NCBI GenBank assembly: GCA_015179125.1 | Contig: WHVA01000001.1 | Location: 248,001 to 312,000 of the forward strand | Reading direction: 5' to 3' | Length of the DNA stretch: 64,000 nucleotides | Origin: Gautieria morchelliformis | Taxonomy: Eukaryota > Basidiomycota > Agaricomycetes > Gomphales > Gomphaceae | The notes under the pieces: model-generated | The model's input: only the letters and a program-made list of their open reading frames with translations | The model's database searches: none | Told to the model about the DNA's origin: nothing | Shown: positions 1 through 64,000 of the stretch, piece after piece | Numbering within the stretch: position 1 is the first letter of the stretch | How the letters are laid out: each line of letters begins with the position of its first letter | Translations under genes and position numbers: made by a program

Positions 1-1546
1 TTCCCGTCATGTCTTTCTCGCGTTTCCTGGAAAAGCCGATCAGTCCATATTTATCCAATGCAAATCGACATTCGTGTTCAGCGGCCCAGTCTAAAGCTCC
101 ATTCCATCTGTGGACGATGTCTTTCAGCTTTCTGAACGCCTCTTCCATGTCCGCGCCTTCTGCCAGGATCGTAGTGTCATCGACGAACGTCACGGCATCT
201 TCGCCGTTTTCCTTTCTCACTACCTCGAGCAGATCCGAGTTGTAGAATTGGTACGCTATCGCAGAGAGCAGGCAGCCCTGGTCCATACCTCTTGGGATAG
301 TTGTGGGTGGTGTGCAGTGGTCGTCGAATCTCATCGTCGCTACTCGTCCCTCTACCTTGTTGCGGATCCATTTGGTATATTCTTGTGGCACTCCCCTGCG
401 TCGCATGTTGTGTATCAGTCTAGGTAATATAATGCTAGGAAATGCCCCCTTGATATCTAAGAACAAAGCTCCCATTACGTTCCCTCTTCGCCACGCGTCC
501 TTCGCCTTCGTGATGGTGTAGTGGATGGCGTCTGTTGTCGTCCGTCCTTGCCTGCATCTGTAATGGTTGTCCGGGAGCAGTCTGTGTTTTTCCGCCATCT
601 TGCTCAGGTCCTCTGCCACGCAGGACGATAGGATCTTTCCTAGCGTGTCCAGAAGCGCTATCGGCCGGTAGGCGCCTGGGACCGTGTAGTCCTTCTTTCC
701 CGGTTTCCGTAGCACTAGCACCTCCGAGTCCCGCCATAGTTCGGGGTATGTCCACAGCGTGAAAGTTGCTCTGAATAGTTGCCTGATGTACGGTAGCAGT
801 TGTTGAGCGCATTGCTTCAGAACTACATTGGGGATCCCATTGGCTCCCGGGGCCTTGAACGGATTGGTGTGTTTGATCGCCCTCATGATTTGTTCGTCCG
901 TTATCCCTTCATACTCGAAGGCTAGGGGTGGGTATTCAAAGTTGCTGGGGATACTTGCGCTGTCGGCCTGTGGGGCCGGGAAAAATGTCTTTAAGAGCAT
1001 ACCTGTCTTCTCGTCGTTGGTTGTTGCTGTCCACACCGAACCATCCTCGTGTTTTGCCTTGAGCATGGGTACCCTCGCTCTGCCCCCGTCTGTGGAGTCC
1101 CCGGTGATGAAGCGGCTAGCTGTCCATACTGTGTGTTTGTCCACCGTTGCTAGGAAGGCTTCCCAGTGATCCTGTTTTGATCTTTCTATGGCTGCTGCGT
1201 ACTGATTCCTGGCTCTTTTGTATTCTGCGTGCGCCGTATCGGTGAGATCATTGCATCGGTCGTACGCCCTTCGCGCTAGCTTCCTGGTGGTTCTCCTCAT
1301 CTTGGTGAGCTCCCTCGTCCACCATCGTTTCATGTATGGTGACAGCTTCGTTTTGGGCACCATCTCTTCCGTTGTCTGCGTTATCGCCCGGTTGACCTCC
1401 TCTAGCATCCTATCGAATTCCCGCTTGCCGGTGGGTGCCTCTGTCTGTGTCCCCTTGAGGTTTTCTAACAGTCTCTCGTTGTATTCTGTCCAATCAACTG
1501 CTCGAAAGTTGTATTTGGCGGGTTCTAGTGCTGTGGCAGTGGCCAT
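1..1546 (-). CDS. LINE ORF2, linker and reverse-transcriptase domain (partial, runs off window)
   Basis: Open on the minus strand from 1546 to base 1 with no stop that I could find (about 515 codons). A charged helical linker (1546-900) precedes the RT. RT blocks seen are KAPGANGIP, YRPIALLDTLGKIL, CRQGRTTTDAIH, LFLDIKGAFPS (first catalytic Asp), RGMDQGCLLSAIAY and TFVDDTTIL (the catalytic FVDD box, a variant of F/YADD used by several fungal Tad1-like LINEs). The thumb and RNase H would follow beyond the window. The start is simply where the sequence resumes after the insertion at 1547-2615; it is the same protein as the endonuclease segment. Quality of the frame suggests a fairly recent copy. 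Confidence 0.85.
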   Translation of the reverse strand, partial: MATATALEPAKYNFRAVDWTEYNERLLENLKGTQTEAPTGKREFDRMLEEVNRAITQTTEEMVPKTKLSPYMKRWWTRELTKMRRTTRKLARRAYDRCNDLTDTAHAEYKRARNQYAAAIERSKQDHWEAFLATVDKHTVWTASRFITGDSTDGGRARVPMLKAKHEDGSVWTATTNDEKTGMLLKTFFPAPQADSASIPSNFEYPPLAFEYEGITDEQIMRAIKHTNPFKAPGANGIPNVVLKQCAQQLLPYIRQLFRATFTLWTYPELWRDSEVLVLRKPGKKDYTVPGAYRPIALLDTLGKILSSCVAEDLSKMAEKHRLLPDNHYRCRQGRTTTDAIHYTITKAKDAWRRGNVMGALFLDIKGAFPSIILPRLIHNMRRRGVPQEYTKWIRNKVEGRVATMRFDDHCTPPTTIPRGMDQGCLLSAIAYQFYNSDLLEVVRKENGEDAVTFVDDTTILAEGADMEEAFRKLKDIVHRWNGALDWAAEHECRFALDKYGLIGFSRKREKDMTG

Positions 1547-2615
1547 TGTTGTGATAAACGCAATTATTCCACTCAGAATCATTTATATATAAAAAGAAAC
1601 TAATAAAAGAAGAAAAGAAAAACAAAAGAAAATTCAAAAGAAACAGAAATTATACTTATGACAGATGTCGGCGCAGACGACGATCACACAAAAATTATGT
1701 CATGCTATGTTACTTACAAATCGGGTGATATACAGAAGTTCGAGTGTCGACCACGTGCGGTCGATCAGGGACGGCGCGCCTATCAGGTGATGGCATCAGC
1801 CATGACGTCGACAGGCGCCAGGCCATAGGTACCGAGGGGTACGGGCACCAAACGCCCCAGAGAATAGTAGACTGCGCAGGGGTACAGGGTGTTGTGGAGT
1901 GACCTGAGAAAGTCACCTGCAACACATATACTCAATCAGCTGCCACACAAGAGGGGCACAGGGACAGCGGCCCCATCTCCAAGCCCAGCATATATGCTGG
2001 GCAGGGTAAAATCAAATCCATTTCCTATTTGAATCCCATGACACGTCTGACTGATTACTATCCTAACAACATGTGGACAGGGGCTTTGTATACTAGGTAC
2101 AGATCTCTATTTCAAAGCCCAGACAATCCTGACACTATCCCCATCACCCCATGACTTTATGACTATAAATTAGTCACCCCTTAGCTACAAAGTAGTTTTT
2201 CGACCCATCCATCCAATATCTTGAACACTAGTAGTTACTATCAACATAGTATAAATAGCTAGTACAAATGTATGAACGAAACTATCCAGAATCGATTATT
2301 CTGCCTCCTGAAATTGCTGTAGTCTTGTTTGATAGCTACAGAACTCAGATCTTAATAATTTACTCCAAATCTTCGTTGAGAGTCTATTATCACTGCTTAC
2401 TCTATACTACCTTAAAAGCGAACGCTTTTGATTTGACTATCCCTTGGATCAACACCATTTTTCCACTGACGCGGTCACGTGACCCTCGTTCATCAGTGCT
2501 GGACGCGCCTCAAAGGGCTTAGTCAGCACATAACAGAGAGGCGAATACAGTGGTTTCAACCACTAAGCAATAGATTTCATTCGTTAAAAGGCACTAATTG
2601 ATATTTTAATCTAAA
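1547..2615. mobile_element. Solo-LTR-like insertion inside LINE ORF2
   Basis: The block is flanked by the 5-bp direct repeat GCCAT (1542-1546 and 2616-2620), as expected for LTR-element integration. It begins TGTTGTGATAAA and has no coding capacity. Bases 1547 to about 2454 resemble 6239-7150 along most of their length, including a shared palindrome around CAGCATATATGCTG (about 1986-1999). A possible LTR end, ATCAACA, lies at 2454, matching the TGTTG start as an inverted pair; the last 160 bp (2455-2615) have no counterpart in the second copy and may be extra LTR sequence or a separate insertion. Broken or solo remnant; the family was not identified. Confidence 0.55.
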
Positions 2616-3371
2616 AGCCATGTCTAGCGTGGTGTCAACCGGCAGGTGGTCACTGCGCGCTGGCTGGTCTTCTGGGACCGTTGTGCATTGGACTATGGTG
2701 TCTAAGAGCGCTGTGGACATAAACACGTTGTCGGTTCTCGTGTAATTGCCTGTGGTCTGAGCTATGAGTGGCGGTAGGTTCTTCGGCAGCGCCATTATCA
2801 GATCCCTCTCCACTGTGGCGTCTAGCAGGATCTGCGCTGCGTCTAGGTTGCTCCTGGTGAAGAGGTGCGTGTTCCTCGCTTCGTCCCATTGCGGATGGTG
2901 TCTGTTGAAATCCCCGAGCCAGATCATGCCCGCCAGTCGTTCACTCCGTCCGTGTCTTGTTTGTGTCTGTAGGTATTCGTCAGTCTTTTGTATACTTTCT
3001 GAATGCGCACAGTCGCAGTAAAAGTTTAGTATCAGCACTACACCTATTTGCGTTCTGACCCTGACCCCCGTCATGTCTGGATGTCCTACGTCTACTGCCT
3101 CCCACTCATCTGTCTTTATTCTCTTGTTTATCATTAGCATCGATCTGGTCCGTTTCTCCCTGTCCTTGTAGTGTGTCGCCGGGTATATCGTGTGCCAGTG
3201 ATGGCTTGCGCTCGTGTTTCCCAGGAAGTCGATGTATGGTTCCTGTACAGCTATTATGTCGTATTTATTCGGCGGTGATTTTCCTAGAAGATCATTAGTG
3301 GCGTGTAATGACTTATTTATGTTCTGCTGCCTTATCCTTAATGTTGCCACTGGTGTTTGGTCGCTATTCAT
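2616..3371 (-). CDS. LINE ORF2, N-terminal APE-type endonuclease domain
   Basis: Nicks the target DNA to prime reverse transcription. The ATG at 3371-3369 overlaps the ORF1 stop. Motifs in order are QQNINKS (Asn), VQEPYID (catalytic Glu), WLGDFNRHHPQWD (GDFN), YTRTDNVF and SDHLPVD (Asp-His). All the expected APE residues are there, so the domain looks intact to the point of interruption. The coding sequence is cut by the insertion at 1547-2615; the five bases GCCAT occur on both sides of that insertion, and the LINE reading frame is coherent across them when the duplication is counted once. Beyond the breakpoint the frame runs on only to a stop at 2577. Confidence 0.85.
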
Positions 3372-5076
3372 TCTGTAGTGTCCCTGTTGTGGTCTGCTCG
3401 CGATTCTGGTCTATCCCCATTGGCGTTGGCTGTGAAGTGCTCGTTTATCGTGGTTTGTCTTGATCCCGGTCTCGATGGCGGCGCCCTGTTTCTCATCGGC
3501 TGCTGCTGCCACCCGCCGTCTCTGTGGCCGACTCTGGGGTTCGCTGTTGTCCGTCTTTGCTGAGTCTGATTCATCATTTCTTGCAGGTGCTGCTGGTGAT
3601 ATTGCGTTGCTGTGCCCCCTCCTTGTGCTGTCTGCCGTTGCGTACCCACTGTTGCCGCGCGTGCGCCGCCTTCTCCTGAGGTCGGTGTCCTCGGGTGCTC
3701 TGCTGTCACTTTTTCTCTTACGTGCTGCTGTTCCCATGTCCAGGGGCTTTCATTCGGGAAATACTTATATGTGCTTTCTGGGTCGTCCCTCTCGATCCTC
3801 TCGCTTGCCCCAGTGAATTTTGGGCATGTCCTATCCCACGAGGCGTGCCCTGATGTGTCACAGTTTACGCACCTGAACTTATCTGGGTCCCTCTCTTCGC
3901 ACTCTACGGTCCTGTGTTCTTTGGCGCAGGTGCCACACGTTTCGCGCTCGTCACACGCAGCTGCTAGGTGCCTGGCGTATTTCTGGCACTTCAGGCACCT
4001 CCGCGGCTCCCTCCTCATCCTCCTGGCCCACGTCCTTTTCCCCGCTATGACTAAGCCGTCTCTGATGGCGATGTTTGCAGCTTCTGTGGTCCTAAACCTC
4101 GCTATTAGGTGCGCCTCTGCACAGGTTTGATCCATCTAGTTGATTCTAGCGTGCCGTCAGGCAGTCCCGAGTTGTGTTCTATTCTCGTGTACTCTGCCAG
4201 CGCATCAGGGGCGTGGCTGACTGGAACGTACTCCACGATTACCCTGGCGGAGGCGCTGAACTTCTGCAGAAAATCTTCCCTGCGTGTCTGTATGATTTCT
4301 GCCGCCTCTTGCGTTTCCAGGTCGAATATTATCCCCCCATTCGCCAGCTTCTTTACTCCCATGAATCTCGGCGCCTCTCCCTCCTCCAGAGTGTCCATGT
4401 ACTCGACTGCCTCGTTGGCCTTGGCTACGAGTTCCTGCTCGGTGAGTTCCTTGAATGGGTCAAGTTTTGCACCGGGGTCTTTGTCGACTAGGATTTGACG
4501 GCTCCTCGCTTTCACCCTGGCTAGAGTGTTGAGGTGCGCGATCAGCACTGTGCCCTTGAGCGCTGCCGCGTATGTTAACGCTGAGGCCTGCTCTGCCATT
4601 CCCGTCCCTCTCGTTCCGCTCTCTAGTGCATCTGCTGCTAGATCCGCGGCTTTTATGGTGTCGTAGGCTGCCACTCTGAGCGCATCCGTCGCTTCCTCCG
4701 CCTTCCGCATTATCGGGTCTATCTTTTTCTCGACGTATTTCATGACTTGTTCCCCAAAACTCTTGGCTGATGCGTCCATCATTAAGATCGCTACGGCCCT
4801 TGCCCCTTCTTTCAGGGTCTTGTGCGTGGTGCTTTGTGCCATGCACAGCAGCGCATAGCTCAAGCTCTCTTGAAATATCGGGTCGTCCTTTGCCACGTAC
4901 TGGTTTCTGTCTAGGAAATTTCGCGCCTGCTCCCTGTTCCGCACCGTTGATCCAACGCTGTCTATCAACTCTCCTCGTGTCTTTGCCTGCTCTCCCTGCT
5001 GCTCCGTCCCCGCTCTGGTCCTCCCTAGGTGCGCGCCTCCTGTGCTCTGACCCTCCGCACTTGTTGGTGTGGTCAT
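3368..5076 (-). CDS. LINE ORF1, gag-like nucleic-acid-binding protein with zinc knuckles
   Basis: ORF1 proteins of this LINE group bind element RNA and form the RNP with the ORF2 protein. The first ATG is at 5076. The N-terminal half (to about 4105) is helical, charged and Ala-rich. The C-terminal half (3368-4135) carries three Cys/His knuckles in tandem: CLKCQKYARHLAAAC, CGTCAKEHRTVEC and CVNCDTSGHASWDRTC. The two halves lie in different frames that overlap by about 31 nt at 4105-4135, so one small indel (a -1 shift) has probably occurred; I see no slippery heptamer that would argue for programmed shifting. A Thr/Gln/Arg-rich tail follows the knuckles. The stop codon overlaps the ORF2 start as ATGA at 3371-3368. 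Confidence 0.8.
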
Positions 5077-5300
5077 TTTGTACGCTTCTTCTTTTGAAGC
5101 ACTCTACCTGTGTTCAGTGCGACGGTGTGCTGCACTTTCCACCGATAGGGTGAGATTTAGCGTGGATGCGAGGATTTTTCGTTTTTGGATGTGGTGGTAA
5201 ATGTGAGAAAGTTCCTTCGGGGAAGGGCTTACTGCATTCAGTGCAGCCGAAATTGTTCTGAGTAAAAGATAAATCAATATACTATGGAATGAGAATTTAT

Positions 5301-6238
5301 TTCCCATCATGGGCCTGCCCTGGGAAACTGCCTAATCCTCAAGCTCAGTGGCTTGCAGCATGCCTGCATAGGTAACCGGTCATGACTGCTCGAGGAGGGT
5401 GAGTAGGCCCAGTTTGATGACACCGCACAAGCGTCTTCCATGTGCCTGCGCAAGGCACTGTAGTAACTCAGCTTGGGCAAGTAGGAAGTTACAGACCAGT
5501 TGTATGAACAATTGGACTTGCAGGAGCTTAATAAACTATTTAATGTTCTCCTCAGTGATGGTCGACACTGAGTAATATAATTGAAAGCTACTTATTTAAT
5601 GTTCTACATGTTTCACCAGGCAATGGTGTGCCAGAATAAGCGCCCAAAGAATGTAATGCATTAGTGAACCACTGCAGCCCCAAAAGGAAACTTGTCCACA
5701 ACCACCCCAGTCCATGTATCGTAGTTCCTGAGTTCAGATATCAACTTAGCCTCTCGTACACTAGACCCCTCTGCTTGATATCAAATCCGATCCTTGGCTT
5801 ATAGCCAAGACTGTTCCCGAAATTAGGGCAGAACACTGAGTGGGTGCAACCCACGAGGTTGAAGCCAAGCCCTCTGTCCCGAGACCCGAGACCCGACTTT
5901 GGCCCTGGTAAAGCCGAAATACAGTACGACTTACAGTCTTAATACTCTGCTTCACCTTGAGCTTGCGCCAGTTCTGCATCAAGTTCGTCAATTTTATCAG
6001 TGTTCATTTCTTGAGCATCTAACATTGTTCATGAAGTCTGATGATGATGGGAGAAGAAAAAAAATGGAGATGCAAAACGGAGATGCAAACAAAGCTTATA
6101 TAATCCTCCCAACACGTGATCTCTGGGATCTTGCTTATAGTCTCATGGGTTCAGTCATAGGGAAGGTACTGTTACGATCCATTCTCGAGTCTGGTCCCAA
6201 AGCCTCAGCTTCAGCACTCGCTTGGGAACACTCAGGTT
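5301..6238. repeat. Non-coding stretch with LTR-like fragments
   Basis: No gene recognised. Bases about 5620-5715 resemble, in inverted orientation, part of the solo LTR at 58433-58972 (shared words such as AAAGGAAACTTGTCCACAAC), so this is a fragment of a Copia-A-type LTR or a repeat carried by it. Bases about 5830-5930 resemble the 3' end of the Gypsy-1 LTR (a GGGTGCAAC...GTTGAAGCC pair), and TGTTACGATCC at 6171 looks like the start of such an LTR. The remainder is unassigned. Confidence 0.35.
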
Positions 6239-7155
6239 TGTTGTGATAAATGCAACTATGATATTTAAATCATCTATATATATACACAAAAGCTAACAAA
6301 ATAAAAGGAGAATTTATTTGAGATTAAAAACGACACTCATGACATTACAGACACCAGTGTGCGCAAGCGCCAGACATCACAGACAAAGCCATCTTATCTA
6401 CTTGCTAGATAAGATACAGGCACCAGTCGATCGGGACTGAATATCGGCATTGGCCACACTTGACCGATCAGAGAAAGCATGCCTGTCAGCAATGACATCA
6501 GCCATGACATCGACAGGCACCAGGTCACAGGCACCAAGGAGGTGCGGACACCAAACGCCGCAGAGAGCCACAGACTGCGCAGGGGCATCAGATGCTACAG
6601 AATGATGATAAGACATCATTTTCAATACATATGCTCAATAGCTGCCCCATAGAAGAGGTACAGAGATGGTGATTTCATCGCCAAGGGCAGCATATATGCT
6701 GCACAAGAGTAACATAGCTTTTTCTTTTCTATTGTACTCCATGACATGTCCCACTGATTATTATCCTAACACCATGTAGACAGGAGCTTTGTATGGTAGA
6801 TACCAGTCTCTATTCCAAAGTCTATCACCCCTGTGAGTATCCCCATCTCTTGGATGGTTTTATGACTGCATATAGTCACCCCTTTGATTACACACACACA
6901 CTCGACCCATTTACTCAGTATCCTGAACACTGGCGGCCATTACTATCATAGTATAAGTAGCTACCATAAATGTACGAACAAATCATCCAGAAAAACACTG
7001 TTTCACCACCTGAAGTATCTGTAGACTTGTTGATAGCTACAGAACTTAGTTCTCAATATTTTTCCCTAAATCTTCGCTGAGAGTTCATTATCATTGACTA
7101 CTCTAAACTGTTTCAACAGTGAACCCTTTTGAACCACTCATTCTCTTGATCGGAG
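6239..7155. mobile_element. Second copy of the solo-LTR-like repeat, next to a LINE 3' part
   Basis: Diverged homologue of 1547-2454, same orientation: it starts TGTTGTGATAAA, carries the CAGCATATATGCTG palindrome (6687-6700), and both copies share ACCAAACGCC and GACTGCGCAGGGG blocks. AGGTT occurs on both sides (6234-6238, 7156-7160), a candidate 5-bp target duplication. The last bases before 7155 do not match the putative LTR end of the first copy, so the right boundary is uncertain. It directly abuts a plus-strand LINE coding region. Old, non-coding remnant. Confidence 0.5.
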
Positions 7156-8655
7156 AGGTTTATCAACCAGTACAAGAGGTTGGCAAAACCGTCCAAAGGA
7201 ACCGCGGCGAAACACATGCGAAGATACTATCTAGCGGTAGCCGTACCCAGAATGCTTTATGCCGCTGACGTGTTTCTTGTCCCAGGCTCGGAAAGAAGCA
7301 AGGGCACGAAAGGTTTCATAAACAAGCTTGCCAGGGTTCAACGACAAGCTGCGCTATTCATCACCGGCGCCATGAGATCTACCGCTAACGACCTGCTAGA
7401 TGCCCACACGAACCTACTACCGTTCCACCTCCTAGTATCCAAAGTCATCCACAGAGCCGCCACACGCATGGTATGCCTGCCAGAAGCCCACCCGCTCGCA
7501 CCGAGGATCCGAAGAGCAGCCAAAAGGTATGTCAAGCGGCACCACGCCCCCCTCCATGAAATACTGCACGCGTATGGACTCGACCCGGACCGTATGGAGA
7601 AAATACAGCCGGTCGTGCTCAGTCCCAAATGGGAGCCCGCTTTCAAGATCAGGATCCCAAGTGATAAAGAACGGGTGATCGAGGAAGTCAGGATCGACAG
7701 CGCAGACATCAAAATATTTTCGGACGGCTCATGTATTGATGGGGGGGTTGGCGTGGCAGCAAAACTATACAACATGGGTATAGAGACAAAGGTAGTGCGA
7801 CTATACCTAGGACCAGAGGAGGAACACACGGTGTTCGAGGCGGAGCTGGTGGGGGCAGCATTAGGAGCAAAACTGCTGAACGAAGAGAGACAAACAAGAT
7901 ACATGATCGCGGCCGACAATCAAGCAGCGATACAGACGATGAGGCGAGAGAGTTCAATATCTGGGCAATATCTGGTCAACGCGCTGCATCGACAGGTAGA
8001 GGGAGTGGTCGCCCGACGGGAAAGGACCGAAGTCATAATGAGATGGGTTCCCGGACATGAGGGAGTGCGCAGGAACAAAAGGGCGGACGAGGAGGCCAAA
8101 AGAGCGGCGAGGGGAGAGTCCAGCCAGGAGCAATGCATACCCATAGAGTGCAGGGGGCGATTGCCGGCGAGCAAATCGGCGGAGCTGCAGAGACATCAGA
8201 GGGAGCTCAGAGGACAGGCGAAGGCAACATTTGCTAAGTCCCTGCACGCAGCCATCGCACACAGAACAGACCCCTCACTACCACCTGCAGTGTTTTCCAG
8301 ACTCACAGAAAGAATGCCGTGCAAGCACGCGACACTGCTAGTACAGCTCAGGACAGGGCATGTAGCGTTGAACAAGCACGTAGCAAAGATCGGCAAGGCG
8401 CCATCACCCAAGTGCCCGGCATGCAGAAGGGCCGATGAAACAGTACACCACTACCTGTTCAGATATCCAAGCTACGCAAAACAGAGGGAAGCACTCAAAC
8501 GAGAGCTACGCAGAGGAGCAGACTCGACGAGAGTCCTACTGGCCAGACCCAAGGCGATGAAATCGCTGTTCAGTTACATCCAAGCCACGAGGAGGTTTGA
8601 GGAGACGTTCGGTGATCTAACTCTAAGGGAAGAGACAGGCGGGAATGGTGAATGA
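7156..8655 (+). CDS. LINE ORF2 C-terminal part: RT thumb, RNase H, terminal zinc finger
   Basis: A 5'-truncated LINE copy. The open frame enters at 7150-7160 (first internal Met 7180) and ends at 8655. The segment up to about 7640 is the RT thumb/connector with the block HMRRYYLAVAVPRMLYAAD. RNase H follows with IFSDGSCIDGG (Asp), VFEAELVGA (Glu), MIAADNQAAI (Asp) and RWVPGHEGVRRNKRADEEA (His, Asp): all acidic residues of the family are present. A C-terminal finger follows, CPACRRADETVHHYLF, where the fourth ligand (normally a Cys in LFxC) is replaced by Tyr, so this finger may be impaired. No RT core is present upstream; the copy was cut by the insertion ending at 7155. Confidence 0.85.
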   Translation, partial: RFINQYKRLAKPSKGTAAKHMRRYYLAVAVPRMLYAADVFLVPGSERSKGTKGFINKLARVQRQAALFITGAMRSTANDLLDAHTNLLPFHLLVSKVIHRAATRMVCLPEAHPLAPRIRRAAKRYVKRHHAPLHEILHAYGLDPDRMEKIQPVVLSPKWEPAFKIRIPSDKERVIEEVRIDSADIKIFSDGSCIDGGVGVAAKLYNMGIETKVVRLYLGPEEEHTVFEAELVGAALGAKLLNEERQTRYMIAADNQAAIQTMRRESSISGQYLVNALHRQVEGVVARRERTEVIMRWVPGHEGVRRNKRADEEAKRAARGESSQEQCIPIECRGRLPASKSAELQRHQRELRGQAKATFAKSLHAAIAHRTDPSLPPAVFSRLTERMPCKHATLLVQLRTGHVALNKHVAKIGKAPSPKCPACRRADETVHHYLFRYPSYAKQREALKRELRRGADSTRVLLARPKAMKSLFSYIQATRRFEETFGDLTLREETGGNGE

Positions 8656-8876
8656 CAAGGAGGCAGAGAGCACAATGGAGGAGCGACGAAGAATTCCCCC
8701 CGCCTACACAGGCACGGACAGGCTCAGGGCTTCGCCCAAGAGCGCAAGTAGAGATCGAGAAACATAGGACAGATAGAGATAAATTGCGACCGGCGATATG
8801 TATACCTTGTCTTACATAGGGCTCTGCCCCAAAAGACAATAAATTGGATTATAAAAAAAAAAAACAAAAAAAAAAA
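8656..8876 (+). other. LINE 3' UTR and poly(A) tail
   Basis: After the ORF2 stop a short 3' UTR with GACAATAAATTGG at about 8836 leads into an A-rich run (8853-8876, interrupted by one C). This marks the 3' end of the LINE insertion and its plus-strand orientation. Confidence 0.8.
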
Positions 8877-9778
8877 GGGGTACTGGACAATATCTGGTCA
8901 TGGGATGCTGGTCCTCAGACTCATTCAGAGTCTACATCTGGAAGCATCTGGTCATCCTCCACACCCTCATTCACAGCCAACCCCCTTCCACATCCCCTTT
9001 CTTAACTCCACATCCCCATCATTATCTACCCATCACAGACTATTTTATCACCCATTATGGACTATGTTATGCACTCCTGTTCCAGGTGGGTGCCTCACCA
9101 GACACCTGCTGTATTCCCTAAAAAGTTCACTCACCAAGCCCCACTGTGAGCCAGCGCAATTCACAGAATATAAGCAAGGTATATGCGTGTACCTTGCTTA
9201 TCACATGATGAATTGCATGTGAACACCAGGTTGGTCGTAACCCCACTAACACCCTGTTGACCACAGCATGTGCACACACTCTTGCTCAACGAGGCACAAG
9301 GCACACTCATCATGCCTCCCAGAGTTCTGCAGAACTCAGCTCCACATGCACTGGGGTGTGTGTCTCAGGGTTCACACCACAATAAGTGCTGCTGCACAGC
9401 GGCTGATGTGTTTGTTCTACCTGAGGGGCTCGCACACACCCTTTATAGCTCACTTGCAGGTACTCCTATCGGCACTCACTCACTGTGCCCTGCACCTCAC
9501 ATAGGTAATCAGCAGACCGCTCGTGCACTGTGCCCCCACTAAGTGAGCTATAGACCCCCAGGTTCAATTTGATCTCCTTCCCTTCCCTCCCCTTCCCTGC
9601 ACAGCACAACACTTTTTCCCATAGAGTTTTGTATTGCCATGTGCTGCCAGGCTTCTGGACATTTCCCCCCCTCTTCTCATTCCTCACTTGTACCATTATG
9701 GACTATGTTATGCAATCTTGTTCCAGGTGGCATCTCACCAGTTGCCTGCCATATTCCCTAAAAAGCTCACTCACCAAG
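8877..9778. repeat. Non-coding block with an internal duplication and two inverted repeats
   Basis: No gene seen. An 85-bp segment occurs twice in the same direction (about 9053-9141 and 9694-9778; shared core CATTATGGACTATGTTATGC and a shared TCACTCACCAAG end). A 12-bp perfect hairpin stem lies at 9171-9202 (ATAAGCAAGGTA / TACCTTGCTTAT). A second 12-bp inverted pair, TATAGCTCACTT / AAGTGAGCTATA, lies at about 9441-9551. The left LTR of Gypsy-1 begins immediately after the second duplicate. Confidence 0.6.
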
Positions 9779-10441
9779 TGTTACGACCATTCATTTCTGA
9801 CTTCCAACCTTCAGTTCCGCAACACTTTCCGCCCCTCCGATATTTCCGACATTCCGCCCCTTGTACATTTCCCTTGTTCTTTCGACTCTATTACTCGGAC
9901 CCACCGGAGCCACCTCACCGTTCATCAAGGCCATATGTCCGGCCCTCCTTGTGTTTCATTGTCAGATATGTTTTCCCAACCCCTTGTTATTTGCCATTGT
10001 TCTACCTTACCCTGAACCCCCCTTGTAGTCCCATTGTTCCCAATTAGTTAGTTCCCACGCATTGTCTACTCGACTTCCGCTTCCCCCGGAATTTTCTTAG
10101 TACCATCCCATTATCTGTTGTCTCAGCTCTTTGTATAAAAGCCTGTCATGTATGTCTCTTATCCTGCAATCAGATAATCACCTTCGATACTTGATTTCCT
10201 TCGCTCCATCTCCTGTTCTTAGCACAGTGAGTCTAGAAAGACCTCAGTCTCTCTCCGCCTTCCGTCTTCCGCATTCCGCCTCAGTTCCGACTCAAGTTCC
10301 AACCAACCTTTAGTTCAATACTTTCCGACTTCCGACTCAGTTCTGAAATACTTAGGATGATAGTTCATTGGGGGCGCAACCTATAAGTTGAAGCCGCTGT
10401 CCTTTCCAGTTCCGACTTAGTGGAAATCTCAATACGTAACA
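9779..10441 (+). repeat. Gypsy-1 5' LTR with TATA box and candidate self-priming pair
   Basis: The LTR (663 bp) starts TGTTACG and ends CGTAACA, a 7-bp inverted pair. TATAAAA lies at 10134-10140. About 30 bp downstream, near the expected RNA start, AATCAGATAAT (10168-10178) is the exact reverse complement of ATTATCTGATT at 10444-10454, two bases after the LTR end where the primer-binding site should be. This is the arrangement known from the self-priming Tf1/sushi group. The same pair is kept in Gypsy-2 with one change. Confidence 0.75.
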
Positions 10442-10474
10442 GTATTATCTGATTCCCACCCGATAACTATCGCT

Positions 10475-11872
10475 ATGCCTCCCCGTACCACAGCTACTTC
10501 AGCTCGAGCAGGAGCTGTCGAAGCTCTCTCTTATTTTGGCAGTCTCAGATCCGCAGCACCAAGGCACGCAGAACCCTCAGGCAGCTCTCATGCAGACGAT
10601 GAGCTTTCCGACACCAATCCGCCACGTTTCGAAGAAGTTCCCAACGCTAATCCCGACGACAATCCCGACTATGACGGCAATTCAACGAGTAGCAGCGGCG
10701 AACAAACAGCAGCGTCATTCCAACCCCCAGCTCCACCACCACCACCTCCACCAGGACCACCTCCAGGCAGCCCTCATGGCGGCCCACCCGGCGGTCCCCC
10801 AGGCGGTCCTCCACCTCCAATCCCACCCCAAATTCCCACCAACCCAGTTCTGCCTGCGCCAGTTCCGGATCTCGCACAAGCCATCGCCATGATAGCCGGC
10901 CAACTTCAGCGCCCGGCCCAAGCACCACCATGCCCCAAGACCAAAGTCCGCGAACCAGATCAGTTCGACAGTTCTGACCCCAAGAAGCTCCAGCCATTTT
11001 TGGTCCAGCTTCAACTCAATTTCCGTGATCATCACGACGCCTTTCCCAACAACGAACGAAAGGTCAACTACGCCCCTTCTTATCTCCGAGGCACGGCTCT
11101 CGACTACTTTGAACCCGCCCTCATGGATCCGTTCGTCCTCATCGACTGGGCTGACGATTACCCCAACTTCATTTCCGAACTCCGCAGCAACTTCAGACCA
11201 TTTGACATGGAAGCCGATGCGGAAAATGAACTCGATAAGCTTCGTATGAAAGACACTCATAAGATAGCTAAATATATCGTCACGTTTCAGCAGCTCGCTC
11301 CCCGAGTCCAATGGGGAGAAGCCCCACTCCGATGCCAGTTTTACATGGGCTTGCCATCCCGGATCAAGGATGAAATTGCCCGCGTCGGAAAACCCGCCAC
11401 CCTTACCGATCTCCGCAACCTAGCACAATCCATCAATTCGCGCTACTGGGAAAGACACTCCGAGATTGCTCGCAAGACTTCCACCCAGAGCAAGAACGAC
11501 AAGTCTTCCGACAAGAAGTCTGATAAAGACAAGAAGAAGACGAATTCCAGAAACAACAACTCCGGAAACAACAACAACAACAACAGTTCCGGATCCAACT
11601 CCGGCAACCGGAATAACAACAACACCCCTCACAACAATCAGGCCTCTGGTTCCAACACCAACACCCGGAAGAGCACTCCGGACCTTTCCAACAAACTTGG
11701 GACGGACGGAAAACTAACCCCTGTAGAACGCCAGCGTTGCATGGACAACAACCTTTGCCTTTTCTGCGGCAAAGGAGGTCACGTCGCTCATGAATGCACC
11801 CGAACTACCGCTTCGCAGCGAAAACAGAAGAGAACTACGAAGCGACTCCCGTTACGGATGCAAACAAAATAG
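10475..11872 (+). pseudogene. Gypsy-1 gag
   Basis: An open frame of 465 codons starting MPPRTTATSARAGA. The N-terminus is Ser/Asp-rich, followed by a Pro/Gly-rich tract (residues about 85-115) and the retrotransposon gag domain (about 150-330; REPDQFDSSDPKKLQPFL block). A basic, Asn/Ser-rich linker leads to one CCHC knuckle, CLFCGKGGHVAHEC, near the C-terminus. Gag forms the virus-like particle and packages RNA. Listed as part of a broken element; gag itself reads open. Confidence 0.85.
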
Positions 11873-14800
11873 TCAGCAGTCCTCCGGCCTCCGCACGAGC
11901 TGAGGGCTGTGTTGACCCCATTCGTGCGACTAACGAGGTTAAACTCAACGCATCCGCTCTTTCATCCTCCGACTCCCTCTCATTCTGCTCACCTCCAACA
12001 CAATTTCCACACCTCCATTTACAGCATTGATCGACTCTGGTTCGACTCATTGTTTCCTTGACTCCGACTTTGTTTTGAAGCATAAGCTTCCGACCCGCAA
12101 TATTCCAACAATTCTGCTCTGCATTTTCGATGGGTCATCCAATATGGCAATATCACAAGTTGTAGACCTGCCTATCAGTTTCACTACTGGGGACAACCAT
12201 GAAGTTACGTTTTACATTACTCCACTAGATGCTAGCTGTTCCATTGTATTAGGACACAATTGGCTCACCCACTATACTCCGTCAATTAACTGGGCATTGG
12301 GTCAGATACAGTTCTGTACCCCGGATCATCTTCTGTCTATTCCAACGTCGCCCACAAAGATGGCTAAAGCCTCTTCTGCAACTCCACTCACGGATTCAGT
12401 TCCACACTCCGGTCCTGCTTTAGCAACTCCATCCCTCGAAGATCCTCTAATTGCTCTTGTTTCCGCCATTGCTTTCCGCGTATTTCAATGGCAAGAAGAT
12501 TCGACTGTCTCTCAGATTCATCTCTCCGATTCAGCTTCAGTCAAGGCTTGTTCCGCCTCGACTTTCACTCCGGTCGACATGAGCTTAGTTCCAGAAGAAT
12601 ATCACAACTTCCCAGAGATGTTCAACAAGGCCAAAGCCGACAAACCTGGTGAACATCGACCTTACAATTTGAAGATAGATTTGGAAGAAGGAGCATCTCC
12701 GCCCCTTGGACCGATCTACTCCCTTTCGCAAAGTGAACTCCAGACTCTCTGAGAGTTCATCGATGAACACCTCAACGTGGGCTTTATCCACCCATCACTG
12801 TCTCCACACGGCACTCCGGTCCTTTTCGTCAAGAAGAAGAAGGATGGATCTCTCCGCCTCTGCGTTGATTTTCGTGGACATAACGCCCTCACTCAGAAGG
12901 ATAAATATCCACTTCCGTGCATGTCTGACCTTCTCAACACTCCCTGCAGAGCAAAGATCTACACCAAAATCGACCTCTGGCACGCTTATCACCTTGTCCG
13001 CATCTGTGAAGGTGACAAGTGGAAAACCACCTTCCACACCCACTACGGTGCTTTTGAGTGGGTTGTCATGCCTTTTGGTCTACCCAATGCTCCTGCCGCT
13101 TTTCAGCAATTTATGAACAACGTATTTTCCAACCTCCTCGATGTATGCATTCTAGTCTACATTGATGACATCCTCATCTATTCCAACTCACCAGAAGAAC
13201 ATCGGGAACATGTCTGTGAAGTACTGCGCCGTCTCCACAAACACCACCTCTACCAAAAGCAGAGAAATGCAAATGCCCTCGCGACACGGTCGAATACCTG
13301 GGCTATATCCTCTCTCCAACAGGTCTTACCATGGCAGAGGACAAAGTCAAGGCAATTCAAGAATGGCCGGAACCCCGACGTGTTAAGGGTGTGCAGTCTT
13401 TCCTTGGCTTCCCCAATTTTTACTGATGTTTCATTTATAATTTTTCCGACATTACTGTTCTACTCATGTGTCTCACCAGGAAGGGTGCTCCATGGAATTT
13501 CACTCCGGAATGCTGTTAAGCATTCAAAACCCTCAAGGTGGCCTTCACTACGGCTCCTATACTTGGTTTCAGGATTCTAGATGCCCAACTTGTACTTGAA
13601 ACCGATACTCCCGACTATGCGCTAGCTGCCATTCTTTCAATCATTTCACCCGACGACGGAGAAATTCATCCGATCGCATTTCAATTCCACACCTTCTCTG
13701 CCCCAGAACTCAACTATGACGTCCACGATAAGGAACTACTTGCAATCTTCAAAGCCTTCAAACTCTGGTGACACTACCTCGAAGGTGCAACATATCCGAT
13801 CAACGTTGTAATGGATCATAAAAACCTTGAGTATTTCGGGACTACTAAGATTTTGACTTGCCGTCAATTCCACTGGTCTGAATATCTCTCACAGTTCAAT
13901 ATGGTGATCCGCTTTCGCCCCGGAAAGCTCGGAGCGCACTCACTAGACGTTGGGACATCTACCCAAAAGAGGGAAGTAGCGACTATGCCAAGGTTAATCT
14001 GCACAATTTCCACCCAGTATTCTCGACTGAGCAGCTGGCATTGTCCCTGCGTGCCACAGCATTGCAATTTCTGCTACTCCACGCCTCAATCATCATGGAC
14101 ACTGAGTCTCTCCATTCCAACATCCATTCCGCACTCCATTCCAACCCCATCTCCGAAGCCCACCTCGATAACCCAACCAGTCCTGGATGGTCCCTCAATT
14201 CCGACAGGTTCCTCCACCACAAGTCCTGAATCTATGTTCCGGATATCAATGATCTACGACTCCGTGTACTTCAGCAAAGCCACCATCATCCGCTCTCAGG
14301 ACACCAAGGCCAAAACAAGACTCTCAACCTCATCCTCCACACTTACACTTGGCCACTCCTCTGCACAATGGTCCAAGAGTACTGCAAGTCATGCACCACC
14401 TGCATGCGCACCAAGCCCCAACATCACAAACCCTATGGCCTCCTGAAGCAACTTCTGATCCCGGAACAACCCTGGAATTTGATATCCATGGACTTCATGA
14501 GAAACTTCCTATGCCGACCTTAGTGATGATCTCGTAAGGGCCAAGGTATTTTTCAGAGAGCTTCTTCCAGGGACGAGTGGTGCGGACGTTTTCAGCTTTG
14601 ACGAAGACTTTGTCGTCGATCTTGAATTCCAGTTGTGGAAGCCGTTTCCGATCAGCGGAAGTGTGATATCTCTTTTGGGCAGAGGATATGTTCTCTCGGA
14701 GGTGCTGGTGAAGCACATTGAGTTCCACAACGAAATCTCAGGCTCTGGCAGAGGCGAGGTTGCATTCAGGGTGGATGGCAAGATTCAGGTGATAGCCTTA

Positions 14801-15540
14801 TTGGCATAGAAGGATGAAATTCCGGTGGTGGCAGAAGGTGCATTGTTGTAAGTGAATTCTACGAGCGGAAGAAGGTCGGACCAGTTACTATGTTGGTAGT
14901 TGCAATGGATGCGGAGGTACTGCTCAAGGGTCTGATTAGTGTGTTCCGTTTGACCGTCACCTTCAGGATGATAGCCGGAAGTGCAGTGGAGTTTCATGTC
15001 GAAAGCCTTGCTGAGTGTGTGGAAGAAAGATGACACGAATTCTGATCCACGGGCGGAAGTGACATGGGAGGGGATTCCATGCTTGGAAAAGACATGGAGC
15101 CCAAAGAGCTGTGTGAGCTGGGCGGAAGTGATGGTGTCGTAGGTTGGAATAAAGATAGACTGCTTTGTAAGGCGGTCAACGATAACTAGGATGGTATCAT
15201 AGCCAGAATATGCGCGCAGTACATCTGGTATTCTAGGTGTCTATGCTTGAACCCGCAGTTCCAAATACAATCCCAAATCAAGAACAACCTCCGCCTCTGC
15301 CAGTTATCATCAATGGAGAACCGGAACACGAGATTTTGGAAATTCTCAATTCCAAGCTCGACAAGTGATACCATTGTCAACTTCAGTACCTAGTCAAGTG
15401 GGCAGGCTATGAAAACACCGACGAAGAGACTTCCTGGATTTCCACCACGGAACTCAACCACACCTCCGAACTCGTCTCAGATTTCCATAAGGCATACCCT
15501 GCCAAGCCTGGACCCCTTCTCATGCACTAAGTCATTCCGG
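11873..15540 (+). pseudogene. Gypsy-1 pol region (protease, RT, RNase H, integrase-related, chromodomain)
   Basis: Recognisable parts in order: an aspartic protease (IDSGSTHCFLD near 12030), RT with [10 protein letters not shown] (near 13160), RNase H with NYDVHDKELLAIFKAF (near 13710), integrase-related sequence, and a chromodomain near 15390-15530. The region is fossil, with several breaks and an internal rearrangement that is also present in Gypsy-2. The rearranged state being shared means it arose before the two copies separated. Confidence 0.8.
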
Positions 15541-15656
15541 CACCTCCGACATTCTATTCCATTTTCGCTCCTTAAGTCACAAGTTAAATTTGATTATTAC
15601 TTCATCTAATCTATTCCGACATTCCAAGAAAACTATTCTACAAGTTGTTCCGATGC

Positions 15657-16830
15657 TTAGTGTTCCTCCATGGTATTGTCACCCCCAAATCCCGCCCAGT
15701 CATCCACCTCTGGATCCACCACATCTCCGTTTCTCCCATAGGCCTCCTTGAACCTCACGACATCCTGGACCTCACCCTCCGACACTTCTGTGTCTGCTTC
15801 CGAGTCCTCCATCTCCTGCATCCACCTCAACTCCGCAACAACCTGATCCAGGTGATCCTTGAAGGCCCCGAGGCGATCCACGACTGCGCTGTAAAAGTTA
15901 TGCTGCATGCACAACCCTTGCTCCCCTTGTTGGAGCAATCCGTGGAGTGACCGCATGATATCCAGAAGAGGATCTGCGGTCCACTCCTGTCCGGTCACCC
16001 CACTCCTGCTCCCCTCCGGACCCCCTTGGTTTCCCTTCGCCTTTGCATCCCTGGACAAGGGTGTCATTCCTGGCGAAGGCCTTTCTGACCCGATTTCTGA
16101 CCCTCCGGTTTTCTTCTGCTTGGTCGACACCCGGGCCGTGAGTCCATCAACGACGCACGCCTTCTTGGCATCCTTGCAGTGCTTTCAGGCTGTAGCTTTT
16201 CCGGCCAGGTCCCACACACATGGCACTTCCTTTTCTACTCAGCCCTCACAGCTAGGCTCCGAAGGGCCGTCGTCTTCCGGTGCCAATCTCTTCACACCCA
16301 CTTGGTGCGCCTCCTTCCGGTGCTGTTTTTCCTCCTGTGCCGCTCGCCACTCCGCCATCACTTTCCCCTTGCCCTTGTTTTGGGCTTTGGGGTCTCTTGC
16401 AGTGTGTCCTCCAATGGTGTTTTGGTCCGAACAGAAATCCCTTCCGCTTTGGCCAGTTTCTTCTGTTCTGACAGTCAGGCTATCTTATCAAGCGGACTGA
16501 AGCACTTACCTTTGTCGCCTCACGACTTTTCTCTGCCTTTTCCACCGTTGCCTTTTCCGCAGCAGCTTGCTCCTCTGCAAGCTTTTCCGCCACTTCTTTG
16601 GCCTCCCGCTCTTCACGCTCGCGCTCCAGACGATCACGCTCCTCACGGGCCTTGCACTCTGTGTCTTTGTGCTCCTCTTCCTTGCGCTCCTCCTCCAGCC
16701 GCTCCTTCTCCGTCTGAGCGGCCTCCTCAGCCTCGCGTTTTTCCACCAAATCTTTTTCCGCAAGCACATTGGTGAAATGCTCCTTCATTTGGGCGCTGGT
16801 CATTTTGGAGAAGTCGACTGGGGAGCTCAT
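15657..16830 (-). pseudogene. Antisense accessory ORF of Gypsy-1: coiled coil, Cys-rich cluster, acidic tail
   Basis: Lies between pol and the 3' LTR on the opposite strand to gag-pol. From an ATG at 16830 (MSSPVDFSKMTSAQMKEHF) a long Glu/Lys/Arg/Ala coiled coil runs to about 16510. A consensus GTAAGT...ACAG intron (16509-16463, 47 nt) follows. Around 16310-16150 is a Cys-rich stretch whose spacing recalls a fungal Zn(II)2Cys6 cluster. The last part (16130-15657) contains a PLLDIMRSLHGLLQQGEQG helix and an acidic C-terminus ending DNTMEEH. A related frame lies antisense in Gypsy-2 (27192-27593). Function unknown; an architecture of coiled coil plus zinc cluster would suit DNA binding or chromatin targeting, which is inference. 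Fossil copy. Confidence 0.6.
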
Positions 16831-16950
16831 GATGGATGTGGATTGAAGCGTGTTCCTTCTCCTGCCTATCGTTCGAACTCCGACGCATTGTTCACAGGTC
16901 ACATGATCTGACGTGTGGTCTCGCAGGGCTCGACCTTGAAGAGGAGATAC

Positions 16951-17820
16951 TGTTACGACCATGCCACTCAACCATCTCTGCCACCTCTGGAATAGCACAT
17001 CAGGAATATCGTGGATCAGAATGAATACATGGACCTGATATGTGCAACCAAGCAGGAGTTTTGCATTGATTGGTTGCAAAATGCAGATGAGTCCAGTATA
17101 TGGACAGCTAGTTATTTGGTGTTGGGGCCATCAACCAACGGAGCCTGCATGAGAATTCCTCCTCTCAAGGTTATAGGCAATTTGGAAACCAGAGTTTCAG
17201 ATAATGCAGAGAAAAGCAAAATACTGTTCACGTCTTTTTGCCTTTCGCAAGGGGTACAACTCCAGCAGGAACCCAACACGCCATTTCCAGAGCCTGTGTT
17301 TGAGTATGCGCAGATAACTGATGGGCAAATACAATGCACAATCGGTAAAATAGGCCTTTATAAAGCTGCAGGCCCATCTGGGCTCTCGAACGCAGTACTA
17401 ACTCATTGTGCAGATTTACTCACCCCTTACCCGGGCTGCATTTACCAGGCCACACTTCATTTCGACACTTACCCCCAACAGTGGAGAACCTCCACCATCG
17501 CCACCCTGTGGAAACCAGGGAAACCTGATTACACGGTAGCGAAGGTTTATCAACCTATAACACTTATGGAGACACTTGCCAAGCCTCTCTCAGGCTGTGT
17601 AGCTGAGACACTGACATACTACGCAGAGACACTTCAAATGTTGCCATCCACCCATGGCCTTACCTGACTGCATTCCGACCTCTGTCCTCCGACCTCCGAC
17701 CTTCAGCACTGTCTTCCTGACTTCCACCTTCTCCGATGACTGGAAGTCAGATCCGAAATACTTAGGACAATAGTTCATCAGGGGTGCAACACATAAGTTG
17801 AAGCTGTTGTCCTTTCTCGT
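16951..17820 (+). repeat. Gypsy-1 3' LTR, interrupted by a LINE fragment
   Basis: TGTTACGACCATG at 16951 repeats the LTR start at 9779. After the LINE fragment, LTR-type sequence resumes at about 17668 (repeated TCCGACCT words), including the stretch CGAAATACTTAGGA and GGTGCAAC..AAGTTGAAGC near 17790, which matches the 5' LTR close to its end. The LTR-like similarity fades at about 17820. Confidence 0.65.
17011..17667 (+). CDS. LINE ORF2 fragment (start of RT domain), inserted in an LTR
   Basis: A 218-codon open frame with the N-terminal RT blocks of a Tad1-like LINE: ITDGQIQCTIGKIGLYKAAG, GLSNAVLTHCADLL, WKPGKPDYTV and ITLMETLAKPLSGCVAE. It is a different subfamily from the LINE at 1-5300 (for example KAAGPSGLSN against KAPGANGIPN). 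The fragment ends at LPSTHGL, just before the block that would continue the RT fingers, so it is truncated at both ends. No endonuclease, palm motif or poly(A) is present. Confidence 0.8.
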   Translation: MDQNEYMDLICATKQEFCIDWLQNADESSIWTASYLVLGPSTNGACMRIPPLKVIGNLETRVSDNAEKSKILFTSFCLSQGVQLQQEPNTPFPEPVFEYAQITDGQIQCTIGKIGLYKAAGPSGLSNAVLTHCADLLTPYPGCIYQATLHFDTYPQQWRTSTIATLWKPGKPDYTVAKVYQPITLMETLAKPLSGCVAETLTYYAETLQMLPSTHGLT

Positions 17821-18982
17821 TCGGTCAGCTGGGATAGAATTGGATGTTTTCCTTGGGTGACTGGACGTCCTGGAGATGTAGAAATGGCTGGGCAGATTGC
17901 ATCTGGTGAGCAGTCAGCGTCTCTTTCAGGCACTGGTTAATGGTTCCATAGGATCTGGAAGAATAGCAGAGGCTTAATAATAGCATCCAAGCTAAGGCAT
18001 CATAGCCACAATTCCAATAGAAACCAACTAGCAGAGCAATATGCAGCAACTTATGTGGCTATCTGCTCACTCTGGCAAACCCATACATTCAAAAAACCAT
18101 GGATACATATATATTCTGTGACATTTCAAATTTGACTTTCTTCATAATTTATTCAACTTGTGGTGGCCTGTGGGGCATTGCATGTTTGTGAGTGGTTTAG
18201 GGAAAATGGCAGGCATCTGGCAAGATGCCTGTCTGCAAATCAAGGCTCAACCATGACAGACAAAGTGTTTACCCAATCAAGTTCACTTGGTCCGTGCCTA
18301 CACTGGCTTGAGCTCATAGACTGTGAAGATATAACAGGCAACACCTTAATTGCTTATATCGAGGTGAGGCAGGTGTCAGGGCATGTGGAGGACTTCCAGT
18401 TATTGGTGAGTGGGTGTCCAGGAGTGGAAGACAAGCACCTGACTGAAGTGTCCCATTTTGTAATTGTTGAGGGGGTACCCTACCCCCCTTAACAAATCTT
18501 GAATATTCATCTAACATCATAACTATAAATTAAAATTTATTCTGTAAATTGCCCACAATGGCAGAACTGGCAGAAGAAGGCCTTTCTGCTGAGTGTGGCA
18601 GAATACAGCAGAAAAGGTTTAGTGGTGTACCGTATATCTACACTAAAACCATGGGACAAAGACAGATGGTACAGCAGATGTGACAGATGACCTGTGTGGC
18701 TGATGTCAGTCTCAGTAGACATCAGCCATGCTCAGTGCTGCCTCTGGATCCCAATGTTTGTGCATATAAATTTCCTCTTCATATATCTGCAGTGCTTGGC
18801 CTTGATCAGCACCTTTTTGTGCTTCAAGATCATATACCTGCGCTGCGATGATCTCACTTCCTTCCAGTTCAGAATTGATAGAGTCATAGATTTACTGGTA
18901 GAGTATATATGTGGCCTATAGCTCGAGGCCAAGTTCAATGGATAACACAAGAGGAAAATAACTTGAAGTTTGACTCAAGACT
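17821..18982. other. Unassigned sequence upstream of the Harbinger transposase
   Basis: No gene recognised with confidence. A 110-codon plus-strand frame (18160-18492) has no recognisable motif. On the minus strand about 18905-18720 reads open for about 60 codons with an acidic composition (AAQVYDLEAQKGADQGQALQ), possibly a remnant of the second Harbinger gene, but it is preceded by stops. The region is probably the 5' part of the DNA transposon. Confidence 0.3.
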
Positions 18983-20077
18983 TTGGCAACATTCTATCAA
19001 AAAAGGTACTTAGATAAAAACCCGCTCCATAATTCAGTACTGTCAGGATGGGGCTGGGTGAAGGAACTTCTGGATGGCAATCCACAACGCATGAAGGACC
19101 AACTTGGCATGCATAAACACGTATTTCAAGCATTGTGCTTGGAGCTTGCAAGCAAAAGTCTACTGGGCCATACCCTCCACATTTGCTTGGAGGAACAAGT
19201 TGCTGTTTTCTTGTACACAGCCATAACCAACCTGTCTAATAGGAAACTTGCCGAACGCTTTCAGCGAAGTGGAGACACCATATCAAAGTTATTGAGTTTA
19301 CTATTTTTATGTGATTACCTGTTTTGATCATGTCCCTAGATGCTTTCACAGAGTACTTGAAGCTCTCACCACGACCCCATTATATAATACCCATGTCCAA
19401 CTCCCTGATGAGAACACACCACTTGCTGAAGAGATTGAGAGCAACCCAAAGCTCTTTCCATACTTTCAGGACACACTAGGTGCAATTGATGGGACACATC
19501 TGGATGTTCATCCACCCAGTGAGGACAAGGCACGTTACCGGAACAGGAAAGGGGGGGTTACCCAAAATGTGCTTGCAGCATGTACATTTAACATGCATTT
19601 TTGCTATGTCCTTGCTGGCTGGGAGGGTAGTGCATATGATGGTGCAATCTTTGAGGATGCATGGTGCCATGACCTGAAGATACCAGCTGGGAAGTACTAC
19701 CTTGCTGATGCTGGGTTTGCCTCATGTGATGCATTGCTTGTCCCATATCGAGGTGTTCACTACCCTCTCCGGGAGTGGGAGGCTAGTCAGCACAAGTGAG
19801 TTGTGGAACCATAGGCTTATTATCTCCAATATTTATCACAGTTCATAGACCTGGAAATCCCAAGGAACTGTTCAATCTGCGACACGCACAGGCACGAAAT
19901 GTGGTTGAAAGGATTTTTGGGGTATCTCAGAAACGATTTGCCATGCTACAATTTGCAAATTAGTTCCCAATTGCAGTGCAGGGTCGTATCATCTCTGCTC
20001 TTTGCATCTTGCATAACTTTATCCGCACCCATGACTTTGATGATGATATGGAATGGGATGGGGGGGAAGGTCCTCAT
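18983..20077 (+). pseudogene. PIF/Harbinger DDE transposase gene, two introns, interrupted at its 3' end
   Basis: Exon 1 (18983-19287) begins MATFYQKRYLDKNPLHNS. Intron 1 is 19288-19339 (52 nt), exon 2 is 19340-19795, intron 2 is 19796-19848 (53 nt), and exon 3 runs from 19849 to the Copia-A junction at 20077. Splicing at these GT..AG sites keeps the frame. The catalytic triad is visible: LGAIDGTHLDVHPP (Asp), YYLADAGFAS (Asp) and ARNVVERIFGV (Glu); the C-terminal LCILHNFIRTHD motif of the family follows. One in-frame TAG lies at 19960-19962 in exon 3 where the family usually has an aromatic residue. The last exon resumes after Copia-A at 25335-25480. The product would cut and paste its element; this copy is dead through the insertion and the stop. 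Confidence 0.85.
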
Positions 20078-20574
20078 TGTAGAGGACAGGAATTATAGGC
20101 AGTAGGTATGGACTTGTTGCTCAAAAGAATAGACTAGAAAACAATTCACTCTCTCAGTGAATTTAGTTGTCACTCTAAATATATTATACACTACCTAGAA
20201 AACAATTCACTACAGAGGATTTCTAGGTTAATAAATCGAAAGAATGCTAGACTAATTTACTTGCCTCTCTCAGTGAATTTAGTTGTCACTGAGAGAGGGG
20301 GAAACTGTTTCACTGCGCATGTACTACTACCCGGCCCTTTAGCGCCCAAGAGCTCGCGCGTCGAAGTCATTTCAGACTCCGCTGGGTGCAGCCGCTTGTG
20401 AAAGTAGGAATAACAAAATGAAATAGAGAGACAGGGAGTGAGTGGAAAATTTCGAAAATAACCAGAGAAATGGATGCATGATACAAGAACAACATGAGAA
20501 GAAATTGAGAAAGCACACAACAAATTGGATATATTATGCTTGATTTTGGTGCAGGAGCATCAATGCACCCAACA
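20078..20574 (-). repeat. Copia-A 3' LTR
   Basis: Same 497-bp length as the 5' LTR. Contains an inverted pair around CTCTCAGTGAATTTAGTTGTCACT that recurs within each LTR (20170s and 20270s). Confidence 0.9.
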
Positions 20575-20587
20575 CGCCCCCTCAAGC

Positions 20588-23500
20588 TTAATATATTCCG
20601 ATTTGCTCGTTGAGGATCTTCACTCTAGGACTAGAAAGTCCTTTGGTGAGGATATCTGCCAACATTTGTTCGGTTGGCAAATAAACGAGCTTGGCTTGTT
20701 GATTTTTGATTATATCTCGAAGGAAATATAATCTGATGTCGAAATGTTTGGTTCTCGTGTGTTGTTGAGTGCCATACGTGATGGCAATGGCTGATTGATT
20801 GTCTGAATAAATTTTGATGGGTCTGTTCAGTGGTTGGAATATTTCAGAAATAAAATGGCGCATCCAAAGAGCCTCTTTGCCCGCATGGGTCAGGGCGACG
20901 AATTCGGCTTCAGTTGATGAGAGGGCTACTATCGACTGTTTCTGGCAACTCCATGAAACAGTGCCTCCATCAATCTGAAATAAGTATGCCGAATACGAAC
21001 GCCTATGACTCTGTGAACCCCAATCTGCATCTGAATACCCCATCAAACCGTCTCGATTTCTTCCAAGTGTGAGCTTGTAATGCTTCGTGCCTTTCAAATA
21101 TTTGAAGACACGTTTGACTGCATTCCAATGTGTGCCACCTGGATTTTCGAGGAATTGCGAAAGCAATGACACCGCAAATGCAATGTCAGGTCGAGTGGCT
21201 ACAGCTGCCCACATCAGTGATCCTATAGCTTGCCTGTATGGAAACTTCGACATGGCTTTCTTGCCTCTCTCTGTAGAAGGACACTGGTCTTTTGATAATT
21301 TAACAGCTGGATCAAGGGGCGTAGCATAAGTCTTTGCATCTTCGAGATTGAATTTCTTGATGATCTTCTCGATGTATGCAGGTTGTGAAATTGCAATAGT
21401 TTTCTTCTGCCAGTCTCTTTCGATTTTGAGATTCAATAGCCAATGAATCTCGCCTAGATCTTTCATACTGAAGACCTGAGCAAGATCTCGTTTGACTTCG
21501 TCCAGGACTGACTGATTCTCAGCTGTGATGGTGAGATCATCCACAGCTGTTGCAATGATCACATGCCCCTTTCCGCCACGTCTATAAAATACAGCCCCAT
21601 CTGTGGCTGACGTAGTGAATCCTAATTTGTGGAATTCACCACTTAGACGTTTGTACCATTCCCTTCCAGATTGTTTGAGGCCATAGAGTGCTTTCTTCAA
21701 AGGTAGCACTTCGTCTTTGTCTCTAGACTCATATCCATACAGCTGCTTCATGTAAATAGGTTCAGGTAGTGTAGCATTGAGGTATGCATAGTCCACGTCC
21801 ATTTGATGGATAGGCCAGTCATTCCTAGCAGCAATGGCGCATATGATCCGTAGGGAGGATAACCGAGCAACAGGTGAGTATGTCTCATCATAGTCGACTC
21901 CAAACTTCTGTGTGAAGCCTTGGGCAACCATTCTCGATTTAGGCATTATTGGTTTCCCTTCTGGGTTACGCTTCCAAAGGTAGACCCATTTATTACCGAC
22001 AATATTGGCTCCAGGAGGTGGTTTGGCTCGTTCCCACACTCCCTTGTCGATTAGGGCCTCATACTCTTTGTCCATTGATTTCTTCCATATAGGATTACTC
22101 AGAGCTTCGTCTGCATTGCTAGGTTCAATTTGACTCAAATCCGGCGCCTTGTTATTGTTTTGACCGTCGGTTAGAAACGCACTGATGGCACACTCATAGC
22201 TACTGATGCCATCAATCTCGGAGGATAATTCTTTGTCGAATAAAACTTCTTTATGGTCCTCAACGTCCTCGTAAGCTAGCGTAGTCATATGTGCGCCAGC
22301 TTGTCTCTGGGTTTGAGATCTTGTTACGGGACCTGATGGGGCCGGCTGCACTTGTTGTTGATGGATCCTTTCGCTTCTCCTTATCGGTTCAGCTTCTCTA
22401 GGTCTGTCATCAACTCCCTGAATAGGTTGCAGCTTTTCAAGATATTCCTCTGGTGCATTTTCATCAATTTCTTCGATCTTTGCCTCTTCGCTGACTAAGC
22501 GACCGGGCACAGGCACTGATGCCGGAATGGCCTTCTTCTCCTCTCTAGACGTAGGTAGCTTGGATTCCTCAATAGAAATGATTGGGACCTTTCCCTTCTT
22601 CATCTCTGAATCAAACACAACATTCCGCTCGACAGAAACTCTGTGCGAGTCAGGCCAATAAACATAATGACCATGGCTCTGCGCAGAAATTCCTATCCAC
22701 CGAGCTCTCTTGGCACAAGCTTCCAATTTATCTCCCTGAGTGACCTTAACATAGACTTCAGTTCCCCACGCGTGAATGTCTTTGAGATTCGGTTTCTCAT
22801 GGTGGATCATCTCGTAGGGCGTTTTATCCGGTAGAGCTCTTGTGTGCGTCCTGTTCCTAAGATAATTGGCATGCTGTATTGCATAGCCCCATAATATCTT
22901 AGGAAGGCCTGATTCTAACAGCATGGCACGAGTTCTCTCAGTGAGAGTTCGGTTCAGACGTTCGGCAACACCATTAGACTCTGGTGTGTCGTGTACCGTC
23001 AACTGATGCTTCGTGCCTTGTTTGGCTAGATGCTGTTCGAATTCAGAGCTCGTATACTCGCCCCCTCGATCAGAAACAAGTGCCTTGATGTGCACATTTC
23101 TCTGTCGAAGCATTAAAGCCTCATAGAGCTTGTACTTTGAGAATGCTTCTGATTTGTTCGCCATGAGATAGATCACCGATTCTCTTGAGTAATCATCGAT
23201 AAAGGAGACATAATATGACTTCTTATCGATTGTGAGGTGCCTTGCAGGTCCCCAGACATCAGAATAAATTCTGTCACCGAATTTTGACGTTCGGTCTCTG
23301 GGTTCTCGAGGAAGAGGTTTGCGTGCAATCTTGGCCTGAATACACGCATCGCAGACAATTCTATCGCCTGTGGAGCTCAGTTCAATGCCCAATATCATGC
23401 CATGATTTAATAGATGTTGTAGGGACTTCTGTGAGATATGCCCCATTTTTTGATGAATTTCCATGGCAGACAAACACATATGGGCTTGAGCACTTGGTGA

Positions 23501-24832
23501 CTGGAGGTCTAGTCGATATAAACCATTGACCTTCGGTGCTTGCATCAATACCTTTCCAACAGCGTTAGATATCGTGCATTTCTGGCCACCGAGTCGAATG
23601 TCGTAGCCAGCATCATCGCACCGACCGATCGAGACGAGGGTAGCAGCAATCTTTGGTGCATAGTATGTATCTTGCAACATGACTTCTACTGTTTTATCTC
23701 CAACCTTGTTGGATAATACGAGCAGTCCTGAACCAAAGGCATCAAAAGTGCCTTTGTTGGCTGCTCGGATAGTCCTCGGCTGTGAGAATTGACAGTAGTT
23801 CCTCAATAAATTTTTGTGAGGAGTCATATGCGATGTCGTTGCGGTGTCGAGTATAACTATAACTCCTGAGGATGTGCTCAGATTGAAATTAGAGCACTCG
23901 TCAAAATTGGTGAAGGCAAGATGCCCATCACCGCTTTCCTCAGAAGAGGACTCTTCTTCGGCAACATTCGCTTTTGCTTTACCCTTCTTCTTCTTCTTGG
24001 CTTTGGCTTTTTTCTTCTGACGTGGTCCTTGACCTTCTTTACCACCTCCTTTAGCCCAGCAATTTTCGATAGAATGTCCAGGCTTTTTGCAGTTGGTGCA
24101 TACATGCGCCTTCTGCCCCTTCTGGTCCTTCTTAGTAGATGAACCAATAAACACCTGCTCTTCTTGCGGGAGTGTTTTCTTCCTGTCATACTGAGCCTTT
24201 AGTACCCTAATAATATTATCAGGGACCAATGGCATCCCGCATTCTTCAAGCGAAGTGGTAAGGGCATTCATGACTGCCTCATAGGATGGTGGAAGTGATG
24301 CAAGGATGATGTCCATGAATTCTTCTTCGGAAACTCTGGCTCCCATCTCATTAAGACGAGCATATAGGTCTTGGGCCTTGTCCAAATGATCTCTCAAGTC
24401 TCCATCCTCAGGACATCTCATACTGCGGAGTTGTCTCTGCAGGCTGGTGAGGACCATCTTGGGCTTTTTGGTCATCTCATTGACCAGTGCATCCCAAGTC
24501 TCTTTTGCTGTCTTCTGCTTCTGTAGCATCAGGGCTAATGACTCTGACACTGAGACGATGATTTGGGTCTTGGCTTGTCCTTCTCTAGCAAGGTATCTCT
24601 CCAGCTTCTCCTCAGCCTTATCCATCTGAGTTTCCTCAGCTTCTGTAAGAATATGGCCTGGGGGCATAACTGGAGGATCAGGAGGACGAGTGACTCTCCC
24701 TTCTACATGCTTGAGTAGATTTTTGGACTCGAAATAGCTGATGAGAGTGGCTCGCCACAATGGCCAATTACTTCCATCAGTAGCAAGCTTCTCAACACCC
24801 AATAGCTTCTCAGAAGTGTCTCCGGGGCCCAT
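20588..24832 (-). CDS. Copia-A gag-pol polyprotein
   Basis: A single open frame of 1414 codons, the usual size for a fungal Copia polyprotein. Parts in order: a UBN2-type gag domain (residues about 10-230), the knuckle CTNCKKPGHSIENC (about 247-260), a protease-like segment with ILDTATTSHM, a gag-pre-integrase HH..C..C region, the integrase core with YSDVWGPA and VSDRGGEYTSSEFE, RT with VAQGFTQKFGVDYDETYSPV and AVDDLTI, and RNase H with GYSDADWGS and KHFDIRLYFLRD. The start ATG at 24832 lies inside the primer-binding site. Expected to yield particle, protease, integrase and RT after self-cleavage. Confidence 0.9.
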   Translation of the reverse strand: MGPGDTSEKLLGVEKLATDGSNWPLWRATLISYFESKNLLKHVEGRVTRPPDPPVMPPGHILTEAEETQMDKAEEKLERYLAREGQAKTQIIVSVSESLALMLQKQKTAKETWDALVNEMTKKPKMVLTSLQRQLRSMRCPEDGDLRDHLDKAQDLYARLNEMGARVSEEEFMDIILASLPPSYEAVMNALTTSLEECGMPLVPDNIIRVLKAQYDRKKTLPQEEQVFIGSSTKKDQKGQKAHVCTNCKKPGHSIENCWAKGGGKEGQGPRQKKKAKAKKKKKGKAKANVAEEESSSEESGDGHLAFTNFDECSNFNLSTSSGVIVILDTATTSHMTPHKNLLRNYCQFSQPRTIRAANKGTFDAFGSGLLVLSNKVGDKTVEVMLQDTYYAPKIAATLVSIGRCDDAGYDIRLGGQKCTISNAVGKVLMQAPKVNGLYRLDLQSPSAQAHMCLSAMEIHQKMGHISQKSLQHLLNHGMILGIELSSTGDRIVCDACIQAKIARKPLPREPRDRTSKFGDRIYSDVWGPARHLTIDKKSYYVSFIDDYSRESVIYLMANKSEAFSKYKLYEALMLRQRNVHIKALVSDRGGEYTSSEFEQHLAKQGTKHQLTVHDTPESNGVAERLNRTLTERTRAMLLESGLPKILWGYAIQHANYLRNRTHTRALPDKTPYEMIHHEKPNLKDIHAWGTEVYVKVTQGDKLEACAKRARWIGISAQSHGHYVYWPDSHRVSVERNVVFDSEMKKGKVPIISIEESKLPTSREEKKAIPASVPVPGRLVSEEAKIEEIDENAPEEYLEKLQPIQGVDDRPREAEPIRRSERIHQQQVQPAPSGPVTRSQTQRQAGAHMTTLAYEDVEDHKEVLFDKELSSEIDGISSYECAISAFLTDGQNNNKAPDLSQIEPSNADEALSNPIWKKSMDKEYEALIDKGVWERAKPPPGANIVGNKWVYLWKRNPEGKPIMPKSRMVAQGFTQKFGVDYDETYSPVARLSSLRIICAIAARNDWPIHQMDVDYAYLNATLPEPIYMKQLYGYESRDKDEVLPLKKALYGLKQSGREWYKRLSGEFHKLGFTTSATDGAVFYRRGGKGHVIIATAVDDLTITAENQSVLDEVKRDLAQVFSMKDLGEIHWLLNLKIERDWQKKTIAISQPAYIEKIIKKFNLEDAKTYATPLDPAVKLSKDQCPSTERGKKAMSKFPYRQAIGSLMWAAVATRPDIAFAVSLLSQFLENPGGTHWNAVKRVFKYLKGTKHYKLTLGRNRDGLMGYSDADWGSQSHRRSYSAYLFQIDGGTVSWSCQKQSIVALSSTEAEFVALTHAGKEALWMRHFISEIFQPLNRPIKIYSDNQSAIAITYGTQQHTRTKHFDIRLYFLRDIIKNQQAKLVYLPTEQMLADILTKGLSSPRVKILNEQIGIY

Positions 24833-24837
24833 AACCC

Positions 24838-25334
24838 TGTAGAGGACAGGAATTATAGGCAGTAGGTATGGACTTGTTGCTCAAAAGAATAGACTAGAAA
24901 ACAATTCACTCTCTCAGTGAATTTAGTTGTCACTATAAATATATTATACACTACCTAGAAAACAATTCACTACAGAGGATTTCTAGGTTAATAAATCGAA
25001 AGAATGCTAGACTAATTTACTTGCCTCTCTCAGTGAATTTAGTTGTCACTGAGAGAGGGGGAAACTGTTTCACTGCGCATGTACTACTACCCGGCCCTTT
25101 AGCGCCCAAGAGCTCGCGCGTCGAAGTCATTTCAGACTCCGCTGGGTGCAGCCGCTTGTGAAAGTAGGAATAACAAAATGAAATAGAGAAACAGGGAGTG
25201 AGTGGAAAATTTCGAAAATAACCAGAGAAATGGATGCATGATACAAGAACAACATGAGAAGAAATTGAGAAAGCACACAACAAATTGGATATATTATGCT
25301 TGATTTTGGTGCAGGAGCATCAATGCACCCAACA
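24838..25334 (-). repeat. Copia-A 5' LTR and adjacent primer-binding site
   Basis: This is the upstream LTR for the minus-strand element. Just inside it, on the element strand, GGTTATGGGCCCC (plus coordinates 24824-24836) is where the primer should pair. Its complement GGGCCCATAACC resembles the anticodon arm of initiator tRNA-Met (CAU within GGGCCCAUAACC), the half-tRNA priming mode known from Drosophila copia. Copia-B has the same site. Confidence 0.7.
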
Positions 25335-25480
25335 CTCATGCAGTTCAAAAAGAGCATGTGGAGGAGCAACCTCATGTAGGCATCACACGAGCAGAATCCA
25401 CAAGGGCAGCACATAGGCATGATGCTATTGCTGAAGCCATGTGGTTGGACTATGAGACAGGGAACCATCAACATGCATAG
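25335..25480 (+). pseudogene. C-terminal end of the interrupted Harbinger transposase gene
   Basis: Right of Copia-A and of the duplicated CTCAT, the frame that stops abruptly at 20077 continues: HVEEQPHVGITRAESTRAAH, then AIAEAMWLDYE and a stop at 25478-25480. The TRAE..R..RD.IA..MW pattern is the usual tail of PIF/Harbinger transposases. The terminal repeats of the DNA transposon were not found. Confidence 0.75.
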
Positions 25481-25566
25481 GGATACTCAGATATGACTAT
25501 CAGACTTCTATTTATCATACAACACATATCGCTTTGTCCTTCTTTGTCCGTGTTTGAGACCGTCTC

Positions 25567-26560
25567 GCCTAGCCTTTCATGCCCCTGTCTTTTCCTTCTT
25601 CTTCTTTTCCTCTTTCTCGGTTTCCCTCCTGCACTCGCCGTGTCTTCGTGGGCATAGTGGGGGGTAACATGCAACCTTTAGCAGGATATGGCGTACGGTC
25701 GGGTTTGTAAATCACTAAAGCCGAGTAAATGACTAAAGCCCACTCTGTGTCTGCCTGCGCCGTCGTCCTGGCATGCGTTCTCCTTTTTCTTTCCCTCCCC
25801 TTGCCTTTTCTCCTGTCTGTCCGTGCCGTCGTCCTGGCCTGCGTTCTCCTTTCTTTCTTTCCCTCCAATTGCCCTCCTGTTTTCCTTCTGTCTCTCACTT
25901 GCCTTGATGTCATATTCACTATATGCTTCAACTTATAAGCAGCTGACTGTCGTGTTTTTCCATTTGTCTCTTTCAAATGTCTGCCATTACCTTGGCTGCT
26001 AATGTTTGTCTTCAAGGTGGTTGTCGTCAGACGACTACGTCCACTTAGTATTGTTTTTACGGCACCGTCGTCCAGGGGGTCGCTGATGGCACCGTGCCTC
26101 TCGAGATGAGGCTTCACAGTCCCCCCGGGGAGACGTTCACAATGGCACTAAGTCTTTCGTGTTGGAGTGCATCTGCGTTCCTTGCTTTGTTATAGTACCC
26201 TCACCTTGTCGTCTTTGTTAGTCGTTTACAAACCCGACCGTACGCCGTATCCTGCTAAAGGTTGCATGTTGCCCCCCACTATGCCCACGAAGGCACGGCG
26301 AGTGCAGGAGGGAAACCGAGGTCTTGCCTAGCCTTTCATGCCCCTTTCTTTTCCTTCTTCTTCTTTTGCCTCTTTCTCGGTTCCCTCCTGTCTCTTACAT
26401 TGTCGCTGTGTATCTCAACTTATAAGGTGGTGAGCGTGGTCTTTTCCCATTTGTCTCTTCCAAATGTCTACCATTACCTTGGCTGCTAATGTGTGTCTTT
26501 GAGGTGGTCATGGTCAGATGACTTCACTGACTTACTTACGACACCATTTTCCAGGGGTTT
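25567..26560. repeat. Block of inverted and direct repeats
   Basis: A 95-bp arm at 25618-25714 recurs inverted at 26228-26322 (for example CGACCGTACGCC.TATCCTGC on the right arm), enclosing about 510 bp. A 65-bp segment at 25567-25632 (CCTAGCCTTTCATGCCCC start) recurs in direct orientation at 26325-26390, and ATGTCTRCCATTACCTTGGC near 25978 recurs near 26465. A 60-bp tandem repeat (GCCGTCGTCCTGGC words) sits at 25765-25870. No coding sequence seen. The inverted arms look like terminal inverted repeats of a small non-autonomous DNA element inside one of two diverged tandem units. Confidence 0.6.
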
Positions 26561-26967
26561 GCTGACACTGCCTTAACAAGTCTGCACTTCGACATGTTTC
26601 CTTTTTCAGTCATCGCCTGACTTTGGGTTTAAGACAGTGTCTTATTATTCTTTCCCTGTCCCCTTTCAAGTTGCTCATCTTTGCTATACTATACCTCCCA
26701 GAATCGCTCGTCCCATGATCCTTTGCCGTACTTACCACGCCCTTGGTATGTGCCATCCCCGCCGACATTTAGTGGACCTGTACCAACGTAATATATCCCC
26801 TTTAACTTTTTTCTTCCCATCTATGTCTGCCAACCTGATGTGTACCTCCTCCCACATGTGCTTTATAACATGGACTGGGTGGGTCACGTGCAGGAGGTAT
26901 TATGGGTGCATATGGTGTGATCCGTCAATGGTATCGAGAGTAGTTTCAATAGTTCAAACCCTACGGT
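26561..26967. other. Unassigned sequence left of Gypsy-2
   Basis: No gene recognised. Similarity to Gypsy-1 begins abruptly at about 26968, so this marks the truncated 3' side of Gypsy-2. Confidence 0.4.
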
Positions 26968-27191
26968 GTCAAGAGATTGGCACTGGAAGATGACGGCCCT
27001 TTGGAGCCTAGCTGTGAGGGCTGCTTAGAAAAGGAATTGCCGTGTGTGTGGGACCTGGTCGGAAAAAGCCACAGCTGGATGCCAAGAAGGTGTGTGTCGT
27101 TGATGGACTCACGGCCCGGGTGTCGACCAAGCGGAAGAAAACCGGAGGGTCATAAATCGGGTCGGAAAGGCCTTCGCAAGGAAGGAAACCC

Positions 27192-27593
27192 TTGTCCAGG
27201 GATGCAAAGGCGGAGGGAAACCAAGGGGGGCCGGAGGCAAGCAGGAGTGGGGTGACCAGACAGGAGGGGACTGCAGATCCTCTTCTGGATATCGCTCGGT
27301 CACTCTGTGGATTTCTCCAACAAGGGGAGCAAGGGCTGCGCATGCAGCATAACTTTTACAGTGCAGTCATGGATTGCCTCGGGGCCTTCAAGGATCACCT
27401 GGATCAGGTTGTTGCGGAGTTGAGGTGGATGCAGGAGGTGGAGGACTCAGAAGCGGGCACAGAAGTGTGGGAGGGCAAGGTCCAGGATGTCGTGAGGTTC
27501 AAGGAGGCCTATGGGAGAAACGGAGATGTGGAGGATCCAGAGGTGGATGACTGGGCGGGATTTGGGGGTGACAATACCATGGAGGAAGACTAA
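27192..27593 (+). pseudogene. Antisense accessory ORF of Gypsy-2 (C-terminal part)
   Basis: Counterpart of the Gypsy-1 antisense ORF: plus strand inside a minus-strand element. 133 codons, with the helix DPLLDIARSLCGFLQQGEQG, then DHLDQVVAELRWMQEVEDSE and an acidic end closing DNTMEED. About nine of ten residues agree with the Gypsy-1 version over this stretch, and most differences are substitutions rather than frame changes. Upstream (26990-27100) the Cys-rich segment is recognisable. The coiled-coil portion is missing because the element is truncated near 26968. Function unknown. Confidence 0.6.
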
Positions 27594-27649
27594 AGGTCAG
27601 AACAACTTGTAGAATAGTTTTCTTGTAACGTCGGAATCGATTAGATGAA

Positions 27650-30600
27650 TTAATAATCAAATTTAACTTGTGACTTAAGGAGCGAAAATGGAATAGAATG
27701 TCGGAGGTGCCGGAATGACTTAGTGCATGAGAAGGGGTCCAGGCTTGGCAGGGTATGCCTTATGGAAATCTTAGACGAGTTCGGAGGCGTGGTTGAGTTC
27801 CGTGGCGGAAATCCAGGAAGTCTCTTCGTCGGTGTTTTCATAGCCTGCCCACTTGACTAGGTACTGAAGTTGACAATGGTATCACTTGTCGAGCTTGGAA
27901 TTGAGAATTTCCAAAATCTCGTATTCCGGTTCTCCATCGATGATAACTGGCAGAGGCGGAGGTTGTTCTTGATTTGGGATTGTATTTGGAACTGTGGGTT
28001 CAAGCATAGACACATGGAATACCAGATGTACTGCGTGCATATTCTGGCTATGATACCATCCTAGTTATCGTTGACCACCTTACAAAGCACTCATCTTTAT
28101 TCCAACCTACGACACCATCACTTCCACCCAGCTTGCACAGCTCTTCGTGCTCCACGTCTTTTCCAAGCATGGAATCCCCTCCCATGTCACTTCTGACTGT
28201 GGATCAGAATTCGTGTCATATTTCTTCCACACACTCAGCAAGGCTTTCGACATGAAACTCCACTGCACTTCCGGCTATCATCCTGAAGGTGACCGCCAAA
28301 CAGAACATACTAATCAGACCCTTGAGCAGTACCTCCGCATCTATTGCAACTACCAACATAGTAACTGGTCCGACCTTCTTCCGCTCACGGAATTCGCTTA
28401 CAACAATGCACCTTTGGCCACCACTGGAATTTCGCCCTTGTACGCCAATAAGGCTATCACCTGAATCTCACCATCCACCCTGAATGCAACCTCGCCTCTG
28501 CCAGAGCCTGAGATTTCATTGTGGAAATCGACGACCTTCACCAGCACCTCCAAGAGAACATATCCACTGCCCAAAAGAGATATCAAACTTCCGCCGATCG
28601 GAAACGGCTTCCGCAACTGGAATTCAAGATCGGCGACAAAGTCTTCGTCAAAGCTGAAAACGTCCGCACCACTCGTCCCTGGAAGAAGCTCTCTGAAAAA
28701 TACCTTGGCCCTTACGAGATCATCACTAAGGTCAGCATAGGAAGTTTCTCATGAAGTCCATGGATATCAAATTCCAGGGTTGTTCCGGGATCAGAAGTTG
28801 CTTCAGGAGGCCATAGGGTTTGTGATGTTGGGGCTTGGCATGCATGCAGGTGGTGCATGACTTGCAGTAGTCTTGGACCATTGTGTGGAGGAGTGGCCAA
28901 GTGTAAGTGTGTCAGATGAGGTCAAGAGTCTTGTTTTGGCCTTGGTGTCCTGAGAGCGGATGATGGTGGCTTTGCTGAAGTACGCAGAGTTGTAGATCAT
29001 TGATATCCTGAACATAGATTCAGGACTTGTGGTGGAGGAACCTGTCGGAATTGAGGGACCATCCAGGACTGGTTGGGTTATCGAGGTGGGCTGCGGAGAT
29101 GGGGTTGGAATGGAGTGCAGAATGGATGTTGGAATGGGGAGACTCAGTGTCCATGATGATTGAGGCACAGAGTAGCAGAAATTGCAATGCTGTGGCACGC
29201 ATGGACGCTGCTCAGTCGAGAATACTGGGCGGAAATTGTGCAGATTAACGTTGGCTTAATCGCTACTTCCCTCTTTTGGGTAGATGTCCCAACGTCTAGT
29301 GAGTGCGTCGGGTTTTGATCCGAGCTTTCCGGGGCCGAAGCGGATCACCATGTTGAACTGTGAGAGATATTCAGACCAGTGGACTTGACGGCGAGTCAAA
29401 ATCTTAGTAGTCGCAAAATACTCAAGGTTTTTATGATCCATTACAACGTTGATCGGATAAGTTGGACCTTCAAGGTAGTGTCGCCAGATTTTGAAGGCTT
29501 CGAAGATTGCAAGTAGTTCCTTATCGTGGATGTCATATTTGAGTTCCAGGGCAGAGAAGGTGTGGAAATGAAATGCTATCAGATGAATTTCTCTGTCGTG
29601 GGGTGAAATGATTGAAAGAATGGCGGCTAGTGCATAGTTGGAAGTGTTGGTTTTGAGTACAAGTTGGGCATCTGGAATCCAGAAACTCAGTATAGGAGCC
29701 GTAGTGAAGGCCACCTTGAGGGTTTCAAATGCTGAACAGCATTCACACCCTTCCCGGTGAGACGCATGAGCAGAACAGTAATTTTGGAAAAATTATAAAT
29801 GAAACATCCGTAAAAATTGGCAAAGCCAAGGAAAGACTGCACACCCTTAACACGTCAGGGTTCCAGCCATTCTTGAATTGCCTTGACTTTGTCCTCTGCC
29901 ATGGTAAGACCTGTTGGAGAGAGGATATAGCCCAGGTACTTGACCGTGTCACGATGGCATTTTCATTTCTCTGCTTTTGGTAGAGGTGGTGTTTGCGGAG
30001 ACGGCGGAGTACTTCACGGACATGTTCCCGATGTTCTTCTGGTGAGTCAGAATAGATGAGGATATCATCAATGTACACTAGAACGCATACATTGAGGAAG
30101 TCAGAAGATATGTTGTTTATAAATCGCTGAAAAGCGGCAGGAGCATTGGTTAGACCAAAAGGCATGACAACCCACTCAAAAGCACCGTAGTGGGTGCGGA
30201 AGGTGGTTTTCCACTCATCACCTTCGCAGATGGGGACAAGGTGATAAGTGTGTCGAGAAGGTCAGAAATGCGTGCAAGTGGATATCTATCCTTCTTAGTG
30301 AGGGCGTTAAGTCCGCGGAAATCAACGCAGAGGCGGAGAGGTCCATCCTTCTTCTTCTTGATGAAAAGACCAGAGTGCTGTGCGGAGACAGTGAAGGGTG
30401 GATAAAGCCCATGTTGAGGTGTTCATCGACGAACTCTCGGAGAGTGTGGAGTTCACTTTGCAAAAGGGAGTAGATCGGTCCAAGGGGCGGAGATGCTCCT
30501 TCTTCCAAATCTATCCTCAAATTGTAAGGTCGATGTTGAACAGGTTTATCAGGTTTGGCCTTGTTGAACATCTCCGGGAAGTTGTGATATTCTTCCAGAA

Positions 30601-32330
30601 CTAAGCTCATGTCGACTGGAGCGAAAGTCAAGGCACAACGAGCCTTGACTGAAGCTGAATCGGAGAGATGAATCTGAAAGACAGTTGAATCTTCTTGCCA
30701 TTGCAATACGCGGAAAGCAGTGGTGGAAACTGATAAGAGTTATTCTGAATATGTTTGGGTTTTGGTGTTGAGGTTTGATTCAAGCTTCGAGAGAAGCTGA
30801 ATCGAGTAGAGGTCTGAGTACTGAGTGAACTGTGTATGCTATGGGAACTATTTCGGTCTGGAACTTCGAGACGGTGGAGAGGTAAAACTATTCTTATTCT
30901 TGTCCGACAGTTACATTTGTTGATACTATTTAACTACTGGAAAGGACTCGGCGTCGATATGATACATACGGTATGTGACGCAGAAACACAGGGGGATGTG
31001 GAGTGTGGTCTGGGGTGAACTCTCGAGTGAATGTTACAAGGTAATGCTAAGAGTTTTTGAATGCAAGGCGGTGGTGTGAGGGGACATGTGCGTGATATAT
31101 AGGGGAAATCGTGGAGCTGCGGTCAGAGCCGCTCAGGCACGATCAGATGTATATCGTGTCTTGGTCGCAACTGAATTGGTGCCTAAGCGGGTATCTGTGT
31201 CTCGGGTCGGTCTCTCGATCGAGATTGATGGGATCGACATATGTAATGTGATGGTGGCCGACTTGGTGTGCCCTGTGTGCGTGCGTGATAATATATTGGT
31301 CCGGTTTCGTGTATATGCGAGTCAGGGGATTCGGGGATATTTCTGTGTATCTGTGTATGGACGCGGGCATGGATTTTTGGGGATCGTGTGGTTCGGTGAC
31401 GTCAGTATATTTTAGATTCAGATCTGGGTGATGTCATTAATGTCGTTACTTGAATATCATAACAGAAACAAGAGCAATTCGAGGAGCTTCAAGGGATGGA
31501 GTTGCTAAAGCAGGACCGGAGTGTGGAACTGAATCCATGAGCAGAGTTGCAGAAGAGGCTTTAGCCATCTTTGTGCACAACGTTGGAATAGACGGAAGAT
31601 GATCCGGGGTACAGAACTGTATCTGACCCAACATCTCTGGGAAGTTGTGATATTCTTCTGGAACTAAGCTCATGTCGACCGGAGTGAAAGTCGAGGCGGA
31701 ACAAGCCTTGACTGAAGCTGAATCGGAGAGATGAATCTGAGAGACAGTCGAATCTTCTTGCCATTGAAATACGCGGAAAGCAATGGCGGAAACAAGAGCA
31801 ATTAGAGGATCTTCGAGGGATGGAGTTGCTAAAGCAGGACCGGAGTGTGGAACTGAATCCATGAGCAGAGTTGCAGAAGAGGCTTTAGCCATCTTTGTGC
31901 ACAACGTTGGAATAGACGGAAGATGATCCGGGGTACAGAACTGTATCTGACCCAATGCCCAGTTAATGGACGGATTATAGCAGGTGAGCCAATTGTGTCC
32001 TAGTACAATGGAACAGCTAGCATCTAGTGTAGTAATGTAAAACGTACCTTCATGGTTGTCCCCAGTAGCGAAATGGATAGACAGCTCTATGACTTGTAAT
32101 ATTGCCATATTGGATGACCCATTGAAAAGGCAGAGCAGAATTGTGAGAATATTGGGGGTCGGAAGCTTATGCTTCAAAACAAAGTCGGAGTCGAGGAAAC
32201 AATGAGTCGAACCAGAGTCGATCAATGCTGTAAACGGAGGTGTGGAAATTATGTTGGAGGTGAGCAGAATCGAGAGGGAGTCAGAGGATGAAAGAGCGGA
32301 TGCGTTGAGTTTAATCTTGTTAGTCACACG
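27650..32330 (-). pseudogene. Gypsy-2 pol region
   Basis: Recognisable parts: protease (IDSGSTHCFLD near 32210), RT with [10 protein letters not shown] (near 30080) and RNase H (LVLKTNTSNYALAAILSI, near 29650), integrase-related sequence (28080-28750), and the chromodomain near 27690-27860. Fossil with several breaks. Confidence 0.75.
30731..31464. mobile_element. Solo LTR inserted in Gypsy-2
   Basis: A 734-bp block beginning TGATAAGAGTTATTCTG and ending ATCATAACA, flanked by the 5-bp duplication GAAAC (30726-30730 and 31465-31469). The flanking pol sequence is continuous with Gypsy-1 once the block is set aside. TG..CA ends and non-coding content fit a solo LTR of an unidentified LTR family. 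It is younger than Gypsy-2 itself. Confidence 0.75.
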
Positions 32331-32449
32331 AATGGGGTCAACACAGCCCTCAGCTCATGCGGAGGCCAGAGGACTGCTGATTATTTTTGTTGCATCCGTA
32401 GCGGGAGTCGCTTCGTATTTCTCTTCTGTTTTCGCTGCAAAGCGGTAGT

Positions 32450-33748
32450 TCAGGTGCATTCGCGAGTGACGTGACCTCCTTTCCCACAGAAGAGGCAAAG
32501 GTTATTGTCCATGTGACGCTGGGGTTCTGCAGGAGTTAGTTTTCCATCCTTCCCAAGTTTGTCAGAAAGGTTGGGAGTGCTTTTCCGGGCATTGGTGTTA
32601 GAACCACGAGGTGTGGGAGTGGTGTTCCGGTTGCTGGAGTTGGAGCCGGAACTGTTGTTGTTGTCGTTTCCAGAGTTGTTGTTTCCAGAATTGGTCTTCT
32701 TGTTGTCTTTACCAGACTTCTTATCGGAAGACTTGTCGTGCTTGCTCTGGGCAGAGGTTTCACGAGCAATTTCGGAATGTCTTTCCCAGTAGCGTGCATC
32801 GATAGATTGGGCTAGGTTGCGGAGATCGGTCAGAGTGGCGGGTTTTCTGACACAGGTGATTTCATCCTTGATCTGGGATGGCAAGCCCATGTAGAACTGT
32901 TGGTGGAGTGTGGCTTCTCCCCATTGGACTCGAGGAGCGAGCTGCTGGAAAGTGACGATGTATTCAGCTATCTTATGAGTGTCTTTCATACGAAGCTTAT
33001 CGAGTTCATTTTCCACATTGGCTTCCATGTCAAAAGGTCCGAAGTTGTTGTGGAGTTTGGAAACAAAGTTGTGCTAATTGTCTGCCCAGTCGACGACAGT
33101 ATAGGGATCCATGAGGGAGGGTGCGAAGTAGTTGAGAGCTATGCCTCGGAGGTAGGAAAGGGTGTAATTGACCTTTCGTTCATCGTCAGGAAAGGCGTCG
33201 GGACGATCACGGAAGTTGAGCTGAAGCTGAACCAAAAAAGGCTGGAGCTTCTTGGGGTCGGAACTGTCGAACTGATCCGGTTCATGAAATTTTGTCTTGG
33301 GGCATGGAGCTTGGGCCGGACACTGGAGTTGGCTGGCCAGCATGGCAATAGGCTGTGCAAGATCCACAGCTGGAACGGGTGGAACTGGGTTGGCGGGATT
33401 TGGAGGTGGAGGACCGCCTGGGGGACCACCGGGAGGGCCACCAGGAGGGCCGCCGGGAAGAGGTCCTGGTGCTGGTGGTGGTGGAGGTGCTGGGTGTCGG
33501 AATGACGCTGCTGCCTGTTCACCGCTGCTGCTCGACAAGTTTCCATCATAGTCAGGATTGTCATCGGGATTGGTGTCGGGAACTTCTTCAATGTGTCCTG
33601 GAGGAACATCGTCGGAGAGCTCATCGTTGGCCCGAGAGCTGCTGGAGGGTTCCACGTGTCTTGGTGCTGCAGATCTAAGATTGCCAAAATAAGAGAGAGC
33701 TTCGACAGCTCCTGTGCGAGCTGAAGTAGCTGCGGTACGAGGAGGCAT
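32450..33748 (-). pseudogene. Gypsy-2 gag
   Basis: Begins MPPRTAATSARTGAV at 33748, like Gypsy-1 gag, and contains the Pro/Gly tract, the gag domain and the knuckle CLFCGKGGHVTREC. It is part of the broken Gypsy-2 element. Confidence 0.8.
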
Positions 33749-33780
33749 AGTGATAGTTATCAGGTGGGAATCAGACAATA

Positions 33781-34105
33781 CTGTTACATATAGGAAATCC
33801 CAGAGGTCGGAACTAGAAAGGACAATGGCTTCAACTTATGTGTTGCGCCTCTGATGAACTATCGTCCTAAGTATTTTGGATCTGACTTCCGGGTGCCGGA
33901 GAAGGCGGAAGTCGGGAAGGCAGTGCTGAAGGTCGGAGGTTGGAGGACAGAGGTCAGAAGGGGCGGAAAGCGGAGTATCGAAGGCAGAGAGGGGGACAGA
34001 GCTTTCAAGACTTGCTGTGCTAAGAACAGGAGAATGCGAAGGGATTCATGTATCAAAGTCGATTATCTGATTGCAGAAATGGAGACATACAAGTGGGGGT
34101 TTTTG
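33781..34105 (-). repeat. Partial 5' LTR of Gypsy-2
   Basis: Shares with the Gypsy-1 LTR the end TGTAACA, the CGCAAC..AAGTTGAAGCC stretch and the start-site region. AATCAGATAAT (minus strand, plus coordinates 34062-34072) pairs with the leader site at 33769-33779 apart from one position, preserving the self-priming arrangement of Gypsy-1. The LTR is cut at about 34106 where a different LTR fragment begins. Confidence 0.65.
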
Positions 34106-34106
34106 G

Positions 34107-34309
34107 TAAATAACCCATGTATCTACATGTACAGTAGTTATTACATAATCCCAGTGGGCCCCTTAGGGACCCACTGTATAGTTTATGCGTGGGAACCGGC
34201 CAGCGGTCCCCATCGCATCTTACTCTTACCTGTCACTATGTAGCATTCAGAATACCACTCACTGGTCAAGTTCTGTTGTGCCCTTGTGATACAAGGTCTT
34301 AAGATCGAC
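34107..34309 (-). repeat. LTR fragment of the Gypsy-3 family
   Basis: Reverse complement of 51858-52072 with only scattered differences (for example TCAGAATACCACTCA and GTGGGCCCCTTAGGGACCCA on this strand). Starts TGTCGATCTTAAGACC on the element strand, probably the LTR start. Truncated at the junction with the Gypsy-2 LTR. Confidence 0.65.
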
Positions 34310-34457
34310 ACCCTTTACACCTTTTTGAACTATCCTGCGGTTGATCGCCACGTGACCAACCGATAGTGGATTCGAAGCAATCTTGAAAAAGATCGCTGCG
34401 TCGATGACTAAACATTGTTGAGACCCTCCAGTAGACCCTCTACTGTCGGCTGCGAGC

Positions 34458-36785
34458 GTGATGATTCCACGCAGTCGAAGATGGACACGAGCGACGAGCT
34501 CGAGGTCCACACCCCAGGTGCAGCCCAGCGACACGATGGCTGACGCTACCCTGGCCCTAGAGACCAGGACAATGGAAGACGGAGAGATCGTAGATCTCAC
34601 CGCCCTCGTCCCCTCAGTAGCGGACGAGGAAAACCCCGACCACGTCTCGTCGAGCGTGGCCGAAGAAGAGATGACGTCGAGCAATGAGCCGGCGCCGCCC
34701 CCCCATCTCTCTCTGCCCAAGGACAAAGGAAAGGGCAGAGAAGTCTCGCCGTCGTCAGACGGTAGAGCAACAACGTCGAGGCGGGCACAAAGCCACGATG
34801 CAAACCGACGCTCACGAAGCAGAGCGACGACGATCGTCCCTGAAGGAGGACGACGGCAAAAAAGACGAGCCCCAGATGATGGTCAGAACTCGGAGTACTC
34901 AAGCTCTAGTCGCAAGAGCTCGAGGGCTCACGCCATCGACCACGAGATGGCAGAAGCCCTGAACAAACAGGTGCAGGCTGCACTGCACCGAAGTACACTG
35001 ACGCGCCACAAGCACGATCAGCTGGCATCGCAGCTTGACAACGCCGCCGCCGCCCTAATGGCCATCGGCAAGGAACTCCACCAGGCGGAGGAGGTCAGGC
35101 TGCAAGACGCAGCCACGCTGGAGGATGTCCAGAAAGCACTCCGCCCACGCGGGGAACACGACGCAACTCGTCCGAGCTCACGACAGTCCGCAGCTAACGA
35201 AGGCAGTCGCGACGCGAGCCGAAAGGAGCGAGACAAGCAGCGAATGCCGCCGCCAGCCGTCCCGGTCGACCAGGACGTAAGGTTCGGGAACGAACCTCAG
35301 GAACAACCGGCTGCCCCAACGGACAGCCGAAAGACGATCCAACAGATCGTTAGGGATCAGGTCGCCTCAGAGCCTGACTATGAAATGACGACCGAGAGCT
35401 TAGAGCTCGAAGTTGCACACTGGCAGCGTAAAGAAGCCGCAGCCGCGCGCCGCCACACACGGGCACTCGAGCTACTAGCGAAGAACGCTGAAGAAACGGT
35501 GGCCCACAGCCACACTGCTCAGCTACCCCACGAGCAGCTCACGCAAGCCGTACAAGACACACGGCAAGCACGCGCAGCCTACAACAGCAGGCTACGGATC
35601 CACAACGCGGGACTGACCGGGGACACCAGGCACAAAACGTCCCCGGAACCGGGAGCACAAAATGCTCCCGATCCTGAGCCCGACCCGGGCCCGGGGCCCA
35701 TCAGGGCATATAACAGCCTGCCCCACGTGGCATCACAACCGCGCGAGCGATCCATGGCCCCAACAGAAGGCCAGGGAATCCCTGACCAGGCCGACGTGGT
35801 ACCAATGGAGCCGTACAACGGGATCACACGGATGATCCGCGTGGCGCTGGCAGACGCCGTGGACACAGACCCGGAGAAGTCTGTGCTAGCGAAGGCCGGC
35901 GTAAAATTAGCCCACCCCGAGCCATATGCAGGGGGATCGGACCTCGAAGAGTTTGAAGTCTTCGTGGCAGCCATCCTACGATGGCTAAAAATGAACTGCC
36001 TCCTAGGGCCAACCAGCATTGACACGCAGGTCGGCTATGTGGGCACTCGCCTCACCGGCGAAGCCCAGGAGTGGTTCTTTCGAAACATTGAACGATTCGA
36101 TCGCCAGGTCCGCAGCTGGACGCTGGAATCAGTGATGCAAGGCCTTCAAAAGAGGTTCCTGCACACACTGACATACCATCACGCATCGAATAAATTCGAC
36201 GCGGTCATGCAAGGCATGAAAACCGTTCAGGAGATGCTGAACGAGCTCACGAAATACGCGGCACGTATGATACAGCCGCCAGACGAGTACACGTTCCGGA
36301 GAGGGTTCATATTGGCGCTACGCGAAACGCTGCGCAACGAAGTACTCAAAAAGGGCTATAATGCCGAGAGCAGCTCAATAGAGCAACTCTTCGAGACGGC
36401 CCGAATGATCGAGGAGGCATCCCGATACAACATGGGGATGCGCCGCGCAGAAAGCGCAGCAGCAACGGCAAGCGCCGCCCGGCTCACAGGGAGCAAGCCG
36501 TTGACACAAACGGGCCTGACCAGGCCCAGCCTGATCGCAAGAAGCGGGACAGGTCAATGGCTACCGCCCTCACGCCCAGCACAAGCTGGACGCCCGCCTG
36601 AAGCTAAACAGCCTCAAGCGTCAGGATCGTCCCCGCGACCTGCCCCACCGACAAAAATGTCGGGCCGGCACAACGACAGGCCCAGCGGCAGCCAAAGCAT
36701 CACCACATGCTTTGAATGCGGCCAACCTGGCCACAAGCAGGCAGAATGCCCCGGCTTAGGTCCGGTATCAGGACAGCGGCTGTGA
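34458..36785 (+). pseudogene. Gypsy-4 gag
   Basis: 775 codons. The true start may be the internal Met at 34536 (MADATLALETRTMEDGEIVD). A charged, Arg/Ser-rich and helical N-terminal half precedes the gag domain (about residues 490-660; AHPEPYAGGSDLEEFEVFVA) and a terminal knuckle CFECGQPGHKQAEC. An acidic stretch (36786-37098) follows in the next open frame. Part of a broken element. Confidence 0.75.
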
Positions 36786-37101
36786 GACACGATGGTGAAA
36801 CCGAGGATCCGGAGATGGATCCCGATCAGAACCCTCTTCAACAGATTGATGAAGAGGGGGACGGTGATCCCCAACCCAACGACACTCGGGATAACGGAGA
36901 CACGCCCGCTGAAGAGTGGGACCCTGAGGTGTCCCAATACTATGAGTGGGACGAAGAGGTGGAGGACACCACCTACAGGTCCAGCGTGATCAGGTTCGCG
37001 CTGGAAGACGAAACCACCACGAAAGTCATGGCGGCACGCGCATCGGTCACGCCAGACAAGGCGGCCGAGCCAGTGTATCACCACCGAAGCAAACACCGAA
37101 C

Positions 37102-39302
37102 CACTGGAGGCATGGCAAAATTTCTCAAGTCAGGAAACCCCTTGAAAATTCTATGGAAATTCCACGTTTCTTGAGAGTTTCCTAGGATGGGAAATTTAGA
37201 GGAAATTTAATGTTTTACAAGGGTTTCCAAAGTTCAGGAAATTGTATAAAAATTGTAAAAATATGGTCCAGGAAATCGTGAGGAAACTGAGTCCAGAAAC
37301 TGACAGTTTAACCATGATTTCCTGTCTAAAGAAATCATGAGGAAATTCTAAATTTCCTCAGAGTTTTTTGGTACAGGAAAATATTAGGAAATTCTGCAAA
37401 TCTTGGCAGGAAATCTTGTGAAAATTTTATATTTCTCTATGATTTCCTGACTCTGGAAATTATAGTAAATATTCAGTTTCTAGGAGGAGGAAATTCACAA
37501 TATCTCAAAGATTTCCTGAGGATTTCCTGGGTTGGGGAATTGTCTAGAAATTGGAATAGTGTGTTGACCACAGTCACGTGACCTGGCCTCGTCTTAAATC
37601 ATGGTTTGCTAGCCTTTGAAGGCATGGAATTGTATTTTTTTTTGGCTAGTATGATGGATGGGTTCTGACCATCATTATTTTCAACATTCAAATGGTCGAT
37701 CGGTTGTAGCTGCGCAGGATGAGTCACCCTTTCCCAGGCTGAGGTGCAGTGAACTGCGGAGCTCATGTGATGTGTCTACAACCACCCATGCTTTGTAAGT
37801 ATTTCCCAGGCTGAGTTACGGTGAAAGCCGAATGGAAGTCCACCCGAACTCAGCATGGGAAATCGAAGCCCAGCGTGGGAAAGGTTACTCATCTTTCGGA
37901 GTTACATGCGATCGGCGACTCGAAAGGTGAAAATTATGGTGGTCAAAAATGCACAAATATTATTTTGCGCGGATGTCTTCCTGCGACTCGCGAAGACCAG
38001 CGCAAGATTAGTGTACAGCGCCATACCTCAACGCTGTCTTATCCCTTTCGTACATCCACACTCGCATATCCATTACTGTACCTCTGCATCCCCATATCTA
38101 CTCTGTCGAAACTTGAGCGATAGGATTTCATCAGATGAGTGACTTTTTTGCATTTCACCTGGCTAGCTGGCTAGCCTTCCATGAGCACACTTGCGTAGTG
38201 ATGGAAAATTGACATCACGACTATACAGAATAGTAATGTGAGACTGTCCTTGACAGATGCTCGGCGGGTCGGCATGACGCATGACGCACGACCCAGCCAA
38301 AAGCTTGCAAGCTTTGGCTAACTCGTGCGTCATGCCGACATGGCAAGCGCACGCCGAACGACATATTTGTCACTCGTGGCCTACAACCACCCATAGACAC
38401 CCATACCCAGGGGGCGCGCGGTTCCATTTTCGCGCGCAAAATAATATTTGTGCATTTTTGACCACCATAATTTTCACCTTTCGAGTCGCTGATCGCATGT
38501 AACTCCGAAAGATGAGTAACCTTTCCCACGCTGGGCTTCAATTTCCCATGCTGAGTTCTGGCGGACTTCCATTCGGCTTTCACCGTAACTCAGCCTGGGA
38601 AATACTTACAAAGCATGGGTGGTTGTAGACACATCACATGAGCTCCGCAGTTCACTGCACCTCAGCCTGGGAAAGGGTGACTCATCCTGCGCAGCTACAA
38701 CCGATCGACCATTTGAATGTTGAAAATAATGATGGTCAGAACCCATCCATCATACTAGCCAAAAAAAAATACAATTCCATGCCTTCAAAGGCTAGCAAAC
38801 CATGATTTAAGACGAGGCCAGGTCACGTGACTGTGGTCAACACACTATTCCAATTTCTAGACAATTCCCCAACCCAGGAAATCCTCAGGAAATCTTTGAG
38901 ATATTGTGAATTTCCTCCTCCTAGAAACTGAATATTTACTATAATTTCCAGAGTCAGGAAATCATAGAGAAATATAAAATTTTCACAAGATTTCCTGCCA
39001 AGATTTGCAGAATTTCCTAATATTTTCCTGTACCAAAAAACTCTGAGGAAATTTAGAATTTCCTCATGATTTCTTTAGACAGGAAATCATGGTTAAACTG
39101 TCAGTTTCTGGACTCAGTTTCCTCACGATTTCCTGGACCATATTTTTACAATTTTTATACAATTTCCTGAACTTTGGAAACCCTTGTAAAACATTAAATT
39201 TCCTCTAAATTTCCCATCCTAGGAAACTCTCAAGAAACGTGGAATTTCCATAGAATTTTCAAGGGGTTTCCTGACTTGAGAAATTTTGCCATGCCTCCAG
39301 TG
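37102..39302. mobile_element. Long-palindrome CACTA-like non-autonomous DNA transposon, 2201 bp
   Basis: Left arm 37102-37971 and right arm 38433-39302 are each 870 bp and are inverted copies with only a few differences seen (about 99 percent identity); the spacer is 461 bp. Both ends read CACTGGAGGCATGGCAAAAT. AAC is duplicated on both sides (37099-37101, 39303-39305), the 3-bp target size typical of CACTA/EnSpm. The outer 450 bp of each arm is packed with repeats of an AGGAAATT-type motif and the inner part has repeated CCCAGGCTGAG words, resembling subterminal transposase sites. There is no transposase. The spacer has a further hairpin around AGCTTGCAAGCT (38300). Inserted in Gypsy-4. Confidence 0.8.
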
Positions 39303-42221
39303 AACGCGGCCAACGCGTCTGCGGAGTGAGAACCATACCCTATCGGGGTACTGGGAAATAAACGGTGTAAAAGCCCACTGCCTGCTAGATAGCGGCTGCG
39401 AAGGGGTACTGCTGTCCCCCGAATTCACGCGAGCTACAGGGATGAAGACATTCTCCCTGGAGCAACCAATCGCGCTGCAGCTAGCCTGCATAGGCAGCCG
39501 TTCCACGATCAACTATGGAACGAACGCGACCATCAAGTTTGGTCGCGGGAAATACGACGAATACTTCGATGTAGCAAACGTCGAATATTACGACGCCATC
39601 TTAGGGACACCGTTCCTAAGGAGATTCAGCATAACCCTGGACTTCTCGAGCCCAGGGACGATCCGCAAGGGAAACGAAGTGATCCCCACGGGCAAGGTCT
39701 CATTCAACGATGACGAATCGAAGAACGAGGACAAAGGGCCATGGGTGAGCAGGATCACCCAGGCACCGAAGCCGAACCTGGCTCATTGAAGCCAGGAGGA
39801 CGAGTCACGGGACGACTTGTCCTCGAACTCACCCTACAGTCGTAGGGAGAGACACTCTCACCTAACGGTGAAAGCGATGGGAAAGAGGAAAGTGGGCCCA
39901 TGCGCCGCGGGACCTAATAGACGCCAACAGCGCCTAACGGCTTCTAAGCCAACCATTACCATCATCCTCACGGATGATGACCTTCCTCGCCTCCGCGAGG
40001 AATGGATGGAAAGAATCACTGACCTAGTCAGTGGAATTCCATTAGAACTCCCGCCACTGCGGGAGATCAACCATGAGATCAACCTAATTGATCCCAACAA
40101 GCACATGTGGTATCGACTACCGAAATTCCCCGAACACTTCTGAGAGGAACTGTCGGCCAAGATAGAACGATACACCACTGCAAAGTGGTGGATTCAGGCA
40201 GTAGCGCAGCAGGCAGTGCCCATGCTGTGTGTGCCGAAGACGAACAGTACATTGAGAACCATCTTCGATCTGCGCCAGCAGAATGAAAACACGGTGAAGG
40301 ACGTCACGCCCTTCCCGGATCAGGATATCATACGCAGCGATAGGGCTCGCGGCCGATATCAAACTAAACTCGATATGTCAGAAGCATACGAGCAGATCCG
40401 GATCCATCTGGATCACGTAGCAAAGACAGCCTTTGCCACGATCCTCGGCACCTTCAGGAGCCAGGTGATACAGATGGGGGACTGTAACGCCCCATCAACA
40501 TTCCAACGACTGATGACAGCCATTTTCCGCGACTGCATAGGTCGCTTCATCCATGTCTACATGGACGACATCTTCATATTCTCGCTCTCAATACGAGAGC
40601 ATGAAGAACATCTCTACATCGTCTTTGACAGACTGAGGAAGAACCACCTCTTTCTGAGCAAGAAAAAGGTGGACCTCTACTCCATCCGAATGGAGTGCCT
40701 CGGCCATATAATCGATGGCCGAGGGGTACATGCCGACGAGGATAAGATGCAACGCATCTGTGAGTGGCGCAGGCCACGGATGTTCAACGACGTCCAGTGT
40801 TTCCTCCGGCTCGTACAGTATCTGGCACACTACATGCCGGATGTTAGCGCATATACCACCCCGCTATCGGGCTGTGCTCGTAATAACCGTCCATTCGAAT
40901 GGACACCACTGCTCGACAAATGCTGGCAAAGCATTAAGGCGTTGGCCTGTAAGGCCCCGATCCTGCGTCCAGTAGACGCAAGGTGTCCAGAGCCGATCTG
41001 GGTGATCACCGACAGGTCAAAAGCCGGTGTCGGTGTGGTCTACGGCCAAGGTCCTGACTGGAAAACTTGTCGACCAGCCGGCTTCTTGTCAAAGAAGTTC
41101 AGCGTTGCTCAGCAACACTACCGGACTCACGAGCACGAGACTATCGCGGTGCTCGAGGCTCTCATGAAATGGGAGTACAAACTGCTCGGACGAAGGTTCA
41201 CCCTCGTCACAGACCACAAGGGACTCGAGTACTTCGAGACCCAAAAGAGCCTATCTGACCGACAGGTCAGATGGTGGGAGTTTCTCTCCCGGTTCAATTT
41301 CAACACCGTTCATGTTGACGGTGTAGAGAACAAGGTAGCGGACTGCCTGTCGTGCTACTATGAGAGCGACAGGAGTGATGACAATCACCCGGACCACGTC
41401 TTCATGAACGCGGATGCGCGTTTAGATCCGGACGGTGAGTTATTGCCCCGACCGGTATGTCGAGCTGCGAACAGCGGCGACAAGACGCTCTAAATGCCTC
41501 GCCGAGAAGACAGAGGCGAGAGTAACGGAAGCCGCCGCATTAAACGAGGGCTCACTAGAGCCCGCGAACGTCGCCGCGTCCAGCGACGACGACGATGACG
41601 TCAGAGCCATCGCCGCAGGGAATGACGGCGCACCCCTGCGCCAGATCGTTGAGCAAGGCGTAGACCTGTCTAAGGTCCTACGAGACACGTACCATAGGGA
41701 CACCATGTTCGCAAAGATCATGGCGCACCCGGACGCGCACCCGAGATTCGGAATCCGGGACGGGCTGATCTGGACTAAGAATCAGCTCAAGAGAGACGTC
41801 ATTGCCCTCCCCCGCTCTGTTCTTCAAGGGGGGAGGAAGCTGATCAAAATTATCATCGATCAGGCACATCAGATAGTCGGCCACTACGGCCATCTGAAGA
41901 CTTTGAACTACGTTCGAAGAGCATATTGGTGGCCGGGCATGAACCCAGACATAGAAGCATTCTGCACATCGTGCGCGAGGTGTCAGATGACGAAAACCGG
42001 GCCACAACGGCCCAAAGGCCTACTACACAGCCTACCCATTCCGGATAGGCCGTGGCAGTCGATTGGCATCGACTTCATGGGACCCCTGCCCAAATATAAT
42101 GACTGTGACTACCTGATGGTAGTCATCGACCGACTAACGTCGCTCGTACACCTCGTGCCAACCACGACGAGCGTGTCAGCCAAGGGAGTAGCCTGGCTGT
42201 TTCTGAAAGAGGTCATCCTGC
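39303..42221 (+). pseudogene. Gypsy-4 pol remnants
   Basis: Protease with AHCLLDSGCEGVLLSPEF and an ILGTPFL flap near 39600, RT with VYMDDIFIFS near 40560, RNase H with ITDRSKAGVGVVYG (near 41010) and VTDHKGLEYFETQKSL, and integrase with an HH-CC zinc domain (HQIVGHYGHLKTLNYVRRAY, C..C near 41970) and IDFMGPLPKYND. The integrase stops in its core at the 42222 junction. Fossil with several breaks. Confidence 0.8.
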
Positions 42222-43570
42222 CAGGAGATAGTGAGTCCCGCGCCAAATTCGATCTCGGCATCGACTAATCAAATCTGTTAGTTTCCCGCAATAGGTATAA
42301 AGCATTGTCATGCACAAAGTCCAGCAGAACAAGCAAGTCTCGAGCTTGAAAACAAACTTACCGAAAGCAGTCTCCTGCAGGGTGCTGATGAGGACAGCAT
42401 TGATCCTGAGCCAGTTTTAGTACAAAATGGAGTGCAGGTCATATGAAACTCACGCCAAGACAGCGCCGGTAATAATTTTTTGAACAATAGGTTGCGCCAG
42501 AATGGGCAGCAGCAAATTAAGGCTGTCACCAGTGGCCACTGGGACGGCAAGCTGAGTGAAGTCCAGCGTTGTGGGATAGTCACCTGACAACCATCAGATG
42601 CTGACTGCCCCACAGGCCGAGATTAAACTCACTAATACATACCGCAGAATTCAAAATGATGTCAGACTGTAGCTATTTGAATGCTGCATCAACAAAGCTT
42701 GGGAGATTGAATCCCCTATGCAACGTGGCATTAGTACGGAACTATGAGGGACTGATGGAAGCCCACGTGAATATGTTGGCATTGTTCCCCTGCCTCTTTT
42801 GCGAGACCTTGGTTCCATCAGCGTCTGAGCTAGAAATATACTGAATCCCTCCCAGTGAAACAATCACATCTATTTGATCCGTCCTCTGGCCTGCCTGGAC
42901 AGTTAAACAGCGGAGAAGGGTAAAGATAGTTGGAGGGTCAAGGTTCATATTCAGGTCGAGCATCGGTGACGTAGTCGTTGATTTTCCGCTCGCAGGAAAG
43001 TTCGTGAAGGTCTGGATGGTGCCTAGGCTGAGCCCGTGTGACGTCACCATTGAATTGATGCTCCTGATGGTCAATCCTGCGCTTAAGGGGTTCTTGAGGT
43101 TGATGTTTACGTGAGCCATGTTGTTCTGCTTCCCAGTAGTGTTAAGAACTGATATCCATGGGTAAGTCGGGGAAGAATCATATATAGGATGAACATGGAC
43201 TCGTGAGAGCGGCGCTTGGCAGAAGGGTAGAGTTCAGCGCAGGGAGCATGGCGTTGATACTAAGACTCTCAAAGGCTTGAAGCAGGGAAGGAACCGCCGT
43301 ACTCCCGTTGAATCCCACGATCTGAAGCAATACGTCTGTGCCGCCTACAAATTCATTGAGTGTCTGCAGACCCTGCGGACTGTTGTTGGGCTGGAACCAA
43401 CCAGGCCAGCTGATGAAAGCACGAGCCAACAGTTTCCAGAGCGCACCTGGAAGGCGCTTGTAGCTGCCATTTTGTTGTTGCCCATGGCCAACGAGAGATT
43501 TGGGAGCAAAGTCGTTCCGAGAACAGCACCGTCCTGTATTAATTGCAAGGCTGAAAGGTGTGTTCAACTC
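42222..43570 (-). pseudogene. DUF3712-like host gene fragment, truncated at both ends
   Basis: Reading down from 43560, exon pieces match the fungal DUF3712 pattern: LIQDGAVLGTTLLPNLSLAM, an intron, PNNSPQGLQTLNEFVGG..LLQIVGFNGS, an intron (43200-43149, 52 nt), NNMAHVNINLKNPLSAGLTI, then LGGIQYISS, an intron with a CTAAT branch site, GFNLPSFVDAAFK, further exons (PTTLDFTQLAVPVA, LLLPILAQPIVQKIITGAVL) and DAEIEFGAGLTISWQDD at 42260-42225. The family consists of membrane-anchored proteins of unknown role. An in-frame TAG at 42675-42673 and an apparent frame change near 42590-42630 show decay. Both ends stop at foreign sequence (Gypsy-4 on the left, minisatellite on the right), so this is a captured or rearranged fragment. 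Confidence 0.65.
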
Positions 43571-43918
43571 AGGCTATCAGCGCAGGGGTGCGCTGACTGC
43601 GACGTGCACCAGCGCACGCATGCGCTGACAGCGCCGTTACCAACGCAAGCCTGCGCTGACAGCGACGTGCACCAGCGCACGCTGCGCTGACAGCGCCGGG
43701 TACCAGCGCATGCCTGCACTGACAGCGCCGGTACCAGCGCAAGAGTGCGCTGACTGCGACGTGCACCAGCGCACGCGTGCGCTGACAGCGCCGGTACCAG
43801 CGCAAGGGTGTGCTGACAGTGCCGAGTACCAGCGCAGGCCTACGCTGACAGCGCCGGGTACCAGCGCAAGCCTGTGCTGACAGCGACGTGCACCAGCGCA
43901 CGCTGCACTGACATCGCC
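43571..43918. repeat. GC-rich minisatellite, about 11 units of 31-32 bp
   Basis: Tandem units of the form GCGCTGACAGCG followed by CCGGTACCAGCGCA or ACGTGCACCAGCGCA. Two unit types alternate irregularly: a GTACC type and a GTGCACC type. Related units recur near 44750-44815. No spacers of unique sequence, so not a CRISPR array. Translations of this block are repetitive and not genes. Confidence 0.9.
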
Positions 43919-45280
43919 TACGGTGGTCGGTGTGCACAAATATTATCCCGACTCCATGCCAAAGGGAAAAATTCCCATTCGCACGGCATTGCATTTTGCG
44001 CGCACACGCAATTCACCGCAAAGTGTTCCCGCGTGCGCTGGTGCTTTCTGGCATAGTCACGTGACCTGCCCTCGTCTTACATCATGATTTGCTAGTCTTT
44101 GAAGGCAGGGAATTTTTTTTTTTTTTGGCTAGTATGATGGATGGGACCCTTATAAATGATTCTAGGTTGATTTTCTGGCCCTACATAAGATTCTGATCAT
44201 CATTATTTTCAACATTCGAGTCGTCGATCGGTTGTAACTCTGCAGGATGGGTCACCCTTTCCCAGGCTATGGTGCAGTGGACTCCGGAGGTCATGTGATG
44301 CATCTACAGCCACCCATGTTGTGTAAGTATTTCCCACGCTGAGTTACGGTGAAAGCCAAATAGATGTCCGAACAAACTCAACGTGGGAAATACTTACACA
44401 ACATGGGTGGTTGTAGACGCATCACATGACCTCCGCAGTTCACTGCACCTCAGCCTGGGAAAGGGTGACTCATCCTGCGCAGTTACAACCGATCAACGAC
44501 TCGAATGTTGAAAATAATGATGATCAGAACCCATCCATCATACTAGCCAAAAAAAAAAAAAATTCCATGCCTTCAAAGGCTAGCAAACCATGATTTAAGA
44601 CAAGGCCAGGTCACGTGACTGTGCCAGAAAGCATCAGCAACACTTTGCGGTGAATTGTGCGTGCGCGCAAAATGCAATGCCACGTGAACGGGAGTTTTTC
44701 CCTTTGGTGCGGGCGCAGGATAATATTTGTGCAAACCAACCACCATAAGTGCCGGGTACCAGCAACCACGTGCGCTGGCAGCGCCGGTACCAGCGCACCG
44801 TCCAGCGCATGGTCAACACACTATTCCAATTTCTAGACAATTCCCCAACCCAGGAAATCCTCAGGAAATCTTTGAGATATTGTGAATTTCCTCCTCCTAG
44901 AAACTGAATATTTACTATAATTTCCAGAGTCAGGAAATCATAGAGAAATATAAAATTTTCACAAGATTTCCTGCCAAGATTTGCAGAATTTCCAAATATT
45001 TTCCTGTACCAAAACCTCTGAGGAAATTTAGAATTTACTCATGATTTCCTTAGACAGTAAATCATGATGGTTAAACTGTCAGTTTCTGGACTCAGATTCC
45101 TCACGATTTCCTGGACCATATTTTTACAATTTTTATACATTTTCCTGAACTTTGAAAACCCTCGTAAAAAATTAAATTTCCTCTAAATTTCCCATCCTAG
45201 GAAACTCTCAAGAAACGTGGAATTTCCATAGAATTTTCAAGGGGTTTCCTGACTTGAGAAATTTTGCCATGCCTCCAGTG
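43919..45280. mobile_element. Second palindromic CACTA-like element, incomplete on its left
   Basis: The right outer arm (44806-45280) matches the right arm of the element at 37102-39302 and ends in the same terminus, TTTTGCCATGCCTCCAGTG. An inner palindrome centres near 44385: CTCAACGTGGGAAATACTTA right of it mirrors sequence left of it, and 43920-44080 mirrors 44600-44750. The outer left arm is missing and its place is taken by the minisatellite and the DUF3712 fragment. T-rich and A-rich runs (44108-44126, 44550-44562) are part of the arms, not LINE tails. Confidence 0.65.
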
Positions 45281-46708
45281 ACAGATGTTGTGATCCGTTT
45301 GTGTTGCGATTTCGGGGAGAGAAGAATTTGTCAGGTTTCGCAGCATCAGAATCAACATCAGGGGTGGCCTGAGGGTAGGGTGAAGGAAAGGGATAATAGG
45401 GGTTCCAGGGGAACCCTGGTTGCAGCCAAGGCCCTCCACCAGGAGGTGGAGGTGGGCCAGGAGGTCCGGGGGGCCTGGGAGGTCTGGGAGGCCCAATTGG
45501 AGGTACTCCGAAATGAGGAAAGGGTGGCCTGAAAGGTGGTGGAGGAGAAGGTGCAGGCTCTCCAGGTAGGGCAGGAATCTGTGCCAGAGTTGCTGCAGGG
45601 GAGGTTGTCCTGTGAAGGGGTGAGGTTGTCCTGCGAATGGAGGTGCAGGCCCACTAGGTGGGGCAGGAATCTGTGCTGGAAGTTGTTGCGGGGGAGGTTG
45701 TCCTGCGAAGGGGTGAGGTTGTCCTGCAAATGGAAGGGGTGCGCCAGGTGGGGCAGGAATCTGTGCTGGCGGTTGTTGCGGGGGAGATTGTCCTGCGAAG
45801 AGAGGTGGGGCGTCCCCAAATGGCGCAGCATTCAGATCATAATAAGGCATGCCACTGAAAGGATAGCCAAGGTGTTGTCCGAGTGCAGGGTCAGCGTGAT
45901 GTCCCTGATCCGCTAAAGGCACCTGGGGAGGAAAGCCTTGTTGAGAATCTACTCAAGTGTGGTTGCTGTGTACCAAATGATGAGGACTGCGAAGAGCCTG
46001 TGAATAGTGCAAAGAGGCATGTGAGTGATGTGAATGAGATGAAGAGTTGTGCAAAGCAGGCCTGTGAGCCTGAAATTCTGCTCGTACAGGGGTAGTGTGC
46101 CCAGTATTGAGAGGTGGTGTAGGCTGGATATAAGGAGGACATTGGGTGTAGTGCACATTGAGAAATGGATTCGGAGTACGACTAGGTGAAGTCGGTGGCA
46201 AGTGGGGTCATGCGAAGCCTGATTGTAATTGGGGTCCTGAGGCACTGACAATCTGAGGAAGCCTAGAAGGATAAGGTGCTTGAAAGCTGCTGGGGTTCTG
46301 TGGATGATCTCCAGGTGAATTAGGGGCCAATAGGCGGCGTAAATAATCGGCACTAGGCCTGTGGCTAGATATGGGAGTACTTGCCGAAAGTGGGCGCTGA
46401 GGGGAGGAGTGCTGTTCGCCTGGAGTTAGCTGGCATTGAATGTTGAAATGAGGTGGTGATGCATGTTCAGGGACCGGATAATGTGGTGTAGGCTGAGATG
46501 CAACATAGCAACTAGGCAGGAGAAAGGGATGATGTCTCCAGTGGGGTTTTGCAAGGGAAACGAGGTGGAAGCTGGTCACTGGGGAAGTGGTGCTGGAGTA
46601 TGAACAGGGCCTGTTGAGCGAGTTCTTTGGACAACAGGTTGTTCTTGTTGTGTAGATGACATGAGAGGCAGAAGAATGCTTTGAATGTAGTTGTTAGTTC
46701 AATTATAC
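45281..46708 (-). pseudogene. Gag-like region of an LTR element (TGTCAAG-LTR family)
   Basis: The minus strand carries a Pro/Gln-rich coding stretch from about 46660 (MSSTQQEQPVVQRTRSTG) to the junction with the palindromic element at 45280. Three tandem units of about 92 bp around 45570-45800 encode Phe-Ala-Gly-Gln-Pro repeats. A downstream DKFFSPRNRN stretch hints at a retrotransposon gag domain. An LTR start lies at 46709. Broken fossil; assignment tentative. Confidence 0.45.
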
Positions 46709-47397
46709 TGTCAAGATTGGTTTTTAGGCGTTAATATCATGTATTAGTGAACACAGTGAATGCCCGAATAGCTTGTGCGAAGAAGTGTGCCATTCGGGGA
46801 ATAAGATGCTCAGTCATTGATTCTTGTCGCAATATCATCTATGGACAATATTTTGGTATGTCCTGAATCTGACCACTCATGAGCATCTGAGTTCACTGAG
46901 GTGCACATATGTGCATACACACAAGTTATGAGTCGAGGCTATCCAGTGCACATGCTAGATCACACACCGAGCTATAAAGCTGAGCCGAGATAGTGCATAT
47001 ACAATGAGTCAAGTCAAGGTACACAATATATGTGTACATGAGTAGCCATACAACTGGACCAATCCCATCTCCTTGATCCCATCTTGCCAACCCTATCTCA
47101 TGACACCTTTCCTCCAACACACCTGAGTCACATCTATAACTCCTATTTGATTACACCTAGCTCTCCACCTTATCCTTCGAGCCATGAAATGTGTACGAAC
47201 CCTTCTGCCTTTTGTCTAGGCCAAACCGAGCAGGCAGGTCGAAGTGCAAGTATACAGTGCAGGCAGTAAACATGCACCTGCCATATACATATTCCCACCA
47301 ATCCTGTTGCTCACTACCTTGTATCGATACCACTCTCTGAGTTGACATAAATAGCTAACCATGTAAGAGCAAAATAATGAGAATGAACATTTTGACA
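46709..47397 (-). repeat. LTR-like sequence starting TGTCAAGATTGG
   Basis: The first 107 bp (46709-46815) are nearly the same as 57487-57595, the left end of a solo LTR bounded by target duplications. The right end is uncertain. Similarity to the second copy is lost after about 110 bp. Confidence 0.45.
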
Positions 47398-47416
47398 TAC
47401 TTATTGACTTCAAGTC

Positions 47417-47515
47417 TGTTACGTATCGATATTTCCACAAGTCGTAACTAGAAAGGACAACAGCTTCAACTTATGTGTTGTGCCACCAATGAACTATCGT
47501 CCTAAGGATTTCAGA
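47417..47515 (-). repeat. Gypsy-1-family LTR fragment
   Basis: TGTTACGTATCG at 47417 and the following bases (CAACTTATGTGTTG, AACTATCGTCCTAAG) are the reverse complement of the last 100 bp of the Gypsy-1 LTR. It ends where a LINE fragment begins. Confidence 0.7.
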
Positions 47516-47523
47516 TCACGAGT

Positions 47524-48654
47524 GCCTGGTCACCCTTCCAGCGTCCCACCCTCTGCACAAACCCATCAAAACCTGCACCAGCAGGCACATCCACCATCAC
47601 CCATCCCCCCTCCACAACCTGATGTGCACGTTCAACCTGCGACTGACCGACTATGAGACCATCATGCCAGTGCTCCAGCCACCGAACCAGCCCCCACTCT
47701 TCGAGACTGACCTATATGAGTCGAGAGAGGAGTCCAAAGAGGCCGAATCAGCTGACACCTCTGATGCCAGGGTCTACACGGATGGCTCGGGGATAGACGG
47801 GAACGTGGCTGCGTCAGCAGTCCTATACAGGAAAGGGGGAGGCATCATAACGTCAAGGTACTGCCTAGGAACGCTAGCTGACCACATTACGTATGAAGCA
47901 GAGGCCACGGGAGTCATCCCAGCACTCGAGCTGCTGTCGAAAGAAAGGGGTATCGGCACGGCAACAATCCTCCTAGATAACCAGGCAGTCATCCAGTCCC
48001 TCAGCCACATCAAGCCACGGCCGGCCCAACACATCCTCAATCATGTGCACAAGCTGGCCAACAGGACCGCTGCGCCATCCAGATGACAGAAGACCAAGCT
48101 AAGAGTCACATGGATCTCGGGCCATGACGATGTCAGTGGGAATGAAAGAGCAGATGCAGAGGCGAAGAAGGCCGCAAAGGGAGACTGCACCCAGGCAAGT
48201 GAACTACCAGCTTTCCTCGCCTCAGACCCCCTGCCCCACAGCGCAGCCGCTGCAAGCCAATGCTTCAGAGTGGCCCTAAGGGACCTATGGAGGGTGAGAT
48301 GGACAACATCGCCGCAATATGCACGGATGGCGACGATCAACGACAGTCTCCCGACCAAGAGCTATCACAAAGACGTAGCAGGTTTTACAAGGGCACAGAC
48401 CAGCCTCATAACACAGCTCCGCACCATGCACATCCCGCTCAACAGCCACCTATACCGCATACGAAAATCCCAGTCCCTGCTATGCCCAGCCTGCACTGGG
48501 GCAGAAGAGACCATCCACCACTACCTCTTTGACTGCAGGGCACACGAACATGGGAGAGTAACGCTAAGAAGGAGACTGGGACGAAGGTCAAAATCGCTGA
48601 AGGAGCTCTTAGGATCACGCAAGGCTATGAGGATATTCATAATGGTTATGTAAT
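47524..48654 (+). pseudogene. LINE ORF2 3' fragment: RNase H and terminal zinc finger
   Basis: A 5'-truncated Tad1-like LINE end. RNase H shows VYTDGSGIDGN (Asp), ITYEAEATGV (Glu), ATILLDNQAVIQ (Asp) and WISGHDDVSGNERADAEA (His, Asp). The frame continues to the finger CPACTGAEETIHHYLFDC, whose four ligands are all present, unlike the copy at 7156-8655. One in-frame TGA at 48084-48086 falls between the third and fourth RNase H blocks. No clear poly(A): a TA-rich tract follows the stop. Confidence 0.8.
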
Positions 48655-49000
48655 ACAGCATATATGAGTATATAATATATACTATAAGAGTATTAATAAC
48701 AACATATAGGAATATATAGTAGTATTTATAAGGAGAATAATAGATGTTATTAGATGATTCTGTATATATTTAAACATCTCGAAGATATATATACATATGA
48801 GAGAGTATTAGACTACAAGATAGAGTAACAGATACTTGGAGAGATACTTGTAACAGATATGAGTAGGAGTATTAGTATGACTAGTTATAATGAGAGAGTA
48901 TTGGACTAGCATATGGAGTAATAGTAGTTGTGTAGATATTTGTAATATATATGAATAGTTATAATGATATAGTGTATATTAAAAGTGGGTAGAAAAAATA
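48655..49000. repeat. AT-rich low-complexity tract
   Basis: About 330 bp dominated by TATA, AGTAT and GAGAGTATTA words. No coding capacity. It directly follows the LINE stop codon and may be an expanded LINE 3' tail. Confidence 0.5.
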
Positions 49001-49300
49001 AGAAGAGACGTAAAAATTGGCATCGGCGTTCTCGTCGGTGGAGCGGCCGCTCGGGGAGGGACAAAATAAAAATTATTTATAGCCCAACAATAAGATTGGC
49101 ATATACTTTCGTCCTCTTCTTTTCTATAATTTGAGAATAAAATGGGTGAAGCTACAGGTAATCAAAAGTTGTGAGCATCCGCCTAAGGTATGTGCGTACT
49201 CCACTTATTCTATCCTTGTATCATATTGATATGTCGTTTTTGTATAGGAAAGGGTCATGACGCAGGACGAGATTGTTGAGAGCGTGGTGGTAGGTTGTAC
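49001..49300 (+). other. Unassigned; possible exon pair around a consensus intron
   Basis: GTATGTGCG at about 49191 and TTGTATAG at about 49245 bracket a well-formed intron of about 60 nt; flanking sequence reads CEHPPK before and ERVMTQDEIVESV after it in one frame. Too short to identify, possibly a host gene remnant. Confidence 0.2.
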
Positions 49301-52075
49301 GCTGTGGTAGTCTTCTCACGTTCATGGCCTCCCCAGGACAGGGCAACAAGCTCCTTGCAGTTGTCTATCCACCGTCCTAAACGTGGCTGGTATCTTCGAG
49401 TCCGATCCCCATCCGTCCCACCAGGCAGGGGAACAAAGGGTCAGGCAAACGGGGTCCTGTGGAACCCCTGCCGGCTTCGGCTGCTCGCGCCTCTACGGCT
49501 GAGACCAAGCTCAACCCAAGCTTGGAAGCCCCCTGGGTGGCTCTCCTGAATGCGGCAGGGTTTTACCGTGCCTGCAAACTAGAGGGTTCCCGATGTTTCC
49601 AGCTAAACCTGGCGCAGCCCGAATCCAAGGCTTTGGCCTGTTCGGCTTCTGTGCAACCTGACCCGGTGGATCTTAAGGATGTGCCAAAGGAGTATCACGA
49701 CTTTGCGGATGTCTTTAGCAAGTACAAAGGCGACACCTTGGCTCCCCACCGACCCTAGGACCTTAAGATCGCATTAGAGGATGGTGCTACTCCTCCTCAA
49801 CCCCCGTTATACTCGCTCTCTACCTTGGAGCTTGCCACGCTCCGAGCTTTCATTGATGAGCACTTGAATTTGGGTTACATTCGGCCCACTCGGTCCTCCC
49901 ACGGAGCCCCTATCCTCTTCATCAAAAAGAAGAGTGGCAAACTTCGGCTCTGCGTGGATTTCCGAGCACTCAATAAGATTATGAAGAAGTACCGCTACCC
50001 ACTCCCATTGATTACCAACTTGTTGGATGCACCCCAAAAGGCTCGGATTTATACCAAAATCAACCTTCGACCTGCATTCTGCCTCATCCGAGTCGCCGAA
50101 GGCAACAAGTGGAAAACAGCATTCCGGACCCAGTACACTCTTTTGAATGGCTAGTCATGCCATTCGGCTTAACCAACGGTCCCGCGGTGTTTCAATGTTT
50201 TATGAATGACGTCTTTGGAGATATGCTTGATGTATGCGTCGGCGTGTACCTTGACGACATACTCATCTACTCCGACGACCCGGTCAAACACAGGGAACAC
50301 ATCTGTGAAGTATTGTGGCGTCTTCAGAAACATGGTCTCTATGCCAAACCCAATAAATGTGAATGGACACCAAGATTCTGTGGAATTCCTAGGGTATATG
50401 CTGTCTGTCAACGGGTTTACCATGTCCAAAGACAAAGTCCAGACAATCCGTGATTGGCCCGAGACTCAGAAGGTAAAAGACATACAGTATTTCCTTGGCT
50501 TCGCCAATTTTTACTGCCACTTCATCTATAACTATTCCTACATCACAGTTCCCCTTACCCGGCTTACTCATAAAGGCACCCCTTGGGCGTTTACCAAAGA
50601 ATGCCAAAATTCTTTCAACTATCTTAAGGAAGCTTTGACTTCGGCTCTGATTCTGTCACATTGATTCCCGACCGGCCTATGGTCATGGAAACCAACGCCT
50701 TGGATTATGCCCTTGGCGCAATCCTGTCCTTGTTTGATGAAGAAGGCATCCTGCACCCAGTCGCTTTCCACTCTGGAACATTTTCCAGTGCCAAATTAAA
50801 TTATCATGTCCATGATAAAGAGCTATTGGCAATTTTTGAAGCGTTCCAACGTTGGAGACACTATTTGGAGGGCTCCGGCTCCCTTATCGACGTTGTCACC
50901 AATCACAAAAAATTGGAGTATTTTGCTACCACAAAGTTGCTAACCTGACGACAAGCCTGCTGGTCTGAATTCCTCTCCCAATTCAACCTCATTATTCGAT
51001 TCTGTCCTGGAAAGCTCAATGCTCTAACTAGAGGATGGGATGTCTACCTTCAAGAGGGAGGTAATGACTATGGCTCAGTCAACACGCAGAACTTCCGACC
51101 GATTCTCACTAATCACCAACTGTTGGAATCCCTCTGGGCAACTTGCTTGCTTGCATCTGTTCTCCGGACAAGCACTGTGATGGACTCCGAGAAGCTCCAT
51201 CCCTTCCACCTCACGACATGCACACACTCTCTCTCTTTCCAATCTCCATCTCACCTTCAAGGAGAAACAGGCTTGGCATGGATTGCCTGTGCACACCTGC
51301 TTGTTCTATGCTTGTCACACTTCAGCTCCAATGCTCAGGAGCGTGTCCACTCTGATGTAGGGGAGCACATGGATGTGGAAGACGAATCTTATTGGGAGGA
51401 AGTGCATTCTGTGATCTCCTTGCTCAGGTCGACGTTGGAGGATGCGTCAGCTCACCTTACAGATGCGATAGCAGATATGATGTGGAGGAAGCAGCTAGAG
51501 GCAGAGATCATAACCGATGAGGAGTCATGCGCTGACTCTGTACCTCGCGAGGAGTTTACTAACTCTAGCTTCATCGATGCAATCACCTCTGCACTGGACG
51601 ACACATGAGAGCATCTCCAGCAATGCATCACATCATTAAAGGAATATGCAGAAGTGGCGTGAAAACACCCCAGGGATCCCAAGTTACATCTGATAGCCTT
51701 GCAGTCATATGAGCGGCTGAGGTGGGAACTGGGCCTTGTGCTTAGGGAATGTGAGCGTGGAGGCGGGACCTTGCTGGAGATTTTGCAACCAAGCACCCCT
51801 GATCACCTACCAGAGGACGAGGACAAGGAGGATGAAGCACCTTCCCTCCATGTAAAGGATGTCGATCTTAAGACCTTGTATCACAAGGGCACAACAGAAC
51901 TTGACCAATGAGTGGTATTCTGAATGCTACGTAGTGACAGGTAAGAGTAAGATGCGATGGGGACCACTGGCCTGTTCCCACGCATAAACTATACAGTGGG
52001 TCCCTAAGGGGCCCACTGGGATTATGTAATAACTAATGTACATGTAGATACACGGGTTATTTACACTCCAGGATG
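49301..52075 (+). mobile_element. Gypsy-3: truncated Ty3/Gypsy fossil
   Basis: RT (KDVPKEYHDFADVFSKYKGD near 49690, [11 protein letters not shown] near 50250) and RNase H (ETNALDYALGAILS near 50690; VTNHKKLEYFATTKLL near 50930), then an Asp/Glu-rich helical C-terminal stretch (51330-51910). No gag or recognisable integrase. A 3' LTR begins about 51858 (TGTCGATCTTAAGACC) and is followed to about 52075; the same LTR piece lies inverted at 34107-34309. Broken, with several breaks. Confidence 0.75.
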
Positions 52076-52254
52076 AGCACTAAGCTCTGGAGAATCGGAT
52101 AAGACCCTGTACAACTTGAGTGAGGTCCACGAGCCCAAAGCGACTTCTGTTAACCAGGGCCAAGGTCATGATCCATCATTTCCTGACGACGATGCAACCT
52201 CCTAGCTAATCTGGACAACAAGCCTGAAACACTGGGGATTGAACAAGTGTTGGA
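52076..52254. other. Unassigned sequence left of Copia-B
   Basis: Nothing recognised. Together with 56752-57481 it forms the pre-insertion locus of Copia-B. Confidence 0.3.
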
Positions 52255-52475
52255 TGTGGAACGAAGGAGATATAATAATCTGTTATATTACGATCTGTAC
52301 AAGATCATCTGTCCTTATATACTAATTATGATGTTCCTATATTACCAATCTCTTCGAGCTGCTGTGCCGATGCGATGCCGGTGCACCAGCAACCCGGGGT
52401 CGAGAGCGATCTCGAACCTCCGGCTAAATGCGTGCCGGCTCTGCCTCGGCGGTGTCATCGTCCCGATTACTAACA
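52255..52475 (-). repeat. Copia-B 3' LTR
   Basis: Identical by eye to the 5' LTR over 221 bp, TG..CA ends. Confidence 0.9.
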
Positions 52476-52975
52476 CTCCCCCTCAGCGAGAAGTCCCTTC
52501 GGCAAAATCCGAATTTCCCTAATAGATACCTGTGTTGATATAAATCCAATCCCTTTGTAAATATGTCCGCTATGTTCTCCTTCGTCGGTACGTACGTAAG
52601 TGATGCCTCATGAGAGGCCACTTTCTCACGGATGAAATGATATGCGACATTGATGTGTTTGGTACGCGCATGATACGTTGCGTCATGCGATAGTGTAATG
52701 GCGCCTAGATTGTCTGATCAAAGTGACGTGGGCTGGGTTTGATCGATTCCAAGTTCCTCGATAAAACGCCTCAGCCAGATTAATTGCTTGGCGCCCTCGG
52801 TAAGTGCCATGTATTCGGCCTCCGTGGTAGATAGCGCGATCGTTCGCTGCTTTTTCGAGCTCCATGCGATAGCTCCCCCTCCTAGTATAGCTACATAGCC
52901 ACTAATAGATAGTGCGTCGTTTCTATTAGCATAATCCGAGTCGACAAATATTTCGAGGTCGAGACCAGCGTCTCG

Positions 52976-55900
52976 TCAGAAGATTATGCCGTCATCACGT
53001 GACCCCTTGAGGTACCTGAGCGCGTGCTTGATCGCCGTCCAGTGCTCGGTTCCGTAAGTAGTAGTGAATTGGCTCAGATGTTGTACGGTAAAGGCCAAAT
53101 CAGGTCGCGTGCTAAGTGCTGCATACATGAGTGATCCGATCGCCTTGGCATAGGGTACTTCGGCAGTTGGACCTGTTGAGTCCATGGGTGTCGTGAGTTT
53201 GATCATTTTATGCAGAGGTGTAGATACGGAATGTGCCGTTGTCATGTTGAATCGATCGAGTATGATGTCGATGTAATGTCCTTGAGACATGATCAGTGTT
53301 CCCTCATCCCTATTCCTCTCAACTCTAATTCCCAATATTTTCTTCATTTCTCCTAAATCTGTTAAAGGGAATTTTCCATGAAGCTCCCCCTTGAGCTTAA
53401 TCATCCCTCCTTTGGAGTCAGCAAATAGTCCAAAGTCGTCCACATATACTGATATGACTTCGATTGAGTCCTTATCTTGTCTGATGTAGACGCATTCATC
53501 GGCTGTACTTTGATGGAAGCCGAGATCGAGTAGTAATTTGCGTAAGCGCTGATGCCAAGCTCGCCCCGATTGCTTGAGTCCATAGAGCGCTCTGTATATT
53601 CTTAGAACGCGTCCAGATCCATCGTCAAAACCGTCGGGCTGGCGCATGTAGATCTCCTCATCTATGGTTGAATTGAGGTAGGCGCCTTTGACATCCATCA
53701 TTTCGATTTCCCAATCGAGTGTGTTTGCGATCGCTAATAGAACACGTAGTGAATCGAATTTGACCACGGGTGAGGTTATCTCGTAGTAATCCATCCCTGG
53801 CCTCTGTGTGAATCCTTGAGCCACAACCCTCGCTTTAGCCTTATCGAATTGTCCGTCCGGTTGTGTTTTGACAGCGTATACCCATCGGCAACCGATAGCT
53901 ACTCGTCCGGGTGGTAGTTCTGTTAATTCCCATGTTCCTAATGTCTTGTGTTGATACATCTCAATTTCCATTGCTTTCTCCCAGATCGGCGCATCATCAC
54001 GTGATACCGCCGCTCTGTAATTCTCAGGTTCAGTGACGATTTCTCTCGTTATGTAAACCTGCTCGGTGCGTCCTGAATTATTCAGCTTCCGGTAATCCGG
54101 TCTTTGAGTGATACGCGCGCTCCGTCGAATCTGTGGAGCTGGCGCTTGTTCAGGTGGATCAGGAACGGGTGTTGTCTGGGGTGATGACGTCTGTGGGGTA
54201 GATGTGATCGGGTCCGGCACATGCTCGCGTGGTGAGTGCTCCCCCTCGAGCGGTGCCGTGTCGTCATCGTCGTTATCTGGGATAGGGTAGAGTCGGTTGT
54301 CATTTTCGTCAAATGTAATGTTCCTAGAGACTTGAACGTGCTTTGAGGCTTTATTGTAGTACCTCCAGGCCTTTGCATGTTCAGCTACTCCGACGAAGAT
54401 ATGTTCTTCTGCCTTTGGATCAAGTTTGGCTCGACGTTGATCCGGCACCATAACCCAACAATTTGTCCCGAATTCCTCTAGACGTGCTATGTTCGGCTTC
54501 TTGCCGAATAGTGCTTGGAACGGTGTTGCGTCATCTCCAAGCGCTCGCGTGGGTGATCGATTTTTGATATAACACGCGTAAGCCACGGCCTCGGGCCAGA
54601 GTATTTTTGGCAGGTTCTTGGCAAATATCATTGCCCGTGCGTGCTCGAGTAAGGTCCGGTTGAGTCGTTCGGCGATTCCATTCTGGGCTGGGGAGTATGG
54701 AGCTGTGGTCTCCATGATAATGCCATATTTTGCACAAAATTCCTTGAAATTTTTATTGACATATTCCCCTCCATTATCTGAGCGAAACCTCTTCAGTTTC
54801 TGACCTGTTTGGGTCTCGAGGAATGCCTTGTACGTCTCGAAGTGTTTGAGCGCTTCATCTTTGGCGCTCCCAAAATAGATGACCGTGTACCTCGATTTGA
54901 TGTCCGTGAAAGAATAAAAGTATTTTTCACGTGATGGTCCCTCGGTCTGGGCAGGCCCCCATACATCGGATACTGTCAGGTCACCGACCTGTTCTACAGT
55001 GTCCTCGGCTCTTTTGGGGAACGGCTCCACATGCCGCTTGCCTTGTATGCATGCCTTGCACTGGCTCGGCTCGTTTGACTCGTCGATCTCAAGTCCGGTG
55101 ACTAGATCATTAGATTTCAACATCTTTATAGAATTTATGTTGACGTGCCCGAGTATCCTGTGCCATTTGTCCCATGACCGTCCTTTTGCCGCTGCGGCAA
55201 AGTCCCGTGCCTCGACTGATCGAGTGACCCGTGCCTTCATACAGAATAGCCGCCCGCGCTTCTGTCCCTGTGCGAAGGTAACTCCGGCGCGTGATTTGAA
55301 TTCGACGCCGGTGCCTGAAAATGTGGCCGTGTTGCCCTTATCAGTTAAACGCCCTACGCTGATAAGGTTGTTCGGCGCATCCGGTGCATGTTTGACGTCA
55401 CGTAGCTCGATCGTGTTCGTCTTGGCGCCGATCTTGAATTCCATGTATATAGTGCCTCGGCCTTGTGTATGTAGTACCGCACCGGGTGAAATTCCTTCGA
55501 TTTCTGATGGTTCCTCGGCATAGCTAGCGAAATCATTTCGGCTTCTAGCTATGTGTGTTGTTGCCGCTGAATCGGCTAACCAGTCGGATGCAGATATAGC
55601 ACTGTATGCTACCTCCTTAGATACAAATGCGAAGTCCTTTTCTTCTGCTTGTTTGACTGTTTCTTTGTTCCCTGGTTTGAACCATTTCGGTGCTTGGCCC
55701 TCCTTGCCGCCACCTTTCGCCCAACAGTCCTTCACGTAATGACCCTTCTTGCCGCAATTTCGGCACTTTCCCTTTGTTGCTCCTGAGTCATCTTTCCTGG
55801 TCCTGTGACGCTGTTGCGCCTTAAGCGCCGTCTGCCGTGCCGATCCAGCTTTCCGTGCTCGATCCTCATCGAGGACCCGAGCTATTAATATATCAGCTGT

Positions 55901-56446
55901 TGTCCCGGCTCCACTGGCGTTTACTGCCGTAATAAACGCCGACCAAGAATCTGGTAATGACGTCAGCAACGTGTTCGAGAACTCGGTGTCACTGATGTAA
56001 TGCCCCCGTGCATTCAATTCCTGTTGAATGCCGCGGAGCTTGCGTACGTGCTCCTCCATGTTCGCGCCGTCCTCGGCAAGCGTCCGGAAGAAGTCTCTTC
56101 GGAGATTTACAATCCCCACTGCTCCCTTAGATTCGAATATTGCTTGTAGACTAGTCCATACAGCAAACGCAGACATCGTCTGATTGATGTAAACTAGTTG
56201 TTCATCGGCAACTCTGAGGCAAATCTCTTTTCTAGCCTTCTTGTCCTTCCTTCTCCAATCGTCGATCTCCTGCTGCTCGCTCGCAGTGACGTTGTCGGCA
56301 TCTGCCGGTCTCGGTTCCGTCTCCCTGCCGATAGCCACGTCCCACAGATCTGAGTCATCGAGTATCCACTCGAGCCGCCGGCGCCACGCCGCGTAATTGT
56401 CCCCGTTCAAGGGGTCGATCTTGTACGTGTTGTTGCTACTCGACAT
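52976..56446 (-). CDS. Copia-B gag-pol polyprotein (main open frame)
   Basis: 1156 codons from MSSSNNTYKIDPLNGDNY. Parts in order: a UBN2/DUF4219-type gag, the knuckle CRNCGKKGHYVKDC, protease (WLADSAATTHIA), gag-pre-integrase (HRILGHVNINSIKML), integrase (LTVSDVWGPAQTEG, FRSDNGGEYVNKNFKEF), and RT (VAQGFTQRPGMDYYEITSPV, ISVYVDDFGLFAD). The RNase H part is recognisable downstream (52500-52970) outside this frame. Fossil or near-whole copy; see the element entry. Confidence 0.88.
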   Translation of the reverse strand: MSSSNNTYKIDPLNGDNYAAWRRRLEWILDDSDLWDVAIGRETEPRPADADNVTASEQQEIDDWRRKDKKARKEICLRVADEQLVYINQTMSAFAVWTSLQAIFESKGAVGIVNLRRDFFRTLAEDGANMEEHVRKLRGIQQELNARGHYISDTEFSNTLLTSLPDSWSAFITAVNASGAGTTADILIARVLDEDRARKAGSARQTALKAQQRHRTRKDDSGATKGKCRNCGKKGHYVKDCWAKGGGKEGQAPKWFKPGNKETVKQAEEKDFAFVSKEVAYSAISASDWLADSAATTHIARSRNDFASYAEEPSEIEGISPGAVLHTQGRGTIYMEFKIGAKTNTIELRDVKHAPDAPNNLISVGRLTDKGNTATFSGTGVEFKSRAGVTFAQGQKRGRLFCMKARVTRSVEARDFAAAAKGRSWDKWHRILGHVNINSIKMLKSNDLVTGLEIDESNEPSQCKACIQGKRHVEPFPKRAEDTVEQVGDLTVSDVWGPAQTEGPSREKYFYSFTDIKSRYTVIYFGSAKDEALKHFETYKAFLETQTGQKLKRFRSDNGGEYVNKNFKEFCAKYGIIMETTAPYSPAQNGIAERLNRTLLEHARAMIFAKNLPKILWPEAVAYACYIKNRSPTRALGDDATPFQALFGKKPNIARLEEFGTNCWVMVPDQRRAKLDPKAEEHIFVGVAEHAKAWRYYNKASKHVQVSRNITFDENDNRLYPIPDNDDDDTAPLEGEHSPREHVPDPITSTPQTSSPQTTPVPDPPEQAPAPQIRRSARITQRPDYRKLNNSGRTEQVYITREIVTEPENYRAAVSRDDAPIWEKAMEIEMYQHKTLGTWELTELPPGRVAIGCRWVYAVKTQPDGQFDKAKARVVAQGFTQRPGMDYYEITSPVVKFDSLRVLLAIANTLDWEIEMMDVKGAYLNSTIDEEIYMRQPDGFDDGSGRVLRIYRALYGLKQSGRAWHQRLRKLLLDLGFHQSTADECVYIRQDKDSIEVISVYVDDFGLFADSKGGMIKLKGELHGKFPLTDLGEMKKILGIRVERNRDEGTLIMSQGHYIDIILDRFNMTTAHSVSTPLHKMIKLTTPMDSTGPTAEVPYAKAIGSLMYAALSTRPDLAFTVQHLSQFTTTYGTEHWTAIKHALRYLKGSRDDGIIF

Positions 56447-56525
56447 CGTCGATCGGTATTGAGTTATTGGAGTATAGAGCGTAGTTAGATTTGTAGTAGT
56501 TTAGTTATGCGCGGGGCCCATAACC

Positions 56526-56746
56526 TGTGGAACGAAGGAGATATAATAATCTGTTATATTACGATCTGTACAAGATCATCTGTCCTTATATACTAATTAT
56601 GATGTTCCTATATTACCAATCTCTTCGAGCTGCTGTGCCGATGCGATGCCGGTGCACCAGCAACCCGGGGTCGAGAGCGATCTCGAACCTCCGGCTAAAT
56701 GCGTGCCGGCTCTGCCTCGGCGGTGTCATCGTCCCGATTACTAACA
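56526..56746 (-). repeat. Copia-B 5' LTR and primer-binding site
   Basis: Inside the LTR, GGTTATGGGCCCC on the element strand (plus coordinates about 56513-56525) matches the Copia-A priming site and again fits the anticodon arm of initiator tRNA-Met. Confidence 0.75.
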
Positions 56747-56751
56747 TTGGA

Positions 56752-57481
56752 AAGTGTATCCATAGCACAACCTTATGTGCGTGAATGCTCGAAGCTTACT
56801 CACGAGGAACACATAGGCTTGTGGATAGTGATCCTACTGACCACTATCCAAGCAGGGACCTGGGAATGATGTACAAAGACCCTGTCTACATGAAACATAG
56901 CTCGTAGTCAGTGGGAATAGTCAGGGGAATTGAATAGAGAATAAATCTTCATGTGTCTTGTGCTGCATGCATGCAGCACACTTGGCAAGGCAATTGCCAC
57001 CTCTGTACCTCTCTCCTGAGATAGCCACTTGGCACATCCCTCTGTGGGTCTATCTTCTGTGATTCTGATCATGTCTGAAGTCTCTATATGGACTTCTAGG
57101 TCCTGTAGTGTCTTACTTTCTAACCTGGCACCCAGGCACCTGCTTTCCGAGGCAAGCACCAATGCCGGTGCAGCGCACCGATTTCTAGACTGATACCCTG
57201 GCTTGAATCGAGTGTTATCCAATTTAGTAAAATCATTAGCTATGGCTTAGACCAATAGAACATAATGGAATTGATTATGCCATTTATTCTAACAGTGTGT
57301 GTTCGGGTACCCTGTTTCTCAACCTCACTGGGTTGTTTTTTTTTTTTCATTGTTCTTTTTTGTACTCTACATCAGGTGTGCTTCACCCTAGCACCCTGCT
57401 AGTTTGACTGAACTTTGCCTCATGCTTAGGACAGAGTCCTGTTGGACACATCTTCCCTTACATCAGACACACATCAGACAG
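56752..57481. other. Unassigned sequence right of Copia-B
   Basis: No gene recognised. A perfect 9-bp hairpin stem (GGATAGTG.. / CCACTATCC) sits at about 56822-56851. A 104-codon minus-strand frame (56908-57222) has no identifiable motif. Confidence 0.3.
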
Positions 57482-57486
57482 CCGTC

Positions 57487-59045
57487 TGTCAAGATTGGTT
57501 TTTAGGTGTTAATATCGTGTATTAGTGAACACAGTGAATGCCCAAATAGCTTGTGTGAAGAAGTGTGCCATTCGGCAAATAAGATGAACCAATAAATGTT
57601 CAGAAGGTCGGAGCTCACCCCATCTACAGTTGTAGCGAAGTAGCCCGTGGCACTTGACGATGTAATGTGCAAGGTGTCACGGAAAGGTTGTTTAAGTAGC
57701 AACAATCCTTTCGCCGGTGAAGGTGCTCCTTCGGAGCCCTTCACCGACAGCGCAGATAATAGTACGAAGGCTAAGGTAATGAAGGTGAACTATGAAAACT
57801 CACCAGTGGTGCTTAAGTCCTCCTCTGGTCGAAGATAGGAATCTATAGGAGAGGGCTCAAGATGATAGTCACAGTGAGGTCAAGTTTTTGCACAAGATAG
57901 ACATATGATAATTGAACTGGGGAATATACATGTGAATCTAAACTACTTATATCAAATGCGCATATGATATCAGCGAATAGGAAAGAGGCCATCACGAGTC
58001 AGGGTTGGATAGGGGTGCGCAGTCAGGGTACGAAATAGATGAAACACATATACAATAGAATGAAAGAGGAGTGCGAACATGAAATGACAGGGAGGGAAGA
58101 GGGCGAAGGCACCTATGTACGAAAACACGCCTTGAGACATGCATATATGCTACCCTGCACGGACCCTTCACCTGCTGGGTTGATCCCACATGATCTACGG
58201 GTAGGACGTCCTGCGAATGCATTCTGGCCATACAAACACCTAAGGGGGTTGAGTCGAGAAGATGATGGGACCAGTGAGGAACCGTCGGGCCGGGTAGGGG
58301 GGGTCGATCGTGTTTGATGGCGTGCCTGTTGGCGAATGATGTGAGTAGTGAATGGCCATTCGGTGAATGTGGCGAAGAGGGAATGGAGCGAACATAGAGG
58401 AGAAGTAGTGAAAGGAAGGGCGAACTCAGGTGTGTTGGGTGCATTTATGCTCCTGCACCAAAATCAAGCCAAATAGATTCCACAATTCATATTTCTTTTG
58501 ATTTTGACTTGAAACCATGCTGACATTCATTCTATGATTTGTCAAATTTTTCTTTGATTTTTCGAAGCTGTATTTCTACTTCTTTTCATGTTCTGTCCAA
58601 CCGACCCTTTGTGGGTGGTTGTGGACAAGTTTCCTTTTTGAGCTGCGGCTGTTCACTACCGTGCTACGTTCTATGGGTGCTTAGCATGGCACACCATGGC
58701 ACCACGGGCGCTAAAGCGCCGGCTAGTAGTACATGCGCACAAGACACATTTCCCCCCTCTCTCAGTGACAACTAAATTCACTGAGAGAGGCAAGTAAATT
58801 AGTCTTGTTTCTTTTCGATTTGTTGACCTAGAAATCCTGTAGTGAATTAATTTCTAGGTAGTGTATAATATATTTATAGTGACAACTAAATTCACTGAGA
58901 GAGTGAATTAATTTCTAGTCTTCTTTTGAGCACCAAGTCCAGTCCTACTGCCTATAATTCCTGTCCTCTACAAGGTGAACATGCAGGAGGAGCGGTGAAG
59001 GGAAAATAGGGATAGCTGGATGAGGAAAATAGACAGGTTGTGACA
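57487..59045. mobile_element. Solo LTR (TGTCAAG family) split by a nested solo LTR
   Basis: Starts TGTCAAGATTGG and ends TTGTGACA, with the 5-bp duplication CCGTC on both sides (57482-57486 and 59046-59050). About 1.0 kb once the nested LTR (58433-58972) is subtracted. The first 107 bp match the LTR-like sequence at 46709. No coding sequence recognised inside. Confidence 0.75.
58433..58972 (+). mobile_element. Solo LTR of the Copia-A family
   Basis: Begins TGTTGGGTGCATTTATGCTC and ends CTGTCCTCTACA, the inverse complement of Copia-A LTR ends. The Copia-A CTCTCAGTGA.. inverted pair is kept. AGGTG is duplicated on both sides (58428-58432, 58973-58977). At 540 bp with a substituted central segment it is a diverged, older member than Copia-A. 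Confidence 0.85.
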
Positions 59046-59050
59046 CCGTC

Positions 59051-59668
59051 ATATATGTCTCAGCGAGGGACCTTTGTCTTATCTCCAAAGGGGTTCATGT
59101 AATATGATTCAATGTCACTGATTATATAGAACATGTCATTGCACTGAGGTGCCTTCTCAACTAAGGAAAAATAAAAAAATTCCCCAAGAGGAGGATTTAG
59201 ACCATCACGTGACATAGGTGCCCACTTACATAAAGGTGCCAGTTTAAGATGACTTCTATCTTACTTACATGGGTTGCTTCACTTCTGACATTGTTCTGAA
59301 AGTGAAAGTGCAGAAGTAGAGTGAAGGTGATGAAGCAAGTGGAACTTGTGGAAGTGCTTTCGGAGATGGAAGCAGAAATGGAGGTGGAGCTTGGAGCCGG
59401 GTCAGAACTTGAAAGGGGGCATCCCCTGACACATATTCATCCATGATACGTTCTCATTTCATGACTGGTTAAGTTTAGATATCTCAAATGTTTTCTTTCA
59501 CCAGAGGTTCCACACCAGGCTGAGGGTCAAGGTCAGGGTTATTGCTGTGCAAGTTGGACATGCACCAGGTGTGTGTTCCAGTTTCTCTGTTGGAGTAATG
59601 TGAGGGCATCTGGAGAATACACTGTAACATCTGGCTTTGTAACAAAGTGCTTACAATGTCCTTTTCAT
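59051..59668. other. Intergenic sequence 3' of the kinase-like gene
   Basis: No gene seen. It should hold the 3' UTR and poly(A) site of the minus-strand kinase-like gene. Confidence 0.4.
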
Positions 59669-60994
59669 TCATCTGTTGTGGTAGAGATTTTGACAAAGAA
59701 CATTACAGGAGAGTGAGGACAATTTTGAGACTGGAGTCCCAACTATAATTGAATCTTTTAAATCTGCAGTGTGTATTAACCCTTCAAAAAGTGCAAGCGC
59801 TTCTGCAGCATTAGGTCTCCTCTGAGGTTCATCATGTGTAATGGTCTCCATCAGCTGCTTGTAAGGCGGGTAACTCAACAGGATAGAAGCGGGACTTTGC
59901 GGCTCCTTGAGATACAATGTGAGACATTGTCAACTCGCATAAAGCCAAAGCAAAGCGGCGCTACTCACCACATTTGCAGTAGCCGTTATATGATCTCTCA
60001 AAAGGGCACCCACAGCGTACACATCACAGGCGAAGAGATTGACGGGGTCATCCTTGAGGAGCTCTGGCGCCGGCGCTTTGGGATAGAATTGCACTTCGTC
60101 TGGGTGCCGTATGGCATCGTCCTCGGTGCACACGATGTGCGACTCGCCAAAGTCAATGAAGGCGTACTTGGCTCCACATGGACCGAAATCTCTTGGTGTC
60201 GAGTCGAACGGGCCAGAGGCGTTGCCTTCAAGCATGTTCATGACTACGTTCAAATCGTGGATATCCTGTTCCAATGGTTTGCACAAAAGGTGTTATTATA
60301 AGCAGACTGATGGGACTCACGCCGTGAATTATCCCCTTCTGGTGCATGAACGCTAGACCCTATGCCATTGTGGCGGTGAATCTGCTTAGCCCCGGAAAAC
60401 ATGGTATGAAGCTTATTCACCTCGAGGAGCTGTCGCGCATATTCAAGATATTCCTCGATGGTTGCACATCGTTCCAAGTTACTGGTTCCCCATTCCGGAG
60501 TTACAATGATTGACCACTCCCTCGCGTCAAGGACTTCCAAGAGAGGGATGGTGTGATTCCGGGGGTCCGCGCGTAGCGGTGCAGATGACAGGAGTTGAAT
60601 AACTTTGAGCTCCATGCTTGAGGCGGGAACAGCCTTGAGAATGACCCTGCGGCCACGCGAGTCGAGCGCGGGGTGCGCGTAGGGTGTCTAGGGCGCGACT
60701 CTTTCGATTAGAGTGCGTTGTGAACGAACAGCATTCCCATACCGGAAACAGTGTGCCCGCCACGTTTTCAGGTTCTGGGATTGCTTTGAATCTGTCGTGG
60801 ATGAAGCAGAACGCCTCATCGTACTGCGGATGAAAGGGATCCTGAGGCGCTTTCCTGGGTATGGCAGAGTAGTCCTGGTATATGGAACGGTATGCTTCCG
60901 AAGCAGGATATGCGAGCGTGTAGCCACGAGAATGGAGATATGACTCGCAGTGCAGCCAGACCTTTCGAAAGAGTTCGACGTCGATCGAGGAACT
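59669..60994 (-). CDS. Protein-kinase-like gene, at least six exons, 5' end uncertain
   Basis: Exons read on the minus strand: about 60994-60743, 60687-60421, 60359-60321 (39 nt), 60265-59969 and 59905-59669, with introns of 55, 61, 55 and 63 nt at GT..AG sites that all keep frame. Kinase features: RRVILKAVPASSMELKVIQ (the Lys and the helix C Glu), a hinge WSIIVTPEWGTSN, catalytic loop IIHG-DIHDLNVVMN (Asp and Asn), YAFIDFGES (DFG), PAPELLK and FACDVYAVGALLRD. No glycine loop was recognised, and HGD replaces HRD. The pattern matches the fast-evolving kinase-like families of Agaricomycetes. No stop inside these exons. The frame opens at 60994 with no Met, so at least one upstream exon remains to be placed (61000-61285). 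A role in signalling is inference. Confidence 0.7.
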
Positions 60995-61368
60995 TCAATG
61001 TCAGAAGATCAGCGTTGAAGTTGTAACTGGGATTCATTGCACAGTACAAATCTGTCAATCATATCCCATGTTTCCTCAAGGAGAGGAAACTCTAAGCTCG
61101 AAGTCATATGCCTATGCGTTCTCGAGCCAATCGAAGTCACGTGGACGTTGTTGTACAGGTTGAACTTACATAAGGAACGAAAGCCAATTACATCAGAAAA
61201 ATCTCGCAAATATCATAAAGGATTGTATTGATATTATAATATATGTCATCGCAATAAGTGCTGAAACGGCATACCTGACATTGTGACGATGGTATACCCA
61301 AAGGTTATGTCTTGCCATCAGGTACCATGGAGATTACCATGTGCCGGTGTTAAAACCATGGGCCCCCA

Positions 61369-61709
61369 CACTGGAGGCATAGCAAAATTTTCTGGTCTGA
61401 AAAGCTGTTCAAAAAACTGTAAAGATATTCCAATTTTTTTCAGTATTTTTTATATAAACAAACTTTGACAAAATTTTGTGTTTTTGTTAGAATTTGTTGA
61501 GCAAGAAAATTGTAAAAAAAATTTAAAGTTGTTTTCAGGGTTTTTTATGTGTTTTTATATGTTTCTTTGTGCTTTCCAACAAATTCTAACAAAAACACAA
61601 AAAACATTTCAAGTTTTTTTTTACATAAAAAACACTGAAAATTTTTGGAATATCTTTACAGTTTTTTGAACAGTTTTTCAGACCAGAAAACCTTTCTATG
61701 CCTGTAGTG
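61369..61709. mobile_element. CACTA-type MITE, 341 bp
   Basis: Left end CACTGGAGGCATAGCAAAAT, right end (inverted) CACTACAGGCATAGAAAG, with arms that continue as an inverted repeat for over 60 bp (CTGTTCAAAAAACTGTAAAG on both). CCA is duplicated on both sides (61366-61368 and 61710-61712). AT-rich, no coding capacity. The first 12 bases are the same as in the long palindromes at 37.1-39.3 and 45.28 kb, so it belongs to the same transposase system, with the right end showing a true CACTA. Confidence 0.85.
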
Positions 61710-61791
61710 CCATGACCTGCAACAATGGTGGCTCGCCGTCACGATTATGACCTCTGGTATCTCAATCACCAGCGCATAACCAGTTACCTGA

Positions 61792-61875
61792 AATCTAGAT
61801 ACCCTGATAACCAGTCCCCTAACATCTAGATACCCTGACGACCAGTCTCCTGACATCCAGATACCCTGATACTGG
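61792..61875. repeat. Short tandem repeat, three units of about 33 bp
   Basis: CATCTAGATACCCTGA..ACCAGTC-CCTGA repeated two and a half times with point differences, between the MITE and the DUF6698-like gene. Confidence 0.65.
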
Positions 61876-62073
61876 TGTCATTGCAAGCGGGGACCCATGA
61901 GGTACGATTATGGTGAGTTCCAGCAATAAAGTCCGTCCATCACTATTGGGTGACCAGCGGCCTGACACCGAGATACATATGCCGAATAATTGTATATAGC
62001 GAACTTCAAGGATATATAATATATAAAGTAGCCGCATTTACACCATACTACAAGCAGTTGAGCCCATCCCTGC

Positions 62074-63676
62074 CTACTCGGATGCTTCCAATTGCGCGAG
62101 CATCTTCCCATGCACAGTGTCTCCCTTTGGCTCATTATACTCATGCACATTGGGAAAGATTTTTCTAATAAGGTGTCAGTTAATTACCAATGCACAACCG
62201 GTTGACTTACCCTTTCCACCATCTCAACAGGGCTTCACGTCGCTGGACCATGTGCTCCTCACCTAAGAGGTCCACGATGGAGCGATAAAAGCCATGGTAG
62301 TCGAACCGTCCCAGATCGCCGCCGACATGGAATGTGCCTTGTGAGGATAAGCCAAAATGTACCTGTGGGGGCCCATGAGATTAAATCAGACCTCCCAGCA
62401 GAATACGCACCAAGGTCGCGATGTAGCTTATCGATGGGATTGAGATATCGGTCATGTTATTAAGCTGGGCATTGCCCTTCTTGGTCGCACGGGCGGATGT
62501 TCCCCTGCCATCAATGGCACTGGGGCCGATCATGACAGTGCGATATCCCTGCATCTCATCAAGTGAGCAATGGGAACATGAATAGAGTAAGAAATTGTAG
62601 ATACACGCACCCGGATGAGTATCTCGCTGCGCAAGAAACCAGACAATAAATTATCAGGATTCACCTTGTCATCTTCATGCAAGAACACGGGATAATCCTG
62701 GGGCCGGAAAGTTTCAACTCCTTCTTTGACGCGCCGGCGAAACCTAGATATGTGTCAGTGATAGACATGGATATGCAATGACAGTACATACTCCTCATCC
62801 TCGTCCCACTCCTTGACTTTCTCAGCACTCACGAGGAGCCGCCCGATCTGAGGATGGTTGAAACCTCAGCTCTCCTTGTCGTTTGTCTTCAGAGCCGGGT
62901 GGAAGGAGCGGATGGATTGCATGAGGTCTTTGACGCGGTTGATGTCTTCACCGCGGCCACAGGCACGTGGATTCTCCATCTGGCTCGTCAAGCGTCATTG
63001 AGAATGCAATATTGCTTCAGGAAGTCAGGCACTTACAATAGTAGCTACCTCTTCAACACCATGCGTCCGAATCTCTTCTGAAAGACGAGGGCAGATGTGG
63101 ACTAGTCGCTCGTATTGTCGCTGCGTGGCGCGCAAGCTAGAATACAAAATGATCAATGAGTTCAGCGGCAAGAGGGGAAGAGTTACTAGGTATCATCAGC
63201 CTCGCCGTCAGATGCGTCACGCCGGCCTTCGTTAATGATGAGTTCGAAGCAGCGCCACATTTCTACTGTGCGACCGAAATGTCGCGCTGGCCTCGAAAGT
63301 GGGTCGCGTTTCCTAGGAGCAAGCATTAGTGTATACAGAGTACATGGTAATGTGATGCAAACAGTTTCTTGCGCGCCGTTCCCTCAGAACAGCTGGTGCG
63401 ATACCTCTTGCGCGATGGTTCGTGTTCAGATTCGGAACCGGAAATGGGGCCAGTGCTGCCTCCAGACTCCGTCTGGCCCCGGTGACACAACTGTCCTCCC
63501 CATATGAGATCACTCGATGGGGAGGAGAGTCTCGTGCTGCTGCCACGGCTTGAAGACGCAGCAGTGGAATGCTGGGTTGGAGACGGTGAACTGGCCCCCC
63601 TCGTATGCCGCGTGGAAGATTGTTGTGAGGAGCGCGAGGACTGATGCTTCAAGCGCGAGCTTGGTGATGAGGGCAT
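62074..63676 (-). pseudogene. DUF6698-like gene, eight exons, open except for one in-frame TGA
   Basis: ATG at 63676 (MPSSPSSRLKHQSSRSSQQS). Exons: 63676-63363, 63312-63187, 63136-63037, 62979-62792, 62743-62611, 62548-62411, 62362-62211, 62164-62074; introns 46-62 nt, all GT..AG; coding length 1242 nt, 413 codons plus stop TAG at 62076-62074. After a Ser/Arg-rich N-terminus come GRTVEMWRCFELIINEGRRD, YERLVHICPRLSEEI, GFNHPQIGRLL, FLRSEILIRGYRTVMIGPSA, SYIATLVHFGLSSQGTFHVG and FYRSIVDLLGE..LLRWWKG, the pattern of a family expanded in Agaricomycetes (DUF6698), function unknown. A TGA at 62868-62866, just before GFNHPQ, sits where relatives usually have Arg; CGA to TGA is one transition. Either a new pseudogene or a sequencing or allelic difference. 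Confidence 0.75.
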
Positions 63677-64000
63677 TATGGGTCACAGTGAGGGGGTTCG
63701 GGTATAAAGAGGGAGCCATGTCCTATGGCCGACGCAGGCCTTATAGGTCCTGGCATGCTGTGTCATGTGACCCACCGCGTCGAACACTGCCCGGCGGGCA
63801 GTCATGTTGGCCGGTCTCGTGGCCTTGTCCTTGTCACCTGGCATGAAGGATGTCTCATCAGTGAGGCTTTGAGGGGTGAGTGACTGTCTTGAAATTTCTT
63901 CGTCTCACCCACGACTCTTCGTCGCTCAGCCTGTTACTTCACATGTCCGGGCGGGCCAGCATCATCGTTGGTGTGCTTGTGTTCGGCAACTGCCTTCACA
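63677..64000. promoter_or_regulatory. Upstream region of the DUF6698-like gene
   Basis: No other gene recognised. On the minus strand TTTATACC lies about 25-30 bp upstream of the ATG and is the only TATA-like word there; its use as a promoter is a guess. Confidence 0.25.

Follow-up and report, generated by a model that had tools for sequence, protein, structure and literature searches.

Most foldback elements have been described as Mutator-like, Galileo being one of the exceptions (PMC4079207). For Galileo, two copies are reported whose arms are more than 99% identical to their partners and diverge by about 7% when the two copies are compared, and two chimeric copies with arms about 6% divergent and without matching duplications were ascribed to ectopic recombination (PMC2775673). 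Furthermore, the arms of Galileo extend by recruiting internal sequence, and the longest arms are found in non-autonomous copies (PMC3573991). In fungi, EnSpm families with 5'-CAC..GTG-3' termini and 3-bp duplications have been described, and transposases of the Plavaka and KDZ types are reported as well (PMC12730594).

Here we analyzed a palindromic element in a stretch of 64,000 nucleotides from Gautieria morchelliformis, which is referred to as the window in the following. We consider it probable that this copy is a non-autonomous member of a CACTA/EnSpm-type foldback family, whose arms have been homogenised from the ends inward.

The palindrome in the window and its insertion site

The element spans 2,201 bp (37102-39302) and consists of two inverted arms of 870 nt, the left one at 37102..37971 (+ strand, CACTG terminus pointing outward) and the right one at 38433..39302 (- strand), separated by a spacer of 461 nt (37972..38432, unstranded). 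Both termini read CACTGGAGG and both ends begin with CACTGGAGGCATGGCAAAAT. The trinucleotide AAC is found directly outside the left end (37099..37101) and again outside the right end (39303..39305), in both cases annotated without strand. The outermost part of each arm is a 469-bp end common to the subfamily, whose left copy (37102..37570, + strand) contains the motif AGGAAA/TTTCCT 16 times in both orientations and is identical to the right copy (38834..39302, - strand). A comparison of the complete arms revealed four mismatches in 870 positions (866/870 identical) and no indel, which confirms the near-perfect palindrome with CACTG ends and AAC duplication described in an earlier note on this DNA. 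Chance is no candidate for such a degree of identity. All mismatches are located within the innermost 130 bp of the arms, at arm positions 741, 744, 763 and 813, which pair 37842, 37845, 37864 and 37914 of the left arm with 38562, 38559, 38540 and 38490 of the right arm. As judged from the relatives C311, C239 and C1102 (copies are named by their contigs), the left arm has private changes at 741 and 744, and the right arm at 763 and 813.

The same three relatives explain the spacer. In C239, C311 and C1102, an uninterrupted terminal sequence of 1,331 bp aligns with the right end of the window copy at 98%, whereas the left end stops at 870 bp. Therefore, the copy is an internally deleted derivative of a longer palindrome, in which 870 bp of one end are bluntly joined to 1,331 bp of the other, and the spacer, corresponding to positions 871-1331 of the right-hand end in longer relatives, is right-end sequence whose left partner was deleted. 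The deletion junction (37971/37972) is blunt: in all three relatives, the sequence that continues one side has no base in common with the other side. The equal length of the arms, which had been taken as a sign of recent formation or upkeep, loses its weight, since the left arm is shortened in comparison with the right end and since equality is partly a matter of definition imposed by the delimitation of an inverted repeat. The predicted fold of the spacer (z -3.55) and a scan for bacterial promoters and terminators have no bearing on the explanation, and an Rfam search of the 64-kb window returned nothing.

The element interrupts a Ty3/gypsy retrotransposon (34458..42265, + strand), which was recognized by domain matches in reading frames and whose parts we assume to belong to one element: a gag-side zinc knuckle with a weak Ty3-capsid match (34458-36785), reverse transcriptase and RNase H (40216-41490) and an integrase zinc-binding domain (41435-42265). 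The genome was searched with a 120-bp element-free junction containing one AAC, and 40 places were scored out of 766 first-look candidates; 36 of these 40 cover bases 1-120 with 94-97% identity. Four empty sites were aligned, all of them without a gap and each with a single AAC. Furthermore, the 2 kb on either side of the window copy show no mirror symmetry between the flanks. As other gypsy copies contain the uninterrupted site with one AAC, the window copy is a true insertion as a unit into the gypsy element, accompanied by a 3-bp duplication, and no fold of the assembly.

A fold-over of the assembly, or an equalisation of the arms by polishing, was considered as well, and two other contigs are suspect in this respect: C264 has a mirrored flank of 517 bp with 100% identity and C1102, at the site of C311, one of 56 bp. 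For the window copy we regard such an artefact as very improbable, as the flanks do not mirror each other, the target site is duplicated, the arms differ at four positions, a 461-bp spacer separates them and empty sites match the insertion point. The empty sites in the gypsy copies also argue against the artefact that had been named earlier as a possible refutation. The family members on C264 and C1102 are probably assembly folds at long palindromes; the right flank of C1102 is 98.7% identical to that of C311, and C1010 is located at the same site as C264 (left flank 99.7%).

The window as a whole (1-64000) is rich in nested retrotransposons, gypsy pieces among them. It also contains long copia reading frames at 20588-24832 and at 52976-56446 and a piece of an endonuclease-type LINE (2577-3371).

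Family members and their termini

With up to two mismatches allowed, the 20-bp end has 326 matches in the genome (165 forward and 161 reverse), compared with none for the reversed control. This is the genome-wide count that the earlier note had called for, and other copies with the same ends and with duplications do exist. A stricter pattern of the 36-bp type yields 77 ends (41 + 36), and the left end as query (879 bases) at least 86 matching stretches, with 40 scored out of 276 first-look candidates. The description of the family given here is based on a small part of these copies.

The members examined range from 341 bp to about 20 kb, and most of them have long inverted repeats. An exact 3-bp duplication flanks 7 of 14 two-ended copies of the subfamily, namely C1 (the window copy), C793, C1026, C382, C311, C239 and C143; no exact duplication is present in the other seven (C226, C36, C604, C1010, C510, C264 and C1102). 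The duplicated sequences seen are AAC, ATA, TCT, TTA, CTA, AAG, TCA and CCA in addition to varied sites of the MITEs. C239, flanked by AAG/AAG, is palindromic from end to end over 4,872 bp, and C382 over 1,836 bp. The statement that elements of this superfamily rarely carry arms of the length found in the window does therefore not apply to this family.

Shorter relatives carry the variant end CACTGGAGACATGG, and two of them have one end of the window type. The 20 sampled ones are 551-586 bp in length and consist of inverted repeats throughout; each arm of 275-293 bp differs from its partner by 34-61 substitutions (about 79-88% alike). Exact 3-bp duplications were found for 18 of 21 short relatives, that is, for 18 of the 20 sampled and not for the additional C102. 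In the window, a palindromic MITE of 341 bp with a related terminus and a CCA/CCA duplication is located at 61369..61709 (+ strand), and the right end of a larger relative has remained at 42217..45280 (- strand, terminus at 45280), which contains a 31-bp repeat array (43575-43918) and sequence common to C264 and C793. GC-rich arrays of this 31-bp unit (GCGCTGACAGCG...) occur in the larger members inside and beside the arms and in both orientations.

One member departs from the general architecture. C143 (C143:164089-166116) has a length of 2,028 bp and a TCA/TCA duplication, but its inverted repeat covers only 40 bp, and family sequence is found only at its ends (65 bp and 92 bp). Long arms thus seem not to be needed for mobility, which is a hint and not a proof, as C143 may have lost its arms after insertion. 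About 1.8 kb of its interior are unlike the other members read, possibly a captured segment.

Among most of the copies found, identity over the outer 469 bp is about 99%. AGGAAA/TTTCCT occurs 16 times in this end, whereas in 1000 shuffles it was seen 1.3 times on average and at most 6 times, and the inner arm (470-870) has none. The motif is present 11 times in one 576-bp MITE and 15 times in C102, and it is absent from the 341-bp MITE of the window. The termini of the CACT(A/G) type, the 3-bp target duplications and the subterminal motif repeats in both orientations fit with the CACTA/EnSpm superfamily. The CACTA-type assignment made before is supported by these three features, and the part that would complete it, a transposase belonging to the family, did not emerge from the search described below. 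Two arms of 870 bp in an element of 2,201 bp and their internally repetitive sequence make the window copy a foldback element as well, which does not extend to C143 with its 40-bp repeat.

Two other groups were considered and rejected. PIF/Harbinger came into question for the 3-bp duplication; the target site of this superfamily is TWA-biased, and such a bias is absent from the duplications seen. Plavaka elements have published termini of the types TGT..ACA or CATCA..TGATG (PMC12730594), in contrast to CACTG..CAGTG in the family described here.

Arm identity within and between copies

To describe how the arms relate to each other, distances were counted over the 469-bp core. Within a copy they amount to 0 (C1), 0 (C793), 1 (C1026), 2 (C382), 2 (C311) and 0 (C239), compared with a mean of 6.8 and a median of 5 between copies (range 0-26; 265 comparisons, less typical ends included). 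When the ends of nine copies were re-paired at random, the observed closeness was reached in 0 of 5000 shuffles, and the result was again 0/5000 in each case with eight, seven and six copies (C264, then C226, then C510 dropped). C264 and C1102 with their mirrored flanks and C1010, which shares the C264 site, were excluded from the inference on arm upkeep, except that C264 is part of the first permutation test. Hence the similarity is greater between the arms within a copy than between arms of different copies.

Along the arms, the mismatches are unevenly distributed. In C793 their number per 100 bp develops from the outside to the inside as 0, 0, 0, 0, 1, 1, 0, 0, 1, 1, 3, 3, 8 and 9 over 1.4 kb. 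The arms of C239 show no mismatch for 2,362 bp and then 31 at the centre, a concentration limited to a short central part that could be a spacer. The window copy is free of mismatches for 740 bp before its four appear, and in C382 the mismatches also rise inward. One-sided Kolmogorov-Smirnov tests for concentration toward the inside gave p values of 5e-4 for C1, 1e-11 for C793, 6e-48 for C239 and 7e-6 for C382. A simpler history would be that each copy is merely young, having arisen by a single inverted duplication of one end and having drifted since then without any conversion. This would be in line with the few mutations of the window copy and its private changes on both arms, and with C311, whose single arm substitution is located near the terminus, against the gradient. 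Even drift, however, predicts evenly spread mismatches and not the inward concentration of the four copies named. In addition, the arms of C793 differ by just 4 substitutions at 400-1000 bp, where C793 and C1010 are 2.5-9% apart per 100 bp. Taken together, we consider youth alone rather unlikely.

Toward the inside, the divergence between copies increases likewise. Mismatches are also concentrated there in two copies without duplications, C1010 and C604 (one-sided p values of 0.001 and 0.0006); the arms of C1010 are no closer to each other than to those of other copies, and the arms of C604 differ at 14 of 469 positions. Therefore, regional constraint or mutation explains part of the gradient, which is not peculiar to duplication-flanked copies. 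Purifying selection on ends that bind a transposase could provide such a constraint: the core is nearly invariant across most copies and dense in the repeated motif, the inner parts differ more, and the copies without duplications follow the same trend. As a full explanation of the outer identity, selection is improbable, more so than youth, as the arms within a copy have private variants in common to an extent that exceeds the family average, which is not expected from selection acting on single ends, and as the family ends of C143 have lengths of only 65 bp and 92 bp. Constraint alone thus leaves unexplained the region between 400 and 1000 bp of C793 and the private variants common to both arms of a copy.

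Copies without duplications differ in a second respect. Their core arm distances are 18 (C226), 14 (C604), 8 (C1010) and 2 (C510), and only 3 of 210 arrangements separate them as strongly from the six duplication-flanked copies (0, 0, 1, 2, 2, 0); the comparison of six with four copies is small and post hoc, and it omits C36, in which about 151 bp of the arms can be aligned, and C143 with its 40-bp repeat. In this small sample, missing duplications are associated with divergent arms. C510 is the exception, lacking a duplication and nevertheless having like core arms.

We favor homogenisation of the arms from the ends inward, which could proceed as follows. A transposase of the EnSpm lineage, supplied in trans, would cut at the CACTG ends, and the breaks would be repaired by copying the opposite inverted end of the same copy. 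Conversion tracts would then begin at the terminus and fade inward, so that the outer arms become near-identical, the inverted repeats are lengthened and deletion derivatives are generated. Crossovers between different copies would instead give rise to chimeras with divergent arms and without target duplication. On the other hand, the arms may just be young in each copy and not repeatedly converted, and polishing may have equalised them. The earlier suggestion of recent formation or upkeep by gene conversion is consequently retained in outline, as the arms covary within copies, and either of the two processes may dominate. More tentatively, and with the odds rather against it, we propose a CACTA-type foldback lineage in which terminal cuts by the transposase drive an end-anchored conversion of the arms and leave a gradient of identity, so that palindromes grow, stay near-perfect and spread at every size from 0.3 to about 5 kb.

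Candidate transposases, a possible small-RNA role and known systems

In search of a transposase, we found 79 matches to PF02992 (Tnp2), 135 Plavaka matches and likewise abundant KDZ matches in the genome. A comparison by eye with the ends listed (100 of 326 and 100 of 248) revealed no Plavaka, KDZ or PF02992 match between two paired family ends. A PF02992 match about 18 kb inside a single family end (C224:80810-99350) and a KDZ match about 1.6 kb inside another one (C155:160676-162740) are possibly autonomous partners or the result of chance nesting. The Tnp2 gene on C186, located near a family end, was rejected as the transposase of the family, as it is part of a nested CACTA element that ends in a different terminus, CACTG[C/T]AGGAAGA; 15 close relatives of this gene (83-96% identical) are near none of the ends listed. 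This shows no more than that CACTG-ended elements with Tnp2 exist in the genome.

The interiors of the larger members are occupied by other sequences. C1026, a 20.6-kb member flanked by TCT/TCT, has Helitron and copia domains, the former in frames of the Helitron replication/helicase type (Helitron_like_N, PIF1). Gypsy domains are present in C793 and C604, which share long gypsy-containing internal stretches that are about 90-96% alike; C186 holds part of the same gypsy. To judge from these sequences, the gypsy insertion may have preceded the copying of a composite element. C264 and C1010 contain 31-bp arrays and unnamed reading frames common to C793. For the interior frames we had presumed a captured DUF3712-like gene; two pieces were searched and gave no Pfam match.

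A different role has been proposed for the palindrome, which might supply hairpin RNA and thereby elicit the silencing of its relatives by small RNAs. If transcribed, the element would form a near-perfect hairpin of 870 bp, and the genome has 9 Piwi-domain matches at three loci (C948, C147 and C449) as well as a cluster on C14, where three RNase III matches fall within 1 kb, so that, as far as domain matches can tell, small-RNA machinery may be present. However, the element is embedded in an interrupted retrotransposon, numerous highly identical copies persist, and silencing would be a side effect and not the nature of the element. Such a role seems rather doubtful to us.

The homogenised CACTA-type foldback family that we prefer would offer, with its many copies, clear duplications and covarying arms, a countable system for the origin and upkeep of long inverted repeats, and C143 hints at the length of end that is sufficient for mobility. 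If true, a lineage with end-anchored conversion would provide a natural record of how breaks at transposon ends are repaired. In the host genome, near-perfect palindromes with lengths of up to 5 kb may be prone to rearrangement and may give rise to double-stranded RNA.

The inverted repeats of typical CACTA elements are short. The family described here resembles the fungal CACTA/EnSpm elements in the type of its termini and the 3-bp duplications, and it differs from them in arms of hundreds to thousands of bp and in that no transposase gene was found. Plavaka belongs to the same broad CMCT group and is abundant in the genome, but its termini differ (PMC12730594). At the level of titles and the opening of abstracts, the open papers searched name no CACTA foldback. 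Tetris of Drosophila virilis is similar in being a non-autonomous foldback element with tandem repeats in the arms, ends common with a MITE and no known transposase; its ends are different and its superfamily is left open in that paper (PMC4079207). Galileo, a foldback-like element of the P superfamily in Drosophila, has 7-bp duplications, in contrast to the CACTG ends and 3-bp duplications found here, and an inward gradient of identity is not mentioned in the accessible parts of PMC2775673 and PMC3573991. Nevertheless, Galileo and the family of the window have in common long inverted repeats of variable length, arms that are more alike within a copy than between copies, and a lack of matching duplications in copies with divergent arms, which for Galileo are described as chimeras.
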